Positions 1-64,000 of a stretch of 64,000 nt of DNA are shown here, piece by piece. The notes under the pieces are model-generated. The model did not search any database and was not told the origin of the DNA. It saw only the letters and a program-made list of their open reading frames with translations. Both the position numbers and the translations under genes were made by a program. Origin of the DNA: Arthrobacter sp. PM3 (GTDB lineage: Bacteria; Actinomycetota; Actinomycetes; Actinomycetales; Micrococcaceae). Position 1 is the first letter of the stretch; every line of letters begins with the position of its first letter. The stretch spans positions 469,397-533,396 of the forward strand of contig NZ_CP022314.1 in assembly GCF_003352915.1 (NCBI RefSeq), given 5' to 3'.

Positions 1-551
1 TCCTGCAGGTCACCGTCGGAGGCAATCACCCAGACCGTGTGGTCAAACGGGGACTGCCCGGCGGGGGCGTCGGCGTCGAACAGGCCCCGCATCCGGCGCT
101 GGGAATACGCGAACCCGACCGCCGAGGCCAGGCCCTGGCCCAGCGGGCCGGTGGTGATCTCCACCCCGGCCGTGTGCTTGTACTCCGGGTGCCCCGGGGT
201 CAGCGACCCCCAGGTCCGCAAAGCCTCCAGGTCCTCCAACTCCAGGCCGTACCCGGCCAGGAACAACTGGATGTACAGGGTCAGGGACGTGTGGCCCGGA
301 GACAGGATGAACCGGTCACGGCCCAGCCAGTCCGGGTTCTTCGGATCGTGCCGCATCAGCTTCTGGAAGAGAAGGTACGCCGCCGGGGCCAGACTCATCG
401 CCGTCCCCGGGTGCCCGTTACCGACCTTCTCCACCGCGTCAGCAGCCAGCACCCGGACCGTGTCAACAGCCTTCCGGTCCAGATCGGTCCATGACAGTTC
501 TTCAGAAGCGGCGGCGGGTGATCCGGCCAGGGTGGCGGTGCTGGTGTTCAT
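1..551 (-). CDS. tkt: Transketolase, N-terminal part (cut by window start)
   Basis: The visible 183 codons are the N-terminal thiamine-diphosphate-binding domain of transketolase, the pentose-phosphate enzyme that moves two-carbon ketol units between sugar phosphates, including erythrose-4-phosphate. Seen directly: a start MNTSTATLAG, then KVGNGHPGTAMSLAP, SPGHTSLTLYIQL, the GPLGQGLASAVG cofactor loop and ASDGDLQ where the window ends. The ATG at 551 is the only plausible start. It lies downstream of the erythrulose/apionate operon on the same strand, separated by a strong hairpin. Erythrose-4-phosphate made by that operon would be consumed here, which is an inference; it could equally be the housekeeping copy. 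The C-terminal two thirds are outside the window. Confidence 0.95.
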   Translation of the reverse strand, partial: MNTSTATLAGSPAAASEELSWTDLDRKAVDTVRVLAADAVEKVGNGHPGTAMSLAPAAYLLFQKLMRHDPKNPDWLGRDRFILSPGHTSLTLYIQLFLAGYGLELEDLEALRTWGSLTPGHPEYKHTAGVEITTGPLGQGLASAVGFAYSQRRMRGLFDADAPAGQSPFDHTVWVIASDGDLQ

Positions 552-607
552 CGGGTTGTTCCATTCATTCTGCGGCGGTGATTCTGCGGTTGAGGGCCTG
601 CGGAAGG

Positions 608-650
608 CACGGGCGGGGCGGCATCCGCAATGGATGCCGCCCCGTCCGTG
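608..650 (-). terminator. Hairpin terminator after apnO-like gene
   Basis: A 19-nt stem (608-626 against 632-650, one G-T mismatch) with a 5-nt loop sits 15 nt past the stop of the 665-1528 gene and before the transketolase start. It is the expected place for the operon's transcription end. No clear T-run follows, as is usual in high-G+C actinobacteria. Confidence 0.75.
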
Positions 651-664
651 CGGGAAAGGAGGGA

Positions 665-1528
665 TCAGCGCTGGACGGCGGTCTCGAGCTTGAGCATCTT
701 GGCGATGACGTAGTCGAGTTCGGAGTCGTCGAAGATCTTCTTCCAGTCGTCCTTGATGATGGTGTCCTTGCCGTACTGGATGGCGATTTCGCAGGCCTCG
801 GAGAACGGGTTGGAGCCGCGCAGGGCGTTGGTCAGGGCGATCTGGACGTGGCCGAACAGCATGGCCTTGGCCGCTTCCTCGGGGACGCCGGCGGTGTGCA
901 CGGTCTCGTGCAGGGCTTCCTTGAGCAGGGTGCCGATCATGCAGGCGACCGTCTCGACCAGGGTGGGCTCGAGGATGGCGAGCTGCTTCACGGTGACCCA
1001 GTGGACGTCGATGACGGGGGCGTAGATGACCTTGATGGTCGCTTCGGCGACGGCGCGGGTTGCCTCGGTGGCGTCGTCGTCGATCGCGGCGACCACGTTC
1101 TGCGGGGCGCCCTGGCCGCCGAAGGTGTCGGCCCATTCTTCCTTGGTGGTGCGTTCGAGGAAGACGGAGGGGTGGCAGGGGTGGGCCACGGCCTGGACGA
1201 CGTCCTCGCGCGTGGCGAGCAGGCCGGCGTAGGCGGCGGCCGGGTCGAGGGTGAGCAGGATGGCGCCGGACTTCATCTGCGGCACGACGCCCTGGGACAC
1301 GATGCCCAGGACGGTGTCCGGCACGGCGAGGATCACGACGTCGGCGTCTTTGATGGCGTCCTCGGTGGTGCTGATCTCGCGGCCTTCGGCGCGGACGCGC
1401 TCCTGGCCGGCCGGGGAGTTCTCGCTGTAGTAGACGGTGTGGGCGCTCTTCTGGAGGTTGGCTGAAACGCGCAGCCCCATTTTGCCTCCGGCTCCGATAA
1501 CGGCAACGGTCAAGTGTTCTGCTGACAT
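665..1528 (-). CDS. apnO: ApnO-like NAD-dependent dehydrogenase (PGDH_C family), candidate D-apionate oxidoisomerase
   Basis: A 287-residue oxidoreductase with an N-terminal Rossmann fold (VAVIGAGGKMGLRVSANL, residues about 8-25) and an all-helical C-terminal half typical of the family annotated as phosphogluconate dehydrogenase C-terminal domain proteins. Established knowledge: that family includes ApnO, which turns D-apionate into 3-oxo-isoapionate. The assignment here rests mainly on context: the next genes are a TIM-barrel protein fitting OiaC, tetrulose-phosphate isomerases and an erythrulose-type kinase, the set needed after ApnO. Its ATG lies 1 nt after the stop of the upstream gene, and its AAGGAG site is inside that gene's last codons, so the two are translationally coupled. 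An alternative is a related dehydrogenase acting on another branched or four-carbon sugar acid. Confidence 0.65.
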   Translation of the reverse strand: MSAEHLTVAVIGAGGKMGLRVSANLQKSAHTVYYSENSPAGQERVRAEGREISTTEDAIKDADVVILAVPDTVLGIVSQGVVPQMKSGAILLTLDPAAAYAGLLATREDVVQAVAHPCHPSVFLERTTKEEWADTFGGQGAPQNVVAAIDDDATEATRAVAEATIKVIYAPVIDVHWVTVKQLAILEPTLVETVACMIGTLLKEALHETVHTAGVPEEAAKAMLFGHVQIALTNALRGSNPFSEACEIAIQYGKDTIIKDDWKKIFDDSELDYVIAKMLKLETAVQR

Positions 1529-1529
1529 T

Positions 1530-2345
1530 TCAGTTACTCCTTAGGAAATCGAGGCTTTGCTGGGTCCACTGTTTTTCGAGGCGGATGGTCTCGTCTTCGG
1601 AGGCCTGCCACGGCAGCCAGTGCTCGATGATCTGGTTGATATTTCTTTCTTTGGGCTGCAGCTTCCGGGCCATGTAGGCATAGTCCAGGAGGCCTTCGCC
1701 GAGGGGGGCGCCGGAATAGGTGAATCCGACCCAGCCCTCCTTGCGGCTGAACGCAAAGTCTTTGATGTGCATGTTGAGGACATAGGGCGCGACGGCGTCG
1801 ATCACCTCGCGCGGGGACTCCAGCGCCGCCACGGTGTTGGCGGGGTCGCTGCAGATCCCCAGGTAGGGGCTGCCGACCCGGGCGATGACGTCCAGGACGC
1901 GGGCCGTGGGGACCTGTTCGTAGGTTTCCACGGCGATCCGCACCCCGGCGGCCTCGAACTCGGGCAGGACGCCGGTGAAGATGGCCGCGGCCTCGTCGGC
2001 GTCCGGCGTGTGGCCGGGGACGTTGAACATGGTCCGCAGCAGCGGCGCGCCCAGGATCCCGGCAATCCGCAGGAAGTTCCGGAGGTGTTCGGGCCGGATG
2101 CCCTTGGTGCCGAGTTCCAGCGAAATCCCCAGGGCATCCGCGGTGGCCCGGACGGCGGCCAGTTCCTCATCCGTCATGGCTTCCAGCGGGGCGTAGTCGC
2201 AGACCTGGAAGAGGTCCACGCCCAGCGCCGCGGTCTCGGCGAGGGCGGCGTGCAGGTCCAGCGGTGCCGAGACCCGGTCCGAGAGCTGCCAGAAGAACGC
2301 GTAGCTGCTCAAGCCGATTCTTGAAACGGATCCGACCCGGCTCAC
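1530..2345 (-). CDS. oiaC: TIM-barrel sugar isomerase/decarboxylase, candidate 3-oxo-isoapionate decarboxylase
   Basis: A 271-residue xylose-isomerase-like TIM-barrel protein. Seen: GLSSYAFFWQL at the start, VETYEQVP (metal-ligand Glu region, about 150), GICSDPANT, LNMHIKDFAF (His of the metal site) and a late IIEHWLPW. Established knowledge: OiaC of this superfamily decarboxylates 3-oxo-isoapionate to L-erythrulose. Placed between an ApnO-like dehydrogenase and an erythrulose-phosphate pathway, this is the most economical role, but it is inferred. An alternative is an EryC-type tetrulose-phosphate epimerase. The GTG at 2345 was chosen because it overlaps the TGA of the tpiA-like gene (GTGA) and has AGGAGG seven nucleotides upstream; the longer reading frame starting further up runs through that gene. 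Confidence 0.65.
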   Translation of the reverse strand: MSRVGSVSRIGLSSYAFFWQLSDRVSAPLDLHAALAETAALGVDLFQVCDYAPLEAMTDEELAAVRATADALGISLELGTKGIRPEHLRNFLRIAGILGAPLLRTMFNVPGHTPDADEAAAIFTGVLPEFEAAGVRIAVETYEQVPTARVLDVIARVGSPYLGICSDPANTVAALESPREVIDAVAPYVLNMHIKDFAFSRKEGWVGFTYSGAPLGEGLLDYAYMARKLQPKERNINQIIEHWLPWQASEDETIRLEKQWTQQSLDFLRSN

Positions 2346-3154
2346 GCGGCAACCTCCTGCCTGGTAGACCGGGCGGCGGCCTCGTCCAGGATGGTCTTGA
2401 GGGCGGCCGGATCGTGGGCGAAGCGGCCCAGGAAGAGCCCGGCGACGGCGTTGTCGAGTTCGGTGATCAGGCCCGGTCCGGCGCTGCCGCCGTAGATGAC
2501 CCGGCTGTCCGCCTGGCCCGGCAACGACCGCAGGTGCGCGTCCAGCCCGGTGATGACGCCGCTGATGTACTCGGCGGTGGCCGGTTTTGGGGCGCCGATA
2601 GCCCACTGCGGTTCGTAGGCCACGATCGTCCGGCCGGCCGGGGCCAGCGACTGTGCCCGGTTCAGGGCGGCGTCGATGTCCGCGGCGCAGTAGCGGATGG
2701 CTTCCTCGACCGAGCCGGGCTGCTGTTCGCCGACGCAGAGCACCGGGGTCAGGCCGTTGCGGTAGGCGGCGGCGGTCTTCAGCCCGATGGTCCGGTCGTC
2801 TTCGCCGAAGATGCGGCGCCGTTCGGCGTGGCCGACCTCGGCGTAGCGTCCGCCGAGCTCGGCAACGGTGCGGCCGGAGACTTCGCCGGTGAACGCGCCT
2901 TCGTCTTCCCAGAAGATGTCCTGGGCCCCGGCGGCCGCCCCGGCGGGGCCCAGGATCCGGGCCGCGTCGGGCAGCGCGGGCAGCGCCGGCAGGACGAACA
3001 GTTCAATCTCGCCGCTCTGCACCGCGGGATGCGCCAGCGCGACGGCGGCGACGTCGCGGCAGTACTCCAGCGTGCGCTGGTAGCCGAAGTACATCTTCAG
3101 GCTGACGCCGATCACGGCCTTCGATGTCGTCGTGGCGTTAGCAGGTCGTGACAC
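2342..3154 (-). CDS. eryH: Triose-phosphate-isomerase paralog, likely L-erythrulose-1-phosphate isomerase (EryH type)
   Basis: A 270-residue TIM-barrel isomerase with the triose-phosphate isomerase signature: catalytic Lys in VSLKMYF, His in EVGHAERR, Glu in [10 protein letters not shown], and the phosphate loop [10 protein letters not shown]. The N-terminal motif reads G-V-S-L-K-M instead of the glycolytic G-N-W-K-M, which with the context suggests a dedicated tetrulose-phosphate enzyme like EryH/TpiA2 rather than the housekeeping enzyme. Known role of EryH: interconverts L-erythrulose-1-phosphate and D-erythrulose-4-phosphate. Start is GTG 3154 with AAGGA eight nucleotides upstream; it overlaps the end of the rpiB-like gene by 17 nt and ends in a GTGA overlap with the next gene. 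Confidence 0.8.
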
Positions 3155-3608
3155 CTTCGTAGTCCTTAATCAGGGTGACCTTTTCGGCCGAGGCGGAGGT
3201 TTCGTCGAAGGTGTAGGTGAGCCATTCCTTGGCGAGCCGGCGGGCCAGTTCCAGGCCGATGACGCGCTGGCCCATGGTGAGGACCTGGGCGTTGTTGGAC
3301 AGGATGGCCCGTTCGACGGAGAAGGAGTCGTGCGCGGTGACGGCGCGGACACCGGGGACCTTGTTCGCGGCGATCGCCACGCCCAGGCCGGTGCCGCAGA
3401 CCAGCAGGGCGCGGTCGGCCTCACCTGCGGCGACGAGTTCGGCGGCGGCGATCGCCACGGACGGGTAGGGGGTGTGGCTGGTGGCGTCGACCCCGACGTC
3501 GGTCACGGACGCGACGAGCGGGTTGGCTTCCAGGTCCGCTTTCAGGGCTTCCTTGTATTCGAATCCGGCGTCGTCGGATCCGATGACCAGGCGCAGTGTG
3601 GCGCTCAT
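3138..3608 (-). CDS. eryI: RpiB/LacA-family isomerase, likely D-erythrulose-4-phosphate isomerase (EryI type)
   Basis: A 156-residue member of the RpiB family. Seen: [16 protein letters not shown] at the N terminus and the active-site loop [20 protein letters not shown]. Ribose-5-phosphate isomerase B usually reads S-D-H-A-G at the first motif; here the His is Asp, a change in the substrate pocket region. With the kinase and TpiA paralog next to it, the likely reaction is D-erythrulose-4-phosphate to D-erythrose-4-phosphate, as known for EryI. Its ATG overlaps the TGA of the kinase gene (ATGA) and uses GAAGGAG inside the end of that gene. Ribose or allose phosphate isomerization remains possible. 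Confidence 0.8.
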
Positions 3609-5362
3609 GCGTTCTCCTTCAGGGGTGTGTTCTGGATGAGGGTGTTGTGGATTGCCCGGACGATCAGCGCCATGGACACGGCACCGGCGTCGGGGGTGCC
3701 GAGGCTCTTCTCGGCGTGCGGGCGGGCCCTGCCCATCAGGGGCAGAAGGTTCGCGGTGGCTTCGGCGGACTGTTCGGCGACCGCGGCCGCGGCGCCCCAG
3801 CCCTGCCGCAGGGAGCCCCCGTCCTGGACGGCGGCGGTGAGGGCGTCGCTGAACGGTGCCAGGACGTCCACGAGGGTCTTGTCACCGACCTTGGCCTTGC
3901 CGAAGTCCATGATCGAGCGCTTCGCCTCGGCCACCCCGGCGGCGACGGCGGCCGCGCCCGGGGCGTCGGTGTCGCCCACGGCGTTCCCGACGGCTCGCAG
4001 GGCCATGCCCCACAGGGCACCGGACGTGCCGCCGGCCTTGTCGGCCCAGGCGTCCGCGGCCAGATTAAGGACCGTCCCGGCGCCGGCTCCGCGGTCGACG
4101 GCGTCTGCCGCGGCCGCCGCCGCGGCGTGAATGCCGCGTTCCATGCCGATGCCGTGGTCGCCGTCGCCGGCGATCGCGTCAATCCGGCCCAGTTCGGCCA
4201 CGTTCGCGTCGATCACGGACTTCGCCGCGTCCAGGGCGGCCAGGACACGCACGGCCCCTGCCCGGGATTCCTCCGTCGCCTCGGGAATCGCCGCCGCCTC
4301 CGCGACGGCCACGGCCAGCTCGGACGCGTCCAGCGCCTGCGCGGTGACGGCGCCGCGGCGGAACGCCGGAGCATCGCACGGGGCGTTCCACAGGGTTTCG
4401 AGTTCGGGATCGAGCCAGAACAGGGTCAGGGACGTGCCGGCCATGTCGAAGCTCGTGACGAGCTCGCCGACTTGCGGGTCCACGGCCTCGATCCCGGCCT
4501 CGGCCAGCAGCTGCGCGACCCGGCGGTAGACCACGAACAGTTCCTCGTACTTCACACTGCCCAGGCCGTTGAGGATCGGCACCACCCGGGCGGGCCGGTC
4601 CGTGTCGCCGACACTCAGCCCGTCGGGAACCTCGGCCAGGAGATCCTTGACCAGCAGTCCGGCGAGTTCGTCCGCCGTCGGAACCTCCTGCTCGCCGATG
4701 CCCGGCTCGCCGTGGATGCCCATCCCGACCGCCATCCGGCCCGCCGGGACGGAAAACAGCGGTTCCGGCGCGCCCGGCAGGGTGCAGCCGCTGAACGCCA
4801 CGCCGAACGACCGGGTCCGGTCATTCGCGCGCTCGGCGATAGCGACGACGTCGTCCATGGTGTACCCGGCTTCGGCGGCCGCGGCGGCGACCTTGAACAC
4901 CGTCAGGGCCCCGGCGATCCCCCGCCGCTTGTGCCGCTCGGCCAGCGGGGCCGAGGAGATGTCGTCCGTGACGGCGATGCTGCGGCAGTCAATGCCCTCG
5001 GCCCGGAGCTTGTCCTGCGCCTGGGTGAAATGCAGGACATCCCCGGCATAGTTGCCGTAACCCAGCAGCACCCCCGCGCCGTTGTCGGCGGCCTTCGCCA
5101 CGTTATAGACCTGCTGGGCCGACGGGGACGCGAACAGGTTCCCCATCGCCGCGCCATGCGCCAGGCCCTGGCCCACCAGGCCGGCGAACGCCGGGTAGTG
5201 CCCCGACCCGCCGCCGATCACCAACGCCACCGTCTCCGGGGTGCTGCGCGTGCTGCGCGCCACACCACCGGACACGCGCCGCACCCAACGGCCGTGCGAG
5301 GCAACAAAGCCCTCGATCATCTCATCAGCAAACGCTGCAGGGTCATTGAACAGGCGGGTCAT
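3605..5362 (-). CDS. lerK: DAK-family ketose kinase (DhaK-DhaL fusion), likely L-erythrulose kinase
   Basis: A 585-residue ATP-dependent kinase of the single-chain dihydroxyacetone-kinase family. The DhaK half (about 1-330) contains [14 protein letters not shown] with the His that binds the keto group covalently, then [16 protein letters not shown]; the DhaL half (about 370-585) contains [17 protein letters not shown] with the Asp cluster for ATP-Mg. Known relatives LerK and DerK phosphorylate erythrulose. The neighbours (RpiB- and TpiA-like tetrulose isomerases) favour L-erythrulose over dihydroxyacetone; that is an inference. ATG 5362 was chosen for its CCAGGAG site; an upstream in-frame codon lacks one and lies in a hairpin. 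Confidence 0.85.
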
Positions 5363-5397
5363 GGGTACTCCTGGAAAAGGGGAAAAGCTGGTTGGTA

Positions 5398-5435
5398 GGT
5401 GCCCGCCGCGGGCATGGGGCAGCGCGGCGGGCACC
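5398..5435 (-). terminator. Strong intra-operon hairpin between transporter and kinase genes
   Basis: A perfect 13-bp inverted repeat (5398-5410 with 5423-5435, arm GGTGCCCGCCGCG) with a 12-nt loop lies in the 141-nt gap between the MFS stop and the kinase start. It may reduce read-through into the enzyme genes, protect the transporter mRNA 3' end, or end a transporter-only transcript. No clear promoter for the kinase was found in the remaining gap. Confidence 0.6.
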
Positions 5436-5503
5436 GGTCGGGTGGGGATTGCGCATCCCGGGCGACTCCACCCTCGGTGGGGGAGACGCAGTGAAGACCG
5501 TGC

Positions 5504-6868
5504 CTAGGAGTGCGCGGCGGCTGACTCTGCCGGAGTCTCGGCGGTGACCGGGGAGGTGGCTGAGTCGGCGGTGCCCTTGCGGGCCAGGAGCACCATGAGG
5601 ATGGCGGAGAGGAGCATGAAGCCGCCGACGGCGAACATCGGCACGGTGTAGCCGCCGGTCCAGTCCTTGAGCCAGCCCGTGATGTAGCCGGCGCTGAAGC
5701 CTGCCAGGTTGCCCACGGTGTTGATCAGGGCGATGCCCGCCGCGGCGGCCGCGCCGGTGAGGAAGCGGGTGGGGACGGTCCAGAAGTTCGGCAGTGCCGC
5801 GAAGATGGACATCGCGGTGACCGTGATGACCGCGATCGTGGCGGCCGGCGAGCCGGCGAAGAGGGCCAGCGGGATGCTGAGGCCGCCGATCAGGGCCGGG
5901 AGGGCGATGTGCCAGGTCTTGACGCCGCGCTTGGTGGCGTCCTTGGACCAGAAGTACAGGGCAACGGCCGCCGGGAGGTACGGGATGGCCGTGATCAGGC
6001 CCTTCTGGAAGACGTCAAACTTGGCGCCGTACAGGCCTTCGAAGCCGGAAATGATGGTGGGCAGGAAGAAGCCGAGCGCGTACAGGCCGTAGATGAAGCC
6101 GAAGTAGATGAAGGACAGCATCCAGACCCGGCCGTTGCCGAACACCGTACGGACGCTTGCGTGCTTGTTGCCGGCCGCGGTTTCGTTCTTTTCCTTCTCC
6201 AGGGCACCGGTCAGCCAGGTCTTCTCGTCCGGGGTCAGCCACTTGGCCTTGGCCGGGGAGTCAGCGAGGTAGAACCAGGCGATGATGCCGATCAGGATGG
6301 CCGGGATCGCGACGCCGAAGTACATGACGCGCCAGCCTTCGAGGCCAAAGAGGCCGTGCTGCTGGATCAGGAGGGCGGCAAGCGGGGCGCCGATCACGGT
6401 GGTCAGCGGCTGGGCCAGGTAGAACAGGGCGAGGATCTTGCTGCGGTGCCGGGACGGAACCCAGAGGCTCAGGAACAGGATGGCGCCGGGGAAGAAGCCG
6501 GCCTCGGCGACGCCGAGGATGAAGCGCAGGATATAGAGCTGCTCGACGTTGGCCACCCAGGTGAAGAGGAGGGACACGATGCCCCAGCTGACCATGATCC
6601 GGGCCAGCCAGCGGCGGGCGCCGAACTTGTGCAGGGCGAGGTTGCTGGGGACTTCGAGCAGGATGTAGCCGATGAAGAAGACGCCGGACGCGAAGCCGAA
6701 CTGGGCGGCGGACAGCCCGAGATCCGTGTTCATGCCGTTGGGACCGGCAAAGGAGATCGCCGTGCGGTCCAAATAGTTGATGAAGAACATGAGGGCGACG
6801 AACGGCACCAGCCGTACCGCCACTTTCCTGATTGCAGATCTTTCGACCACTGATTGCGTGGTGTCCAC
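5504..6868 (-). CDS. MFS transporter, anion:cation symporter (ACS) type
   Basis: A 454-residue, 12-helix major facilitator protein. Typical ACS family marks are visible: FINYLDRTAISFAGP after helix 1, LEVPSNLALHKFGARRWLA between helices 2 and 3, and FFPGAILFLSLWVPS. This family imports organic anions such as sugar acids (galactarate, glucarate, tartrate); as first gene of the putative apionate operon it is the likely importer of the acid substrate. The start is GTG 6868 with TAGGAGT seven nucleotides upstream. Its mRNA leader carries a small hairpin (6898-6915, 8-bp arms GCTTCCAG). Confidence 0.85.
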   Translation of the reverse strand: MDTTQSVVERSAIRKVAVRLVPFVALMFFINYLDRTAISFAGPNGMNTDLGLSAAQFGFASGVFFIGYILLEVPSNLALHKFGARRWLARIMVSWGIVSLLFTWVANVEQLYILRFILGVAEAGFFPGAILFLSLWVPSRHRSKILALFYLAQPLTTVIGAPLAALLIQQHGLFGLEGWRVMYFGVAIPAILIGIIAWFYLADSPAKAKWLTPDEKTWLTGALEKEKNETAAGNKHASVRTVFGNGRVWMLSFIYFGFIYGLYALGFFLPTIISGFEGLYGAKFDVFQKGLITAIPYLPAAVALYFWSKDATKRGVKTWHIALPALIGGLSIPLALFAGSPAATIAVITVTAMSIFAALPNFWTVPTRFLTGAAAAAGIALINTVGNLAGFSAGYITGWLKDWTGGYTVPMFAVGGFMLLSAILMVLLARKGTADSATSPVTAETPAESAAAHS

Positions 6869-6981
6869 ATTGACTCCTAGATGTCGGGATCCCGGCGGCT
6901 TCCAGCACTGGAAGCTCCGTGATTGGTCTCATCGCGTAGTTCCAACGGCTGGCCAGGCCCCTAACTAAGCGTGTGATAAAA

Positions 6982-7020
6982 ACCATAAGCTGTCCAGAGC
7001 AAATTGGTCAACCGGTTGAC
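6982..7020 (-). promoter_or_regulatory. Promoter and palindromic operator for the apionate/erythrulose operon
   Basis: A perfect 14-bp palindrome, gtcaaccggttgac (7007-7020), lies between the divergent MFS and GntR genes. Read leftward, its edge forms a -35 element TTGACC (7006-7011), followed 17-18 nt later by TTATGG/TATGGT (6982-6988) as -10. A GntR dimer on the palindrome would therefore cover the -35 of the operon. The match to the divergent regulator is inferred from position. Confidence 0.65.
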
Positions 7021-7082
7021 TTCTTTGTTTGCCTGATGGACATCTGCGCTACACGCCCGCCCCGGGTTGTTACGCTTTGAAG

Positions 7083-7838
7083 GTGTCCGTTAACTCCGCC
7101 GCTTCGACGGCTAAAATCAGTGCCGCGCTCGGTTCCATGGAGCAGGGATCTGTCGTGTCGGAAGTCGCGGAACGCCTCCTGGGCTATTTCACGAGCGGTG
7201 AGATCGCCGTCGGGACCCGACTGCCCGCCGAACGCCAGCTTGCCGCCTCACTGGGCGTGGGCCGCTCCGCCGTCCGGGAGGCCCTCGCCGCACTGGAGAT
7301 CCTCGGGATCGTGATCGTCCGGCCCGGGTCCGGCACTTACCTGCGCGACGGCATCTCCGAGCTCCTCCCCCGGACCTTGAGTTGGGGCCTCATGCTGGGC
7401 GCCCCCCGCACCCGGGAACTCGTGGAGCTGCGCAGCGGCCTCGAGGTGCAGGCCGGCCAGCTGGCCGCCGCGCGGATTACCGAGGACGCCCTGGCGCGGA
7501 TGCGCGCCAACCTGGCCACCATGGAGGCCAGCCTTGAGGATCTGGGCACTTTCGTGGAGGCCGACGCCGCCTTCCACCGCGAAATCGCCGCCGCCTCCGG
7601 CAACCAGGTCCTGCAGGAGCTCCTGCAGAGCATCCGTTCGCTGCTGAGGATCTGGGTTGACCGCGCCCTGACGGACGAGGGCCACGCGGCGTCGGCCCTG
7701 GCCGAGCACCGGGAAATCTTCAAGGCACTGGAGTCCCGGGATGAAGCCGCAGTCACGGCAGCGATGCGCTCGCACATGGGAACCGCGTCCCGGCGGCTGC
7801 TGGCCGGGTTCGACGCTGACCGCGGCGCCACGGACTGA
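7083..7838 (+). CDS. GntR/FadR-subfamily (FCD) transcriptional regulator
   Basis: A regulator of about 251 residues: an N-terminal winged helix (VSEVAERLLGYFTSG, then RLPAERQLAASLGVGRSAV and REALAALEILG) and a C-terminal FCD ligand-binding domain with DAAFHREIAAASGN and HREIF, whose acidic and His residues usually bind a metal and an organic acid. It is divergent from the MFS-kinase-isomerase operon and probably represses it until the substrate or an intermediate binds. The start is uncertain: GTG 7083 has no clear ribosome site and could be leaderless; ATG 7137 also precedes the winged helix. Both keep the domain complete. Confidence 0.85.
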   Translation: MSVNSAASTAKISAALGSMEQGSVVSEVAERLLGYFTSGEIAVGTRLPAERQLAASLGVGRSAVREALAALEILGIVIVRPGSGTYLRDGISELLPRTLSWGLMLGAPRTRELVELRSGLEVQAGQLAAARITEDALARMRANLATMEASLEDLGTFVEADAAFHREIAAASGNQVLQELLQSIRSLLRIWVDRALTDEGHAASALAEHREIFKALESRDEAAVTAAMRSHMGTASRRLLAGFDADRGATD

Positions 7839-7876
7839 CCCGCCTCCTCCCCTTCCCACCACACGCCCCTCCCCCA

Positions 7877-7954
7877 ACGCACGAATTCGCCGGAAGCGTG
7901 CCCGTTCGCCGGAAGGTTCCGGCGAACGGGCAGCTTTCCGGCGAATTCTTGCGT
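7877..7954. repeat. Nested palindromic intergenic element, copy A
   Basis: Two inverted repeats, one inside the other. The outer arm GAATTCGCCGGAA (7883-7895) pairs perfectly with 7936-7948, and five more outward positions pair after one mismatch. The inner arm GCCCGTTCGCCGGAA (7900-7914) pairs perfectly with 7917-7931 around a 2-nt GG centre. The element fills the gap between the convergent GntR and Gfo/Idh genes and can act as a bidirectional terminator, but the same core recurs at 23.1, 52.8 and 54.4 kb, so it is an interspersed repeat family. Confidence 0.85.
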
Positions 7955-7972
7955 CGCGCGGCTGGGGAGGCC

Positions 7973-9184
7973 TTAGGAGGGGACCCCCACGGGCGCCGCG
8001 GCGAGGGTGCTCAGTGCGACCGGGGCCGGCCGTGCCACCGTGCTTTCGATCCTGACGGACGCGCCCGTTTGCGCCGATTCGAGCACGGACTCCATCACCT
8101 CCAGGGCGTGGAATGCCAGGGCTCCCCCGGCCCGGGGCTCCTGCCCGGCCGGGGTGCGGACCAGGTCCGCGATGCCGAAGCCGCGCCCCGAGTCCGCGTA
8201 GCCGGCGGAGACCGGGAGCGTCTCCCAGTCCTGCGCACCGAGGGCGAAAAGCTGCACGTCGCCGTCGAAATGGTTGGGGTCCGGGACGGCCAGGGACCCG
8301 AACTCGCCGTGGATTTCGATGTTGGGGCTCTGGGTCTTCACTGCGTCGAAGCTCATCACGAGCGTGGACAGCGCCCCCGAAGCGTGGACCAGGACGCCGG
8401 TGACGTGGGTGTCGGTCGCCACGGGCACGGTCTGGCCAACGCGTGCGCCCGAGCCGATGGTCCGCTCCGCCCTGGTGTGGCTGGCCGCGCCGATCACCGA
8501 GACCACCGGTCCCAGCAAGGTGACCAGCGCGGAGACGTAGTACGGGCCCATGTCCAGAAGGGGCCCGCCGCCGGGCTGGTAGTAGAAGTCCGGGTTCGGG
8601 TGCCAGCGCTCATGGCCGGGGGTGACCATGGTGGCGGTCGCGGAAATCGGCCGGCCGATCAGCCCGTCGTCAATCGCCTTGCGGGCGGTCTGGATCCCGG
8701 TGCCGAGGACGGTGTCCGGGGCGCAGCCGACGGCGACGCCGGCAGCCCGCGCGGCGTCGAGCACCTGCCGCGCCTCCGCCGTCGTGGCCGCGAGCGGCTT
8801 TTCACCGTAGACGGACTTGCCGGCGGCAATCGCCCGGAGGGCGACCCCGGCGTGGGCCGCCGGGATGGTCAGGTTCAGGACGAGGTCGACGTCGTCGGCG
8901 GCCAGCAGTTCGTCCACGGTGACGGCACGGACGCCGTCGTAGGAATCCGCCACGGCCTGTGCCCGGGCGGGGTCCAGGTCCGCGACGGCGACGAGGTTGA
9001 TGGGGCCGTTGTCCCGAAGCTGCCGGAAGGTTGCCAGGTACTGGGCGATGATGGCTCCGCACCCGATGATCCCAACGTTGGTTGGCTGGTCTGTGTCGAT
9101 TGGCTGGTCTGTGTCGATTGGCTGGTCTGTGTCGATTGGCTGGTCTGTGTCGATTAGCTGGTTCGGGTCTAACGGCTTGCCCAC
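7973..9184 (-). CDS. Gfo/Idh/MocA-family oxidoreductase with N-terminal hexapeptide repeat
   Basis: A 403-residue NAD(P)-dependent sugar dehydrogenase. The Rossmann motif VGIIGCGAIIAQYLATF begins near residue 35, the catalytic EKPLA motif (YGEKPLA) follows near 130, and the C-terminal half has GGGPLLDMGPYYVSALVTLL. Family members oxidize a sugar or cyclitol hydroxyl. It is last gene of the ABC-transporter operon and its start overlaps the ThuA-like gene. GTG 9184 has AAAGGGG upstream; the first 33 residues are mostly four copies of I-D-T-D-Q-P encoded by an 18-bp tandem repeat, an odd extension absent from the family core. The repeat may vary in length between strains. Confidence 0.85.
   Translation of the reverse strand: MGKPLDPNQLIDTDQPIDTDQPIDTDQPIDTDQPTNVGIIGCGAIIAQYLATFRQLRDNGPINLVAVADLDPARAQAVADSYDGVRAVTVDELLAADDVDLVLNLTIPAAHAGVALRAIAAGKSVYGEKPLAATTAEARQVLDAARAAGVAVGCAPDTVLGTGIQTARKAIDDGLIGRPISATATMVTPGHERWHPNPDFYYQPGGGPLLDMGPYYVSALVTLLGPVVSVIGAASHTRAERTIGSGARVGQTVPVATDTHVTGVLVHASGALSTLVMSFDAVKTQSPNIEIHGEFGSLAVPDPNHFDGDVQLFALGAQDWETLPVSAGYADSGRGFGIADLVRTPAGQEPRAGGALAFHALEVMESVLESAQTGASVRIESTVARPAPVALSTLAAAPVGVPS
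9084..9155. repeat. Four-unit 18-bp tandem repeat inside a coding region
   Basis: Four identical units of ggctggtctgtgtcgatt, followed by a diverged six-base start of a fifth. Because 18 is a multiple of three, unit gain or loss keeps the Gfo/Idh frame and adds or removes one D-T-D-Q-P-I block. It lies just ahead of the Rossmann fold. Confidence 0.95.
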
Positions 9185-9870
9185 AGCAGGCCCCTTTCGA
9201 TGATGGTGCGGACGTTGGTGTCCTGGAGGATTTCGACGCGGTGTCCCGGGGTGCAGACGAAGATCTTGCCTTTGCCCCACTGCCGGGTCCAGATGGCCGG
9301 GGACGTGACTTCCCGGTGCCAGGGGTCCCAGGCGCGGACCTTCTGGGTAGTGGTGGCCAGGACGTCAATGTAGTCGTCGGCGAGGACCCAATACTGTTCG
9401 GTGACGAGGTCGAAGTCGCCGAGCCCGGCGGTGATCGGGTGCTCCGCGGCCGCCGGCAGCATGTTGACCGTGTAGGGCACGTAGTTGTCAGGCTGCCCGC
9501 CCGTGCGCTCGTCCGGGTGCTTGCCCGGGTGGCAGGCGAACTGGCCTCCGACCAGGTGCAGGTAGTCCGAGGTGTTGCGGTAGGAGTCGGCGATGCCGCC
9601 GTGCCAGCCGGCCAGGCCGGTGCCGTTTTCGACGGCGGTCCGGAGCCCTTCGAACTCGTCCTTTTCGATGGTGGACATCGTCATGCACTGCAGGATGAGG
9701 TCGACGCCGGCCATGTAGTCGGCGTCGGCGTAGATCTTGGGCGATTCCTCGATCCTGACCTCGTAGCCGTTGGCCTTCAGGTACGGGATGAATTCCTCGG
9801 TGGCTTCGACGGGCTGGTGCCCGTCCCAGCCGCCGCGCACCACGAGGGCGGTCTTGGGGTTGCTTGTCAT
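9169..9870 (-). CDS. ThuA-like domain protein
   Basis: A 233-residue protein of the ThuA (trehalose-utilization) family, a class-I-glutamine-amidotransferase-like fold. Seen: ALVVRGGWDGHQPVEATE, IYADADYMAGVDLILQC, GLAGWHGGIADSYRN and WGKGKIFVCTPGHR. Established knowledge: ThuA-type proteins are found with Gfo/Idh dehydrogenases and TIM-barrel proteins in disaccharide and glycoside catabolism that goes through 3-keto sugars; their exact reaction is not settled. Here it sits between those two gene types, so a role in the same pathway is likely. Start is ATG 9870 with AAGGAAC; its end overlaps the next gene by 16 nt. Confidence 0.85.
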   Translation of the reverse strand: MTSNPKTALVVRGGWDGHQPVEATEEFIPYLKANGYEVRIEESPKIYADADYMAGVDLILQCMTMSTIEKDEFEGLRTAVENGTGLAGWHGGIADSYRNTSDYLHLVGGQFACHPGKHPDERTGGQPDNYVPYTVNMLPAAAEHPITAGLGDFDLVTEQYWVLADDYIDVLATTTQKVRAWDPWHREVTSPAIWTRQWGKGKIFVCTPGHRVEILQDTNVRTIIERGLLWASR

Positions 9871-9903
9871 GGAGTTCCTTGGTGTTGGTGTTCTGTGCGC
9901 GGT

Positions 9904-10908
9904 TCAGCGGGCGGCGAAGGCCGCGTCGAAGGCGGCTGCGGGCGGTGTGATGGTGGCGAGGTCCCTGACGAGCGCGAGGGCCTGGGGTGCGCCGATGAGG
10001 CGGTCCATGCCGGCGTCCTCCCACTCGATGCTGGTGGGCCCCCGGTAGCCGATGGCGTTCAGGGTCCGGAAGATCGGTTCCCAATTGACGTGGCCGTGGC
10101 CTGCCGTGACGAAGTCCCATCCGCGGCGCGGGTCCGCCCAGGGAAGGTGCGAGCCGAGCCGGCCGTTGCGGCCGTTGAGTTGCCGGACGGACTCCTTCAC
10201 ATGGACGTGGAAGATCTTCTCGGCGAAGTCCTGCAGGAACATGACGGGGTCCAGGTCCTGCCAGATGAAGTGGGAGGGGTCGAAGTTCAGGCCGAAGCTT
10301 TCCCGGTGCCCGATCGCCTCGAGGGTGCGTTTGGCGGTCCAGTAGTCGTAAGCGATTTCGGACGGGTGGACTTCCAGGGCGAAGCGGACCCCTTCCGCGT
10401 CGAAGACGTCGAGGATCGGGTTCCAGCGGTCGGCGAAGTCCTGGTAGCCGCGGTCGATCATGGCCTCCGACGCCGGCGGGAACATGGCGACGCATTTCCA
10501 GATCGAGGATCCGGTGAAGCCGGTGACGGTCTTCACGCCCAGCCTGGCGGCTGCACGGGCCGTGGTCTTCATGGCGTCGGCGGCCCGGGCGCGCACGCCT
10601 TCGGGGTCGCCTTCGCCCCAGACGTCCGGAGACAGGATGTCCCGGTGGCGCTCATCGATGGGGTCGTCGCAGACGGCCTGTCCGGTGAGGTGGTTCGCGA
10701 TCGCGTGGACGGTGAGGTTGTGCTTTTCCAGGATGTCGAGCCGGCCCTGGAGATAGGCGTCGTCCTCGACGGCGCGCAGCGGGTCCAGGTGGTCGCCCCA
10801 GCAGGCGATTTCGAGGCCGTCGAAGCCCCATTCGCCGGCGAGCCGCGCCACTTCCTCGAAGGGCAGATCGGCCCACTGGCCGGTAAAGAGGGTGATGGGT
10901 CGGGTCAT
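9904..10908 (-). CDS. Sugar phosphate isomerase/epimerase-like TIM-barrel protein
   Basis: A 334-residue xylose-isomerase-like TIM barrel. Metal-ligand segments are visible in order: [14 protein letters not shown] near 30, [35 protein letters not shown] and [11 protein letters not shown]. The fold serves isomerases, epimerases and lyases, including enzymes that cleave 3-keto glycosides. Flanked by two Gfo/Idh dehydrogenases and a ThuA-like protein, a role on a keto-sugar intermediate is plausible but not proven. The start ATG 10908 has GAGGACAC upstream; an in-frame extension to 11103 would run into the next gene and is not used. Confidence 0.85.
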
Positions 10909-10919
10909 GGTGTGTCCTC

Positions 10920-12143
10920 TCAGACTTTTTGCCAGCGGCTGTCGGATTCGGCGCTGGTTTCGACGGCGGCGAGGACTTTCTGGACCTGGACCGCGTCGGC
11001 GAACGACGGCGACGGGGGCCGGTTGCCCGCGATCGCCTGGATGAGGTCCACGACCTGGTGGGTGAAGAGGTGTTCGTAGCCCAGGCCGTGGCCGGTGGGC
11101 CACCAGCTGCCGGTGTAGGGGTGTTCGGGTTCGGTGACCTGGATCTTGCGGAAGCCGGCGTCGGGGCCGTCGGCGGCGTCGTAGAAGGACAGGGCGTTCA
11201 TGTCCTCGAAGTCGAACGCGAGCGAGCCCAGCGTGCCATTCAGTTCGATGCGCATGGCGTTCTTCCGGCCCAGGGCGAACCGGGTGGCCTCGAAGACCCC
11301 GATCGGCCCGCTGTCGGCTTGACCGGGCTCAGTTTGGCCGCCACCGGGTCCGGATCCTTCGAACCGGGCGGTGAAGATCGCGGCGTCGTCCACGGTTACC
11401 GGCCCGCGGACGGTGTCAGCGCCGGTGGCGCCGTGCCCGCCCAGGCCGACGAAGTCCCCGGCGACGGGGCGTTCGGTCACGAAGGTCTCCAGGAGGGCCG
11501 AGACGCCGGTGATGTTCCGGCCGGTGATCCACTGGGCGGCGTCGATGCTGTGCGCCCCGATGTCCCCGAGCGAACCGGACCCGGACTTGGCCTTGTCCAG
11601 CCGCCAGGTCAGCGGCGCGTCGGCGTCGGAAAGCCAGTCCTGCAGGTACTGCGCCCGGACGTGCCGGATCTGACCCAGCCGCCCGGCGTCGACCATCCGT
11701 TTGGCCAGGGCCAGGGCCGGGGTGCGCCGGTAGCTGAAGCCGCACATCGAGTAGACGCCCCGGGCGGCGGCGGCGTCCGCGGCCGCCGCCATGCGTTCGG
11801 CCTCGGCCACGGAGTTCGCCAGTGGCTTCTCGCACAGCACGTGCTTGCCGGCCTCGAGCGCGGCGATCGCGATCTCGGCGTGGGTGTTGCCGGGGGTGCA
11901 GATGTCGATCAGGTCGATGTCGTCCCGCTCGATCAGCGCCCGCCAGTCGGTCTCCGCGGATGCCCAGCCCATCTTCTCCGCCGCGGCCCGCACACCGTCG
12001 GCGTTCCGGCCCGCGACGGCGGCCAGCTCCGGGCGCAGGGGCAGGTCGAAGAACCGCGGCGCGGTCCGCCAGGCGTGGGAATGCGCGGCCCCCATGAAGG
12101 CATAGCCCACCATCCCCACCCGCAGGGGTTTCGGTTCAATCAC
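10920..12143 (-). CDS. Gfo/Idh/MocA-family oxidoreductase
   Basis: A 407-residue NAD(P)-dependent dehydrogenase: Rossmann motif [18 protein letters not shown] at the N terminus, [19 protein letters not shown], catalytic CEKPLANS, and a second-domain segment [18 protein letters not shown]. The G-x-H-S-H-A-W pattern is typical of relatives acting on glycosides or inositol-like rings. It follows the two permease genes, sharing the operon with a second Gfo/Idh gene, a TIM-barrel gene and a ThuA-like gene. Start is GTG 12143 with AGAGAGGA upstream. The substrate is unknown. Confidence 0.88.
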
Positions 12144-12155
12144 AACAAGTCCTCT

Positions 12156-13057
12156 CTATTTGCTGAAGCCCGCGGTCAGGCCGCTGAGCAGCTGGCGCCG
12201 CGCGAGGACGTAGACCACCAGGAGCGGCAGGGTGGCGAGCACGACGGCGGCCAGCACGGCCGGGATGTTCACGCTGAACTCGCCCTGGAAGGTCCACAGG
12301 GACAGCGGCAGCACCCGGGTTTCCGGGCTCTGGGTCAGGATCAGCGGGAACAGGAAGCCGTTCCAGACGTGCAGCGCGTTGTAGATCCCCACCGTGATGA
12401 CGGCCGTTTGGTCATGGGCAGCGCCAGGCGCCACATCATGGACCAGTCCGAGCAGCCGTCCAGCCGCATCGATTCGAAAAGTTCGTTGGGCACATCCCGC
12501 ATGAAGTTGGACAGGATCAGCACGGAAATCGGGATGGCGAATGCGATGGAGGGCAGGATCAGCGCCAGCAGGGTGTCATACATGTGGGCCCGGGTGATCA
12601 TCCAGTAGATGGGGATGATGGTGGCGTGCAGCGGAATAGCCAGGCCCAGCAGGAACAGGTTGTTGGTCCAGCCAAGGAACCTGCTCTTGCCGCGGACAAT
12701 CGCGTAGGCGGCCATGAACGCGACCAGGAGCGCCGGGAAGACGCTGCCGGCGGTGACGATGAGGCTGTTGGCGAAGTAGCGGGCGAAGTCGTTCTCCAGG
12801 ACCAGTTTGTAGTTGTCCAGGGTGGGCTCGGAGGGCGGCATCATCGGGTTGGACGCGAAGAAGCCTGCCTGGTTCTTGAAGCTGGTGATGACAACGTAGT
12901 AGACGGGGATGATGATGATTGCCAGCCAGAGCCAGCCGCCGGCGCCGCCGAGGACGTTGGGCCGCGACCGTCCCGTGCGCTTGGCCTGCGGACGGGGGCT
13001 GCTGACGGCAGGGGGTCGGGTGGCGGACGGGACGGGGAGCTGGGTTGTGGAAGCCAT
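12156..13057 (-). pseudogene. Carbohydrate ABC transporter permease, interrupted by a single-nucleotide frameshift
   Basis: Two overlapping reading frames together make one MalG-type permease of about 300 residues. The first runs from ATG 13057 through six-helix permease sequence to LDGCSDWSMMWRLALPMTK; the continuation, AVITVGIYNALHVWNGFLF to GLTAGFSK, is in another frame ending at 12156. The switch lies at about 12401-12412, where one base appears to be missing after the EAA-loop region. No canonical -1 slippery heptamer was found, so this is either a real inactivating mutation or a sequencing error. The start overlaps the stop of the upstream permease (TGATG). If real, it would disable the importer. 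Confidence 0.8.
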
Positions 13058-13959
13058 CAGGCACCTTCCAGTTGGCTGGCATTGCGGTTCTTGCCGCCCA
13101 GCCGCTGCAGCAGCAGGGCCAGCGCGAGGCCGATGACGACGAGGATGACGCCGAGGGCACTGGCAGCGCCCATGTCATTGGCTTTGAACCCGGTGAGGTA
13201 CATGTGCAGCGGCAGCAGCCGGGTGGCATAGCCGGGACCGCCGCCGGTGAGGACGAAGACGAGGTCGAAGTACGCCAGCGACCCGACCACCATGAGCGTC
13301 GAGGACGTGATGATGGTGTACTTCAGCTGCGGCAGGGTGATGCTGAAGAACTGTTGGATCCGTCCGGCACCATCGATTTGCGCGGCCTCGTACAGCGAGG
13401 TCGGGATCTGGCGCACGCCGCCTTGGTAGATCAGCGTGTGGAAGGGGACGAACTGCCAGGCGATGACGAAGACCACGACGAACAGCACCAGGTCCGAGTT
13501 GCCCAGCCAGTCCTGGGCCAGGAGTGGGATGCCGAGCCCCGCGCCCAGGCCGAAGTTGGGGTCCAGGAGGGCCTTGAACGCGATGGCGACGGCGGCCGAG
13601 GACAGCAGCAGGGGCACGAAGTACAGGACTGCCAGGACGGCCCGGTACTTCTGGCCTGCGGCGGTGAAGACGCCCAGCAGGAGGCTGATCGGCGCCTGGA
13701 CGATGAAGGAGAAGAACATGATCTTGGCCGTCACCAGCAGGGCGTTGCCGGTGACCGGGTCGGTCAGGACAGTCGTCCAGCTGGACAGGCCGTCCAGCTT
13801 GATCTCGCCCAGGCCGTCCCAGCTGGTGAAGCTCAGGAACAGGACGCCGATCAGCGGAATGATGGCGAACAGCAGGAAGAAGGCAAGGGCCGGCGCTGCC
13901 AGCCATCCCGACGGGCCCCGGTCGAGGGCCCGCCGGGAGGAACCGGATGTGGTGGACAC
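13057..13959 (-). CDS. Carbohydrate ABC transporter permease (MalF type)
   Basis: A 300-residue inner-membrane permease with about six transmembrane helices and the EAA loop YEAAQIDGAGRIQQFFSITL, the contact site for the ATPase. It pairs with the downstream permease and the upstream lipoprotein to import a sugar. No ABC ATPase gene is in this cluster, so a shared MsmK/MsmX-type ATPase encoded elsewhere is expected. GTG 13959 begins 2 nt before the stop region of the binding-protein gene is cleared (gap of 4 nt), with GGAAAG as ribosome site. Confidence 0.92.
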   Translation of the reverse strand: MSTTSGSSRRALDRGPSGWLAAPALAFFLLFAIIPLIGVLFLSFTSWDGLGEIKLDGLSSWTTVLTDPVTGNALLVTAKIMFFSFIVQAPISLLLGVFTAAGQKYRAVLAVLYFVPLLLSSAAVAIAFKALLDPNFGLGAGLGIPLLAQDWLGNSDLVLFVVVFVIAWQFVPFHTLIYQGGVRQIPTSLYEAAQIDGAGRIQQFFSITLPQLKYTIITSSTLMVVGSLAYFDLVFVLTGGGPGYATRLLPLHMYLTGFKANDMGAASALGVILVVIGLALALLLQRLGGKNRNASQLEGA

Positions 13960-13963
13960 GGGA

Positions 13964-15295
13964 TTACTTTCCGATCGTCGCGTTCATCGTGGCGACGAAC
14001 TGCTCCGGGGTGATCTTCTTCAGGAAGATCTGGTCCAGGTTGGCCAGCATCGCGTCACCCTGCGCCGGGCTGAGGGCCTGGTCCCAGGAGAGCGTGAAGC
14101 TCGGAGCGTTCTTGGCCATGTCGTACACGTAGGTCAGGAAGTCCTTGTCCGGGGACGCGGCGAGCTTGGCCTCGATGCCCTTGACCACCGGAACGGCGCC
14201 GGAGTCGATGAGGCTCTGGACGTTGCTGTCCGAGAACATGCCGCTCTTGACGTACTCGAGGGCGGCCTTCTTCTGGCCCTCGGTGGCCTTCGAGGAGACA
14301 GACCAGAAGTTGGATGGGTTCCCGACGACGTTCGCCGGGTCTCCCTTGCCGCCGGAGACCGTGGGGAACGTGGTGTAGCCGAGTTTGCCGCTCTTGACGA
14401 AGTCGGCGGCGTCCTTCTTCATGCCCTGGTAGATCCAGCCGCCCTGCAGGATCATGGCCGACTTGCCGGTGTAGAGCAGGGCCTGGTCCGCGTTGCTGTC
14501 CGCGGCGATGGAGGAGAACCCGTTGACGAAGCCGCCGGCGTCCACGAGCTGTTGGATCTTGGTCAGCGCCTCGGTGACGGCGGGGTCTGACCACGCGCCC
14601 GGCTTGTTGGCCGCGATGTTGGCGAAGACTTCGGGGCCGCCGATGCGCTCCACGAGGTACTCCAGCCACATCAGGTCCGGCCAGCGGGACTGGCCGCCGA
14701 GGGAGAACGGCGCGATCCCGGCGTCCTTGAACTTCGGCACGAGTGCCATGAGCTCGTCCCAGGTCTTGGGGGCCTGGACTCCCACCTTGTCGAAGACGTC
14801 CTTGTTGAAGTAGAGCACCACGGGCTGCACGTTGTTGTTGGGCAGGGCGTAGGTCTTGCCGTCGATGACGCCGTTCTTCAGCACTGCGGGAAGGTAGCGG
14901 TCCTGCACGTCCGGGTTGTCCTTGAGGAACGCGGAGAGATCATCCACCTGGCCGGCGTCGACATAGGACTTCAGCACGCCCCCGCCCCAGCCGTAGATGA
15001 AGGTCGGGCCCTGGCCGGCGCCGACGGCGGTGCGCACCTTGGTCTTGTAAGCATCGTTCGCGAAGAAGTCCAGCTTGATGGAGGAATCCGGGTGGGCGGA
15101 ATTCCAGTCCGTGATGGATTTCTGCAGCACGGGCTGGTTGCCGCCCGTCAGGCCCCACATGGTGGCGGAGTCGGCGCTCGCGGCGGTGCCGGCCGGGCCG
15201 CTGGAGCCGCAGGCGGCCAGGCTGAGTGAAACTGCGGCCGCGGAAACGGCGATCGCGGCACGGCGAAACGTACGATTTTTCATCTGGGATTCCAT
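13964..15295 (-). CDS. Extracellular sugar-binding lipoprotein (ABC family 1)
   Basis: A 443-residue substrate-binding protein. The N terminus has a basic stretch, a hydrophobic core and a lipobox LSLAACG with the lipid-modified Cys at residue 29. The mature part shows family-1 features: GPTFIYGWGGGVLKSYVD, VIDGKTYALPNNNVQPVV, LYFNKDVFDKVGVQAPKTWD and GKSAMILQGGWIY. It delivers the substrate to the two downstream permeases and is the first gene of a leftward operon running to about 7973. The start ATG 15295 has GGAGGA close upstream; ATG 15283 is an alternative. Upstream lies a TCGAAA-type operator. Confidence 0.93.
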   Translation of the reverse strand: MESQMKNRTFRRAAIAVSAAAVSLSLAACGSSGPAGTAASADSATMWGLTGGNQPVLQKSITDWNSAHPDSSIKLDFFANDAYKTKVRTAVGAGQGPTFIYGWGGGVLKSYVDAGQVDDLSAFLKDNPDVQDRYLPAVLKNGVIDGKTYALPNNNVQPVVLYFNKDVFDKVGVQAPKTWDELMALVPKFKDAGIAPFSLGGQSRWPDLMWLEYLVERIGGPEVFANIAANKPGAWSDPAVTEALTKIQQLVDAGGFVNGFSSIAADSNADQALLYTGKSAMILQGGWIYQGMKKDAADFVKSGKLGYTTFPTVSGGKGDPANVVGNPSNFWSVSSKATEGQKKAALEYVKSGMFSDSNVQSLIDSGAVPVVKGIEAKLAASPDKDFLTYVYDMAKNAPSFTLSWDQALSPAQGDAMLANLDQIFLKKITPEQFVATMNATIGK

Positions 15296-15398
15296 TCGTC
15301 CTCCGGGTTCTGCGCTGAGGTCCCGGTTGTGAGTGGCGGCAGGCCGGCCCGTCTCGAAGAAGGCTGCGCTGCCGCTGCTGATGGGTGAAGCTGGATTT

Positions 15399-15412
15399 TC
15401 GAAAAGTTTCGT
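15399..15412. promoter_or_regulatory. LacI-type operator O1, TCGAAA-AG-TTTCGT
   Basis: A near-perfect palindrome about 105 nt upstream of the binding-protein start, matching in layout the site just before the lacI gene (15543-15556). The two sites in one divergent intergenic region are the expected targets of the LacI protein encoded at 15573. Confidence 0.65.
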
Positions 15413-15542
15413 AAAAGTCTGCGACTTGTGAAACTAAAGTAACGGTGACTGCGGTCACAGTCAAGGGCGGATTCGGAACCTGAACGTGTTGCATGACCCG
15501 CAAGCTTGACGCAAAGGGCAAAGCACGCCAGACTGCTTCGTA

Positions 15543-15556
15543 TCGAAATATTTCGA
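15543..15556. promoter_or_regulatory. LacI-type operator O2, TCGAAATATTTCGA
   Basis: A perfect 14-bp palindrome ending 16 nt before the GTG of the lacI gene and 4 nt before its ribosome site. Binding here would block the gene's own transcription, pointing to autorepression. Confidence 0.7.
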
Positions 15557-15572
15557 AAGTGCAGGAGTCATC

Positions 15573-16607
15573 GTGTCAGTAGTTCAGGGTCCCGGGAGGC
15601 CAACGCTTGCGGCCGTCGCCCGCCAGGCCGGCGTCTCCTCCCCCACGGTCTCCAAGGTGATCAACGGGCGGGAGGACGTGGCGGAGACCACCCGGGCCAA
15701 GGTTCTGGCGGCGCTGGAGCAGCTGGGGTACCAGTCTCCCCAGCAGCGCAAGAAGGCCGACGGCCGGACGGCCATCGTGGAGGTGGTGTTCGACTCCCTG
15801 TACTCGGCCTACGCCGTCGAGGTCCTGAACGGGATCCTGGAGCAGGCCGCCTTGACCGACGTCGAAGTCCTCCTGGACGTGACCGGGCACCTGCCGGCCG
15901 TGACACTCAGTCCGGAGCGGCGCGCGCAGCGCATTCTGGATGAAGGCCGGGTCGGCCTGATTGTGGTGACGTCCGGGTTCAGCACGGCCCAGCTGCATGC
16001 CTTCCGCCGGCGGCACATCCCCGTGGTGGTGATCGATCCGCTCAACCCGCCGCCTCCGGAGGTGGTCAGCGTGGGGGCCACCAACTGGGCCGGCGGCAAG
16101 GCAGCCACCGAGCACCTGCTGGAACTCGGCCACCGGCGGATCGCCTACATTGGCGGGCCGGAGACGGCCGAGTGCAACCAGGCGCGCCTGCACGGCTACA
16201 TGGCGGCCCTCATGGCCGGCGGCGTCGAGGTGCGGCCTGACTACGTCCTGCTGGACAAGTTCCGCGCCGAGCACGGCATCCGGAGCCTCAAGACACTCCT
16301 GGCCCTCCCCGAGCCGCCGACCGCCATTTTCGCCGGCAGCGACAGCATCGGCCTCGGCGTCCTGGCCGAGGCCCGCAGGCACGGCATGCGGATCCCCGAG
16401 GACCTCAGCCTGGTGGGCTTCGACGGCACCTACCAGGCCGAGCAGTCCATCCCGGCCCTGACCACCGTGGCGCAGCCGCTGCAGGAGATGGGCCGCGCCG
16501 CCCTGCGCACGGTCCTCCGCCAGGCCAACGGCGAGGAACTTGATTCGCAGCGGGTGGAACTTGCCACCCACCTCATCGTCCGGGACTCGACGGCGCCTCC
16601 TTCATGA
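15573..16607 (+). CDS. LacI-family transcriptional regulator of the ABC sugar operon
   Basis: A 344-residue LacI-type repressor: helix-turn-helix in [20 protein letters not shown] (residues about 11-30), then a periplasmic-binding-like effector domain with [49 protein letters not shown] and LSLVGFDGT. Position divergent from the ABC operon and the shared TCGAAA palindromes make that operon the likely target. Start GTG 15573 with GCAGGAG. Its last 35 nt overlap the end of the convergent xylB gene. Confidence 0.92.
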
Positions 16608-18111
16608 TGTGGCTGCTGGCCCCCAGGTAGTTCTGCCGGATTTCCGGCCGGAAGTCCGGCGCCGGCGCGGCATCTACCGCGACGGGCCAGTCCGGCCGGT
16701 TGCCGCCCAGCGCCCATGCGGCCTGAAGCGCGGCGCCCCGGGCCACGTACTCCCCCGGGCTCGGGATCAGCACGGGCAGGTTAAAGACCTGGGCCGCGAT
16801 GGCCTGAACCGCCGGGTTCTGCACGGCGCCGCCAATCAGCAGGAGCCGGTCCGCCGGTGCACCCAGCACACGCAAGGCGTCCAGGCCTCCGGAGAGTCCG
16901 CAGAGCATGCCTTCGATGGCGGCCCGGGCCATGTTGGGCCGGGTGCTGGAGGCGATGCTGAGCCCGTGGAAGCTGGCCTTGGCGTAAGGCAGGTTGGGCG
17001 TGCGCTCACCTTCGAAGTACGGCACCAGGACCACGCCGCCGGCTCCGGGTTCCGCCTGCAGGGCCAGGCGCGAGAGTTCGTCGAGATCGACGCCGAGGAG
17101 GCCGGCCACGGAGCTGAGCACCCGTGCGGCGTTGAGGGTGACGGCGATGGGCAGGTACTCCCCGCCGGCGTCGGCGAATCCGGCGACGGTTCCGCCGGGA
17201 TCGGCCACGGGCCGGGACGCCACGGCGAACACGGTGCCGCTGGTGCCCACGGACACCACCACGTCGCCGGGACCGGCGCCCAGGCCCAGGGCCGCGGCCG
17301 CGTTGTCCCCGGCACCGGCGCCGAGCAGAATCCGGGCCGCCCCCGGTCCGGGGAGACGGGCCGGGGCCCCGAAGCAGTCCGGGTGGATGGCCCCGGCAGG
17401 CTCGCCGGGGCCCAGGACGCGGGGCAGCACGACGGCGCCCGCATCCCCCGGCCCGGTGTCCCCGTCGGCTTCCCGGGCGTCCCGGCCGAAGGCCAGCTTG
17501 AACAGCTCAAGGTCATAGGCCCCGGTCGAGGGGCTCCAATAGCCCGTGCCGCTGGCGTCCGAGCGGTCCGTGGTGAGCTGGTCCAGGTCCGGGCCCAGGG
17601 GGCTCGAGGCGTCCGGGCCGTAGCCGCGGAGCCGCCAGGTCAGCCAGTCGTGGGGCAGCGCCACGGCCGCCACCCGGTCCGCCAGGTCCGGTTCGTGGTC
17701 GCGGACCCAGCGGACCTTCGTGATGGTGAAGGAGGCCACCGGGACCAGTCCGGTCCTGCGGGCGAAGTCCTCCGCGCCCACCTCGCCGGTGAGGTCAGCG
17801 GCAGCTCCGGCCGAGCGGGTGTCGTTCCACAGCAGCGCGGGGCGCACCACGTTGCCGGCGCGGTCCAGCAGCACCATGCCGTGCTGCTGGCCGCCCACCG
17901 AGAGTGCGCTGACGTCCGCGAGGCCGCCGGCGGCGTCGAACGCTTCGGACAAAGCACGCCACCAGTGGTCCGGGTGGACCTCCGTGCCGTCCGGATGGCC
18001 GGCACGGCCTTCGCGGACCAGCGCGCCGCTGTCCGCATCCAGGACCACCACCTTGCAGCTTTGGGTGGAGGAGTCGACGCCGGCAACAAGTGTCATGGGA
18101 GCAGCCGCCAC
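16573..18111 (-). CDS. xylB: Xylulokinase
   Basis: A 512-residue FGGY-family kinase that phosphorylates D-xylulose to xylulose-5-phosphate. Seen: the N-terminal phosphate loop [30 protein letters not shown] (substrate region), the LLWNDTRSA motif, [13 protein letters not shown] (ATP-site) and [17 protein letters not shown] near the C terminus. It follows xylA by only a few bases in one operon. GTG 18111 and ATG 18096 are both possible starts; neither has a strong ribosome site, so coupling to xylA translation is likely. The tail overlaps the convergent lacI gene. Confidence 0.95.
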
Positions 18112-18115
18112 GGCG

Positions 18116-19306
18116 TCAGCGGGCGCCGAGGAGGTGCTCGATGAAGAGCTGCTGGAGCTTCACGAAGCCGAAGCCCTTGCCGCCGAAGTAGGCGTCGGCG
18201 TCGAAGTCCTCGTAGGAAGAGCGGTCCGCGCGGAGCTGTTCGTAGCCTTCGCCCGGGTTGAGCGTGGGTTCGTTGATCTCCGAAACCCGCGACGCCTCCA
18301 GCGCGGCCTGGACCTCGGGGTCGGCGCGGAAAGCCTTGGCGCGTTCCTTGAGCAGCAGGTAGGTCTGCATGTTGGCGGCGGCGGAGTCCCAGACGCCGTC
18401 GATGTCCTCGGTGCGGCTGGGCTTGTAGTCGAAGTGGCGCGGGCCGTCGTAGGCCGGTCCGCCGTCCGGGCCGCCGTTTTCGAGCAGGTCCACCAGGGAG
18501 AAGGCGTTCTGCAGGTCGCCGTGGCCGAATACCAGGTCTTGGTCGAACTTGATGCTGCGCTGGCCGTTGAGGTCGATGTGGAAGAGCTTGCCCTGGTAGA
18601 GCGCCTGGGCGATGCCGTGGGTGAAGTTCAGCCCGGCCATCTGCTCGTGCCCGGTTTCGGGGTTGATGCCCACCAGTTCCGGGCGTTCCAGCGTCTCGAT
18701 GAACGCCAGGGCGTGGCCCAGGGTGGGCAGGAGGATGTCGCCGCGGGGTTCGTTGGGCTTGGGCTCGATCGCGAAGCGGATGTTGTAGCCCTTGTCCGTG
18801 ACGTAGTCGCCCAGCAGGTTCACTGCCTCGCGGTAGCGCTCCAGGGCGCCGCGGATGTCCTTGGCAGCGTCGTATTCGCTGCCTTCGCGGCCGCCCCACA
18901 TGACGAAGGTTTCGGCACCGAGTTCGGCGGCGAGGTCGATGTTCTCCAGGACCTTGCGCAGGGCGAAGCGCCGGACGCCGCGGTCGTTGCTGGTGAAGCC
19001 GCCGTCCTTGAAGACGGGGTGGCTGAAGAGGTTGGTGGTGACCATCGGGACCACCATGCCGGTGGCCTTCAGCGCGCCGGTCAGCCGGTCGATTTCGCGC
19101 TGGCGGTCAGCGGCGGAGCAGCCGAACGGGAAGAGGTCATTGTCGTGGAACGTGATGCCGTAGGCGCCGAGGTCGCTGAGCCGGTTGACTGCCTCGACCG
19201 TGTCCAGTGGCGGGCGGGTGGCGGAGCCGAACTGGTCCTGGGCCTCCCACCCCACAGTCCAGAGGCCGAAGGAAAACTTGTCTTCACGGGTGGGCTGGAT
19301 CGCCAT
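18116..19306 (-). CDS. xylA: Xylose isomerase
   Basis: A 396-residue class-I xylose isomerase of actinobacterial length, converting D-xylose to D-xylulose with two divalent metals. Seen: [17 protein letters not shown], the catalytic His in [12 protein letters not shown], Trp in [13 protein letters not shown], metal ligands in [29 protein letters not shown] and [16 protein letters not shown]. It is first of the leftward xylAB operon; upstream lies a TTGTT-N5-AACAA box fitting a XylR-type repressor. The enzyme joins directly to the xylitol-oxidizing enzyme encoded divergently. Confidence 0.97.
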
Positions 19307-19358
19307 TGAATACTCCCAGGGTTGAGGTGGTGGTTGCCGGAGTCCGGCACGTGAGAAA

Positions 19359-19373
19359 TTGTTCTGGAAACAA
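19359..19373. promoter_or_regulatory. XylR-like box TTGTT-CTGGA-AACAA
   Basis: A 5-bp inverted repeat with a 5-nt centre, 53 nt upstream of xylA. It has the same half-sites and spacing as the core of the Bacillus xyl operator (TTGTT-N5-AACAA). With a ROK regulator three genes away this is a credible repressor site. The remaining 19374-19549 stretch carries a TGATG-AA-CATCA repeat (19472-19483) ahead of the oxidase gene. Confidence 0.65.
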
Positions 19374-19549
19374 ACATATTACGAATTTTTGTGATGTCAA
19401 CCACGCACGCTCCTGCCGGCCCGGCAATCTAACCTGCCCCCTAGCGGTCCTGCGCTGCGGCTGTTATGTTGTGATGAACATCAAATCTTGCAAAAACAGC
19501 AACACCGAACCGGTTCAAGCAATGAAGCCCCAGAGTGAAGGATTCAACC

Positions 19550-20821
19550 GTGATTGATCAGATGGTGACCGAACTCAACTGGGCGGGGAACTACGGCTAC
19601 CGGGCGCCCCGGATAGTCCATCCGGCCAGCTTGGCGGAGCTGCAGGACCTTGTCGCCGGCGCCGGGAAGGTCCGCGCCCTGGGCTCCCGCCATTCCTTCA
19701 ACGACATCGCGGATACATCAGGCACCCTGGTGGTACTGGACAGGCTCGACGCCGGCATCAGCGTGGACCGGCAGAACATGACCGTCACTGTCAGCGGCGG
19801 CACGCGCTACGGGAGGTTGGCGGCAGAACTCCAGCGCCAGGGCTTCGCACTCCACAACCTGGCCTCGCTGCCGCATATTTCGGTGGCGGGAGCAGTCGCC
19901 ACAGCCACGCACGGTTCCGGCGACGGCAACGGCAACCTCGCCACGGCCGTGGCGGCCCTTGAACTCGTCACCGCCGACGGCACGGTGGTTACGGTCCGCC
20001 GAGGCGAGCCCGACTTTGACGGCATGGTGGTGGGACTGGGCGCCCTGGGCATCGTCAGCCGCCTGACCCTGGACATCGAGCCCAGTTTCGACATCGCCCA
20101 GAGCGTCTTTGAAAACCTCGACTGGGACCAGGTCCTGGCGGGCTTCGACGACGTGACGTCCGCGGCGTACAGCGTCAGCCTGTTCACCGACTGGAGCGGG
20201 CCACGCGTGGGCCAGGCGTGGCTGAAGAACCGCACGGACCAAACGGTGCTCCCCGCCGGAGCGCCGGACTTCTTCTCCGGCACACCGGCCGGCCAGGCCC
20301 GCCACCCGCTGCCCGGCGTGTCCGGCAGCAACTGTACCCAGCAGCTCGGCGTTCCCGGGCCGTGGTCCGACAGGCTGTCCCATTTCCGGATGGAATTCAC
20401 CCCCAGCAAAGGTGACGAGCTCCAGAGCGAATACCTCATTCCGCGCGAGCACGCCGTGGACGCCATCCGCACGATGCGGAGCCTCTCCGACGTCGTCACT
20501 CCGCTGATTCTGGTCGGCGAAATCCGCACCATCGCCGCAGACCAGCTGTGGCTCAGCCCCAACTACGGCGGCGCCGGGATCGGCCTGCACTTCACCTGGC
20601 GCCAGGACGAGCCTGCGGTCAGGGCCGTCCTCCCCCTCCTCGAAGCGGAGCTTGCCCCGTTCGGCGCGCGGCCGCACTGGGGCAAACTGTTCCACGCCGA
20701 AGCCGCCGCCCTCGCCCCGCTGTATCCCCGTTTTGCCGACTTCACCGCGCTGGCCGGCCGGCTGGATCCGGACGGAAAGTTCCGCAACGAATTCCTGGAC
20801 CGCACGGTGTTCGGCCGCTGA
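19550..20821 (+). CDS. aldO: Alditol (xylitol) oxidase, FAD-linked
   Basis: A 423-residue flavoprotein of the vanillyl-alcohol-oxidase fold. The motif LGSRHSFNDIADTSG carries the His (residue 48) that binds FAD covalently in Streptomyces AldO; ISVAGAVATATHGSGDGNGN and VVGLGALGIVSRLTLDIEPS are further FAD-domain marks, and the protein ends with LDPDGKFRNEFLDR. The family oxidizes the terminal carbon of xylitol or sorbitol to the aldose with H2O2 release. Divergent to xylAB, it would feed xylitol into xylose catabolism. GTG 19550 was chosen for its GAAGGA site; GTG 19535 is possible. L-gulono- or arabinono-lactone oxidase is a less likely reading. Confidence 0.85.
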   Translation: MIDQMVTELNWAGNYGYRAPRIVHPASLAELQDLVAGAGKVRALGSRHSFNDIADTSGTLVVLDRLDAGISVDRQNMTVTVSGGTRYGRLAAELQRQGFALHNLASLPHISVAGAVATATHGSGDGNGNLATAVAALELVTADGTVVTVRRGEPDFDGMVVGLGALGIVSRLTLDIEPSFDIAQSVFENLDWDQVLAGFDDVTSAAYSVSLFTDWSGPRVGQAWLKNRTDQTVLPAGAPDFFSGTPAGQARHPLPGVSGSNCTQQLGVPGPWSDRLSHFRMEFTPSKGDELQSEYLIPREHAVDAIRTMRSLSDVVTPLILVGEIRTIAADQLWLSPNYGGAGIGLHFTWRQDEPAVRAVLPLLEAELAPFGARPHWGKLFHAEAAALAPLYPRFADFTALAGRLDPDGKFRNEFLDRTVFGR

Positions 20822-20831
20822 TAGTGTCACG

Positions 20832-22052
20832 ATGATGCCTCCACGAACCCATGTTTCCGCGCCCGCGGGCGAGCCGGACCCGTCGCGCCGCAACAACCTG
20901 TCGCTGCTGACCTCCCTCGTCCACCACCAGCGCATCGTCAGCCGCGCCCAGCTGACCCGGCAGACCGGGCTGAACCGTTCCACGGTCGGGACGCTGATCG
21001 GGCAGCTGATCTCCCTCGGGCTGGTGTTTGAAACCGCGCCCGCCGGCGAGGGGCAGGTGGGCCGACCCAGCCCCGAGGTCCATCCCAGCCCGTCGGTGGC
21101 GGCGCTGGCCGTGAATCCGGAAGTCGACGCCGTCACCATCGGCCTGGTGTCCCTGGGCGGGAAGGTGCAGAAGAAGATCCGCTTTGAGACGGAACGGATT
21201 CCAACTGCCCGGGAGGCCGTGAACATCGCCTCAGCCGTTATCGCCGGGATGCGGACCGAGCTCGATGCCTCCTACCGGATTACCGGTATTGGCATGGCGG
21301 TGCCCGGCCTGGTCAACCGCGACGACGGCGTGGTGCGGCACGCGCCGCACCTGGGCTGGCGCAACGAGCCCGTGGCCCGGATGCTGGCCGAGGCAACCGG
21401 GTACCCGTGCCAGGCCGCCAACGACGCCTCGCTCGGGGCCGAAGCCGAACTGATCTTCGGGGCCGGCGCCGGGCGGGCGAACCTGATCTATCTCAACGGC
21501 GGCGCCAGCGGCATCGGCGGCGGGATCATCGCGGACGGGCAGCTGCTCCGGGGTGCCTCCGGTTACGCCGGAGAGCTGGGCCACACCTTTGTCCGCACCG
21601 GAGGCACCACCTGCCACTGCGGCGCCACCGGCTGCCTGGAAACGGAAGTCTCCCAGTCCCGGCTCCTGGAACTTGCCGGCCTGAGCAGCGGCGACACCGC
21701 CGACCTCGAACGGGCGCTCGGGAATAGCAGCAGCCCGGAGGTGGAGGCTGAAGTTGCCCGCCAGCTGGAATACCTGGGCCTAGCCCTGCGCAACGCCGTG
21801 AACATCTTCAACCCCGACGCGATCGTCCTCGACGGTTTCCTCGGGACGCTGCATGCGCTGTCCCCGGCATCGCTGGGCGGCATCCTGCTGTCCCAGGCGA
21901 TGGACGGCCCGGCGGCCCAGGCCAACATCTACCGGGCCGCTCTCGGCTCCGACCTGATGATGATCGGAGCCGCCGAGCTCGCCTTCACGCCCTTCCTGGC
22001 CGATCCTGCCGGACTCGGCGCCGTCCCCGCACCCGCTTCCCAGACAGGCTGA
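20832..22052 (+). CDS. xylR: ROK-family transcriptional regulator, XylR-like
   Basis: A 406-residue ROK repressor: winged helix in VSRAQLTRQTGLNRSTVGTL (about 36-55), then the sugar-kinase-like domain with GIGMAVPGLVNRDDG, NDASLGAEAELIFGAG, GGASGIGGGIIADG and the zinc-type cysteine motif CHCGATGCLE. It begins 10 nt after the alditol oxidase stop and ends 2 nt before the epimerase start, forming a rightward operon. A xyl-type box in front of xylA supports D-xylose as inducer, which is an inference. ATG 20832 and ATG 20835 are equivalent starts. Confidence 0.88.
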   Translation: MMPPRTHVSAPAGEPDPSRRNNLSLLTSLVHHQRIVSRAQLTRQTGLNRSTVGTLIGQLISLGLVFETAPAGEGQVGRPSPEVHPSPSVAALAVNPEVDAVTIGLVSLGGKVQKKIRFETERIPTAREAVNIASAVIAGMRTELDASYRITGIGMAVPGLVNRDDGVVRHAPHLGWRNEPVARMLAEATGYPCQAANDASLGAEAELIFGAGAGRANLIYLNGGASGIGGGIIADGQLLRGASGYAGELGHTFVRTGGTTCHCGATGCLETEVSQSRLLELAGLSSGDTADLERALGNSSSPEVEAEVARQLEYLGLALRNAVNIFNPDAIVLDGFLGTLHALSPASLGGILLSQAMDGPAAQANIYRAALGSDLMMIGAAELAFTPFLADPAGLGAVPAPASQTG

Positions 22053-22054
22053 CC

Positions 22055-23029
22055 GTGCCGAACCAGACATCACAAACCCGCACACTGCAGACCCCCACCG
22101 GCTCGCCGATGGGTGAGCACTACGAACTGCAGGCCACCCTGGGCGGCCGCACCCAACGAGCCGTGGTGACGGAAGTCGCCGGCAGCCTGCGAGCGCTCGA
22201 AGTCGACGGCGTCGCCCTCCTGCAGGACTATCCCGCCCGGTCCGCTCCGCCGTCGTGCGCCGGCTGGGTCCTGGTGCCGTGGCCCAACCGGGTGGCCGAC
22301 GGCAGGTGGACGTACGACGGCGTGGTGCAGCAGCTGGACATCACCGAACCCGAGAACGGCAATGCCCTGCACGGGCTGCTTTCCGCTACCCCGTACACGG
22401 TCGCGCACCGGACGGCGGACAGCATCACCCTGACTGCCGACGTGGCGGCGGCACCGGGCTATCCCTTCGAACTTTCGACGGCGGTCCGTTACCAGCTCAG
22501 CGGGGACGGGCTGCGTGTCACCCACAGCCTGACCAATACCGGCAGCCGCAGCGCCCCGGCCGCCGTCGGGGCCCATCCCTTCCTCAGGCTGGGCGGGGTT
22601 CCCACGGACGACTTGACCCTGGTCATCAACGCCGACACCCACCTCGAAGTCGACCACCGGCTGAACCCGACCGGCGCCAGCACGGACGTCCAGGGGACCC
22701 GGCACGACTTCCGGACCGGCCAGCCGATTCGCAATGTTGACCTCGACGACGCGTGGGGCGGCGTCCGCCGGGAACGGGACGGCGGCTCGCTGCACTATCT
22801 CGAAGCCCCGGACGGCCGCCAGGTCCAACTGGTCATGGATGCGTCCTTCGGCTACCTCCAGGCCTTCACCACCCGGATCTTCCCCACGGACGAAGGCCCT
22901 GTCACCGCAGTCGCCGTGGAACCGATGACGGCTCCCGCAGACGCCTTCAACAGCGGCGAAGGTCTGCGCTGGCTGGCCCCGGGCGAGACGTGGCACCTCA
23001 GCTGGGGCATCCGCTACCGGCTGCCCTGA
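22055..23029 (+). CDS. Aldose 1-epimerase family protein
   Basis: A 324-residue mutarotase-like beta-sandwich enzyme that interconverts alpha and beta anomers of aldoses. Seen: VLVPWPNRVADGRW, the catalytic His region ALHGLLSATPYTV, VGAHPFLRLGG and the catalytic Glu in AVEPMTAPADAFNSGEGLRW. It is coupled to the xylR-like gene (2-nt gap) and would speed presentation of the right xylose anomer to XylA, or act on a broader set of sugars. GTG 22055 is used; ATG 22109 (MGEHYEL) is possible. The gene ends 27 nt before palindromic element B. Confidence 0.88.
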   Translation: MPNQTSQTRTLQTPTGSPMGEHYELQATLGGRTQRAVVTEVAGSLRALEVDGVALLQDYPARSAPPSCAGWVLVPWPNRVADGRWTYDGVVQQLDITEPENGNALHGLLSATPYTVAHRTADSITLTADVAAAPGYPFELSTAVRYQLSGDGLRVTHSLTNTGSRSAPAAVGAHPFLRLGGVPTDDLTLVINADTHLEVDHRLNPTGASTDVQGTRHDFRTGQPIRNVDLDDAWGGVRRERDGGSLHYLEAPDGRQVQLVMDASFGYLQAFTTRIFPTDEGPVTAVAVEPMTAPADAFNSGEGLRWLAPGETWHLSWGIRYRLP

Positions 23030-23055
23030 GCGCCCGTCACCCGGCCCCAGCACTC

Positions 23056-23122
23056 GCCGTTTCGCCGGAAACCCCCGGGATCGCCGGAAGCTCCCGGCGA
23101 TCCCAGGCGCGTCCGGCGACTT
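23056..23122. repeat. Nested palindromic intergenic element, copy B
   Basis: Inner perfect stem GGGATCGCCGG (23077-23087) with 23094-23104; outer stem TCGCCGGA (23062-23069) with 23112-23119. It lies between the convergent epimerase and membrane-protein genes and shares the TCGCCGGA/TCCGGCGA core and the stem-within-stem plan with copies A, C and D. Confidence 0.75.
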
Positions 23123-23139
23123 CGACGACGGGCGGTCGC

Positions 23140-23898
23140 TTACCCGCTGCTGCGCCTCCCGAACCAGGCGCTGAGCAGCAGCCACACGGACCAGGCCAGG
23201 ATCAGGACGATGCCCGCAAGCGTGGGGATGGTGTTTGCCGGCGTGAAGCCTTCGGTTCCGATGATCCAGCCCTGCGCCAGGTAGGCCAGCCCTGACAGCG
23301 CCATGAGGTAGCCGATCGGCCGGGAGACGCGGCGGGCCGAGACAACCACAGCGCCCGCCAGGACCAAGGCCGCGCCCAGCAGGAAGCTCTGGTAGCTGCG
23401 CATGCCCCACTCGAGCCACCGGATGCCCTCGGCCACGGCAAACCGGGCGGACTTGTCCGCTTCCGCGGCCGCAGCCCACGCATCGACGGCGTGTTTGAGG
23501 GCGACGCCGTCGACGGCTTGAAGTGCCGCGTACAGGGCCAGCGCCGACACCGCCGCAACCGCGCCGAACCGGGCCGTCCAGTCCATGGCCCCGCCCGGCG
23601 CCTGCAGCACCACGAGCAGGACCAGCAGCCCGGCGATCAACAGCGCCATGCCGGCGAACTGGCCCAGGTGGACCGCCGTCCAGATGCCGCTGCGGGCATA
23701 CTCCGCGAACGTCGCCGGGTGGTCGTTCGCGCTGGCCGTATCGGCGTGGAACAGTCCGGCAACGAGGGACACCGCGAAGCCGGCGAACGCCAGGGTGCCG
23801 GCCAGGCGCAGCGGCGCGCGGAACGGCGGCGGGCGCCCCGGTTCGGCCGCAACCCCCGGCCGCGGGGCCTCGCCGTCCTGCTGCCCGAACTTCTTCAT
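23140..23898 (-). CDS. Multi-helix membrane protein of unknown function
   Basis: A 252-residue integral membrane protein not recognised with confidence. It has a charged proline-rich N terminus of about 30 residues, then roughly seven hydrophobic stretches (LAGTLAFAGFAVSLVAGLF, AGMALLIAGLLVLLVVLQ, FLLGAALVLAGAVVVSA, IPTLAGIVLILAWSVWLLL among them). The acidic pocket HADTASANDHPATFAEY after helix 1 and ALQAVDGVALKHAVDAW after helix 3 resemble small actinobacterial DUF4386-type proteins, but that is a weak suggestion. It stands alone, leftward, with ATG 23898. Confidence 0.75.
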   Translation of the reverse strand: MKKFGQQDGEAPRPGVAAEPGRPPPFRAPLRLAGTLAFAGFAVSLVAGLFHADTASANDHPATFAEYARSGIWTAVHLGQFAGMALLIAGLLVLLVVLQAPGGAMDWTARFGAVAAVSALALYAALQAVDGVALKHAVDAWAAAAEADKSARFAVAEGIRWLEWGMRSYQSFLLGAALVLAGAVVVSARRVSRPIGYLMALSGLAYLAQGWIIGTEGFTPANTIPTLAGIVLILAWSVWLLLSAWFGRRSSG

Positions 23899-24050
23899 GG
23901 CATCGCCTGCTTCGTACCGACGCGCAGTTTCGCAATTCGCGCGGTTAAGCGCAGGCTACGCCGATTGCGCTGTCGGGGCCACGGCAGAGCGCGGGCCCGG
24001 CATCAGCCGGCGGGCGGGCGCCCGCGCCCTTACTGTGCAACGCTAGGTGC

Positions 24051-24473
24051 ATGGACCTGGAGGTATCGCGTGCGCTCACGATTCCGGCGGTGGAACTCAG
24101 CTGGCGGTTTTCCCGTTCCTCCGGACCGGGCGGCCAACACGTCAACACCTCGGACAGCCGGGTCGAACTCTCGTGGAACATCGCCGGCTCCACGGCCGTG
24201 TCGGATGGCCAGCGGCAGCTACTGCTCACGCGTCTCGGACCGCGCCTGACCGCCGGCGTCATCACCGTGACCGCGTCCGAGCGGCGCTCCCAGCTGCGCA
24301 ACCGCGAAGTCGCACTGGCCAGGCTCGCCCACCTCGTGGCCGAGGGCCTCGCTCCCGAACCCGCCCGCCGCCGGGCGACGAAACCCACCCGGGGCTCGGT
24401 CCGACGCCGCCTCGCCGCCAAGGAGCAGCGGGCGGCGACGAAGAGGCAGCGACGGCGGCCGATGGCTGAATAG
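24051..24473 (+). CDS. arfB: Ribosome rescue peptidyl-tRNA hydrolase ArfB (YaeJ)
   Basis: A 140-residue release-factor-like protein. The class-I release-factor GGQ motif is present in SSGPGGQHVNTSDSRVELSW (residues about 23-42), followed by a short domain-3-like core and a strongly basic C-terminal tail (RRRLAAKEQRAATKRQRRRP) that in ArfB enters the empty mRNA channel of stalled ribosomes. Length matches the family. ATG 24051 begins shortly after a gap with no other gene. Confidence 0.92.
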   Translation: MDLEVSRALTIPAVELSWRFSRSSGPGGQHVNTSDSRVELSWNIAGSTAVSDGQRQLLLTRLGPRLTAGVITVTASERRSQLRNREVALARLAHLVAEGLAPEPARRRATKPTRGSVRRRLAAKEQRAATKRQRRRPMAE

Positions 24474-24505
24474 CGACGGCAACAGTCTCCGCGTGTTGCG
24501 GAGCC

Positions 24506-25501
24506 CTAATACTCGATCCGTTCCGACCGGCCCGTGCGCAGGGAGCGGGTGGCGGCCTCGGCGATGGCCTGGGCCTTCAGTCCGTCCTCGAGCGACGGCG
24601 TCAGGGCAGTTCCGCCCTCCACCGCCGCCACGAAATGGGCCAGGGCCGCAGCGTAGGTCGGCTGGACGCGTTCGAACCAGCCGGGATGCAGACCGTCGTC
24701 GACCACCTGGCCGGCGCGGTACCTGGACACAGCGCCGGTGCGGCGGCGGCCTGCCTCGACCAGGCCGGCGGAGCCCATGACCTCGATCCGCTCGTCGTAG
24801 CCGTAGCCGGTGCGCCGGGCGCTGTCGATCTGAACCAGCGCACCGCTGGGCAGCCGGAGCGTGACCGCGGAGGTGTCGACGTCGTCGTACTCGGCCAGGC
24901 GGGGATCAGCCAGGGCGGATCCTACGGCGAAGACTTCCACGGGGTCCAGCCCGGTGAGCCAGCGGGCGAGGTCGAAGAAGTGCACGGTCTGGTCCCGCAT
25001 CTGCCCGCCGGAGGTGGCGATGTAGGACAGCGGCGGCAGGGCCGGGCCCCGTGTGGTGAGCTGGAGGAGTTCGACGTCGCCAATCTCACCGGCGTCGATG
25101 GTGCGCTTGAGTTCCGCGTAGTCGCGGTCGAAGCGGCGGTTGAAGTCGACCATGACCGGGACGTCGCGCCCGGCGGCGTGCGCGGCGGCCTGCCGTGCAC
25201 GGTCGAGGTCCAGGTCGATCGGCTTTTCGCACAGCACGGCCAGACCTGCGTCGGCGGCGCGGACCAGGTGCTGGGCGTGGGTGTCCGTGGAGGAGGCGAT
25301 GAAGACCGCGTCAATGTGGTCGGCGTCGAAGACCTCGTCCAGGTCCGCGGCGGGGCGTGCGCCGTGCGTATCGGCCAGGGCCTTCGCGCGGTCCGGATCG
25401 ATGTCATAGATGAGGGAAAAGTCGACGCCGGGATGGGCGGCCAGGCTGGCGGCGTGGACGGAGCCGATGAATCCGGCACCGATGAGGGCGAAGCGGAGCA
25501 T
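24506..25501 (-). CDS. Inositol 2-dehydrogenase-like (IolG-type) oxidoreductase
   Basis: A 331-residue Gfo/Idh/MocA enzyme closest in motif order to myo-inositol dehydrogenases: Rossmann start FALIGAGFIGSVHAASLA, AVLCEKPIDLDL with the catalytic Lys, VDFNRRFDRDYAELK, and MRDQTVHFFDLARWLTG with the catalytic Asp-x-x-x-His pattern. It oxidizes a ring hydroxyl of a cyclitol or sugar with NAD. The start ATG 25501 follows the stop of the neighbouring Gfo/Idh gene by one base, with AGGAC upstream. The pair faces a divergent LacI gene. No other inositol-pathway genes are in view, so the substrate is open. Confidence 0.85.
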   Translation of the reverse strand: MLRFALIGAGFIGSVHAASLAAHPGVDFSLIYDIDPDRAKALADTHGARPAADLDEVFDADHIDAVFIASSTDTHAQHLVRAADAGLAVLCEKPIDLDLDRARQAAAHAAGRDVPVMVDFNRRFDRDYAELKRTIDAGEIGDVELLQLTTRGPALPPLSYIATSGGQMRDQTVHFFDLARWLTGLDPVEVFAVGSALADPRLAEYDDVDTSAVTLRLPSGALVQIDSARRTGYGYDERIEVMGSAGLVEAGRRRTGAVSRYRAGQVVDDGLHPGWFERVQPTYAAALAHFVAAVEGGTALTPSLEDGLKAQAIAEAATRSLRTGRSERIEY

Positions 25502-25502
25502 G

Positions 25503-26708
25503 TCAGAGTCCTGTCTTACGGAGTTCGGGAAGGGCAGATGCCGGGACGACCCACGCGGCGTCCTTGGCGTGGGAGGCGGCCACGGCCTCGACGAACTGGA
25601 CGCCGATCAGGCCGTCGCGGCCCGTCGGGAAGCTCAGTTCGCGGCCAGGCAGTTTTCCGTCCAACACCGTGCCGTCGCGGCGGGCACGGAGCACCTCGGC
25701 GAGGTCGCTGTAGAAGTTCGCGAAAGCCTCGAGGAAGCCTTCGGGGTGGCCCAGCCCCACCCGGGTGAGTCGGGTCGCGTCCTCAGAGAGAGTGCTGATG
25801 CCCTGGGTAAGGATGGTCGTGGTGCCGTCGAGGTCCTGCAGCGTGAGGTGGTGGGGGTCCTCGTGCTGCCACTCCAGGCTGCCCCGTTCGCCAAAGACCC
25901 GGATGCGCAGTCCGTGGCTGTGCCCGGTGGCGGCCATGCTGGCCCACAGCCGTGCCGGCACGCCGCCGTCGAGGTCCATCTGCACGGTGGCGTGGTCGAA
26001 GACGCGGCGCTGGGGCACGACGGTCTTCAGGCGCGCGGAGAGCCGTTCGGCGTCGAGCCCGGTGATGTAGCGCAGCAGGTGGTAGGCGTGCGTGCCGAGG
26101 TCTCCGACCACGCTGGGAAAGCCCGCGACGTCGGGGTCCGTGCGCCAGCCGGCCTGCTTGTGCCCGAGGAGCTCCAGCGGGGTGGCGGCCCAGCCGGACG
26201 CGTGTTCGACGTCGACAAACGTCACCGGACCGAGCCGGCCGTCGCGGACCAGCCGGGCCGCGTGCCGGACCATGGCGTAGGCGGAGTAGCAGTGCGGGAC
26301 GGCCAGCACGGCGTCGTGCTCAGCGGCGATCCGCACGAGTTCCGCGGCGGTGGCGGAATCCTGGGTCAGGGGCTTTTCGCAGACCACCGAGATCCCGGCC
26401 TCAAGGAACGTGCGGGCGATCTCAAAGTGGCTGTCGTTCGGGGTGGCCACGGCCACGACGTCGACGCCGTCCCCGCGGGCAGCCTCGGCCGCGGCCATCT
26501 CGCCATAGCTGCCGTAGGCGCGGTCCGCCGGGATGCCGAGTTCCGCCGCGAGGGCGGCAGAGCGCCCGCGGTCCCGGCCGAACACGCCAGCCAGGAGATC
26601 GTACTTCCCGTCCAGGCGCATGGCGTACCTGTGGGTCTTTCCGATGTCGGCGCCCGCGCCGCCGCCGACCATCCCGGCGACGAGCCGCCCGGACTGTGGT
26701 GCACTCAT
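25503..26708 (-). CDS. Gfo/Idh/MocA-family oxidoreductase
   Basis: A 401-residue dehydrogenase: VAGMVGGGAGADIGKTHRY at the N terminus (a G-x-G-x-x-A/G-x-I-G dinucleotide motif), VDVVAVATPNDSHFEIA, SVVCEKPLTQD and DLGTHAYHLLRYITG in the substrate domain. It is first of a two-gene operon with the IolG-like gene. ATG 26708 was chosen for its GAGGAAAT site; an upstream in-frame GTG/ATG lacks one. The TGGAC-rich operator region lies directly upstream. Confidence 0.88.
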   Translation of the reverse strand: MSAPQSGRLVAGMVGGGAGADIGKTHRYAMRLDGKYDLLAGVFGRDRGRSAALAAELGIPADRAYGSYGEMAAAEAARGDGVDVVAVATPNDSHFEIARTFLEAGISVVCEKPLTQDSATAAELVRIAAEHDAVLAVPHCYSAYAMVRHAARLVRDGRLGPVTFVDVEHASGWAATPLELLGHKQAGWRTDPDVAGFPSVVGDLGTHAYHLLRYITGLDAERLSARLKTVVPQRRVFDHATVQMDLDGGVPARLWASMAATGHSHGLRIRVFGERGSLEWQHEDPHHLTLQDLDGTTTILTQGISTLSEDATRLTRVGLGHPEGFLEAFANFYSDLAEVLRARRDGTVLDGKLPGRELSFPTGRDGLIGVQFVEAVAASHAKDAAWVVPASALPELRKTGL

Positions 26709-26725
26709 ATCAATTTCCTCACTGC

Positions 26726-26770
26726 TGGACAAACCTATTGGACAAATACTTGGACCGGTCCATAATGGAC
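26726..26770. promoter_or_regulatory. LacI operator TGGACCGGTCCA with repeated TGGAC half-sites
   Basis: A perfect 12-bp palindrome with central CG (26751-26762), as LacI operators have, in the divergent gap of the Gfo/Idh pair and the lacI gene. Further TGGAC half-sites occur at about 26726, 26739 and 26766, spaced about one helical turn, which could support cooperative binding. Confidence 0.65.
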
Positions 26771-26829
26771 GTTGTCGGGATCACACGTCAACCCCTTATG
26801 CTGAAACGGCACCGAAGAGGAGAAGCGCC

Positions 26830-27858
26830 ATGAACCACCCGCCGCCCCCCGGCCAACCGCCCCGGCGGCCCACCATCCGCGACGTCGCCGAGCGCGCCGG
26901 AGTGTCCAAGTCTCTGGTCTCCCTGGTGCTGGGCGGCTCGTCCAACGTGGGTGCCGGGCGCCGACAGGCCGTCCTGGCGGCAATGGCCGAGCTCGACTAC
27001 AAGCCCAACCAGCTGGCCCGCGGACTTTCGAGTCCGCGCAGCGGCACCGTCGGCGTGCTGCTCAACGACCTACGCAATCCCTGGTTCGTCGAGCTCCTCG
27101 AAGGCCTGAGCGCAACCCTGCACGCCGCCGGGGTCGCCCCTGTCCTCGTCGATTCCTACACCGACCACCGGGTGGGCCGCCGGTCTGTGGAGACCCTGCT
27201 GGAGCAGCGCATCGACGGCCTTGTGGTGGTCGGGACCACGCCGGAGGGGGCCGCACTGGAGGCCGCGATCACCAGCGTCCCGGTGGTCCTCGCCGGCACC
27301 CGGGAGCCCGCACTGCCGGGAGCGGACATCGTGGTGAACGACGACGCCTCCGGCGCCCGACAGGCGGCCGAGCACCTGATCGCCCTCGGCCACCGGCGCA
27401 TCGCCCACCTGCAGGGCCCCGGCGAAATCGGCCGGCTGCGGCGGGCGGGCTACGAGGCGGCGATGCAGGACGCCGGGCTGGAGCCGTGGGTGGTGGCCGG
27501 CGGCATGAGTGAGGAAAGCGGCTATGACGCCGCGCGCCGCCTGCTCGCGGAGGCGCAGCGGCCGACCGCGATTTTTGCCTTCAACGACCTCGCCTGCATC
27601 GGTGCGCTCTCGGCCTCCGCCGACCAGGGCCTCACGGTGCCGGACGACCTCTCGCTGGTCGGCTATGACAACACGTACCTCGCCCGGATCCGCCACCTGT
27701 CCCTGACCTCCGTGGACAACGGCAACTTCGCCGTGGGCCTGCAGGCGGGCAGGTTCATCCTGGAACGGCGGGAAACGCCGGATCTTCCACAACGGCTGCA
27801 CCTCGTTCCGACCCAGCTGGTGGTGCGCGGTTCCACCGGACACGCCCCCGGCGCTTAG
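26830..27858 (+). CDS. LacI-family transcriptional regulator
   Basis: A 342-residue repressor: helix-turn-helix IRDVAERAGVSKSLVSLVLG (about 16-35), linker YKPNQLARGLSSPRSGTVGV, and an effector domain with DLRNPWFVELLEGL, LVVVGTTPEG, HLIALGHRRIAHLQGPGE, AIFAFNDLACIGAL and LSLVGYDNTYLAR. It is divergent from the two dehydrogenases at 24.5-26.7 kb and likely controls them through the TGGACCGGTCCA palindrome. ATG 26830 has AGAGGAGAAG. Its stop overlaps the stop of the convergent DUF1992 gene. Confidence 0.93.
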   Translation: MNHPPPPGQPPRRPTIRDVAERAGVSKSLVSLVLGGSSNVGAGRRQAVLAAMAELDYKPNQLARGLSSPRSGTVGVLLNDLRNPWFVELLEGLSATLHAAGVAPVLVDSYTDHRVGRRSVETLLEQRIDGLVVVGTTPEGAALEAAITSVPVVLAGTREPALPGADIVVNDDASGARQAAEHLIALGHRRIAHLQGPGEIGRLRRAGYEAAMQDAGLEPWVVAGGMSEESGYDAARRLLAEAQRPTAIFAFNDLACIGALSASADQGLTVPDDLSLVGYDNTYLARIRHLSLTSVDNGNFAVGLQAGRFILERRETPDLPQRLHLVPTQLVVRGSTGHAPGA

Positions 27859-28493
27859 CCGGGCGGCGTTTGGCCGGCCCCGTTCCAGACCCGCCGCCAC
27901 CAGGACCGCGGGGGTTCCGGCTCGGGCGGAACGACGGCGGCAGCGGCGGCCCGCCGCTCCCGCCAGCGGGCCAGTTCGACGTCGACGTCCCGGGTTTTCG
28001 TGATCACCGGCGGTCCGCCCTGGAGCTGCCGCCGGGCGTCGATGACCCGGGCGTTGAAGTCCTCTACGATGTCCCGCACCTGCTGTTCGCCGAACTGGGC
28101 ATCCAACCGGGCATCAAGTTCCGCGTCCTCGGTGCGGAGCAGGAGCGCCTTGGGCCCCAGCCCGGAGATGTTCTCGCGCTGGATCAGGCCCTTGACCCAC
28201 CAGTCCGGGTCATACGCCTCACCCAGCCCCGGGATGGGCTTGCCGGCGTATTTGAGGTTGTCGAACTTGCCCTGCGCCATGGCGTCACGGATCAGGTAGT
28301 CAGCCCGGGCGGCGTCGTCGATCTTCGCGCGCTTGCTCCGGAGTTCGTCCTCGGCGGCGTTCAGTTCCTCGTTCTCCCGGGCGGTGCTGCCCGAGGCCCG
28401 GACGGACCGCAGTTCCGCGGCGCGCTCCAGACGTCGCCGGAAGGCGCTGCCAGACCCGCCTCTTGTACCTGCATCCTCGGCCCCGCTGCTCAT
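27855..28493 (-). CDS. DUF1992 domain protein (DnaJ-homolog C28-like)
   Basis: A 212-residue soluble protein with the DUF1992 core: DYLIRDAMAQGKFDNLKYAG, KPIPGLGEAYDPDWWVKGLI and an RLDAQFGEQQVRDIVEDFN helix, followed by a proline-rich tail. The family is widely conserved; its function is not established. The N-terminal half is highly charged and helical (RARLERAAELRS-type sequence). Gene ends convergently with the lacI gene, stop codons sharing bases. Confidence 0.85.
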   Translation of the reverse strand: MSSGAEDAGTRGGSGSAFRRRLERAAELRSVRASGSTARENEELNAAEDELRSKRAKIDDAARADYLIRDAMAQGKFDNLKYAGKPIPGLGEAYDPDWWVKGLIQRENISGLGPKALLLRTEDAELDARLDAQFGEQQVRDIVEDFNARVIDARRQLQGGPPVITKTRDVDVELARWRERRAAAAAVVPPEPEPPRSWWRRVWNGAGQTPPG

Positions 28494-28711
28494 CGGCTGT
28501 CACCGCCCCTCCACATTCCAGGCTTCCAGTATGGGGATCGCCCGGGCAGCGGCGAAAGGGGCGTCGTGATAGACCCAGCCGGGATCAGCCGTTGAGACCC
28601 GACCCTAACACCCCGGTAACCCAGTGTTAACCCGCACGTGCGAGGCTGGGAACTCCGGATAAAACTAAGCATCCTTCCCATCCCTGCCCAGCAGATTCAG
28701 AGGAGTTGCCC
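28494..28711. other. Intergenic stretch without a recognised gene
   Basis: About 218 nt between the starts of the DUF1992 gene (leftward) and the small rightward gene. It must hold two divergent promoters, but no convincing -35/-10 pair or operator was seen. An AGAGGAG ribosome site closes it at 28700-28705. Confidence 0.5.
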
Positions 28712-28954
28712 GTGACCAGCCAGGAACCCCGCTCCGCCGGCGACGCCGGAACCCCCGACCCCCGCGGGCGCGGGGACGCGTCCCCGGATCTGAGCAGCAC
28801 GCACGTCACGCACGTCCGCGACGACGTCGCCATGGCGGGCCGGTGCGCCAATGTCCACTTGCCCACCGGACGCACCTGCACGCTGCCCGTCCGCCATCCC
28901 GGCTCATGCAACTTCGTCGGGCCCGAGGACGCGGGAAGGGTCGCCGCGCACTGA
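28712..28954 (+). CDS. Small cysteine-containing protein of unknown function
   Basis: An 80-residue protein, GTG 28712 with AGAGGAG six nucleotides upstream. The first half is polar and low in complexity; the second half holds AGRCANVHLPTGRTCTLPVR and RHPGSCNFVGPEDAGR, three cysteines and a H-P-G-S-C motif that could bind a metal. Similar short proteins with a C-x(n)-H-P-G-x-C pattern occur in actinobacteria, but no function is known to me. It stands alone ahead of the glycosyltransferase gene. Confidence 0.7.
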   Translation: MTSQEPRSAGDAGTPDPRGRGDASPDLSSTHVTHVRDDVAMAGRCANVHLPTGRTCTLPVRHPGSCNFVGPEDAGRVAAH

Positions 28955-29144
28955 CCGTCAAGACCGCCGCTACAGGCGGCTGGCAGCGGCCCGTCCGGCC
29001 ACCCGCCCACGGTTGACCAGCGAAAACGCGTCTTAAAACGCAGTTTTGTGCAAGTTGTTCCGCTGCCCGGGAGTATCCCGGTGCGCCGTTGCTACGATCA
29101 AACCGTGGGGGGTGTCTAGCAGAGGTCTAGCTGAGGGAGACCAC

Positions 29145-31136
29145 GTGCCACGTGACGATGTAGAGCTGATCCCCGAAAAGGCGGTACCGGCGGCGGTCCC
29201 GCTGGATGCCACGGCCCTGACCCGGGCGGGGATTGCCGGCTGGGCGGCCCGGATCGGGCCGCCGGGACCGGAGGCGCCGAGGTCCCGGCGGCTGGCCCAT
29301 ATTGGTGGCCTCGCAGCCATCGCGGCACTGGTGCTCTACCTGGCATGGCGTGTGTTGTTTACCCTCCCGTCGGGCGAGTGGGACCTGACCATTGCCTGGA
29401 TCCTGGTGGTCTTCGAGGCCCTCCCGCTGGCGGGCCTGATCCTGAAGGCGTGGTCGGTGTGGAACATTGACAGCCATCCGCCGGCGCCCGTCACCGAGGC
29501 CCCCAACGGCATGCGGGTGGCCGTCCTCATCCCCACGTACAACGAGCCCATCGAAGTGCTGACCCCCACAGTTGCCGCCGCCTGCGAACTCGCCCCGGAC
29601 CATGAGACCTGGGTCCTGGATGACGGCGACCGGCCGTGGGTCGAGGAAATGTGCGCCGCCTATGGTGCCCGTTACGTCCGGCGTGAGGTTCACGACCACG
29701 CCAAGGCCGGCAATATGAACCACGCCCTGGGCCTGATGGCCGCGGAAAAGTCCGCCGGCGGGCCGGGCATCGACATCATCGCGGTGCTGGACTGCGACCA
29801 CGTCCCGCTGCCGACGTTCCTGACCGCCACGCTGGGTTGGTTCGAGGACCCCAAGGTGGCGCTGATCCAGGGCCCGCAGTCCTTCTACAACGGCGGCGCG
29901 TTCGACGACGACGGCATCACGGGCGAGCAGGGCACCTTCTTCAACGTCCTCATGGCCTCCCGCAACGTTCCCGGTGCCGGCCCGTTCTGGTGCGGGTCGA
30001 CGTCGTTGTTGCGGATGAGCGCCCTGGAGGAGGTGGGCGGAGTGGCCACCGAAACCATCACCGAAGACATGCACACGACGCTGAAACTCCTCCGCCGCGG
30101 GTGGCGGACGGTGTACCACCACCAGACCCTCGCCGTCGGCCTTGCCCCGGCGACGCCGGACCAGTACCTGCTGCAGCGGCGGCGCTGGGGCATGGGCGCC
30201 ATGCAGATCCTCGTCCACGAGAAGCTGTGGGCGGCGAAGAACTGGATGTCGTGGCGGAACTACCACGAGTACCTCAACGGCACGCTGTGGTGGCTGGAGG
30301 GCATCGCCACACTCGTGGCCTTCCTCATTCCCATAGTCATCATGCTCTCCGGCGCCCAGACGTCCACCGCCGGCCCCCTGTTGTTCAGCGCGGTCTTCGT
30401 TCTGATGTTCACCATCCGGCTGTGGGGATCCAAGCAGCTCATGCGCAACGAGATCCACTGGCCTACGGCCTTCGCCTTGCGGATCTTCCGCGTCCCCGTC
30501 GGGATAGCCTGCCTCTGGTGGCTCATGTCGCGGAACATCCTCGAATTCCAGGTCACGCCCAAGGGCGCAGCGGAATCCCGGCTGCGCGGCCGGACGCCGC
30601 GGATCCTGATCGTCATGGTGGTCCTCATTACGGCGGTCATCCTGTACGCCGCGGCCGGCCTGGCCGGCCTGGTCCCCTGGCGCACCACACCCGGCGCCAC
30701 AGTGGCGTCGGGCTCATGGCTGGTGCTCGCCGGTGTGGTGCTGGTCCTTGGCACCCGGCGCATCCGTGCCGCCGAGTTCGCCACCTCCCGCCGCAACGCG
30801 CACCGGATCGAAGTGGCGGCCCCGGTGGAAGCCGACGGCGTCCGCGGCGAGCTGCTGGATATTTCGGTCGGTGGCGCGGCCGTCAGGTTCCCGAAAGGCA
30901 CGCTGCCGGACTCCGGCAGCGTGCCGCTGCAGCTGCCCGGGTCCGCGCCGGTCCGGCTGCAGGTCATCCGGACCACCGAGCAGCCGGACGGGACCCAGAT
31001 CGCGTCCCTGCGGGCGCCCGACGACGACTGGGCCGTCTACCGCGCCCTGTCGTTGTGGATCTTCCACACGCCTGCAGGGGCGCTGCCCGACTTCCCGGCA
31101 GGGGTCCCGGCCGCGGCGTCACTGCGCGGCCGCTGA
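29145..31136 (+). CDS. Cellulose-synthase-like family 2 glycosyltransferase with C-terminal PilZ domain
   Basis: A 663-residue membrane enzyme of the BcsA type. Two helices precede a cytosolic GT2 domain with VAVLIPTYNEPIEV, DDGDRP near 158, the DCDHVP metal site near 217, TETITEDMHTTLKLL and the processive-enzyme motif QRRRW near 344; further helices follow, then a PilZ domain with RRNAHRIEV (R-x-x-x-R) near 548 and LLDISVGGAAV. PilZ binds cyclic-di-GMP and in BcsA switches the enzyme on. No bcsB, bcsZ or other polymer-export gene is adjacent, so the polymer is unknown. GTG 29145 has GAGGGAGA upstream; the frame is open further but without ribosome site. Confidence 0.9.
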   Translation: MPRDDVELIPEKAVPAAVPLDATALTRAGIAGWAARIGPPGPEAPRSRRLAHIGGLAAIAALVLYLAWRVLFTLPSGEWDLTIAWILVVFEALPLAGLILKAWSVWNIDSHPPAPVTEAPNGMRVAVLIPTYNEPIEVLTPTVAAACELAPDHETWVLDDGDRPWVEEMCAAYGARYVRREVHDHAKAGNMNHALGLMAAEKSAGGPGIDIIAVLDCDHVPLPTFLTATLGWFEDPKVALIQGPQSFYNGGAFDDDGITGEQGTFFNVLMASRNVPGAGPFWCGSTSLLRMSALEEVGGVATETITEDMHTTLKLLRRGWRTVYHHQTLAVGLAPATPDQYLLQRRRWGMGAMQILVHEKLWAAKNWMSWRNYHEYLNGTLWWLEGIATLVAFLIPIVIMLSGAQTSTAGPLLFSAVFVLMFTIRLWGSKQLMRNEIHWPTAFALRIFRVPVGIACLWWLMSRNILEFQVTPKGAAESRLRGRTPRILIVMVVLITAVILYAAAGLAGLVPWRTTPGATVASGSWLVLAGVVLVLGTRRIRAAEFATSRRNAHRIEVAAPVEADGVRGELLDISVGGAAVRFPKGTLPDSGSVPLQLPGSAPVRLQVIRTTEQPDGTQIASLRAPDDDWAVYRALSLWIFHTPAGALPDFPAGVPAAASLRGR

Positions 31137-31227
31137 CGGGGGGACCTCCCGCCCGCCCGTCCCCGAGATGACGTTCCACGGCAATCTTGCGCCCCGGCAT
31201 TGCCGTGATCTGCCACTTCGACGGCGG

Positions 31228-32118
31228 CTACCCCCGGATGCCGAGGTAGATGCCCGTGTGGTCGAGGTCCCCGAGCCCGGCCGAGACCATCGCCTGGAAC
31301 GCCGTCAGGAGACTGCCGGCTACGGGTAACGACAGGCCAGCCTCGGTTGCGACCTCAGAAATGAAGCGAAGGTCCTTGAGCTGGTTTTTGGCGGATCCGC
31401 CCCCCTCGAAGTCGGCGTCAATCCACCGCTGCCCTTTTTGCCGGAGCACCTCCGAGTTGGCCAGCCCGCCGGCAAGGATGGACTGGACCTGGTGCAGATC
31501 CAGTCCGTTGGCTTCGGCGAGCGCCATGGCCTCCGACAGTGCGGTCACGGTCGCGGCCACTACGATCTGGTTGCACGCCTTAACGGTCGAGCCCGCGCCC
31601 GTGGCTCCGAACCAGGCGACCGTGGAACTGTACAGCCGGAAGAGCGGCGTCAGCCGGTCCACGACGTCGCGTGGTCCGCCGACCATCGTGCTCAGCCTGC
31701 CCTCTTCGGCCCCGATCGTGCCGCCGCTGAGCGGCGCGTCAATCACAGTCACGCCGTGGGCCTGCCGGCACTCGGCGGCGAAGGCCGCCACGGCCACTGG
31801 CGACACCGTCCCGTGAATCACGAGGATTGGATGCTCGACACCGGCGGCCGCCCATCCGGCCAGGAGGCCGTCTTCACCGGGAATCAGGGACGCAACCTGG
31901 GGAAGGTCCGGCAACACGGTCAGCACCACGTCGCTGGCGGCACCGGCCGGAGAGGCGACGACGGTGCCGCCGCCAACTGCCTCTGCCTTGCCGACCGTTC
32001 GATTCCACAGCGTCAGTGGCACGCCGCCGTTAATAATGTTCCGGGCAATCGGGGCGCCCATCGGCCCCGTCCCCAGCAGGGCCACTGACGTGGGCATTCC
32101 GGTGGATGAAAGGTCCAT
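31228..32118 (-). CDS. NAD(P)-dependent beta-hydroxyacid dehydrogenase
   Basis: A 296-residue member of the 3-hydroxyisobutyrate/tartronate-semialdehyde reductase family. Seen: Rossmann motif VALLGTGPMGAPIARNII, substrate motif IDAPLSGGTIGAEEGRLSTM, the catalytic Lys in GSTVKACNQIVVAA and a C-terminal KDLRFISEVATEAGL. It reduces or oxidizes a small hydroxyacid. As the last gene of the TRAP operon it probably acts on the imported compound or its product. ATG 32118 has AGGAGACGG upstream, 18 nt after the permease stop. Confidence 0.88.
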   Translation of the reverse strand: MDLSSTGMPTSVALLGTGPMGAPIARNIINGGVPLTLWNRTVGKAEAVGGGTVVASPAGAASDVVLTVLPDLPQVASLIPGEDGLLAGWAAAGVEHPILVIHGTVSPVAVAAFAAECRQAHGVTVIDAPLSGGTIGAEEGRLSTMVGGPRDVVDRLTPLFRLYSSTVAWFGATGAGSTVKACNQIVVAATVTALSEAMALAEANGLDLHQVQSILAGGLANSEVLRQKGQRWIDADFEGGGSAKNQLKDLRFISEVATEAGLSLPVAGSLLTAFQAMVSAGLGDLDHTGIYLGIRG

Positions 32119-32136
32119 TGTTTGCCGTCTCCTGGC

Positions 32137-34077
32137 CTAGAAGGGAATCAGCCCGGCGATAGCCGGGAGGAAGGTGCTGAACCAGGGAACCGCGGCCAGC
32201 ACGAGGAGCCCGATAAACACAGCGACCAGGTACGGCCAGAAGTGTTTGAGGCTGTTTTCCACGGTTTCGCGGGCCGTGGCGCAGGCGACGTAGAAGCCGA
32301 CACCGGCCGGCGGGGCGAACGATCCGATGCCCATGGCGATGATCAGCACCATGGCGTACTGCACGGGGTTGACGCCGAAGTCGGTGGCGATCGGCAGCAG
32401 CAGCGGCGCAAAGATCAGGACTGCCGGCAGCCCCTCCAGAAGCTGGCCCATGATGATGAGCAGGATGATCGTGAACAGCATGAACAGCACCGGGGAATCC
32501 CCGAGCCCGGACATCAGGTCGTGGATCTGCTGCGAGACGCCGGCGAGTGCGAGGGTCTGCGCCAGCGGCGAGGCCGCAGCGATAATGAAAAGCACCATCC
32601 CCGCCGTCGTCGTCGTTTCCCGCAGGGTGTCCCCGAGCAGGCGCTTGCTGCCGCGGCGGTACGCGGCGGCCAGAACAAAGGCATAGGCGACGGCGACGGA
32701 CGAAACTTCTGTCGGCGTTGCGAAGCCGCTCATGATGCCCACCACCATGCCCACCGGCAGCAGTAGCGTGGGAAGCGCGAAGAACGTCGCCGAACCGCGG
32801 GCACGCCAGGTCGCCTTGGGACTGGCGACGCCGCCCTGCTTGCGGGCGCGGAGGAAGACGAGCGCCATGACGACGAGCGCGAGGAAGGCCGCAGGGACGA
32901 AGCCGGCCAGGAACAGGGTGGTGGTGGAGATCGTCGTGATGGAGCCGAGGATCAGCAGCACAATGCTCGGCGGGATAGTTTCGCCCATAATGGCCGACGC
33001 CGACAGGACCGCCACCACCTCGCCGCGCGGGTATTTGCGCTCCTCGAGCATGCCGCGCATGGTGGTGCCGACAGCCGCGACGTCGGCGACTTTGGACCCG
33101 GAGATGCCGGAGAAGATGTACATGGTGACAACGACAACCTGCAGCAGGCCGCCGCGTAGGTGGCCGATGAGGGCGTCGACGAGCTTGGCCAGGGGCAGGG
33201 TGAGCCCGGCGGAGTTCATGACCGTGCCTGCAAGGATGAAGAACGGGATGGCCAGGAGCACGAACCCCTTGGCGCCCGAGGCCATGCCGATCGGGATGGC
33301 GCTGACGTCGGAAATGCCGCCGAGGTACAGGTAGATTCCTGAGGCGAGGGCCAGGACAAAGGCGATGGGGAGGCCGAGGAACAGCAGCAGGAACAGCACC
33401 GCGAGCACTACGCCCAGGAGGACGTTCGGCGACGCATAGTAGAACAAGGGCGGCGCCAGCACGACGACGGCGACCATCGCCGCCGCGATGCCGGCGGCGG
33501 CCAGGACCGGCCGGCGGTCCTGCCGCCAAAGCTTGACGAGCGCGAACCACGCGATGAGCACCATGCCTACGGAGAAGGGCATCGACACCCAGAACACAGG
33601 CAGCTGCAGGATCGGCGTCTTTTCTTCGATCTGCTGGCCCAGGGTGGGCACGAAGAGCACGAAGGCGCCGGCGCTCATGACGAAGACGAGCCAGTCGACC
33701 AGGGCGGCCAGGTACGGCTTCCACGTGGCGGGCAGGCGCATGATGAGGGCCTGGACCGACATGTGCGCGCCCTTGGGGTACGCGATGGCTCCGCCGATGA
33801 AGGCAATCGTCAGGAGCGCAATTTCCGATACTTCCTGGGTCCAGAGCACTGAATCGCCGGTGACGACACGGACCGCGATGTTCAGCAGGATGACGACGAG
33901 TTCGGCGAGGATCGCCGCGCCCACGACCCCTTCCAGGACCTTGTCGAGCGATGCGGCGCCGCTCCAGCCGGGCGGGACGTGACCGTGGTGCAGGACTTCT
34001 TCCGCATCGGACGGAATGACTTCCTCGAGTTCCTCGGGAGCGAGCGTGCGTTTCATGTTTTTCCAGACTGTCGACAT
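32137..34077 (-). CDS. TRAP transporter permease, DctQ-DctM fusion
   Basis: A 646-residue membrane protein. Residues about 45-210 form a four-helix DctQ-like small subunit (VLWTQEVSEIALLTIAFIGG is its typical segment); from about 215 follows a DctM large subunit with LGLPIAFVLALASGIYLYL, VLLAIPFFILAGTVMNSAG, FSGISGSKVADVAAVGTTM and SIVLLILGSITTISTTTLF. It uses an ion gradient to import the substrate bound by the DctP protein upstream. The start is open between ATG 34077 and ATG 34056; the latter has a GGAAA site. Confidence 0.92.
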   Translation of the reverse strand: MSTVWKNMKRTLAPEELEEVIPSDAEEVLHHGHVPPGWSGAASLDKVLEGVVGAAILAELVVILLNIAVRVVTGDSVLWTQEVSEIALLTIAFIGGAIAYPKGAHMSVQALIMRLPATWKPYLAALVDWLVFVMSAGAFVLFVPTLGQQIEEKTPILQLPVFWVSMPFSVGMVLIAWFALVKLWRQDRRPVLAAAGIAAAMVAVVVLAPPLFYYASPNVLLGVVLAVLFLLLFLGLPIAFVLALASGIYLYLGGISDVSAIPIGMASGAKGFVLLAIPFFILAGTVMNSAGLTLPLAKLVDALIGHLRGGLLQVVVVTMYIFSGISGSKVADVAAVGTTMRGMLEERKYPRGEVVAVLSASAIMGETIPPSIVLLILGSITTISTTTLFLAGFVPAAFLALVVMALVFLRARKQGGVASPKATWRARGSATFFALPTLLLPVGMVVGIMSGFATPTEVSSVAVAYAFVLAAAYRRGSKRLLGDTLRETTTTAGMVLFIIAAASPLAQTLALAGVSQQIHDLMSGLGDSPVLFMLFTIILLIIMGQLLEGLPAVLIFAPLLLPIATDFGVNPVQYAMVLIIAMGIGSFAPPAGVGFYVACATARETVENSLKHFWPYLVAVFIGLLVLAAVPWFSTFLPAIAGLIPF

Positions 34078-34097
34078 TGAGAGCGGGACGGTGGAGG

Positions 34098-34130
34098 GAG
34101 GGCCGGGGCGCCACTGGCGCCCCGGCCCTC
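34098..34130 (-). terminator. Intra-operon hairpin between dctP and dctQM
   Basis: A perfect 15-bp stem (34098-34112 with 34116-34130, arm GAGGGCCGGGGCGCC) and a 3-nt loop, 8 nt after the binding-protein stop. Placed there it would cut transcription so that binding protein outnumbers permease, as seen in many importer operons, or stabilise the dctP mRNA. Confidence 0.75.
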
Positions 34131-34137
34131 GGCGGGC

Positions 34138-35172
34138 TTACTTGGAGGCGGTGAAAGCAACGGCCTCGTCGAAGAACTCCTTGCCGATCAGCTCGGAGAA
34201 CTGCGGATAGAGGCTCTTGGAGGTGGCCTTGAACTCCTCCAGGCCGGCAGCGCTGAGCTCGTTGACCTTCATGCCCTTGGCGGTGAGTTCGTCCAGCTGC
34301 TTCTTGGACTGCTCTTCGTCGTAGGCGGTCTTGAAAGTCGCCGTTTCGGTCGATGCGTCCGTGAGGGCCTTCTTCTGGTCAGCGGACAGTCCGTCCCACT
34401 TCTTCGATGACAGGGCGAGCACCCAGGCGTCATTGATGTGGTTGGTCAGCGACACGTATTTCTGCACCTCGGAGAACTTATTGGTCCACGGCACCTCGAT
34501 CGGGTTTTCCTGGCCGTTGATCGTTCCGGTCTGCAGGCCCGTGAAGACCTCTGAGAAGGCCATGGTGGTCGGGCTTGCGCCGAGCTTGCCGAAGAAGTCG
34601 GTCCAGAGCGGGTTGCCGGGAACCCGGATCTTCAGGCCCTTCAGGTCTGCGGGCTTCTCGACAGGACGCACCGAGTTGGTGATTTCGCGGCCGGTCCGGG
34701 TGAGGAAGGACAGCGCGACGGTGTCTTTGGCGGCGAGCTTATCCTTCAGAACCTGCCCGGGCTTGCCGGCCAGGAACGCCGCCTCCTCGGTTGTGTCCTT
34801 GAAGAGGTAGGGGATGCTGATGCCATTCATTTCCGGCACCACCGAGGCATACACGGACGTGGAGAGGATCAGGGCGTCGAGCGAGCCGCCCTGCAGGCGC
34901 GTGACGGCGGCGTTCTGGTCCCCGCTGAAGCTTGTGCCGTTCGGGACCACCGTGACGACGACCGATCCGTTGGACGTCTTCTTGACCTGGTCGGCGAAGT
35001 GCTGCGCCGATACTCCCACGGAGGAGGTCAGCGGGTCCGGTATCGAGAGCTGGATCTTGGCAACCGGTGCGCCTCCGGCCGCGCCGGGCGCTCCGGAAGC
35101 GCAGCCGGCCAGGAGCGTGGCGGCCAGCGAGCAGGCCAGCACACCGGTGAGGGCGCGAGTCTTGGATTTCAT
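34138..35172 (-). CDS. TRAP transporter substrate-binding lipoprotein (DctP family)
   Basis: A 344-residue extracytoplasmic binding protein with a lipobox LLAGCASG (Cys 24), so it is anchored on the outside of the membrane. The DctP fold is shown by VSAQHFADQVKKTSNGSVVV, TRTGREITNSVRPVEKPADL, GLKIRVPGNPLWTDFFGKLG and the conserved FTGLQTGTINGQENPIEV. The Arg in RVPGN usually binds the substrate carboxylate, pointing to an organic acid. ATG 35172 with GAAAGG; followed by a hairpin and the permease. Confidence 0.93.
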   Translation of the reverse strand: MKSKTRALTGVLACSLAATLLAGCASGAPGAAGGAPVAKIQLSIPDPLTSSVGVSAQHFADQVKKTSNGSVVVTVVPNGTSFSGDQNAAVTRLQGGSLDALILSTSVYASVVPEMNGISIPYLFKDTTEEAAFLAGKPGQVLKDKLAAKDTVALSFLTRTGREITNSVRPVEKPADLKGLKIRVPGNPLWTDFFGKLGASPTTMAFSEVFTGLQTGTINGQENPIEVPWTNKFSEVQKYVSLTNHINDAWVLALSSKKWDGLSADQKKALTDASTETATFKTAYDEEQSKKQLDELTAKGMKVNELSAAGLEEFKATSKSLYPQFSELIGKEFFDEAVAFTASK

Positions 35173-35255
35173 GTGATGCCTTTCTTCGTTGGAAGGAGTC
35201 TGGTCTCCGGGGGCATGCATTGCACGGGCGCGCCCGGATAAAGGTGCGGAGGGCG

Positions 35256-36608
35256 TCAGACGCTGAGTGCGGATTCCGCGACGAGCGCCTCGGTTTCGCG
35301 GCGGAGTTCGAGGGCCTGCGACAGGGAGTCATCAATGATGACATCGTCCCAGCCAACGATGTCGCCCTTGGCGACATCGTTACGCAGTTCCACGTGATGG
35401 GCCAGGGCAACGGGAAGGGCGCCGGTTGCGACAGAGTGCCTCGCCGAAACGAGCTTGCCCCAGACCGTGTACCCGCCTTCGCCGTCGAGGAATTCACCGG
35501 CTTTGAGGTCCTTCTTCGCCGTCGCGACAACGTCACCGAAGAACCCGACGGGCGAGCCCGTGGCGATCCCGCGAAGGACGGCGTTGGCGATGGACATGTT
35601 CAGTTCCAGGCCTACGTAGTGGTACGGGCGGTACAGGGCGGCATACTGACCGGTGGGGTCGGGGTGCCACGGGTATTCGTTGAAGCAGCCGGAAACGTAG
35701 CCGTTTGTGGCCTTGACGACGACAAACACGCCTTCCTGGGTGTTGTGGGGGATCCAGGTGCCGTCGCGGTTGACACTGGACATGACATCGACGCTGCCTT
35801 CGTGGGCGAGGGCTCCCCCGACGTCGGCCGGGCGGCAGATTGTGGCGATTTCCTCGACGTTTCCTGGCGTGAAGCTCAGCCCGTTGTCGGAGGGCACCAG
35901 CCCAGCGCCGTTGGCGACGGCCGCCATCTCGATCGACGCCTTGGTGCCGTCACGGAACGAGGTGTGCATGTTGGGGTTCAGCTGCCCGGAGTCGGTGAGT
36001 TCCTTGGAGAATTCCCAGTTCTCCCAGACGTTGTCCGGGTTCATCTCGTGATAGTGCTCAAGGTACTTGGCACCCTTACCGGCACAGACGACGTCGAACC
36101 CGCTGGTGCGGGCCCAGTCGACGAGCTCCATGATGAGGGCCGGCTGGTCGCCGTAGGCCATCGAGTACACTACACCGGCCGCTTCCGCGCGCTTGGCCAA
36201 GGCCGGCCCGGCTAGGGCGTCGGCCTCGACGGTGACCATGATGATGTGTTTCTTCGTTTCAATGGCACGCAACGCGTGCTTCACGCCCACGATCGGGTTG
36301 CCCGTTGCTTCCACGATGACGTCAATATCAACATCAAAGAGCTCGTCCGCGCTGGCCACGATTGTCGTGGAGCGGTCCCGAAGGGCGGTGGCGATGTCCG
36401 GTGCGATCTGGTTCTTGGGCCAGCCGACGAGGTCGAAGGCGCCTTCTGCACGCTTGACGTTGATGTCCGCGATGGCGACGACGTGAATGCCCGGGATGTT
36501 GTTGGCTTGGGCAAGGTACATGGTGCCGTAACGGCCAGCCCCGATGAGGCCAACGCGGATGGGGCGACCTTCCTGCTCACGGTCGCTGAGGAGTTTGTGA
36601 AGGTTCAC
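35256..36608 (-). CDS. SAF-domain NAD(P)-dependent oxidoreductase (COG4091, homoserine-dehydrogenase-like)
   Basis: A 450-residue protein: an N-terminal Rossmann domain (IRVGLIGAGRYGTMYLAQAN, about 18-37; DVIVEATGNPIVGVKHALRA) and a C-terminal SAF/antifreeze-like domain near ARHSVATGALPVALAHHVEL. The family is called predicted homoserine dehydrogenase but usually sits with catabolic genes; its substrate is not known. Here it is first of an operon with TRAP transporter genes and a beta-hydroxyacid dehydrogenase, so it likely works on the imported acid. GTG 36608 is the start, with a weak AGAGAG site. Confidence 0.82.
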   Translation of the reverse strand: MNLHKLLSDREQEGRPIRVGLIGAGRYGTMYLAQANNIPGIHVVAIADINVKRAEGAFDLVGWPKNQIAPDIATALRDRSTTIVASADELFDVDIDVIVEATGNPIVGVKHALRAIETKKHIIMVTVEADALAGPALAKRAEAAGVVYSMAYGDQPALIMELVDWARTSGFDVVCAGKGAKYLEHYHEMNPDNVWENWEFSKELTDSGQLNPNMHTSFRDGTKASIEMAAVANGAGLVPSDNGLSFTPGNVEEIATICRPADVGGALAHEGSVDVMSSVNRDGTWIPHNTQEGVFVVVKATNGYVSGCFNEYPWHPDPTGQYAALYRPYHYVGLELNMSIANAVLRGIATGSPVGFFGDVVATAKKDLKAGEFLDGEGGYTVWGKLVSARHSVATGALPVALAHHVELRNDVAKGDIVGWDDVIIDDSLSQALELRRETEALVAESALSV

Positions 36609-36706
36609 TGGAGTCTCTCTGATAGGTGTGCGAAACGAAGAGAGGCCCGCCCGCTGCAGCGGATGGCACAACTTCTTTGTCGCGATGCGGCTGAAAATTT
36701 ACCCGG

Positions 36707-36724
36707 AGTGGAACCGGTTCCACT
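36707..36724. promoter_or_regulatory. Perfect 18-bp palindrome, AGTGGAACCGGTTCCACT
   Basis: It lies midway in the 237-nt divergent gap of the SAF-oxidoreductase/TRAP operon and the lacI gene at 36846. Central CG and length are typical of LacI-family operators, so it is the expected target of that regulator for both directions. Confidence 0.8.
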
Positions 36725-36845
36725 TTTGTACCAGCTGGTGCTAAGCTGTGTCAACGACTCCGGAAAAGTCTGCCGCCAGCTCGGGGCGCGCCAGCCGGAG
36801 GCGCTGTGTACCACTAGTGCAAGGGATTTCCCTCAAGGAGGAGCG

Positions 36846-37880
36846 GTGAAAAAGGCCCCAACCATTCGCGATGTCGCGGCGGCTGCGGGAGTTTCGGTCT
36901 CCGTAGTGTCCCGGGTCCTGAACCCGGATTCCGGCCCCGTGGCACCGGCAAAGCGGCAGGAAGTCCTCCGGGTCATCGACGACCTCGGCTACCGCCCGCG
37001 GGCGGCGGCCCGCGAACTCAGCGCAGGGCACGCCCTCACAATCGGGCTCGTCGTCACCGATCTGTCCAACCCGTTCTTCGCGCGCCTGGCGGACCGCATT
37101 GTCTGGGAGGCCCGCAGCCACGGGGTTCAGGTGGTCCTGATGACCACCCAGGAGGATCCGCATCTGGAGGCGGAGTCCCTCGACACCCTCCTGGACCGGT
37201 CCGTCAGCGGCGTCATCGCCACCCCGACGGGCGGAAACATTGAAAAATGGGCGCGCCTGCAGGACCTGGGCGTGAACGTGGTCTTCGTCGACCGCACCAT
37301 CGAGGAGCTCGGCGACGCCGACGTCGTCAGCATCGAAAACTTCGACTCCGCCCGGCGCTCCACCGAGTACCTGATCGGCCTCGGCCATACCCGGATCGCC
37401 CTCGTCACGGGGCCCCTAAGCACGTCAACCGGCAGGGCAAGGATTGGCGGCTACCGGGCCGCGCATGAAGGCGCGTCCCTCCCGGTTGATCCCCTGCTCA
37501 TCCGCGATGTTCCCTTCCGCGGTGATGCCGGGGGCGATGCGGTAGGCTCACTTCTGGCCATGCCGCAGCCGCCAACCGCCCTCATTGTCGCCAACACGGC
37601 GCAGGTGCAGAGCTCGGTGCGGCGGCTGGTTCAGCGAGGGGTCCGCATTCCGGAAGACCTCTCCGTGATCGTCTTCGATGACAATCCGTGGACAGAACTC
37701 ATGTCGCCGCCGCTGAGCGTGATCCGCCAGCCGCTGGACATGCTCGCCGTTCATGCCCTCGAACTGGTGCTTGGACGCATGCAGGGCAAGCTTCCGGACG
37801 GTGCCCGCCTCATCGAGGTGAAGGCCGATTTCCTGCCGCGTAACAGCTGCGCCCCGCTCGCCCACATTCCTATCCACTAA
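36846..37880 (+). CDS. LacI-family transcriptional regulator of the TRAP operon
   Basis: A 344-residue repressor. Helix-turn-helix IRDVAAAAGVSVSVVSRVLN (about 7-26), linker YRPRAAARELSAGHALTIGL, then effector domain with DLSNPFFARLADRIV, SGVIATPTGG, YLIGLGHTRIALVTGP, ALIVANTAQVQSSV and LSVIVFDDNPWTEL. GTG 36846 follows AAGGAGGAGCG. The palindrome 120 nt upstream and divergent location tie it to the TRAP/oxidoreductase operon. A small monooxygenase-like gene follows by 22 nt. Confidence 0.93.
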   Translation: MKKAPTIRDVAAAAGVSVSVVSRVLNPDSGPVAPAKRQEVLRVIDDLGYRPRAAARELSAGHALTIGLVVTDLSNPFFARLADRIVWEARSHGVQVVLMTTQEDPHLEAESLDTLLDRSVSGVIATPTGGNIEKWARLQDLGVNVVFVDRTIEELGDADVVSIENFDSARRSTEYLIGLGHTRIALVTGPLSTSTGRARIGGYRAAHEGASLPVDPLLIRDVPFRGDAGGDAVGSLLAMPQPPTALIVANTAQVQSSVRRLVQRGVRIPEDLSVIVFDDNPWTELMSPPLSVIRQPLDMLAVHALELVLGRMQGKLPDGARLIEVKADFLPRNSCAPLAHIPIH

Positions 37881-37902
37881 AAACAACCCGCAAAGGAAAA
37901 CC

Positions 37903-38214
37903 ATGCCCGTCGTCGTAACCGCAGCATTCACGCCCAAAGAGGGGGCCTTCGACCAGGTCGTCGCGGCCCTGTCCCCTGCCATCGCCGAGGTGCACGAGGA
38001 GCCAGGCTGCCTGCTTTACGCCATCCATGAATCTCCCGACGGCCGAATCCTCATGATCGAGAAGTGGGAGTCCGCCGAGCTGCTGGACGCCCACGGCGCC
38101 GGCGAGCCGGTCAAGCGCCTCAACGCGTCCCTGGCCGGCCTTCTGGAGCGGCCGGTCGAAGTGATGCGCCACGAGCCGATCCCCGCCGGGACCCCGGGCC
38201 AGGGCGCGCTCTAA
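37903..38214 (+). CDS. Antibiotic-biosynthesis-monooxygenase (ABM) domain protein, putative quinol monooxygenase
   Basis: A 103-residue dimeric alpha-beta barrel protein of the YgiN type: VVTAAFTPKEGAFDQVVAAL, EVHEEPGCLLYAIHESPDG and ILMIEKWESAELLDAHGAGE follow the family pattern closely. Members act as cofactor-free monooxygenases on quinol-like compounds or have unknown roles. It is cotranscribed with the lacI gene and so probably induced with the TRAP operon. Its TAA overlaps the stop of the convergent MBL gene. Confidence 0.88.
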   Translation: MPVVVTAAFTPKEGAFDQVVAALSPAIAEVHEEPGCLLYAIHESPDGRILMIEKWESAELLDAHGAGEPVKRLNASLAGLLERPVEVMRHEPIPAGTPGQGAL

Positions 38215-39137
38215 CCAGCTGCCCCAGTCCGCCGAGTTCCCCCCTCGACGCAGAGGATGAAGCCGGGGAACACGTGCCGGCCGGAGCGCCCGTCCACCTG
38301 ATCGATGGCCCGGCGGATCTGCCGCAGCTGGTCCACCGTCATCTGCAGCGGGGGTTCGTCCGGCTGGTAGGTGGTGAAGATCGGGTAGTCGACGCCGGGC
38401 TCCCGCGACATTTCGATATGGCAGCCCAGGACATGGGTGACGGCGTGTGTAACGCAGAACCCGAGCAGCCGGTCGATGGTGCGGACGAACGCGGGCCAGT
38501 CCTGGATGTAGAGCCGGCCGGGATAGACAGTGTCCCCGGTGAGCAGGAGTCCGGTGCAAGGATCATAGAGCGTGACGGCCGCATCGTGGTGTCCCGGGCT
38601 GGGCCAGCACTTCAGGACCCGGCCGCCCAGATCCACGTGCGCCGGATCGAACGTGCCGTCACCGTCGCCGTTCTTGAACCCGAAGAACTCCCACGCGCGG
38701 TCGCGTTCCGCACCCACCAGCATGGTGTCGGGGCGGTCCGTGAACTGGGGATCGCCCGCGACATGGTCCCCGTGCGGATGGGTATGCAGGACCAGTAGCC
38801 CGTAGCCGTCGCGGGGGTGCGCGGCAAGCCACGCGTCCACCAGCCCGTCGACAACGCGGCGCAGGGGGAAGAAGTCCGCGGACTCCGTGGCCCCGGTGTC
38901 GATCAGCACGGCCCGGGTATTGCCGAAGAGCAGGAACATGAACGGGGCCTCGTAGTTGACGGCCATGTTCTGCCGCAGGATCAGGGTGTGCTCGTTGTAG
39001 GCGTGGACCTGGATGTCGGGGTCCGTGTTGTGCTTGGCGGACTCTGATCCGTGGATCCAGGCGACATTGAGGTCGCCGGTGCGGGGCGTGCCGGCGGTGA
39101 AATCGATGTATGCGTCAGGGTGCATGTGTCGGCTCAC
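38211..39137 (-). CDS. MBL-fold metallo-hydrolase
   Basis: A 308-residue metallo-beta-lactamase-fold hydrolase with the zinc motif LVLHTHPHGDHVAGDPQF, downstream His in WPSPGHHDAAVTLYD, and Asp in LLLTGDTVYPGRLYIQDW. The substrate may be a thioester or ester; the upstream acyl-CoA ligase, overlapped by its start (GTGA), makes a thioester-related role plausible. GTG 39137 is used; ATG 39125 is an alternative. Confidence 0.88.
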   Translation of the reverse strand: MSRHMHPDAYIDFTAGTPRTGDLNVAWIHGSESAKHNTDPDIQVHAYNEHTLILRQNMAVNYEAPFMFLLFGNTRAVLIDTGATESADFFPLRRVVDGLVDAWLAAHPRDGYGLLVLHTHPHGDHVAGDPQFTDRPDTMLVGAERDRAWEFFGFKNGDGDGTFDPAHVDLGGRVLKCWPSPGHHDAAVTLYDPCTGLLLTGDTVYPGRLYIQDWPAFVRTIDRLLGFCVTHAVTHVLGCHIEMSREPGVDYPIFTTYQPDEPPLQMTVDQLRQIRRAIDQVDGRSGRHVFPGFILCVEGGTRRTGAAG

Positions 39138-40822
39138 AGCCCCGGCAGGATCTGGTCCCGGACCTGCTTGCGGAGGATCTTCCCCAGCATCGAACGGGGC
39201 ATGTCATCGATCGCCACGATCCGCCGGGGCACCTTGTACCCGGCGAGATGTTCCCGGCAGTACGTGCGCAGGGCCTCCTCGTCGAGGGTCGCGCCCGGGG
39301 CGAGTTCGACGGCGGCGACCACCATCTCGCCGCCGCGTTCCAGCGGTTTGCCGATCACGGCAGCGTCGGCGACGCCCGGGTGGAGGCGCAGCGCGGCCTC
39401 CACTTCGGTGGGCGAGACGTTGAAGCCGCCGGTGATGATGAGTTCCTTGGCCCGGTCCACGATGGTGGTGAAGCCGTCCGCGTCGACGGTGACGACGTCG
39501 CCGGTGCGCAGCCAGCCGTCCGGGGTGAGCGTTTTCGCGGTTTCCTCGGGGTTGTTCCAGTAGCCCTGGAACACCTGCGGGCCCTTGATGAGCAGCTCCC
39601 CGGGCTGGCCCTGAGGCACTTCCGTGTCCGGGTTGTCGATGTCCACGACTTTCATGAGCGTGGACGGGAAGGGCACCCCGATGGTCCCGGTCCGGCGGGT
39701 GGGGTGGAAGGGGTTGCCCATGGCCACCGGCGAGGACTCGGTCATCCCGTACCCTTCCACCAGGAGCCCGCCGGACACGGATTCCCACAGCTCCACCACG
39801 TGGTCGGGCAGGTTCATGGCCCCGGAAATGCAGTACTTGCAGGACCGCAGCGAAATGCCCTTCTCTTTAGCTGCCATGGCGGTGCGTTCGTAGATCGGCG
39901 GCACCGCGCAGTAGACGGTCGCGGGCGACTTTTTCATCGCAGTGAGGACCAGGTCGGGGTCAAACTTCGGGAACAGCACCAGCAGGCCCTGCTTCCGGAT
40001 GCCGTAGGTGAGGTAGAGCGTCATGCCGAACGCGTGAAACATGGGCAGGATGGCATAAAACACTTCCTTGCCATATTCCGCACCGTGCATCCAGGCCTCA
40101 CCCTGCAGCGCGTTGGCGTACAGATTGAAGTGGGTCAGCATGGCACCTTTGGGCCGGCCGGTGGTGCCCGAGGTGTACTGGATCGCGGCGAGGTCGCCGA
40201 CGGCGGGGCGCGGGTGCGCGGGGTCGATCCGGCCGTGGCCGAGCAGGTCCTTCCACGGCGTGGTGCCGGGCGCCGCCGCGGTCAGTGAGGCGCGCGTGTC
40301 GCGCAGCTTCTTCACCGGCAGGTGCAGGGCCAGCCGCTTGGCGGCCGGGAAAGCGTCCAGGAGGTTGACAGAGACCACGTGGTCGATCTCGACGTCGTCC
40401 GGGAACTCGCGGACGGCGGCCGCGGCCTTGTCCCAGGCGATCACGATCCGCGCCTGGTGGTCCTCGAACTGGTGGCGCAGTTCCCGGGAGGTGTACAGCG
40501 GGTTGTGTTCGACGACGATGGCGCCGAGGCGCAGGACCGCGTAGAACGCGACGACGTGCTGCGGACAGTTCGGCAGGATCAGGGCCACCCGGTCCCCCGC
40601 GCGGACGCCAAGCCGGCGCAGGCCCTCCGCGGCCCGCTCCACCTGTTCGCCGAGCCCGGTGTAGCTGGTGCGGCGGCCGAAGAACTCCAGGGCCGGCGCG
40701 TCCCCGGCCTCGGCCACGGACCGGTCCAGCATGTCCACCAGCGACTCCGTGGGTAGTTCGATCTCCGCCGGGACACCCGGCTGGTAGTTCTTCACCCAGG
40801 GCTTCAGGTCAGTATTCTCCAT
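39134..40822 (-). CDS. AMP-dependent acyl-CoA ligase (long-chain fatty-acid/aromatic-acid type)
   Basis: A 562-residue adenylate-forming enzyme that activates a carboxylic acid with ATP and links it to CoA. Seen: P-loop AIQYTSGTTGRPKGAMLTHF, VEGYGMTESSPVAMGNP, WLRTGDVVTVDADGFTTIVD and the C-terminal lysine region VPRRIVAIDDMPRSMLGKI. Acid specificity cannot be read from sequence; general long-chain type is closest, while the IclR and shikimate-type genes beside it suggest a possible aromatic acid. ATG 40822 and GTG 40828 are possible starts. Confidence 0.92.
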   Translation of the reverse strand: MENTDLKPWVKNYQPGVPAEIELPTESLVDMLDRSVAEAGDAPALEFFGRRTSYTGLGEQVERAAEGLRRLGVRAGDRVALILPNCPQHVVAFYAVLRLGAIVVEHNPLYTSRELRHQFEDHQARIVIAWDKAAAAVREFPDDVEIDHVVSVNLLDAFPAAKRLALHLPVKKLRDTRASLTAAAPGTTPWKDLLGHGRIDPAHPRPAVGDLAAIQYTSGTTGRPKGAMLTHFNLYANALQGEAWMHGAEYGKEVFYAILPMFHAFGMTLYLTYGIRKQGLLVLFPKFDPDLVLTAMKKSPATVYCAVPPIYERTAMAAKEKGISLRSCKYCISGAMNLPDHVVELWESVSGGLLVEGYGMTESSPVAMGNPFHPTRRTGTIGVPFPSTLMKVVDIDNPDTEVPQGQPGELLIKGPQVFQGYWNNPEETAKTLTPDGWLRTGDVVTVDADGFTTIVDRAKELIITGGFNVSPTEVEAALRLHPGVADAAVIGKPLERGGEMVVAAVELAPGATLDEEALRTYCREHLAGYKVPRRIVAIDDMPRSMLGKILRKQVRDQILPGL

Positions 40823-40876
40823 GGCCACATCATGTCGTGAAGTTCGGGCCGGGGCGAATGCGCGCCCCGGGCGCCT

Positions 40877-41674
40877 CTATCCCCGGGACCCTGTCCTGGA
40901 CTCTCCGGCGAGCCGTCCGCCGTAGTCGTTGCCGATCTGCCGCGCCGCGTCCTGCAGGAGCGGCACGACCGACTTTTCGATGTCCTCGGCGGGAGCCCGG
41001 TGCGTCTGCAGGGAAACGTTGATGGCCGCGACGACGTCGTGGCCGCGCCACACGGGCACGGCAACGCCGCGCAGGCCTTCCTCCAGTTCCTGTGACACCA
41101 TCGACCAGCCCTTGGCCCGTGCCGTGTCGATTTCGGCGCGGAGCTGGTCGATGCTTCCGATGGAACGTTCGGTGAACCGCTGCAGGTGGACCGAGTCGAA
41201 GTATGCCTGCAGTTCCGTTTCTGAGAGTGCCCCCAAGAGGACCCGTCCCATCGACGTCGCCCAGGCCGGGAAGCGGGTTCCCACGCTGATGGAGACGCTG
41301 AGCAGCCGCGGTGAGGGTACGCAGGCCACGTAGACCACATCGGTACCGTCGAGGATGCACAGCGAGGTCGTTTCGTTGAGCCGCGCAGCCAGCGACTTCA
41401 GGTGCGGCTCGGCCACTTTCGGGAGTGTCAGGTTCGCCAGGAACGACTGGCCGATGTCCAGCGAGCGGGGTGTCAGCTCGAAATGCGGACCGTCGGCGCG
41501 GAGATAGCCCAGATCCGTCAGGGTCAGCAGGAACCGCCGTGCGGAGGCCCGGGTCATGTCCGCCGTGGTGGCGACCTGGGAGACGGTGAGCCGCGGAGAC
41601 TCCGGAGTGAAGGCGAGCAGGACGTCAAAGGCCTTTTCCACCGACTTCACAAAATACGCCGGTTGCTCCTCCAT
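40877..41674 (-). CDS. IclR-family regulator, PcaR/PobR-like
   Basis: A 265-residue regulator: N-terminal winged helix LTVSQVATTADMTRASARRF (about 29-48) and an IclR effector domain with TSLCILDGTDVVYVACVPSP, GTRFPAWATSMGRVLLGALS and LRGVAVPVWRGHDVVAAINV. The order and spacing fit the subgroup controlling beta-ketoadipate and hydroxybenzoate genes. It lies between the ligase and the shikimate-type dehydrogenase, facing the MHS transporter operator region. ATG 41674 follows GGGAG. Confidence 0.9.
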   Translation of the reverse strand: MEEQPAYFVKSVEKAFDVLLAFTPESPRLTVSQVATTADMTRASARRFLLTLTDLGYLRADGPHFELTPRSLDIGQSFLANLTLPKVAEPHLKSLAARLNETTSLCILDGTDVVYVACVPSPRLLSVSISVGTRFPAWATSMGRVLLGALSETELQAYFDSVHLQRFTERSIGSIDQLRAEIDTARAKGWSMVSQELEEGLRGVAVPVWRGHDVVAAINVSLQTHRAPAEDIEKSVVPLLQDAARQIGNDYGGRLAGESRTGSRG

Positions 41675-41801
41675 GGACTCCCTGTCTCCTTGAACCTGCA
41701 CGGGGACGCGGCAGATGCCGCAGGTCCGCAGGCTTGTGTTCTCGATCATATAGGCGCCGGAGGCGACTGGGGCGCCCGCGACGCCGGAGCCGGGCTGTGT
41801 G

Positions 41802-42638
41802 TCAGCCCTTCGCCTGGATGGCCGCAAGCGTGCGCTGCAGCAGCGCATCCGTCTGGGGAGCCAGGCCCAGGAGCGGGATCATGGCTGCCGCCTGGGCACG
41901 CAGATGGTCCCAGCCGTCGGCATGACGCAGTCCCTGTTCTCTCGCGGCTGCGATGGTTCCGGTCACGTGTCCGGCGTAGACGAAGTCGTACACGAAAGCA
42001 TCCCCGGCCAGTCTGGAACCTCCCCATACCGGTGCGTCCTCGCTCCTTTTTCCAACCGGCGTCGCGTTGACGATCAGTGAAGCCCGGGACGCCTGCTCTT
42101 GGGCGTCCGCCCACGTGGCCGTCTCCGCGTCCATGCCCAACTGCCCGGCGAGCGCGTGCAACTGCCGCGCGGCTTCGGGGTCCCGGTCCGCGACGGTGAC
42201 CCGGCCGGCCAGTCCTTTGAGCGCCACCAGGGCGGCCCGGGCGGCCCCGCCGGCTCCGAGCATGACCACGTGCCGCTGATGCCGCCCGCCGAGCAGCGCG
42301 GCGACGGCGGCAACGTCGGTGTTGTGTGCGGCCAGCATCCCGTCTTTGCGGATGAGCAGGTTGGAGGCGCCGCTGAGCCGGACCGCTTCGCTCACGGTGT
42401 CCGCGGCCCGGGCGGCCCACTGCTTGTGGGGCATGGTCACATTGGCGGCGACGACGTCCGATCCCAGCAGCCGGGCCCGGACCCGGGACATGGGCGCGCC
42501 GCGTGGCACGTCCCAGGCCTCGTAACTCCAGCGCCCGCCGAGTTCTTCGAGGACGGGGTTCCACAGCCCGGGCGACATCGCCCGCGAGGCTTCTGAACCG
42601 ATGAGGAACAGCCGGGAGGCCAGGTTCTGGATGTCCAA
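41802..42638 (-). CDS. Shikimate/quinate dehydrogenase-like enzyme (AroE family)
   Basis: A 278-residue protein with both AroE domains: substrate motif LIGSEASRAMSPGLWNPVLE, catalytic Lys in NVTMPHKQWAARA, catalytic Asp in AAHNTDVAAVAA, and the dinucleotide loop VVMLGAGGAARAALVAL. It interconverts shikimate (or quinate) and its 3-dehydro form. Next to an MHS carrier and a PcaR-like regulator a catabolic role is more likely than the housekeeping aromatic-pathway step, by inference. TTG 42638 was selected because GAAAGG lies eight nucleotides upstream and the family starts a few residues before the LIG motif. Confidence 0.82.
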   Translation of the reverse strand: MDIQNLASRLFLIGSEASRAMSPGLWNPVLEELGGRWSYEAWDVPRGAPMSRVRARLLGSDVVAANVTMPHKQWAARAADTVSEAVRLSGASNLLIRKDGMLAAHNTDVAAVAALLGGRHQRHVVMLGAGGAARAALVALKGLAGRVTVADRDPEAARQLHALAGQLGMDAETATWADAQEQASRASLIVNATPVGKRSEDAPVWGGSRLAGDAFVYDFVYAGHVTGTIAAAREQGLRHADGWDHLRAQAAAMIPLLGLAPQTDALLQRTLAAIQAKG

Positions 42639-42707
42639 GGTGCCGCCTTTCAGGGTGGTGGACCGCAGGGCCAAGCAAGAAGGCGTTGTGAGGCACCTCA
42701 CCCTGCA

Positions 42708-42746
42708 GTATGCTATTCCATAGTCGCATACCGCACAGCTGTACGG
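42708..42746. promoter_or_regulatory. Inverted repeats in the aroE-like/MHS divergent region
   Basis: Two dyads: GTATGC (42708-42713) with GCATAC (42726-42731), 12 nt apart, and an imperfect 16-bp palindrome around CCGCACAGCTGTACGG (42731-42746). They sit midway between the divergent starts and are good candidates for binding by the IclR protein encoded at 40877. Confidence 0.55.
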
Positions 42747-42813
42747 AATGCGCACAAATCAAACCGCTCCCCATCTTCAAACCACCGTCTTTCAGTGCGG
42801 AAGGACCAGCACC

Positions 42814-44142
42814 ATGACCAAACTCGCAACCAGCCCCGCGCTCGTCGAGGAAGAGCGCAAGCTCAAGCGGGCCAAGAAGGCAGCCCTGGCCGCGTTCCTG
42901 GGCGGCGCCCTCGAGTACTACGACTTCTTCATCTACGCCACCGCGGCGTCGCTGATCTTCTCCAAGATCTTCTTCCCGCCGGGCGACCCCACGGCTGCCC
43001 TGCTGGCCTCCTTCGCGACCTTCGGCGTCGCCTACATTGCGCGGCCCTTCGGGGCGGTGCTCTTCGGCCACCTCGGCGACAAGATCGGCCGCAAGACAAC
43101 GCTGGTCCTGACCCTGGTCATGATGGGCGGGGCGACCTTCCTCATCGGCATGCTGCCCGACTTCAGCACCGCGGGCTACTGGGCACCGGCCATGCTGGTT
43201 CTCCTGCGGCTCATGCAGGGTCTCTCCGCCGGCGCCGAAACCGCCGGCGCATCCGCACTGACCATGGAAGAGGCCCCCGCCGGCCGCCGCGGCTTCTTCG
43301 CGAGCTTCGCGATGAGCGGCATCTCCTTCGGCATCGTGCTGGCCTCGCTGGCTTTCCTGCCGGTGGCCGCCATGAGCGAGGCCGACCGCCTGTCCTGGGG
43401 CTGGCGCATTCCGTTCTGGCTCTCCATCGTCGTGCTGATCGTCGCGTTCCTCGTCCGCCGCACGCTGGAGGAACCGGAAGTCTTCGAAGAAAAGCACGAC
43501 CACGGCGAACTCGTGAAGCTGCCCTTCGCCAAGATGTTCAAGACGCACCCTGCACAGTTCTTCCAGGTCGCCCTGATGTCCTTCCAGGTGGTCACGAACA
43601 CCTTCATGCAGTCCTTCGGCCTGGCCTACGCCGTGTCCGTCGGGGTGAGCGCATCGACCATGCTGACGGTAAGCATCCTCGGCAACGTAATTGCCATCGC
43701 CACGCAGCCGCTCGCTGCCCGGCTCTCGGACAGGTTCGGCCGCCGGATTGTCTTCATCACTGGCGTCGTCGGGTCCGGACTGATGATCTTTGCCTATTTC
43801 TCGGTGATCTCGACCGGGAACGTCCCGATGATCTTCGTGGCCAGCACGCTGATCACCGCCGGCACGTACGCGGCCTCGAATGCTGTTTACCCGGCATGGT
43901 TCTCGGAGCTGTTCAACGTCAAGGTCCGCTACTCCGGGATGGCGATCGGCCTGCAGATCGGCATCCTCTGCGCCGGATTCACCCCGCTGCTCGGCACCGC
44001 GCTGGTCGGCCCGGACAAGGCCAACTGGCTGCCGGCTGCCTGGATCGTCGCCGGCTCCTCGCTCCTCGCCGTCGCCGGTGCCATTTGGGCCCGCGAAACC
44101 AGCAAGACGCCGCTGCGCGAACTCGGGAACCCCGTTCCTTAA
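42814..44142 (+). CDS. MHS-family MFS transporter (shikimate/alpha-ketoglutarate type)
   Basis: A 442-residue, 12-helix metabolite:H+ symporter. MHS marks include FLGGALEYYDFFIYATAASL, RPFGAVLFGHLGDKIGRKTT, LRLMQGLSAGAETAGASALT and RRGFFASFAMSGISFG. Relatives ShiA, KgtP and ProP carry shikimate, 2-oxoglutarate and proline. With the divergent shikimate-dehydrogenase-like gene, shikimate or quinate import is the first guess. ATG 42814 follows GGAAGGA. Confidence 0.9.
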   Translation: MTKLATSPALVEEERKLKRAKKAALAAFLGGALEYYDFFIYATAASLIFSKIFFPPGDPTAALLASFATFGVAYIARPFGAVLFGHLGDKIGRKTTLVLTLVMMGGATFLIGMLPDFSTAGYWAPAMLVLLRLMQGLSAGAETAGASALTMEEAPAGRRGFFASFAMSGISFGIVLASLAFLPVAAMSEADRLSWGWRIPFWLSIVVLIVAFLVRRTLEEPEVFEEKHDHGELVKLPFAKMFKTHPAQFFQVALMSFQVVTNTFMQSFGLAYAVSVGVSASTMLTVSILGNVIAIATQPLAARLSDRFGRRIVFITGVVGSGLMIFAYFSVISTGNVPMIFVASTLITAGTYAASNAVYPAWFSELFNVKVRYSGMAIGLQIGILCAGFTPLLGTALVGPDKANWLPAAWIVAGSSLLAVAGAIWARETSKTPLRELGNPVP

Positions 44143-44364
44143 GGTTCATCTGCACTGCACTTTCAGCGGGTGTGAGAGTCAAAGGGTGTGGCAGGCAAAG
44201 GGTGTGGAAGGCTCCCTGCCCGGACGCCAAAACCGCCTTGGGCCCGGGCCTAAAACTAGCGGCACAATTTGGTCTCCATCCCATATTTTCCGGGGTTGCC
44301 GCTGGATAGCATGGAGTGTCCGGACAGAGCCGTCCGGTCTGGTGTCAAAGTCAGAAGGAACCCC
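44143..44364. promoter_or_regulatory. Leader region of the pucR gene with 12-bp direct repeat
   Basis: The 222-nt gap after the MHS gene holds two identical copies of CAAAGGGTGTGG (44180-44191 and 44196-44207), a 16-nt period, about 160 nt upstream of the PucR-type gene. They could be activator half-sites on one DNA face plus a half turn. No palindrome or clear promoter was seen beside them. Confidence 0.5.
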
Positions 44365-45963
44365 ATGGCCGCCGCTACTGTTGACGACATCCTCGCGGAT
44401 CTTCCGCTGGGTTTCGCCACCCTCATGCTTCGGCCCTCCCGCACGGATGCGGCCATCGAGCGCCTGCTGATCGTCGACGCCGACGACGACACTCCCGACG
44501 GCGGCGGCGCGTTCGTCCTGCTCGTCGGGGTTCGGGGCCGCTCGGCTTTGCCGGCGCTGCGGCGTCTGCTTAAGGATCCTCCCCTGGTGCTGGCCGTCAA
44601 GGGCGGTCCCGGGGAACTGGGCGAAGCCGAAGAGCTGCTCCGGGCCGCCGGAACGGGTCTGCTTCTGGTGGATCCGGCCGCGGACTGGGACCGGTTGATG
44701 TCCATCGCGAAGGACCGCATCCAGCCGCGCAGCTACCAGCGCGAAGTGCTGACGCTGCTGGAAGAAGACCTGTTCGCCATCGCCCAGACCACCGCCCGTC
44801 TGACGTCGAGCCATGTGCTGATCGAGGACGCGGCCAACAAGGTCCTGGCCTACTCCACGGTGACGAACAACATCGACGAACTGCGCAAGGCCTCCATCCT
44901 GTCCCGGCGCGGCCCGCGCAAGTACGAAGTCCTGCTGAAGGACCTCGGTGCCTACCGGGAGCTCCACCGCACCCGCCTTCCGGTCCGCGTTCCGGCCCGG
45001 CCCCAGGACGGGCTGCGGGAGCGGGTCGCGATCACCCTGTTCGCCGGCGAGCGCATCATGGGGTACATCTGGCTGCAGGAAACCGGGGCCGGGTTCGGCG
45101 ACGACGTTGACTATGTGCTCACCGGATCGGCCGCGCGGGCGTCCGCCGAGCTGATCCGCTACCGCAACCAGCAGTCCGTCCACATGCGCGAGGACCGGGT
45201 GGTCCGGATCCTCTCTGGCCCGGCCGAAGCCGCGGCCAGCGCCCACAGCGAGAAGATTCCCGCCGACTTGCCGACGGCGCTGATCCTGATCGGCATGTCA
45301 GCCGCGGAGGCGCAAGCCGACGACGCCGCCCTCAAGCACGGCGAACTGGCGAACCTCGCGTCCATCCATGCCGCCGCGTACAAGCCGTCCGCCGTCGTCG
45401 GACAGTTCCACGGCGACACCGCCGTGATCATTCCCGGACTGCAGTCCGCCAACGCCGAAGCCGGGCTGCGGAGCCTGGCCGAGGCAATCGTCAAGGACAC
45501 AGCCAAGCATCTCGGCATCAGCCCCTTCGCCGCGGTGGGACCCGTCGTCCCCGATCTGCTCTCGATCCATTCCGCGACCGGAATAACGGAGGCGCTGCTG
45601 GGCTGCATGCGCCGGTCCGGCGACGTCCCGGTATCCGGCGTGGACGACTTCGAAGCGGAGATCCTTTTCCACGACGCGGTGGAGAACTTCACGACGTCGG
45701 CCTTCCGGCACCGCAGCCTCTGGGCCCTCCTCCGCGACGATCCCGAGCTGGCCGAAACCCTGCGCGCCTATTTCGACGCCGCCCTGGACGTGGCCGAATG
45801 CGCCAGGCGGATGCAGCTGCACAAGAACACCGTCTACTACCGGATCAACAAGGTTTCCCGGGTCACCGGACTGGATTTCAGCAATCCCCGCGATTCGCTG
45901 GTGGCCCTGCTCCACATTCAGGAGTGGGCCGGCACGCAGAAGGAGCACCTGGGCAGGAGATGA
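44365..45963 (+). CDS. PucR/CdaR-family transcriptional regulator
   Basis: A 532-residue regulator. An N-terminal purine-catabolism-regulator-like domain (LPLGFATLMLRPSRTDAAIE, then VDPAADWDRLMSIAKDRIQP near 115) leads to a GGDEF-like central part and the C-terminal HTH_30 domain LDVAECARRMQLHKNTVYYR followed by VTGLDFSNPRDSLVALLHIQ. Its TGA overlaps the glutaminase start, so regulator and enzyme are one transcript, with the permease next. It probably activates this amide-amino-acid operon. ATG 44365 has AGAAGGAA. Confidence 0.9.
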   Translation: MAAATVDDILADLPLGFATLMLRPSRTDAAIERLLIVDADDDTPDGGGAFVLLVGVRGRSALPALRRLLKDPPLVLAVKGGPGELGEAEELLRAAGTGLLLVDPAADWDRLMSIAKDRIQPRSYQREVLTLLEEDLFAIAQTTARLTSSHVLIEDAANKVLAYSTVTNNIDELRKASILSRRGPRKYEVLLKDLGAYRELHRTRLPVRVPARPQDGLRERVAITLFAGERIMGYIWLQETGAGFGDDVDYVLTGSAARASAELIRYRNQQSVHMREDRVVRILSGPAEAAASAHSEKIPADLPTALILIGMSAAEAQADDAALKHGELANLASIHAAAYKPSAVVGQFHGDTAVIIPGLQSANAEAGLRSLAEAIVKDTAKHLGISPFAAVGPVVPDLLSIHSATGITEALLGCMRRSGDVPVSGVDDFEAEILFHDAVENFTTSAFRHRSLWALLRDDPELAETLRAYFDAALDVAECARRMQLHKNTVYYRINKVSRVTGLDFSNPRDSLVALLHIQEWAGTQKEHLGRR

Positions 45964-46892
45964 TGACAGCAATTGCCTCGCCGCCGCTTGGCCTGATCCT
46001 GGACGACCTGGTCCGGAGCCACCGGCCCAGGACCGAGACAGGGTCCGTGCCCGCAAATATTCCTCACCTGCAGTCACCGCCGTTCGACCGGTTCGGCATC
46101 GCAGTTGCCACAACGTCCGGTGAAGTCTTCAGTTCCGGCGACGCCGGTCTTCCGTTCTCGATCCAGAGCATCTCCAAGGTCTTCACCCTGGCCATGGCAC
46201 TCAGCGCCGATGATTCCGGCTCGCTGTGGTCCCGGGTCCTGCGCGAACCGTCAGGGACGTCCTTCAATTCCCTGGTCCAGTTGGAAGTCGAGCACGGGAT
46301 CCCCCGGAACCCCTTCATCAATTCGGGCGCCCTGGTGGTCACCGACCACCTGATGGAAAAGTCGCCCGACGCTGCCGCTCAGGTCCTGCGCTTCCTCACC
46401 GGTCAGGTGGGCCAGGCAGGTCCCTTCATCGACGAGGCGGCCGCCAGCAGTGAGCTCGCCAGCAGCAGCCGCAACCTGGCCCTGGCCCACTTCCTGAAGG
46501 ACTTCGGCAACCTGCGGCGGCCCGCACAGGCCGTCGTCGAGAACTACGTGCGGCAGTGTTCAATCATGATGACCTGCGTGGAGGTGGCCAAGGCCGGCCT
46601 GTTCCTGGCGAGGGACGGCCGCGGGGCCCACGGCGCGGTGGTCTCCCGGAGCGAGGCCAAGCGCATCGGTTCCATCATGCTGACCTGTGGCATGTACGAC
46701 GCTGCCGGCGAGTTTGCCTACCGCGTGGGGCTTCCGGGGAAAAGCGGTGTGGGCGGCGGCATCCTGGCGATCGTCCCCGGCGAGTGCGCCGTCTGTGTCT
46801 GGAGTCCGAGGCTGGATTCCAAAGGAAATTCCCTGGCGGGTACGGCGGCTCTCGCCGACCTGTCCGACCGGACAGGGTGGTCGATCTTCTGA
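45963..46892 (+). CDS. glsA: Glutaminase
   Basis: A 309-residue serine-dependent beta-lactamase-type glutaminase, hydrolysing L-glutamine to glutamate and ammonia in the cytosol. Catalytic Ser and Lys are in FSIQSISKVFTLAMAL; NPFINSGALVVTDHLM, ASSSRNLALAHFLKDFGN and LTCGMYDAAGEFAYRVGLPG are the other family motifs, ending with a glycine-rich GKSGVGGGILAIVPG. Length matches the family. Start overlaps the regulator stop. Confidence 0.95.
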   Translation: MTAIASPPLGLILDDLVRSHRPRTETGSVPANIPHLQSPPFDRFGIAVATTSGEVFSSGDAGLPFSIQSISKVFTLAMALSADDSGSLWSRVLREPSGTSFNSLVQLEVEHGIPRNPFINSGALVVTDHLMEKSPDAAAQVLRFLTGQVGQAGPFIDEAAASSELASSSRNLALAHFLKDFGNLRRPAQAVVENYVRQCSIMMTCVEVAKAGLFLARDGRGAHGAVVSRSEAKRIGSIMLTCGMYDAAGEFAYRVGLPGKSGVGGGILAIVPGECAVCVWSPRLDSKGNSLAGTAALADLSDRTGWSIF

Positions 46893-46965
46893 TCTGACCC
46901 CTCGCTGTCCCCACAATCTCCCTCCCAACCCCATTTAGATCTCAGACAGATCGAAAGGAACACCC

Positions 46966-48492
46966 ATGCCCAACAGCCTGTCCAACAGCCCCAATGACGA
47001 GGTTGGTTTGTACGAGGCCGATGGTGGCCACGCCCATGCTTCGGATGCCCTCATCCACGCGGAGGACGCCGGCTACCACAAGAGCCTGAAGCCCCGGCAG
47101 ATCCAGATGATCGCGATCGGCGGGGCCATCGGAACCGGCCTGTTCCTGGGTGCCGGCGGCCGGCTCAACGCGGCCGGCCCTTCCCTGGTCATCGCCTACG
47201 CCGTCTGCGGCTTCTTCGCCTTCCTGATCCTGCGCGCCCTCGGAGAACTGGTGCTGCACCGGCCGTCGTCGGGCTCGTTCGTGTCCTACGCCCGCGAATT
47301 CTACGGAGAGAAGGCCGCGTTCATCTCCGGCTGGTTCTACTGGATCAACTGGGCCACCACCACCATCGTGGACATCACCGCCGCGGCCCTCTACATGAAC
47401 TTCTTCGGCAAATACGTCCCCTGGATGGGCGCCGTCCCGCAGTGGGCATGGGCGCTGATCGCCCTCATCGCGGTCCTCTGCCTCAACCTTGCCTCGGTTA
47501 AAGTCTTCGGCGAACTCGAGTTCTGGTTCGCCTTGGTCAAGGTGGCCGCCCTCGTCGCGTTCCTGCTGGTCGGCAGCTACTTCGTCATGTTCGGCACCCC
47601 CGTGCAAAGCCAGGAAGTCGGCTTCAGCCTCATCACCGACAACGGCGGCATCTTCCCCAACGGCCTGCTGCCCATGATCATCCTCATGCAGGGCGTGCTG
47701 TTCGCCTACGCCTCGATCGAACTGATCGGCACGGCCGCCGGCGAAACCGAAAACCCCGAAAAGATCATGCCGAAGGCCATCAACTCCGTGGTCCTCCGCA
47801 TCGCCGTTTTCTATGTCGGCTCGGTCATCCTGCTCGCCCTGTTGCTGCCCTACACCTCGTACCAAAAAGGCGTGAGCCCGTTCGTGACGTTCTTCGGTTC
47901 TCTCGGCATCCAGGGCGTGGACGTCATCATGAACCTCGTAGTCCTCACAGCCGCCCTGTCATCCCTGAACGCCGGCCTGTACTCCACCGGCCGCATCCTG
48001 CGCTCCATGTCAATGGCGGGGTCGGCCCCGAAGTTTGCGCAGCGGATGAACAAAGCCGGCGTCCCCTACGGCGGCATCGCCATCACCGCGGGCGTTTCCC
48101 TCCTCGGGGTCCCGCTGAACTACCTGGTCCCGGGCCAGGCGTTCGAGATTGTCCTGAACGTCGCCTCGGTGGGCATCGTCGTCACCTGGGCCACCATCGT
48201 GCTCTGCCAGATCCAGCTCAAGCGGTGGGCGGACAAGGGCTGGCTGGAACGGCCCTCTTTTCGGATGTTCGGTGCCCCCTACACCAGCTACCTCTCCCTG
48301 GTCTTCCTGCTCGGCGTGCTCGTGATGGTGTTCATCGACTCCCCGCTCACGCTGCTGGTGACCCTGGTGGCCATCGCGCTGATGGTCGGCGGCTGGTACG
48401 CCTGCCGGAAACAGATCCACGCCATCGCCGAGACCCGCGACGGCTTCACGGGCGCCTCCCCCGTGCTGGCCAACCGGACTCCGATCCGCTAA
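46966..48492 (+). CDS. Amino acid permease, AnsP/GabP-like APC family
   Basis: A 508-residue, 12-helix permease: a polar N terminus, then HKSLKPRQIQMIAIGGAIGT and GTGLFLGAGGRLNAAGPSLV (helix 1, consensus of the AAT family), LGELVLHRPSSGSFVSYARE, and INWATTTIVDITAAALYMNF. L-asparagine permeases are the closest in motif order; the glutaminase just upstream also allows glutamine. A short 73-nt gap separates them. ATG 46966 has GAAAGGAA. Confidence 0.9.
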   Translation: MPNSLSNSPNDEVGLYEADGGHAHASDALIHAEDAGYHKSLKPRQIQMIAIGGAIGTGLFLGAGGRLNAAGPSLVIAYAVCGFFAFLILRALGELVLHRPSSGSFVSYAREFYGEKAAFISGWFYWINWATTTIVDITAAALYMNFFGKYVPWMGAVPQWAWALIALIAVLCLNLASVKVFGELEFWFALVKVAALVAFLLVGSYFVMFGTPVQSQEVGFSLITDNGGIFPNGLLPMIILMQGVLFAYASIELIGTAAGETENPEKIMPKAINSVVLRIAVFYVGSVILLALLLPYTSYQKGVSPFVTFFGSLGIQGVDVIMNLVVLTAALSSLNAGLYSTGRILRSMSMAGSAPKFAQRMNKAGVPYGGIAITAGVSLLGVPLNYLVPGQAFEIVLNVASVGIVVTWATIVLCQIQLKRWADKGWLERPSFRMFGAPYTSYLSLVFLLGVLVMVFIDSPLTLLVTLVAIALMVGGWYACRKQIHAIAETRDGFTGASPVLANRTPIR

Positions 48493-48562
48493 CCGAACCC
48501 CCTCGAAGCGAACATCTGTCCGCTGACCGGTCCACAATCCGACACACAACCTGAAAGCCGCC

Positions 48563-48709
48563 ATGAAGCCACGAAACCCGCCGAGTCCCGGCCGCACCAG
48601 CACCCTGCAGGAGCGCCGCCCGCCAGCCACGCACAGCAGCAACCCGCCGGCGTCGAGCGAGAGCTGCGAGGACGGCTGCTTCTTCTGCACCGGACCGGAA
48701 ACAGACTAG
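48563..48709 (+). CDS. Possible 48-residue proline-rich peptide with C-terminal cysteine cluster
   Basis: An ATG-started 48-codon frame in the gap between the permease and the ThDP-enzyme gene. It begins MKPRNPPSPGRTSTLQERR and ends SSESCEDGCFFCTGPETD, so three cysteines fall in a C-x3-C-x2-C pattern, reminiscent of a metal site or a radical-SAM-like cysteine spacing, in a protein too short to be such an enzyme. The ribosome site is only a weak GAAAG. Codon use is G/C-rich like its neighbours. Function unknown; it may be spurious. Confidence 0.45.
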   Translation: MKPRNPPSPGRTSTLQERRPPATHSSNPPASSESCEDGCFFCTGPETD

Positions 48710-48749
48710 CCACCGCCACCTGCCCCCGCTGGATTCCAGCGGAGCAGCC

Positions 48750-50537
48750 ATGCGCGCCGAACCTACCCAACAAGACAACCACGTGATGAAAACGGAGTCC
48801 GCACCCACCATGACCGCAACCGACACGCAGCCAGTCGACGGCGACACCCTCGCCCCCTTCCAGACCGTCCCGGAGACTAACCCGGACAGCCCCAACGGCA
48901 ACGGTCCCCTCAAATCCGCCGGGCACGTGATTGTCGATTCGCTCGTGGCCCACGGCGTCGAACGCACCTTTGTTGTTCCCGGCGAGAGCTTCCTGGACGT
49001 CCTCGACGGACTGCACGGCTCGGACATCGAGACCGTCGTCTGTCGGCACGAGGGCGGCGCCGCGTACATGGCCGAGGCCGACGGCAAGATGAACCAGCGG
49101 CCCGGCGTCGCCATGGTCACCCGCGGGCCGGGCGCCGCGAACGCCCATGTGGGGCTGCACACCGCGTGGCAGGATTCGACGCCGATGGTGCTGTTCGTGG
49201 GCCTGATCCCCTTCGCGCACCGGGACCGCGAGGCGTTCCAGGAGTTCGACATCAAGGCCTGGTTCGACACCGGCGCCAAGCGCGTCATGGTGCTGGACCA
49301 CGCCGAGCGGGCCTCGGAGATCGTTGCCGAGGCCATGTTCGCGGCGATGAGCGGGCGGCCCGGCCCGGTCGTCGTCGGCCTGCCGGAGGACATCATCCGC
49401 CAGCAGGTGAGCCCCGCCCTGCACCCGGCCGTCCCGGTGGCTGCAGGTGGCATGAGCGCCACGGACGCCGGCGCCCTGGCTGAGGCCCTGGCCGAGGCCA
49501 AGAAGCCGCTCTTTGTCACCGGCGGCAACGACTGGACCCAGGACGCGGCCACCCAGCTCACGGAGTGGCTCGAAAAGCACTCCATCCCGGCCGCGGCGGA
49601 ATGGCGGACGCAGGGCACCGTCTCCTTCGACTCCCCCAGCTATGTGGGGCCGATCGGCTACGGCCGCCCCCGCCCCACGTACGACCTCTTGGAGGAAACC
49701 GACCTCCTCGTCTTCGTCGGCACCGTGCCCGGCGATGTCATCACGGACGGGTTCGTCTGCCGGCAGGACTGGAACAAAAAGAACTTCCTGGTCACTATCG
49801 ACCCGTCACTGCGCGGCCGCTCCGGCCCGGTGTCGCGACAGATCGTGGCCAAACCCGACGCCTTCGTCCGGGACCTCGCGGGCATTGAGCTTCCCGTGAA
49901 GGACGAGTGGAAGGCCTGGACGGCCAGGATGCGCGCCGAGCAGTCGGCGTTCGCGTGGCTGCCCCCGGCCACGCCCGGGAACGGGCCCGCGAAGATGGAC
50001 ACCCTGATGGCGAACCTCGTGCCCCGGCTCCCCGAGGACGCCCAGGTCACCTTCGGCGCGGGCGAGCACACCAACTGGGCACACCGCTACTTCCCCACCC
50101 GGCGCTACGCGTCCATGCTCAGCGCCCGCAACGGCTCCATGGGGTACTCGGTGCCCTCGGCCATCGCCGCATCGCTGGCCAGCCCGGGTCGCCGGGTGGT
50201 CACGATTGCCGGCGACGGGGAATTCCTCATGAATGGGCAGGAACTCGCCACGGCCGCCCAGTACGGCGCCACCCCGCTTGTCATCGTCATGGACAACCAG
50301 GAATACGGCACCATCCGCACCCACCAGGAGCGCCACTATCCCTCCCGGGTCTCCGGCACCCAGCTGAAGAACCCAGATTTCGGCCTGATGGCCCGCGCCT
50401 TCGGCGGCTTCGGCATCACCGTCGCCGAGGACAAGGACATCCCGGCCGCCCTCGACGCCGCGCTGGCGGCCATCGACCAGGACGGCGTGTTCGCCCTCAT
50501 CCACCTCATCGTCGAACAGCGGGTGAAGGCCTACTAA
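48750..50537 (+). CDS. Thiamine-diphosphate-dependent enzyme, acetolactate-synthase-like
   Basis: A 595-residue ThDP enzyme with the three-domain order of pyruvate-oxidase/decarboxylase relatives: a Pyr domain with the cofactor Glu in CRHEGGAAYMAEADGKM, a central domain, and a PP domain with the ThDP motif IAGDGEFLMNGQELATAAQY ending VIVMDNQEYG. The long 40-residue N-terminal tail is unlike biosynthetic IlvB. No small regulatory subunit is adjacent. The likely reaction is decarboxylation or carboligation of a 2-oxoacid, substrate unknown. ATG 48750 has GGAG five nucleotides upstream; ATG 48786 and 48810 are alternatives. Confidence 0.85.
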   Translation: MRAEPTQQDNHVMKTESAPTMTATDTQPVDGDTLAPFQTVPETNPDSPNGNGPLKSAGHVIVDSLVAHGVERTFVVPGESFLDVLDGLHGSDIETVVCRHEGGAAYMAEADGKMNQRPGVAMVTRGPGAANAHVGLHTAWQDSTPMVLFVGLIPFAHRDREAFQEFDIKAWFDTGAKRVMVLDHAERASEIVAEAMFAAMSGRPGPVVVGLPEDIIRQQVSPALHPAVPVAAGGMSATDAGALAEALAEAKKPLFVTGGNDWTQDAATQLTEWLEKHSIPAAAEWRTQGTVSFDSPSYVGPIGYGRPRPTYDLLEETDLLVFVGTVPGDVITDGFVCRQDWNKKNFLVTIDPSLRGRSGPVSRQIVAKPDAFVRDLAGIELPVKDEWKAWTARMRAEQSAFAWLPPATPGNGPAKMDTLMANLVPRLPEDAQVTFGAGEHTNWAHRYFPTRRYASMLSARNGSMGYSVPSAIAASLASPGRRVVTIAGDGEFLMNGQELATAAQYGATPLVIVMDNQEYGTIRTHQERHYPSRVSGTQLKNPDFGLMARAFGGFGITVAEDKDIPAALDAALAAIDQDGVFALIHLIVEQRVKAY

Positions 50538-50547
50538 GTCGTGCAAC

Positions 50548-50576
50548 GACGGCGGCGGGAGTCTCCCGCCGCCGTC
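50548..50576. terminator. Bidirectional hairpin terminator
   Basis: A perfect 13-bp stem GACGGCGGCGGGA (50548-50560) with 50564-50576 and a 3-nt loop, between the convergent ThDP-enzyme and SDR genes. Confidence 0.85.
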
Positions 50577-50601
50577 CCTCCTCCCCGAACCGGACCCGGA
50601 C

Positions 50602-51381
50602 CTAGACGGCCGACCAGCCGCCGTCGGAGGCGAGGACCGCACCGTTGATGTTGGTGCCGTCGTCGCTGAGCAGGAAGGTGATCGAGGCCGCCAGCTGCGC
50701 CGCGGTGGCGGGCGCCGGGATGTTCGCGCCTATGAGCGGCTGGAGGCGTGCGGCACCGAGTTCGGATCCCCAGGGGGCCTCGATGTTCGTGATGGTGGCC
50801 CCGGGCGCCACAGCGTTGAACCGCAGTCCCTTCGGTCCGTACATGACGGCCGAGTTCTTGGTCAGGCCGATCACGGCGTGCTTGGACGCCGTGTAGGTCG
50901 CGCCGGCGGCGGACCCGCGCAGCCCGGCCTCGGACGCGATATTGACCACGGACCCGGTGCCGGCTTCAAGCATGAGCGGCACGACGGCCCGGGTCAGGCG
51001 CATGAGGGCCGTGACGTTGATCCGGAACACCCGCTCCCACGTTTCATCGTCCACCTCGTGGATCGGCGTGAAGTTGTCCATGATCCCGGCGACGTTCGCC
51101 AGTGCGTCCACCCGCCCGCCGGCCGCGGCGAGAACGGCGGCAACGGTCTCCTCGGTGGAGATGTCGCCGGGCACGGGCACCAGGTCGAGGCCGGGGTTCT
51201 CCTGCACCAGGGCGTCCAGACGCTCCTTGCTGATGTCGGCCGCGATCACCCGGCCGCCCTCCCTGGCGACCCGCAGGGCCGTCGCCTGCCCGATGCCCGA
51301 TCCGGCGCCGGTGACGATGACGGTCCTGCCCGCAAAGCGGCCGGCCGTGACGGTTTCCTGCCATGAAGCTTCGTTGCCCAT
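50602..51381 (-). CDS. Short-chain dehydrogenase/reductase
   Basis: A 259-residue classical SDR using NAD(P): cofactor loop VIVTGAGSGIGQATALR, NVAG motif in DALANVAGIMD, catalytic Ser in VVNIASEAGLRGS and Tyr/Lys in ATYTASKHAVIGLT. Substrate unknown. It is divergent from a TetR gene across a 67-nt gap with a 17-bp palindrome, suggesting that the regulator controls it. ATG 51381 with AAGGAC. Confidence 0.92.
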   Translation of the reverse strand: MGNEASWQETVTAGRFAGRTVIVTGAGSGIGQATALRVAREGGRVIAADISKERLDALVQENPGLDLVPVPGDISTEETVAAVLAAAGGRVDALANVAGIMDNFTPIHEVDDETWERVFRINVTALMRLTRAVVPLMLEAGTGSVVNIASEAGLRGSAAGATYTASKHAVIGLTKNSAVMYGPKGLRFNAVAPGATITNIEAPWGSELGAARLQPLIGANIPAPATAAQLAASITFLLSDDGTNINGAVLASDGGWSAV

Positions 51382-51422
51382 GATGTCCTTCCAGACGTTG
51401 AGGATGCTGACAGGCCCACTTT

Positions 51423-51439
51423 ATGACACCCTGTGTCAT
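51423..51439. promoter_or_regulatory. TetR operator ATGACAC-CCT-GTGTCAT
   Basis: A 17-bp palindrome with perfect 7-bp arms in the short divergent gap between the SDR and TetR genes, 9 nt before the TetR start. It would block both promoters. Confidence 0.75.
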
Positions 51440-51448
51440 TATGTAAGG

Positions 51449-52144
51449 GTGAATATCGGCCAGCCGCCCGCGACCCGCCCGCCTTCGGATGAGCGCGCCG
51501 CCGGGCGCCCCGCAACGATCAACCCCGACGCCGTCGCCCGGATCGCCCTGCACCTGTTCGCGGAGCGGGGGTACGAAGCGACGTCCATGGAGGACATCGC
51601 AAGCGCGGCGGGCATCGGCCGCAAAAGTTTATACCGCTACTTCGCCAGCAAGGCCGATCTCGTCTGGGGCGGCATCGAGCCCGCCGCGGAGGCCGCTGGC
51701 CTGGCGCTGGATACGGCGGCCGACGGCGGCACGTCCCGCAGTGCTCCCGGCACCGGCTCCGGCAGCCACGCGCCCGACGTCGCCTCCGGCGTCACGCTTC
51801 CAACCGGAATGGGCGCGGCGCAGATCCGCGCAGGGCTTGGCGCGGCGGCCGCCGCCGGAGCGGCGGCGCTGCCGGACCTCGCCCTCACGCGCGGCCGGCT
51901 GCGGCTGATCGCCGAACAGCCGGACCTGGCCAGCCGGAGCTATGCCGCGCTGGCGCCCCAGCGGGAGCGGGGCCTGCGGTATCTGATCGCGCTCGGCGTC
52001 CGCGCGGAAACCGCCGGGTATCTTTGCGCCGCCTATCTCGGGGCAACATTCGAGGCCTGGATGCAGTGGGCCACCGGCAGCGATCCGGATCCCGTGCCGT
52101 ACCTGCTGGCCGCCGTGGACGTGCTCCGGATGCCGGACGCCTGA
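51449..52144 (+). CDS. TetR-family regulator
   Basis: A 231-residue regulator with the helix-turn-helix region ALHLFAERGYEATSMEDIAS and AAGIGRKSLYRYFASKADLV near residues 30-65. The C-terminal ligand domain is unclassified; it contains a Gly/Ser/Ala-rich spacer (GTSRSAPGTGSGSHAPDVA) that is unusual. It likely represses the divergent SDR gene. GTG 51449 comes right after the palindrome with no real ribosome site and may be leaderless. Confidence 0.85.
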   Translation: MNIGQPPATRPPSDERAAGRPATINPDAVARIALHLFAERGYEATSMEDIASAAGIGRKSLYRYFASKADLVWGGIEPAAEAAGLALDTAADGGTSRSAPGTGSGSHAPDVASGVTLPTGMGAAQIRAGLGAAAAAGAAALPDLALTRGRLRLIAEQPDLASRSYAALAPQRERGLRYLIALGVRAETAGYLCAAYLGATFEAWMQWATGSDPDPVPYLLAAVDVLRMPDA

Positions 52145-52182
52145 GGAGCCAGAGGGCGGGGCCGGCCGCGGACCTGCGGCCG

Positions 52183-52722
52183 CTACTCCCCGGTTTGGCC
52201 GTCCACGGTCTCGCGGAGGAGGTCGGCATGGCCGTTATGCCGGGCATACTCCTCGATCATGTGGCACAGGATCCAGCGCAGGCTGGGCGCCGAACCGTCG
52301 GACCACCGGCGCCGGGCCAGCTGGTCCAGGCCGCCGCCGGCCAGGGCCTCGGCGACCCGTTCCCGCGAGCGCTCGACGGCGTCCTGCCACAGGGCCCGCA
52401 GCTGTTCCGGGCTGTCGCCGGCGGCGGAATGCCAGTCCCAGTCAGGGTCGGCCTTCCAGTCCACGGCATCGAACGGGGCCTCCCGGTCCCGTGCGTGCAG
52501 GACGCGGGAAAACCACTCGCTCTCCACGTAGGCCATGTGCTTCAGCAGCCCGCCCAGCGTCATGGCCGAGGCGGCCGTGGTAGCCCCGAGGCCCGCGGCA
52601 TCCAGCCCGGCGCATTTCCACGCCAGCGTGGCCCGCTGGTAATCCAGGAACCCCAGGAGGGTCGCGGTCTCGTCGGCTGCAAGGGGCGGTTCGGTACGGC
52701 CCTGCTCATCCACAATCGTCAT
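52183..52722 (-). CDS. DinB-family protein (DUF664)
   Basis: A 179-residue four-helix protein of the DinB/YfiT superfamily. Seen: LLGFLDYQRATLAWKCAGLD, SAMTLGGLLKHMAYVESEWF with a conserved His, WDAVERSRERVAEAL-type helix and LRWILCHMIEEYARHNGHAD with the other His residues expected to bind a metal. Such proteins include bacillithiol/mycothiol-dependent transferases. Start taken as ATG 52722; the frame is open further upstream but crosses the end of the broken DUF2306 gene. Confidence 0.88.
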   Translation of the reverse strand: MTIVDEQGRTEPPLAADETATLLGFLDYQRATLAWKCAGLDAAGLGATTAASAMTLGGLLKHMAYVESEWFSRVLHARDREAPFDAVDWKADPDWDWHSAAGDSPEQLRALWQDAVERSRERVAEALAGGGLDQLARRRWSDGSAPSLRWILCHMIEEYARHNGHADLLRETVDGQTGE

Positions 52723-52732
52723 GCGCGCGAGT

Positions 52733-53476
52733 CTAGCGGCCCTTCCCGGCCGCGAACTCGCCGGAAGCCGACCGATTCGCCGTAAGTTTACGGCGAGCCC
52801 TTGCCGTTCCGGCGATTTCGGCCAAGCGGGCGCGGCGGCGGATGACGTACTCGGCCACGGCAACGTTGATCAGCCACGCGGCGCCGAGGAGCGCTGCCCG
52901 GTCGGCTCATCGGGCGTACCCACCAGCAGCATCCACGGCAGCCCGGTCAGCGCCTGCGTCCCCGCGGCGACGCCGATCGCATAGCCGCGCGTCATCCATG
53001 CCCCGTGCCGCACGAAGTCCCGGCGCATGATGGCGGCTATTCCCAGGACGATGCTCGCCGCCATGGCCGAGCCAAAGACGAGCCGCAGGACAAAAAGCGC
53101 CGGCCCGTCCCCCGGCGGCAGCGGATAGAAGAGGGTCATCCACAATCCGGACAGGGCCGCCAGCAGGCCGGCCGGCGCCAGGACGCGGCCGGCGATGCGG
53201 TGCCAGCCGCGGCGGCCGCGCAGGGAGGGGAGGAACTGGAATGCCCCCAGCAGGCTGTAGGCGGTGACGCTGACAATGTGCGCCACTACCGGCACGGGCG
53301 AGGCGAAGAACCGGGCGTTCTGCGGGGTGACGGCGGCGCCGCCGGTCAGTTCGGTCAGCCGGGCCGCCCCCGCAATCACGGGGATGAGGCTGAGCAGGAT
53401 CAGTCCGGCGGCCACGGGCCACTGGGGGCGCCCGGCGGACGCGGATCGCGGGGGCGCTGCTGGTGTGTGTTGTCAC
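52733..53476 (-). pseudogene. DUF2306 membrane protein gene, broken by two apparent frameshifts
   Basis: Three reading frames together rebuild one DUF2306 protein. Frame one starts at GTG 53476 (VTTHTSSAPAIRVRR, ribosome site AAGGACACCAAG). The main frame gives VAAGLILLSLIPVIAGAARL, VVAHIVSVTAYSLLGAFQFL, RRGWHRIAGRVLAPAGLLAA and RHGAWMTRGYAIGVAAGTQA. The last gives AWLINVAVAEYVIRRRARLA. The shifts fall near 53422-53440 (next to a G5 run) and near 52890-52902. The final 30 codons read through palindromic element C, so the original 3' end seems replaced. Either decay or sequencing errors can explain the shifts. Confidence 0.7.
52745..52820. repeat. Nested palindromic element, copy C
   Basis: Outer stem TCGCCGGAA (52758-52766) with 52807-52815, inner stem TCGCCGTAA (52777-52785) with 52788-52796 around GT. 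The left 23 nt, from 52745, are identical to the left end of copy D (54410-54432). It forms the last codons of the DUF2306 frame. Confidence 0.8.
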
Positions 53477-53490
53477 CTTGGTGTCCTTGG

Positions 53491-53529
53491 CTGGAATGAC
53501 TGACTGGAATGACTAGCTGGAATGACTCC
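53491..53529. repeat. Three 13-bp direct repeats CTGGAATGACT-NN
   Basis: CTGGAATGACT occurs at 53491, 53504 and 53517, with two variable bases after each. The array lies between the DUF2306 start and the TetR palindromes and may be a small regulatory or slippage-derived array. Confidence 0.8.
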
Positions 53530-53537
53530 CGAAGCTG

Positions 53538-53587
53538 GTGTACGGCGTACACCTTTATGCGGAAAACGTTAGGTGTACGACGTACAC
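53538..53587. promoter_or_regulatory. Twin TetR operators GTGTACG-N-CGTACAC
   Basis: Two perfect 15-bp palindromes, 53538-53552 (centre G) and 53573-53587 (centre A), 35 bp apart. They lie just upstream of the TetR gene at 53623 and between it and the divergent DUF2306 gene, so both promoters can be repressed. Confidence 0.85.
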
Positions 53588-53622
53588 TTGTCAATGGCGG
53601 AGCGTTAGGGAAAGGTGGCCGG

Positions 53623-54339
53623 ATGACCCAGCAAGCCGAGCGGATGCGGCGAATCCCGCTGAGTCGGGACCGCGTGCTGAGGGCCGCCGTCGCACTGGCC
53701 GATGAGGTGGGGATTGAGGCGCTGAGCATGCGCCGGCTCGCCCAGGAGCTCGGGGTCGTGCCCATGGCGCTCTACAAGCACGTTGCCGGCAAGGAGGAAC
53801 TCCTCGACGCCATGGTGGACGCCCTGGTCAGCGAGATCGATCCCCCCGTCCCCGGCGCCGGCTGGAGGGACGCCGTTCGGCTGCGGGTGCTCTCGGCCCG
53901 GGCGGCACTCCTGCGCCACCCCTGGGCCCGGCAGGTCCTGGAATCGCGCACCAACAAGACGCCGGCGGTCCTGGGCTACATGGATTCCTTCATCGGCATG
54001 TTCCTGGCCGGCGGCTTCTCCGTGGACCTGACCCACCACGTCATGCATGCCCTGGGCAGCCGGATGTGGGGGTTTACCCAGGAATTGTTTGACGACGCCG
54101 CCGCCTCGGCGGAGCAGCCGGCGGATTTTCCGCCCGAGGCACAGGCCGCCATGCTCCGTGAGATGGCCGAGCGGTATCCGAACATCCTGAAGGTCGCCGC
54201 CGCCTCCGCGCACGAGGACTCCGTGGTGGGGCGGGGCTGCGACGACCAGTTCGAGTTCGAATTCGCGCTCGATCTGCTCCTGGCGGGCTTTGAACGCCTG
54301 CACCGGCAGCACTGGACCTCGACGCCGAAAAGTCTCTGA
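53623..54339 (+). CDS. TetR-family regulator (TetR/AcrR with TetR_C-type ligand domain)
   Basis: A 238-residue repressor: helix-turn-helix ALSMRRLAQELGVVPMALYK within the first 55 residues and a C-terminal domain with MRREMAERYPN-type sequence (MLREMAERYPNILKVAA) and FEFEFALDLLLAGFERLH, both typical of the TetR_C_1 (tetracycline-repressor-like) group. It is divergent from the broken DUF2306 gene, with two palindromes between. ATG 53623 has AAAGG upstream. Without a working DUF2306 gene its target may be only itself. Confidence 0.9.
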   Translation: MTQQAERMRRIPLSRDRVLRAAVALADEVGIEALSMRRLAQELGVVPMALYKHVAGKEELLDAMVDALVSEIDPPVPGAGWRDAVRLRVLSARAALLRHPWARQVLESRTNKTPAVLGYMDSFIGMFLAGGFSVDLTHHVMHALGSRMWGFTQELFDDAAASAEQPADFPPEAQAAMLREMAERYPNILKVAAASAHEDSVVGRGCDDQFEFEFALDLLLAGFERLHRQHWTSTPKSL

Positions 54340-54357
54340 GGCCGGCCGACACCACTG

Positions 54358-54560
54358 CGCCGGCCATGCCCTGACCGCCTACTCCTCCAGGAACCCGGTC
54401 CCGCCCGCGCCCGGCCGCGAACTCGCCGGAAGCTCCACAAATCGCCGGAAGTTTACGGCGAACCGGTGCCTTTCCGGCGGCGAGTTCGACGGCGGGCGAT
54501 TTCGACGCCGGAGAACACCTCGACGCCGGCAGAGCCCTGACCCCTTACTCCTCCAGGAAC
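54358..54560. repeat. Duplicated 3' end of the hydrolase gene bracketing element D
   Basis: The last bases of the alpha/beta hydrolase gene (about 54523-54560, including its stop and the actcctccaggaacc run) recur with few changes at about 54358-54395. Palindromic element D lies between the copies. The outer copy is a remnant: it still reads two Glu codons and a stop but leads nowhere. Confidence 0.7.
54410..54492. repeat. Nested palindromic element, copy D
   Basis: Outer stem CGAACTCGCCGGAA (54418-54431) with 54472-54488, the right arm carrying a 3-nt insert; inner stem TCGCCGGAA (54442-54450) with TTACGGCGA (54453-54461), one mismatch. It shares 23 identical nt with copy C at its left end and lies between the convergent TetR and hydrolase genes. 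Confidence 0.8.
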
Positions 54561-55333
54561 CGCAGCAGGTACGGGACGGTGGTCCGCATGGCCCGCAGGT
54601 CGCCGCCGCTGGCGGCCAACTCGCCGAGGTAGTCGCCGTGGGTGCCCGGCACGATCATCAGGCGCGCCCCGGGAATGATGCGGGACATCCGCACGGCGTG
54701 GTCGGCGCTGACGACGTCCCGGTCGGCGCACAGCACCAGAGTGCGGGCCGTGATTTGGCGCAGGTCCTCGTCCTGCCAGCCGCGAAAGGTCAGGATCCGC
54801 TGCCGGTCCAGCTCGAACATCCGCTCGAGATGCCCGGGCTCGGGATTGAGTGCCCGGTCCGCGTCTTTGTACGCCTCCGGCATGTCGTCAAGGGTGGCCG
54901 CCGCCATGCCGTCCCAGAACTCCTCGCCCACCGCGTCCCGGCCGGCGAAGGTGGAGGCGGCAATCAGGCACCGGACCGACGCCGGGTACCGCATGGCCAG
55001 CGCCAGCGCGGTATGGCCCCCGGCACTGAAGCCGAGCACGTCCACGGTGTCCAGGCCGAGTTCGTCCATCACGGCCTTGACGTCGTCGGCGGAGTTTTCG
55101 GCGGTGAGCGGGCGGCCTGTTGCCGCGGTCCGGCCGTGGCCTTCCTCCTCGACGGCGATCACCTGCAGGCTCTCGGCCAGCAGGGCCGGGATGAGGCCCG
55201 CGAAGTTGGTCCCGATGCTCGAGCCGCCGCCGGGAATCAGCAGCAGCGGAGGCTCGCCGGCCCGCGCGTGGCCGTGGACCTCGTAGTACATCCGGACGTC
55301 GCCATTGGCCGCGTAACCGTGCGTGAAAGTCAC
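54545..55333 (-). CDS. Alpha/beta-fold hydrolase
   Basis: A 262-residue hydrolase: LLLIPGGGSSIGTNFAGLIP (oxyanion region), nucleophile elbow VDVLGFSAGGHTALALAM with the catalytic Ser, Asp in LVLCADRDVVSADHAVRM and His in VPGTHGDYLGELAASGGD. The triad is complete. Substrate unknown; esterases, lactonases and C-C hydrolases share this layout. Start GTG 55333 with AGGAT. The gene's 3' end is partly duplicated beyond element D. Confidence 0.9.
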   Translation of the reverse strand: MTFTHGYAANGDVRMYYEVHGHARAGEPPLLLIPGGGSSIGTNFAGLIPALLAESLQVIAVEEEGHGRTAATGRPLTAENSADDVKAVMDELGLDTVDVLGFSAGGHTALALAMRYPASVRCLIAASTFAGRDAVGEEFWDGMAAATLDDMPEAYKDADRALNPEPGHLERMFELDRQRILTFRGWQDEDLRQITARTLVLCADRDVVSADHAVRMSRIIPGARLMIVPGTHGDYLGELAASGGDLRAMRTTVPYLLRFLEE

Positions 55334-55361
55334 ACCGCATCCTAACGCCGCCCGCGGTGGG

Positions 55362-55396
55362 CTGAACAGGGTCTGGCGGACGACGGCGGGTGGTTG
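55362..55396. repeat. Left 35-bp direct repeat flanking the HsdR-N-like gene
   Basis: The sequence from ctgaacagg to tggttg matches 56622-56656 at 30 of 35 positions in the same direction. The two copies bracket the low-G+C nuclease-like gene. The right copy overlaps a hairpin terminator, so part of the likeness may reflect a common terminator family. Confidence 0.65.
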
Positions 55397-55504
55397 CGTC
55401 GCCGTCCCCCATGGACGCTTACGGGTCAGTGGGCCTCGCTTGCACTCCAGTGTCGGAGGACTGAGATAAATTGACAGAACAATCATTGTTCTTGAGGGGG
55501 ACGT

Positions 55505-56596
55505 ATGGAATTTGCAGAAAAGCTCTCCGCACTGGCAGCAAAGGTGCGCCAACAGCGAGAAGTTATTCAAACCGAAGAGGCGACTAAGAACGCGTTCGTC
55601 ATGCCCTTCATTTCCACCATCTTGGGCTATGACGTCTTCAATCCATTGGAAGTCGTTCCCGAGTTCATAGCGGATGTTGGCCTCAAAAAGGGTGAGAAGA
55701 TCGACTACGCCATCGTCAAGGATGGCGAAGTACAGATTCTGATCGAATGCAAAAAGTCCACCGAGCCAGTTAAGATCGAGCACGCATCGCAGCTGTTCCG
55801 ATACTTTGCAGTGACCAATGCGCGGATTGCCATCCTGACCAACGGCGAGGTCTACCAGTTCTTCACTGATCTCGACGCACCAAACAGGATGGACGCGAAG
55901 CCCTTCTTGGTCCTTGACTTGAATGACATCGACGAGACTCTCATCCCTGAATTGCAAAAACTTTCCAAGGATGTCTTCGACCTCGATTCAATCATCAATG
56001 CGGCGGGTGAACTCAAGTACATAGGGGAACTTAAGAGGACGCTGGCTGCGCAGTTCAAGGAGCCGGAGGATGAATGGGTCAAGTTCCTGACCGGCCGTGT
56101 TTACTCGGGCGCCTATACGCAAAAGGTCCGTGAGCAGTTCACCACGCTTGTCGCCAAAGCTTCCAAGCAGTTTCTCAACGATCAGGTCAACGACCGGCTC
56201 AAGAAGGCGCTCGGGACACCCAATTTCCCGCAAAATGATGAGGCAGCCGCTGCTGCAACTGTCACTAGTGCCCCCGTGGCGGAGGCCGATCTGGCAGAAG
56301 CCGACGGCATTGAGACAACCCTGGAAGAAATCGAGGGTTACCAAATCGTCCGCGCCATCGTCTGCAGCGAGGTCAAGCCTGCACGTGTCTCGCAGCGAGA
56401 CGCCAAGTCCTACTTTGCAGTGTTGCTCGACGACAACAACCGCAAGCCCATTGCCCGTCTCCACTTCAACCGCGCGCAGAAGTACATTGGACTATTCGGC
56501 GCCGACAAAGAAGAAACGCGAGTGCCCATCAACTCTCTCGAAGAGATCTATGAGCACACCGAGGCCTTGCGCCAAAGCGTGAAGAGCTACCTGTAA
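55505..56596 (+). CDS. Stand-alone HsdR-N-type restriction endonuclease-like protein
   Basis: A 363-residue protein whose first 160 residues match the type I restriction enzyme R N-terminal nuclease domain (HSDR_N_2, COG4748 type): TKNAFVMPFISTILGYDVFN, then the PD-(D/E)xK core KIDYAIVKDGEVQILIECKK with the expected Asp and E-C-K, and HASQLFRYFAVTNARIAILT. The C-terminal half, ending SVKSYL, has a separate domain with YFAVLLDDNNRKPIARLHFN. No helicase part, HsdM or HsdS is adjacent. Base composition is clearly less G/C-rich, with A/T third positions, unlike every neighbour, indicating recent transfer. Role in DNA defence is likely but unproven. Confidence 0.85.
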   Translation: MEFAEKLSALAAKVRQQREVIQTEEATKNAFVMPFISTILGYDVFNPLEVVPEFIADVGLKKGEKIDYAIVKDGEVQILIECKKSTEPVKIEHASQLFRYFAVTNARIAILTNGEVYQFFTDLDAPNRMDAKPFLVLDLNDIDETLIPELQKLSKDVFDLDSIINAAGELKYIGELKRTLAAQFKEPEDEWVKFLTGRVYSGAYTQKVREQFTTLVAKASKQFLNDQVNDRLKKALGTPNFPQNDEAAAAATVTSAPVAEADLAEADGIETTLEEIEGYQIVRAIVCSEVKPARVSQRDAKSYFAVLLDDNNRKPIARLHFNRAQKYIGLFGADKEETRVPINSLEEIYEHTEALRQSVKSYL

Positions 56597-56621
56597 ACAC
56601 CGTGGCAGACGCCCCGGCGGA

Positions 56622-56656
56622 CTGAACATGGTTAGGCCGACGACGGCGGGTTGTTG
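56622..56656. repeat. Right 35-bp direct repeat flanking the HsdR-N-like gene
   Basis: Counterpart of 55362-55396, 30 of 35 positions equal. It begins 26 nt after the stop of the nuclease-like gene and runs into the hairpin. Confidence 0.65.
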
Positions 56657-56671
56657 CCGCCGTCGTCGGCC
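56635..56671 (+). terminator. Hairpin terminator after the HsdR-N-like gene
   Basis: A perfect 15-bp stem GGCCGACGACGGCGG (56635-56649) with 56657-56671 and a 7-nt loop. Confidence 0.8.
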
Positions 56672-56742
56672 CGGTTCCGAAGGTGCTAAGCGGGACCCGA
56701 GGGCGCCTCGAACCGGCCCCGGCGCGGGCGTAGAGTGGGCTC

Positions 56743-57756
56743 ATGAAGCGTGTGGTGATCGACCGCTTCGGCGGCCCCGAGGTCCTCAACGTGATTGACG
56801 TCAGGGATCCCCGGCCGGGCCCGGGCGAGGTCCGCGTCAGGGTCCTGGCATCGGGAGTATCGTTCACCGACGCCCAGCTGCGCGCCGGGACGTACCTCGG
56901 CGGACCCAAACCGCCCTTCACCCCCGGCTACGAACTCGTGGGCGTCGTTGACGGGCTCGGTCCCGGCTGCACCCGGGTCAAAGTTGGAGACCGCGTCGGC
57001 GCACTGACGGTGTGGGGCGCCAACGCCGAGCTCGTCTGCGTGCCCGAGGCATACGCGGTCGCGGTGCCCGAGGACCTCGACCCGGCCGAGGTGGTCAGCC
57101 TGGTCTTCCCGTACATGACCGCCTACCAGCTGCTGCACCGGACAGCCAAGGCGAAGCCCGGGGAAAGTGTGCTGGTGCACGGGGCGGCCGGCCGGGTGGG
57201 CACGGCGATCCTGGAGCTCGGCGTCCTGGCCGGACTCCGGCTCTACGGGACGGCGGCCGCCCGGGACTGCGCGGCGGTGGAGCGGCTCGGCGCGGTGGCG
57301 ATCGACTACCAGAACGACGACTTCCTGGCCCGGGTCCGCGGGCTCACCGGCGACGGCGTGGACATCGCCCTGGACGGGATCGGCGGCCCGCTGTCGCTGC
57401 GCTCCTTCCGGGCGCTCCGGCCCGGCGGACGGCTCGTCGTGTTCGGCCGGTACGCCACGATCGCGCAGGGGCGCAAGAACTGGCCGGGAGTCTTCGCCTG
57501 GTACGCGGCCACCGGGGCCGTCGCCGCATGGGGCGTTCTGTCACCCCGGCGCAAAGTCATGTCCTACCGCGTCCAGAAGCTGCGCATCCACCATCAGGAC
57601 TGGTTCGAGGCGGACTTCCTCGCCCTCCTCGGGATGCTCCGCCGCGGCGAGATCCACCCGGTGGTGGCCGAGCGCCTGCCCCTGGCCGAGGCCCGGCACG
57701 CCCACGAGCTGCTGGGCAGCACTGCGGCAACAGGCAAGATCGTGCTCGTCCCCTGA
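56743..57756 (+). CDS. Medium-chain dehydrogenase/reductase, quinone-oxidoreductase-like
   Basis: A 337-residue MDR protein without the zinc ligands of alcohol dehydrogenases. Seen: VVIDRFGGPEVLNVIDVRDP, SFTDAQLRAGTYLGGPKPP, FTPGYELVGVVDGLGPGC and the NADPH loop VLVHGAAGRVGTAILELG. It resembles the VAT-1/quinone oxidoreductase branch. ATG 56743 lies after the terminator; no link to the nuclease gene is indicated other than nearness. Confidence 0.88.
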   Translation: MKRVVIDRFGGPEVLNVIDVRDPRPGPGEVRVRVLASGVSFTDAQLRAGTYLGGPKPPFTPGYELVGVVDGLGPGCTRVKVGDRVGALTVWGANAELVCVPEAYAVAVPEDLDPAEVVSLVFPYMTAYQLLHRTAKAKPGESVLVHGAAGRVGTAILELGVLAGLRLYGTAAARDCAAVERLGAVAIDYQNDDFLARVRGLTGDGVDIALDGIGGPLSLRSFRALRPGGRLVVFGRYATIAQGRKNWPGVFAWYAATGAVAAWGVLSPRRKVMSYRVQKLRIHHQDWFEADFLALLGMLRRGEIHPVVAERLPLAEARHAHELLGSTAATGKIVLVP

Positions 57757-57780
57757 GTGCTCGTTCCCTGAGAGGCCGCC

Positions 57781-59754
57781 TCACCCCAGGAACGTGCGGT
57801 GGATGTCGCTGCCGTAGCGCCGGATGATGTCCCGCTTGGCGGCCTGGAACGCTGCGAGGTCGCCCGCATGGCCGCGCTGCTCGGCACGGCGCCGCGCCAG
57901 TTCATCGGAGATCACGTCGAGGAACAGCTCGGCCAGCAGGAGCCGGGCGGAATCCCGGAAGCGGCCGCGTCCGTCGACATACAGCTGGACCGTCGGGGCG
58001 CCGGTGTTGATGATGACCTTGCGCTCCGCGGCGCTGTAGACGGCGCGGTCCGCGCTGTTGTGCAGGTTTCGGAAGTCGTAACCGGTGAAGAGGTCGACGC
58101 CGTGATCCCGGCTCGGGCGGCGGACCTCGCGGTGCGCGGGATGCTGCGCCGCGGCCCCGACGGCGGCAGGGGCGGCGATGGCGTGGTGCGGCGGCTGGTC
58201 CACGCTGCGGCGGGAGGCGTGGTCGGCGATGACGATTTCACACAGCGCCCAGTAGTCGCCGGCCCGGACGGTGATCTCGCCGTGGTCGCCGGCCCGCTCC
58301 CCCGTCAAGGTCCACTCGATTCTCCGGGTGTCCCCAAGTGAGCTAACAGGGATCGGCATTGGGGCCGGATCGATCCGCAGCGAGCCGGACAGCGTGACGT
58401 CAAAGGTGAGCGTCCCGGCGTCGGGCAACTGGGCCGGATCCAGCAGCAGCGCGACATGGAACGAATGCCCCGGCGGCCGGTAGTAGAACGGCGTGGTGAA
58501 CCGCAGCGCCGCGGGCTGCGTCCCGGCGGCCGGCGAGCCGTCCCCGTCCCAGCGCGGCGGCGCCGTCTCCAGGCCCAGATCGACGACGGCCGCCTCGCTC
58601 ATATGCTGCAGCAGGCGTTCGATCATCTCGGCGGTGCGCCCCGACGTGGTGGCGCGTTCGAGGTGCGTGAGTTTGTCCTTCTCGGCCTGCACGGCGCCGG
58701 CGATCATCCGGCTGACAGCGCGGGAGAAGGCCGCGACGAACGGGTCCTTGAGGTTCAGGCCCTCCCGCTCGTCGCTGATGATCGCCTTGCCCCGGCCCAG
58801 CATGTCGGTCAGCGCGGCGCAGCGCACGGTGCCGAACAGGTATTCGGTGCCCACCTGGTTCTCGTACTCGAACAACTGGCAGTCGAGCACCGCCATGCCG
58901 GATTCGACGACCAGGCCGGCGGTGCGTTCGTCGCCCTTGAGGGTAAGTTCCACGTCCCGGGCCCGCTTGAGCGTGACGGTGAAGGGAAACTCCTGGCCCT
59001 CGAAGCTGAAGCTGCCCGGCTGGTCCGGACCGATCAGCACCGCGGCCGGGGGCTCGCGGAACCGGATGCCCTCGCTGCCGTAGTCCTCCGCACCGGGGCG
59101 GCCGTGCACCAGCTCCACCGCCCGCCGGTCCAGCACGTCCCGCAGATAGATGTTGTCCGAGAGTGACTGCAGCAGCGTGGCGTGCTGGGTGATTGTCACG
59201 TGCGGGTTGTCGACGACGATCGTCACCCGGGTGCCGTGGCCGGCGTCGTTCCCGGCTCCGTCGCCGGCGGCGATCCCCAGCCGGGCGTAGTCCGCGGGGA
59301 AGGCACGGCGGTCCGCGCCGTCGTCGTCGTACAGGTAGCCGCCGTTTTCTCCGCGGAAGACGTCGATGCGGGTGAATCGGCCGTCCTTGATGGTCTCGAT
59401 CCAGCCGTGCCCCAGCCCGAAGATGGCCTGCTTGAGGCCGCGGCCGAAGTACCCGCGGCCGGTGCCCTCGCCGCGGGACAGCGGGCTGTGCGCGCCGCCG
59501 TAGCTGAGGATGCGGCCCGCCTGTTCGAAGGACATGCCCTCCGCCTGGTCGCTGACTGTCAGCACCGCCCCGGCGAGGTGGCGCTCGTAGCCGACGCGGA
59601 TCCGTCCGGCCGCGGAGGCGCCGGCCCTCTCGAGCCGGGCGTAGCTGTCGTCACTGTTGGTGATCAACTCCACGAGCGCTTTTTCGACCGAGGCGAAGCG
59701 CCGGGAGTCGATCCCGATCACCCGCTGGTCCACCTGGATCTCGGCAACCGTCAT
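57781..59754 (-). CDS. GHKL-family ATP-binding protein, MORC/Hsp90-like
   Basis: A 657-residue protein with an N-terminal GHKL ATPase: N-box KALVELITNSDDSY (residues 25-38), Mg/adenine motif VSDQAEGMSFEQAG (67-80), lid region GRGYFGRGLKQAIFGLGHGW (99-118) and GHGTRVTIVV (172-181). The rest has no domain I recognise; it includes a histidine-rich linker (PPHHAIAAPAAVGAAAQHPA) and a C-terminal VIINTGAPTVQLYVDGRGRF that looks like a substrate or oligomer domain. Such MORC-like ATPases in bacteria are often near defence genes; a nuclease-like gene is 1.2 kb away. ATG 59754 follows GAGG. Function unknown. Confidence 0.8.
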   Translation of the reverse strand: MTVAEIQVDQRVIGIDSRRFASVEKALVELITNSDDSYARLERAGASAAGRIRVGYERHLAGAVLTVSDQAEGMSFEQAGRILSYGGAHSPLSRGEGTGRGYFGRGLKQAIFGLGHGWIETIKDGRFTRIDVFRGENGGYLYDDDGADRRAFPADYARLGIAAGDGAGNDAGHGTRVTIVVDNPHVTITQHATLLQSLSDNIYLRDVLDRRAVELVHGRPGAEDYGSEGIRFREPPAAVLIGPDQPGSFSFEGQEFPFTVTLKRARDVELTLKGDERTAGLVVESGMAVLDCQLFEYENQVGTEYLFGTVRCAALTDMLGRGKAIISDEREGLNLKDPFVAAFSRAVSRMIAGAVQAEKDKLTHLERATTSGRTAEMIERLLQHMSEAAVVDLGLETAPPRWDGDGSPAAGTQPAALRFTTPFYYRPPGHSFHVALLLDPAQLPDAGTLTFDVTLSGSLRIDPAPMPIPVSSLGDTRRIEWTLTGERAGDHGEITVRAGDYWALCEIVIADHASRRSVDQPPHHAIAAPAAVGAAAQHPAHREVRRPSRDHGVDLFTGYDFRNLHNSADRAVYSAAERKVIINTGAPTVQLYVDGRGRFRDSARLLLAELFLDVISDELARRRAEQRGHAGDLAAFQAAKRDIIRRYGSDIHRTFLG

Positions 59755-59997
59755 GCTGCTTACCTCGCTCACAACTGAAGCTGGTGCTATACGACGCACA
59801 ATAACGCATCGGCTGCCCGTTACCGGTAGGAATTCCTGAGGCCGGCAGCCTGCCGGAGCCCGGGCCGCCTTCGCCGTGCCGCCATTGGACGATACTGGCC
59901 GGAATGAAGCGATTATTCCGGCCACATCTGTCACATCGCCGGCCGCCGATGGGTCCGCCGTCCATGCTCGACAAGAGACTCGCACCCGGCCGGCGCG

Positions 59998-60378
59998 TCA
60001 GCCCAGCGCGATCACAAACGCCAGACCAGCGAGGACGACAGATACAGGGACCATGACGCGCCTCTCCTGCGTGCTCTTGGACGCAAGGTTGGGCAGCACG
60101 CTGAGCATCAAATAGGCAGCAACCACCCACATCGCGACCACGCCAACGAACGGCGACGGCATGATCGCAATCAGCCCTGCGCGCTCCAAGGCAACCCCTG
60201 CAAAGACTGCGTAGACGAGGACTGAGACGGCACTCCCGATCCGGAGGCGCCCCGGAAGCACCGCGTTCCGGCCTCCCCAGGCGAACCGGCCAAGTGGTAA
60301 CCCGGCGATAAGCAACAACTGGAACACGGCAAGAAGGCCGAGCACGGCACAGAAAAGGAGGGGAATTACGGGCGTCAT
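59998..60378 (-). CDS. Four-helix membrane protein of unknown function
   Basis: A 126-residue protein of almost only hydrophobic helices: PLLFCAVLGLLAVFQLLLIA, RIGSAVSVLVYAVFAGVALE, VGVVAMWVVAAYLMLSVLPN and VPVSVVLAGLAFVIALG, with short charged turns. Topology predicts four transmembrane segments. No known domain recognised. ATG 60378 is used; GTG 60420 is an alternative. Confidence 0.7.
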   Translation of the reverse strand: MTPVIPLLFCAVLGLLAVFQLLLIAGLPLGRFAWGGRNAVLPGRLRIGSAVSVLVYAVFAGVALERAGLIAIMPSPFVGVVAMWVVAAYLMLSVLPNLASKSTQERRVMVPVSVVLAGLAFVIALG

Positions 60379-60756
60379 GGGCTGAAGGCTACTGGGCGGC
60401 GCGAACAGGTCCGCGGGCACGACACGCTATGCAGCGCGCATTCTGCAGGTGCACGACAGAATGCCGCGGACGGTGCCGTTGAGGGCCGGCGGCCGAAGAC
60501 CTCGTTAGGTGGACCGTGGCGGTGGATATGAAGGACTTCTGAGGCAGCCGTCCACGCGGCTGTGATCAGACTCACCCGCAATCGGCTTGAGAGCTCCGGG
60601 CCCGCCTGTGCACTATGGAAAAGGTGGACGCAATGAGGCCAAACCGGTGAGCTCGCAGAGCTGCCCAAGGTCTCAGGCGTTCCTGGTTTGACCCACGGCG
60701 GCTCCGCATCGGTGCGGCAGCCGGACATCCGGATTCATGAATGGAAGCACTGAACA
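60379..60756. other. 378-nt gap without a recognised gene
   Basis: Lies between a leftward membrane-protein gene and a short rightward frame. A possible rightward promoter is TTGAGA (60587-60592) and CACTAT (60611-60616), 18 nt apart, about 140 nt ahead of the 59-codon frame. A long untranslated leader would result. No structured RNA was identified. Confidence 0.45.
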
Positions 60757-60936
60757 ATGACGTTTGAAACTGCCAACTCTGTTACCCACAAGCTCTGGGA
60801 CCGGGCCACCATGCACCACGAGCTCGACGCCCTGATCCACGACCTCTCCGAGCGCCACAACACCACCAAGAGCAACATCGCGGTCCACGCCAGCGGCCCG
60901 AACACCTTCACGCTCAGCCTGAACCCCGGCGCCTAA
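60757..60936 (+). CDS. Small protein of 59 residues, unknown function
   Basis: ATG 60757, ribosome site GGAAG nine nucleotides upstream, and a 59-codon frame ending in TAA just before a strong T-tailed terminator. The sequence runs MTFETANSVTHKLWDRATMH, then HELDALIHDLSERHNTTKSN and AVHASGPNTFTLSLNPGA, a balanced, non-repetitive composition with helix then strand, as in a real small protein. Clear start signal plus terminator support a gene; its role is unknown. Confidence 0.7.
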   Translation: MTFETANSVTHKLWDRATMHHELDALIHDLSERHNTTKSNIAVHASGPNTFTLSLNPGA

Positions 60937-60969
60937 AGACCGGTTTCATAGGCAGTAAGCAACGCCAAC

Positions 60970-61003
60970 GGACGACGGCGGGAGTCACCTCCCGCCGTCG
61001 TCC
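60970..61003 (+). terminator. Intrinsic terminator with T-rich tail
   Basis: A perfect 15-bp stem GGACGACGGCGGGAG (60970-60984) with 60989-61003, loop TCAC, then ttggttt. It follows the 59-codon gene by 33 nt. Confidence 0.88.
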
Positions 61004-61038
61004 TTGGTTTCTGCCGTCCTCCTGAGCCCGCGGTTCGG

Positions 61039-61188
61039 CTATGCCGAGTGACCGCTCGCGCTAACGTCCCGCGCCTTTTCCCTCTCGTAGGAACGCAGCC
61101 CGTGCTTCACGCCGAGGCGAATGACCCAGTACAAGGCGGTCACACCGAGAATTACAGGCACAACTATCACAAGCGCGCCGATGACCAT
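61039..61188 (-). CDS. Small single-helix membrane protein
   Basis: A 49-residue peptide, VIGALVIVVPVILGVTALYW as one transmembrane helix, followed by a basic tail (GLRSYEREKARDVSASG). ATG 61188 has TAGG four nucleotides upstream; a TTG start at 61230 would add 14 residues. It lies 82 nt after the calpain-like gene on the same strand and could form a pair with it. Confidence 0.55.
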   Translation of the reverse strand: MVIGALVIVVPVILGVTALYWVIRLGVKHGLRSYEREKARDVSASGHSA

Positions 61189-61269
61189 CGAACCTACGTC
61201 CAAAGCGTCCCCCCAGTGAGCTCTTTTCAAGCAAGCTTCTCACGCGGGCCTGCCCCGGGGACGCAACCC

Positions 61270-62172
61270 TCAGGGATACGTGGGGATCGCGATGTACTGG
61301 TTGATGTTGGTGGACTCGAAGGCAGCGAAGGAGAGCGTGGATTGGCCGCCCTGCGGATTGCCGACCACCACGCTGTGGTCCGACGCGTTCACGTCCAGCA
61401 CGGCGTAAGAGTGGTCGGAGTCCAGCCGGCCGTCGGAGTTTGAGGTTCCCAGCGTGATGAGGCCGTTCGTGAAATCCTGCTGCATCTGCTCAAAGCTCAC
61501 GTCCGTCATGGGACCGCCGGGGTTGCGGTCCACGCCCACCTTGCCGGTGATGGCATAGAGGGCGTTGTGCACGTCGTGGTCCTGGGCGTTGCTGAGGTCG
61601 GTGCCGTCGATGTTCTTGTAGCTGTTGCCGTTCGCAGCCGCCCATCCCTTCTCGATGATCGCCGCCCACGAGACGTTCTTGCCGCCGATCTTTTCGATGC
61701 CGTTTTCGAAGGGTTCGCCGTGGCGGTAGGGCAGGTCACCGTTGACGGTCACCTGCACGGGATCGGGCACGCCGTTGTACTTGCTGTGGAAGGACATGGT
61801 GTACGTTCCGTCGCCGTTGGCATGAACCAGGTTTTGAATGGTGTCGGGCTCCCGCGCGGCCACGGTCATCAGGGCCGCCAGGAAGTAGCAGTCCCCGGCG
61901 TCGCCCTGGGCGATGTTGGACAGGTCGCCGGAAATGTTGGGCGTCCCGTCGGTTTTGAGCGCAAACAGCACCTGATCCGGCACGGCCTGGTAGGTCGCGC
62001 GGCCTGCCGCCGGGTTCGATCCGGGAGGCGCCGACGCAGCGGGACCCTGGTTCGGCCCAACGGTCGTCCTGTACAGGATAACGAGACCGATTCCCACGAC
62101 CACTGCCACGGCAATCAGCGACGGAATGCCGATGGCCCAGAATTTAGTTGACTTGAATGCTGCACGCTTCAT
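61270..62172 (-). CDS. Membrane-anchored calpain-type cysteine protease (peptidase family C2-like)
   Basis: A 300-residue protein: an N-terminal transmembrane anchor (AIGIPSLIAVAVVVGIGLVI, residues 13-32) then an extracytoplasmic catalytic domain. The calpain triad is in place: Cys95 in AQGDAGDCYFLAALM, His254 in LDSDHSYAVLDV and Asn272 in VVGNPQGG, in the family order Cys-His-Asn with typical spacing. The Q-G-x-x-G-D-C-x-F-L pattern matches calpain's. The EF-hand and C2 parts of animal calpains are absent. Bacterial calpains are scattered and largely uncharacterised; here it would face outward or be anchored at the membrane. ATG 62172 with GGAAGG. Confidence 0.82.
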   Translation of the reverse strand: MKRAAFKSTKFWAIGIPSLIAVAVVVGIGLVILYRTTVGPNQGPAASAPPGSNPAAGRATYQAVPDQVLFALKTDGTPNISGDLSNIAQGDAGDCYFLAALMTVAAREPDTIQNLVHANGDGTYTMSFHSKYNGVPDPVQVTVNGDLPYRHGEPFENGIEKIGGKNVSWAAIIEKGWAAANGNSYKNIDGTDLSNAQDHDVHNALYAITGKVGVDRNPGGPMTDVSFEQMQQDFTNGLITLGTSNSDGRLDSDHSYAVLDVNASDHSVVVGNPQGGQSTLSFAAFESTNINQYIAIPTYP

Positions 62173-62265
62173 GTGACGTGCCTTCCCGTCCTGCGGGTTC
62201 CTGCCCGGGCGCCGCCGCCTCGGTGGCAGGCTCCGTCGCCGTCTTCGCCGTCGGCCCGCGGTTTA

Positions 62266-62281
62266 TTGATGAATTCATCAA
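62266..62281. promoter_or_regulatory. Perfect 16-bp palindrome TTGATGAATTCATCAA
   Basis: It lies in the 257-nt divergent gap between the calpain-like and NYN genes and is A/T-rich in a G/C-rich setting. A regulator binding here could control either promoter; no regulator gene is adjacent. Confidence 0.65.
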
Positions 62282-62429
62282 CTTCTCAACAGCTTGCCCC
62301 GGGCAACCACACGCGCGCAAGGGCCGGCGGCCGATCCACAGGGAAAACACACGGAAGTCACAGCGGGGGACGCGGCCTGGTGCCCGCAACATCTGGTGAG
62401 CGCACGGCACTTACTGGCACACTGAGCCG

Positions 62430-63692
62430 ATGACCGAACCTCTCCCCCAGTCCCGAAGGCCCGGCATCCGTGCCGCAATGTTCGTTGACTTCGACAACGT
62501 CTATATAGGCCTGCAGGCGCTGGACCCGGCGGCGGCCAAGAGGTTCGCCGAGGATCCCAAGCACTGGATGGACGCTCTGGCCGACGGCGGGGCCGGGGAA
62601 ACCTCCCGGCGGTTCCTCATCCGCAACTGCTACCTGAACCCGGTGGTCTTCTCCAAGTACCGGACGTACTGGACCAGGGCAGGGTTCCGCGTGATCGACT
62701 GCCCGTCCCTGACCCAGCGCGGCAAGAGCAGCACGGACATCAACCTGGTCCTGGACGCCGTCGACGCGCTCTCCGGGACCGGGAACATCGACGAGTTTTT
62801 CGTCGCCTCCGCCGACGCGGACTTCACGTCCCTCGTTCAGCGGTTCCGGGCCGCGGACCGCATGACCACCGTGATCGCCGCCGGCGCCGTGGCCTTCGCC
62901 TATCGCGAGATGGCCGACAGCGTGGTGGAATCCCATGACTTCGTGGCGATCCTCAACGGAACCGGTGCCGAGGCCGGCCGGCCGGTGCGGCGCGGCCAGC
63001 CCGCAGCCCCGTTCAGGACCGCCCCGGCCGCCTCCGGAGCGGCGGCCACGGCTGCCGAGGAAGTCCGCGCCCTGGTGCAGTCCGCACCGGGCCCGCTCAC
63101 CGGTGCCCTTGTGGCGCACCGGGCGCTCACGGCGGACCCGTCCCTCAAGACCGACTGGGGCGGCTACGGCAAGTTCGGCTCCTGGGTTGCGCAGGTCGGC
63201 CAGGGCATCGAATACGCGGCCACGCCACAGCCCGGCTGGGTGTGGGACGCCACCCGGTTCTCGCCGGATGACCTGCCGTCGCCGGCGGAGATCCGCCCGG
63301 CGATCGAGGATCAGATCACGCGCGTGACCGACATTCCCGCACTGTCCTCCGCCCAGTTCCGGCAGGTTTTCCTGTCGATGGAGTCGACGCTCCGCGAACG
63401 CCCGGTCAACCGCAGTGAACTGGCGCGCCTGGTCCGGGACGACTGCGTCGCGGCTGGAACCGCGGTGTCCCGGGCCGCCGTGAACTTCGTCATCCAGGGC
63501 CTGGGGTACGCGAATGTCCAGCTCAACGACGAGGTCACGGCCCCGGGCCTGGCGGCCGCGTGGCTGAAGAACGTGGAGGAACTCTGCCGGGTGGCCCTCA
63601 TCGAATTCGACGACGCCGAACGGCTCGCCTTGCGGCGGTGGGCAGGCGGCGGCCTCCTGGAGCCGGGCCCGGACGGCGACGGCGACCTGTAA
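62430..63692 (+). CDS. NYN-domain RNase-like protein with C-terminal OST-HTH/LOTUS-type repeats
   Basis: A 420-residue protein. The NYN (PIN-like) nuclease domain occupies about residues 14-175: FVDFDNVYIGLQALD with the first Asp, KSSTDINLVLDAVDALSGTG, and VASADADFTSLVQRFRAADR carry the acidic residues expected to bind metal. The region 205-400 has two repeats resembling OST-HTH/LOTUS RNA-binding domains (TAEEVRALVQSAPGPLTGA; SSAQFRQVFLSMESTLRERP). The LabA/MARF1-like architecture suggests RNA handling. ATG 62430 has no strong ribosome site. Confidence 0.85.
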   Translation: MTEPLPQSRRPGIRAAMFVDFDNVYIGLQALDPAAAKRFAEDPKHWMDALADGGAGETSRRFLIRNCYLNPVVFSKYRTYWTRAGFRVIDCPSLTQRGKSSTDINLVLDAVDALSGTGNIDEFFVASADADFTSLVQRFRAADRMTTVIAAGAVAFAYREMADSVVESHDFVAILNGTGAEAGRPVRRGQPAAPFRTAPAASGAAATAAEEVRALVQSAPGPLTGALVAHRALTADPSLKTDWGGYGKFGSWVAQVGQGIEYAATPQPGWVWDATRFSPDDLPSPAEIRPAIEDQITRVTDIPALSSAQFRQVFLSMESTLRERPVNRSELARLVRDDCVAAGTAVSRAAVNFVIQGLGYANVQLNDEVTAPGLAAAWLKNVEELCRVALIEFDDAERLALRRWAGGGLLEPGPDGDGDL

Positions 63693-63700
63693 GGCCCGGC

Positions 63701-63741
63701 GCCGCCGTCGGGAATTCCCCCGAAGGGCGTCCGACGGCGGC
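63701..63741. terminator. Hairpin between the convergent NYN and purU genes
   Basis: An 11-bp perfect stem GCCGCCGTCGG (63701-63711) with 63731-63741 around a 19-nt loop, between two convergent stops. Confidence 0.7.
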
Positions 63742-63748
63742 ACGGAAC

Positions 63749-64000
63749 CTAGCGCAGCACCACCGTCCGGTTGCCGTGCAGGATGACGCGCCCCTCGCAG
63801 TGCCAGCGGACGGCGTTGGAGAGGGCCTTGCACTCGGTGTCGCGTCCGGCGGCGACGAGGTCGTCCGGCCCGTAAGTGTGGTCCACTTCCACCACCTGCT
63901 GGGCGATGATCGGCCCCTCATCGAGCTCCGCGTTGACGTAGTGCGCCGTGGCGCCGACGGTCTTGACGCCGCGGGCGTAGGCCTGGTGGTACGGCTTCGC
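63749..64000 (-). CDS. purU: Formyltetrahydrofolate deformylase, C-terminal part (cut by window end)
   Basis: The 83 visible residues end the PurU protein: AKPYHQAYARGVKTVGATAH, YVNAELDEGPIIAQQVVEVD and HTYGPDDLVAAGRDTECKAL are family motifs; the G-A-T-A-H segment and the Asp in ELDEGP belong to the formyl-transferase-like active site. PurU hydrolyses 10-formyltetrahydrofolate to formate and tetrahydrofolate. The N-terminal ACT domain is outside the window. Confidence 0.93.
   Translation of the reverse strand, partial: AKPYHQAYARGVKTVGATAHYVNAELDEGPIIAQQVVEVDHTYGPDDLVAAGRDTECKALSNAVRWHCEGRVILHGNRTVVLR

Follow-up and report, generated by a model that had tools for sequence, protein, structure and literature searches.

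In Arthrobacter sp. PM3, a family of 58-bp extragenic palindromes probably forms a REPtron-like pair with an unrelated nuclease, in which the dispersed copies are non-autonomous repeats cognate to a gene that carries an element on each side. Bacterial genomes commonly contain palindromic repeats, and the REP-associated tyrosine transposase (RAYT) is their best-studied enzyme partner. The family and its nuclease gene look like a new kind of enzyme-and-repeat pair, one that resembles REP systems but is unrelated to them. The support drawn from sequence comparison consists of the element architecture, the bracketing of the gene, genome-specific matching in four of seven genomes, an association with copy number, slower change of the units, and near-identical copies; the AbiEi-like and Vsr-like folds of the partner protein are predicted.

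The window, i.e., the whole 64,000-nt stretch of DNA that was analysed, had been annotated initially as holding four palindromic copies, and all four exist. Their 58-bp cores and the candidate partner gene are located as follows:

7887..7944, no strand assigned: copy A, 58-bp four-unit palindrome with nearly completely paired linkers, in the gap separating genes for a GntR/FCD regulator (+) and a GFO/IDH/MocA oxidoreductase (-)
23062..23119, no strand assigned: copy B, 58-bp four-unit palindrome, in the gap separating genes for an aldose 1-epimerase (+) and a DUF4386 protein (-)
52758..52815, no strand assigned: copy C, 58-bp four-unit palindrome with inner units TCGCCGTAA/TTACGGCGA, between two minus-strand genes (mycothiol-S-transferase and DUF2306)
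54423..54480, no strand assigned: copy D, 58-bp four-unit palindrome, in the gap separating genes for a TetR protein (+) and an alpha/beta-hydrolase (-)
54338..54561, no strand assigned: copy D together with flanking 58-nt imperfect (79%) direct repeats (54338-54395 and 54504-54561)
G000:C1:2039774-2040715 (own genome, outside the window), minus strand: candidate partner gene with an element on each side, 314 codons including the stop

The element consists of four 9-bp units arranged as TCGCCGGAA-N10-TCGCCGGAA-N2-TTCCGGCGA-N10-TTCCGGCGA over 58 bp, from which the window copies depart at few bases. A relaxed core pattern matched the window five times, against 0.58 expected, and none of 100 shuffles got to five; the fifth match, with three mismatches, lies away from copies A-D. 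RNA-fold z-scores were -11.4 and -11.7 for the two strands of copy A, -5.2 for B, -4.9 for C, and -2.8 for D. The adjoining genes are ordinary. The left end that C and D were said to share was borne out, and the placement of three copies between convergent genes holds because A, B, and D lie in convergent gaps and C in a tandem, minus-strand one. A long flanking repeat, as around copy D, was rejected as a general feature of the element, being seen in 2 of 189 copies (D and L129), and in L129 it is a local tandem duplication. By eye, the relative G019, which is without copy D, carries a single copy of D's flanking 58-nt sequence and no element. No Rfam family was found in the window at gathering scores.

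The search proposed for the genome and its relatives was run with a covariance model (R1) built from 18 own-genome copies, and it returned further copies: 22 places at E ≤ 1e-3 in the 4.35-Mb genome (44 matches with both strands counted), and matches in 35 of 37 genomes of the genus, the misses being G013 and G024. These numbers support the REP/MITE-like extragenic palindrome family that had been suggested. None of 22 genomes from other families of the order matched, i.e., 35 of 59 genomes overall. In a draw of 295 family genomes, subject to stricter filters and at most 15 scored candidates per genome, 28 genomes, spread over 7 of 32 genera, had a match. Named genomes were scanned with three near-exact units required; this gave 111 stretches, and among the 80 listed all belong by title to Arthrobacter, Pseudarthrobacter, or Paenarthrobacter. 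The similarity extends beyond the short core: among 209 distinct copies in 160 loci, spacing is near-fixed, with a left linker of 10 nt in 208, a centre of 2 nt in 204, and a right linker of 10 nt in 202, and the four-unit pattern had no match in reversed sequence.

Variant palindromes are present in a few further Micrococcaceae genera. The same plan is found in G083, from another genus, with inner units mostly TCGC(T/C)AGTA and AGTCTCGGAT-like linkers, and in G101, also from another genus, with outer units TCGACGGAA; within the genus, the units of G163 are mostly TCGCGGGA(A/G) and TCGCTGGA(A/G). Some copies (L129:2447-2509 and L007) have three direct 19-bp monomers on one side, so monomer number can change. 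One further own-genome copy, additional to the 22 R1 places, is split between units 2 and 3 by an insertion sequence with an integrase-core (rve) protein (L050:2310-3840; G000:C1 about 2044308-2045842). Two other identities were tried and rejected, namely, a viral origin (no match of the exact pattern in viral_contigs) and a DNA uptake sequence, as lone units are not enriched: in 166 kb there are 45 exact units, of which 41 have a neighbouring unit no more than 60 bp away and 4 stand alone, and eight control 9-mers occur 0-5 times each.

Many copies occupy orthologous positions. In 13 orthologous pairs with a flank identity of at least 92%, about 24% of linker positions and about 5% of unit positions differ (summed by hand from the pair list), and the script's own value for the ratio is 4.3 for pairs with 1-9 linker differences. 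This slower change of the units suggests constraint in place, although the finding of loci favours intact units; because three near-exact units were required in the named-genome set, unit conservation there is biased upward, the unit/linker comparison included. Elements are both gained and lost, and near-identical copies exist in different flanks. At one orthologous gene gap, the element is present in 2 of 30 genomes, three of these gaps being too short for one. Presence counts at orthologous loci (L125, L179, L111, and L167 among them) are biased because the loci were picked for having elements. By eye, another hairpin, of the ACGACGGCGGG...CCCGCCGTCGT type, can sit in gaps of relatives where the element is missing (L125, L179, L111, L167; L011).

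Inner-stem covariation had been taken initially as a sign that the folded form matters, a claim that proved weaker than it was put. Within the own genome, unit pairs match no better than under independence (16 copies; outer z -0.8, inner z 0.3), while the linkers gave z 2.4; covariation of the units was seen among the 23 best R1 hits of other genomes (z 4.9 and 4.8), though these were selected with a model that itself rewards pairing. In 99 named copies, a set drawn with a pattern free at that unit position, the variable inner position 7 is uncompensated (57 matched versus 56.8 expected). Covariation is steadiest in the linkers. Separately, the linkers are perfectly complementary in 8 of the 99 named copies, against 0.2 expected, perhaps a sign of template switching that perfects the palindrome.

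An enzyme partner had also been foreseen, in the form of a RAYT. A candidate gene was indeed found, but it encodes an AbiEi-like/Vsr-like nuclease. RAYT itself was rejected as the partner, as PF01797 is absent from the own genome and occurs in 1 of 121 genus genomes, with a profile that matches 5 of 14 control genomes. G032 is the sole genome of the 121 with a Y1 transposase (PF01797), with two matches. The earlier interpretation is therefore partly supported, i.e., for the palindrome family, and neither for RAYT nor for unit covariation within the genome. The structural model of the partner protein predicts an AbiEi-antitoxin-like part joined to a C-terminal fold like that of the homing endonuclease I-Bth0305I and of Vsr. 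PADLOC models of AbiEi match the N-terminal part (residues 21-214, E 9.5e-13), in agreement with the predicted fold, and the C-terminal domain carries invariant D, E-x-D-G, and K residues, these catalytic-type residues being invariant in 23 homologs. Among these aligned homologs, at E ≤ 0.01, Pfam MTES_1575 was detected in 20 of 23, the match of one member shown being below the curated cut-off, and DUF559 in 10 of 23. In the own genome, the gene is neighboured by a Vut_1 transporter and a LacI regulator; both are of other families than the DUF1814 toxin of AbiE, which is not adjacent there. The own genome also has a distant paralog, at 1974794, that is flanked by a palindrome on a single side; none of the own-genome pieces searched held a dispersed copy of that palindrome.

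The bracketing of the gene by palindromes recurs among its homologs. A homolog at E ≤ 1e-5 is present in all 40 genomes searched, distant paralogs included. R1 elements flank the gene on both sides in 21 of the 30 best homolog loci, and a sequence-blind palindrome scan found other palindromes on both sides of six more (L370, L371, L372, L375, L378, and L381), which brings the total to 27 of 30; in L375 one palindrome is about 315 nt away, and the weaker sides of L371, L378, and L381 score 24-26 of 36, values that control loci also reach (best score of each locus, 20-27). The loci L374, L376, and L379 are without a clear palindrome pair, L379 being cut by a contig end. In the 21 loci, the median distance to the homolog match is 104 nt for the element core upstream of it and 21 nt for the second copy, which follows its 3' edge. 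Flank palindromes scoring at least 22 of 34 were found on 44 of 58 homolog sides versus 1 of 60 control-gene sides, the single positive control side being the element itself in the own genome. At the same threshold, 39 in-family paralog loci (about 28-60% identity) had palindromes on both sides (15), one side (17), or neither (7). Left and right flanks were similar, at 27 or more of 40 positions, in 27/29, 32/39, and 17/26 loci versus 1/29, 2/23, and 9/94 controls; as repeats that do not look palindromic also score (L412, L437, L446), 32/39 and 17/26 are upper bounds.

Bracketing also reaches into the phylum, where a homolog at E ≤ 1e-8 occurs in 58 of 246 genomes. By a stricter scan, 8 of 28 phylum loci are bracketed by palindromes, versus 0 of 52 controls; for loci of at least 3.3 kb, the counts were 8/26 for the phylum, 14/29 for close homologs, and 11/39 for paralogs, versus 0/29 and 0/23 controls. 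In the phylum loci L422 and L427, the two flanks agree at 40 of 40 positions. In G101, the gene between the two palindromes is a divergent one, in which an AbiEi_4 match and an EFDG..K motif were seen.

Dispersed copies best match the palindrome that flanks the gene of their own genome in G000 (11/11), G083 (15/16), G101 (5/5), and G163 (8/8), i.e., 39 of 40, in a test that covered 11 of the 22 own copies and the copies retrieved from other genomes (L337, L341, and L350 left out). The own-gene palindrome is mostly not the best match in three genomes (G209, 4/10; G120, 0/8; G194, 0/9; together 4/27), where a register shift or paralogs may be behind the poor matching. The median number of copy matches is 14 in genomes with a cognate gene (n = 14) versus 4 in those without (n = 12; p = 8e-5, or p = 5e-4 once the borderline G018 is moved), with p-values that take the genomes as independent, though they are related. 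The best copies also score better where a cognate gene is present (p = 0.003). The 12 genomes classed as lacking the cognate gene still hold 0-10 copy matches.

The positions of the elements bear on what else they might be. With genes called by an in-house codon-usage script, the 105 copies of the named genomes lie in 30 convergent, 58 tandem, and 8 divergent gaps, with 7 at a locus edge and 2 inside a called gene, and the own-genome copies in 10 convergent, 11 tandem, and 2 divergent gaps (n = 23), as compared with 24, 104, and 73 element-free gaps of at least 100 bp; convergent gaps are enriched and divergent gaps depleted for elements. The median distance to the stop codon is 34-38 nt in convergent gaps, and in tandem gaps the medians are 32-40 nt from the upstream stop versus 60-90 nt to the downstream start. 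About 90% of 392 strands are predicted to fold into the nested hairpin, and the mean folding energy is -50.7 kcal/mol for elements versus -28.8 kcal/mol for mononucleotide shuffles. The elements might accordingly be only bidirectional 3'-end structures (terminators or mRNA 3' stabilisers) under selection, with the two at the nuclease gene serving as terminators it needs. Their median position 32-40 nt after stops, the gap preferences, the folding energy, and the other hairpin seen by eye at some empty sites of relatives agree with this, yet we regard it as unlikely: the GC-rich hairpin of an intrinsic terminator is present, but T fractions downstream of the elements reveal no U-tract, terminator prediction gave no match at copy A, unit sequence and spacing are conserved beyond pairing, and one palindrome lies upstream of the nuclease gene. 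It also leaves unexplained the gene-specific palindromes around homologs and the genome-specific matching.

It is similarly doubtful that the palindromes are operators bound by an AbiEi-like regulator, with autoregulation through the flanking copies, a regulon or chromosome-organising sites made up of the dispersed ones, and no mobility. AbiEi-family antitoxins are described as binding inverted repeats in their own promoters (PMC7319586), the median of 104 nt upstream of the homolog match would suit an operator, and four strictly spaced, conserved sites would be in keeping with a DNA-binding array. Some copies adjoin promoter-like sequences: by eye, a TTGACA-type sequence lies next to the element in L008 and its orthologs L089, L107, L124, L134, and L148, the L089 stretch ending within it. 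However, dispersed copies are mostly closer to stops than to starts, the second copy follows the homolog match on its 3' side, orthologous sites carry the element patchily, and the catalytic-type residues are invariant. Autoregulation alone was rejected, as it leaves the dispersed copies after stop codons uncovered. A REP/REPIN or MITE family of the classical kind, mobilised by a RAYT or by the transposase of an insertion sequence, would provide extragenic palindromes, 3'-end copies, and local near-identical copies, but is highly improbable in view of the PF01797 counts, the lack of consistent short target duplications (2-9-mers at many offsets in 196 copies; the best of many combinations was a 2-mer, 28 versus 12 expected, with unequal offsets), and a bracketed gene of another fold.

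If the palindromes and the nuclease form a pair, the AbiEi-like part would recognise the 9-bp units as arranged, two direct and two inverted at a 19-bp step, and the nuclease part would cut the palindrome or its target, or the DNA right next to either. The element may then be copied through repair or strand switching, often to nearby sites, in a homing-like manner, and insertions would survive in 3' intergenic gaps, where the hairpin may be harmless or act as a 3'-end structure for both directions. Inverted-repeat binding is described for AbiEi proteins (PMC7319586); here, binding by the AbiEi-like part and cutting by the nuclease part are what we infer, as are mobilisation and any host benefit. 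Against this reading stand the 4/27 matching in G209, G120, and G194, the copies in genomes classed as lacking a cognate gene, the lack of a consistent target duplication, and the presence of the element in just 2 of 30 genomes at one orthologous gap; the bracketing palindromes could also be an operator plus a terminator. To our knowledge, Vsr-like nucleases cannot by themselves carry out strand transfer, which counts against mobilisation. More broadly, we lean slightly towards an actinobacteria-wide, undescribed class of AbiEi-like/Vsr-like endonuclease genes with their own long palindromes on each side and homing-like spread, a non-RAYT counterpart of the REPtron.

Among known systems, REP/REPIN-RAYT pairs (REPtrons) share with the present one the extragenic palindromes and, as described in PMC8266576, PMC3116915, and PMC3733652, an enzyme gene flanked by cognate palindromes and enzyme-repeat co-evolution. 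Here, too, there are many extragenic copies (22 at E ≤ 1e-3, with 2 of 105 named copies inside a called gene) and a repeat-flanked enzyme gene (27 of 30 loci), but the enzyme is an unrelated AbiEi-like and Vsr-like endonuclease instead of an HUH/Y1 transposase, the element is a 58-bp four-unit palindrome with 19-bp steps, and neither GTAG nor CGTC appears as a conserved tetranucleotide in the columns of 99 copies with 20-nt flanks. Short target-site duplications as in MITEs were not seen with any consistency, and the U-tract of intrinsic terminators is lacking. AbiEi antitoxins of type IV AbiE systems resemble the N-terminal part by PADLOC and predicted fold, and differ in that the present protein has a C-terminal Vsr-like nuclease domain and, in the own genome, no neighbouring toxin. 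That domain resembles Vsr and I-Bth0305I-type endonucleases in its predicted fold and its conserved acidic and lysine residues; the likeness to homing endonucleases is one of predicted fold. MTES_1575 and DUF559 domains occur in the homologs, and the MTES_1575 REase is described elsewhere as part of a large multidomain protein (PMC3710099). Among the literature matches listed from open-licence papers, none linked MTES_1575, DUF559, AbiEi, or Vsr nucleases to palindromic repeats, and none of those listed for the 9-mer units concerned REP-like repeats or Arthrobacter by title, one being on Salmonella CRISPR typing. Short palindromes have apparently been counted in the genus already, as a table of the RepRanger paper names Arthrobacter livingstonensis (PMC12306157). 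CGTC-tagged REPs offer a parallel as palindromic families of prokaryotes without an assigned transposase; their sequences differ, and PMC3733652, as far as it describes them, assigns no enzyme, whereas here there is a bracketed gene. Bracketing, genome-specific matching (four of seven genomes), and copy number all connect the present family with an unrelated nuclease. This suggests a second, independent route for bacteria to gain extragenic palindromes and offers a role that can be tested for many uncharacterised genes of the AbiEi/DUF559 type. If the actinobacteria-wide class is real, palindrome families without a RAYT, such as the CGTC REPs, may have nuclease partners as well.
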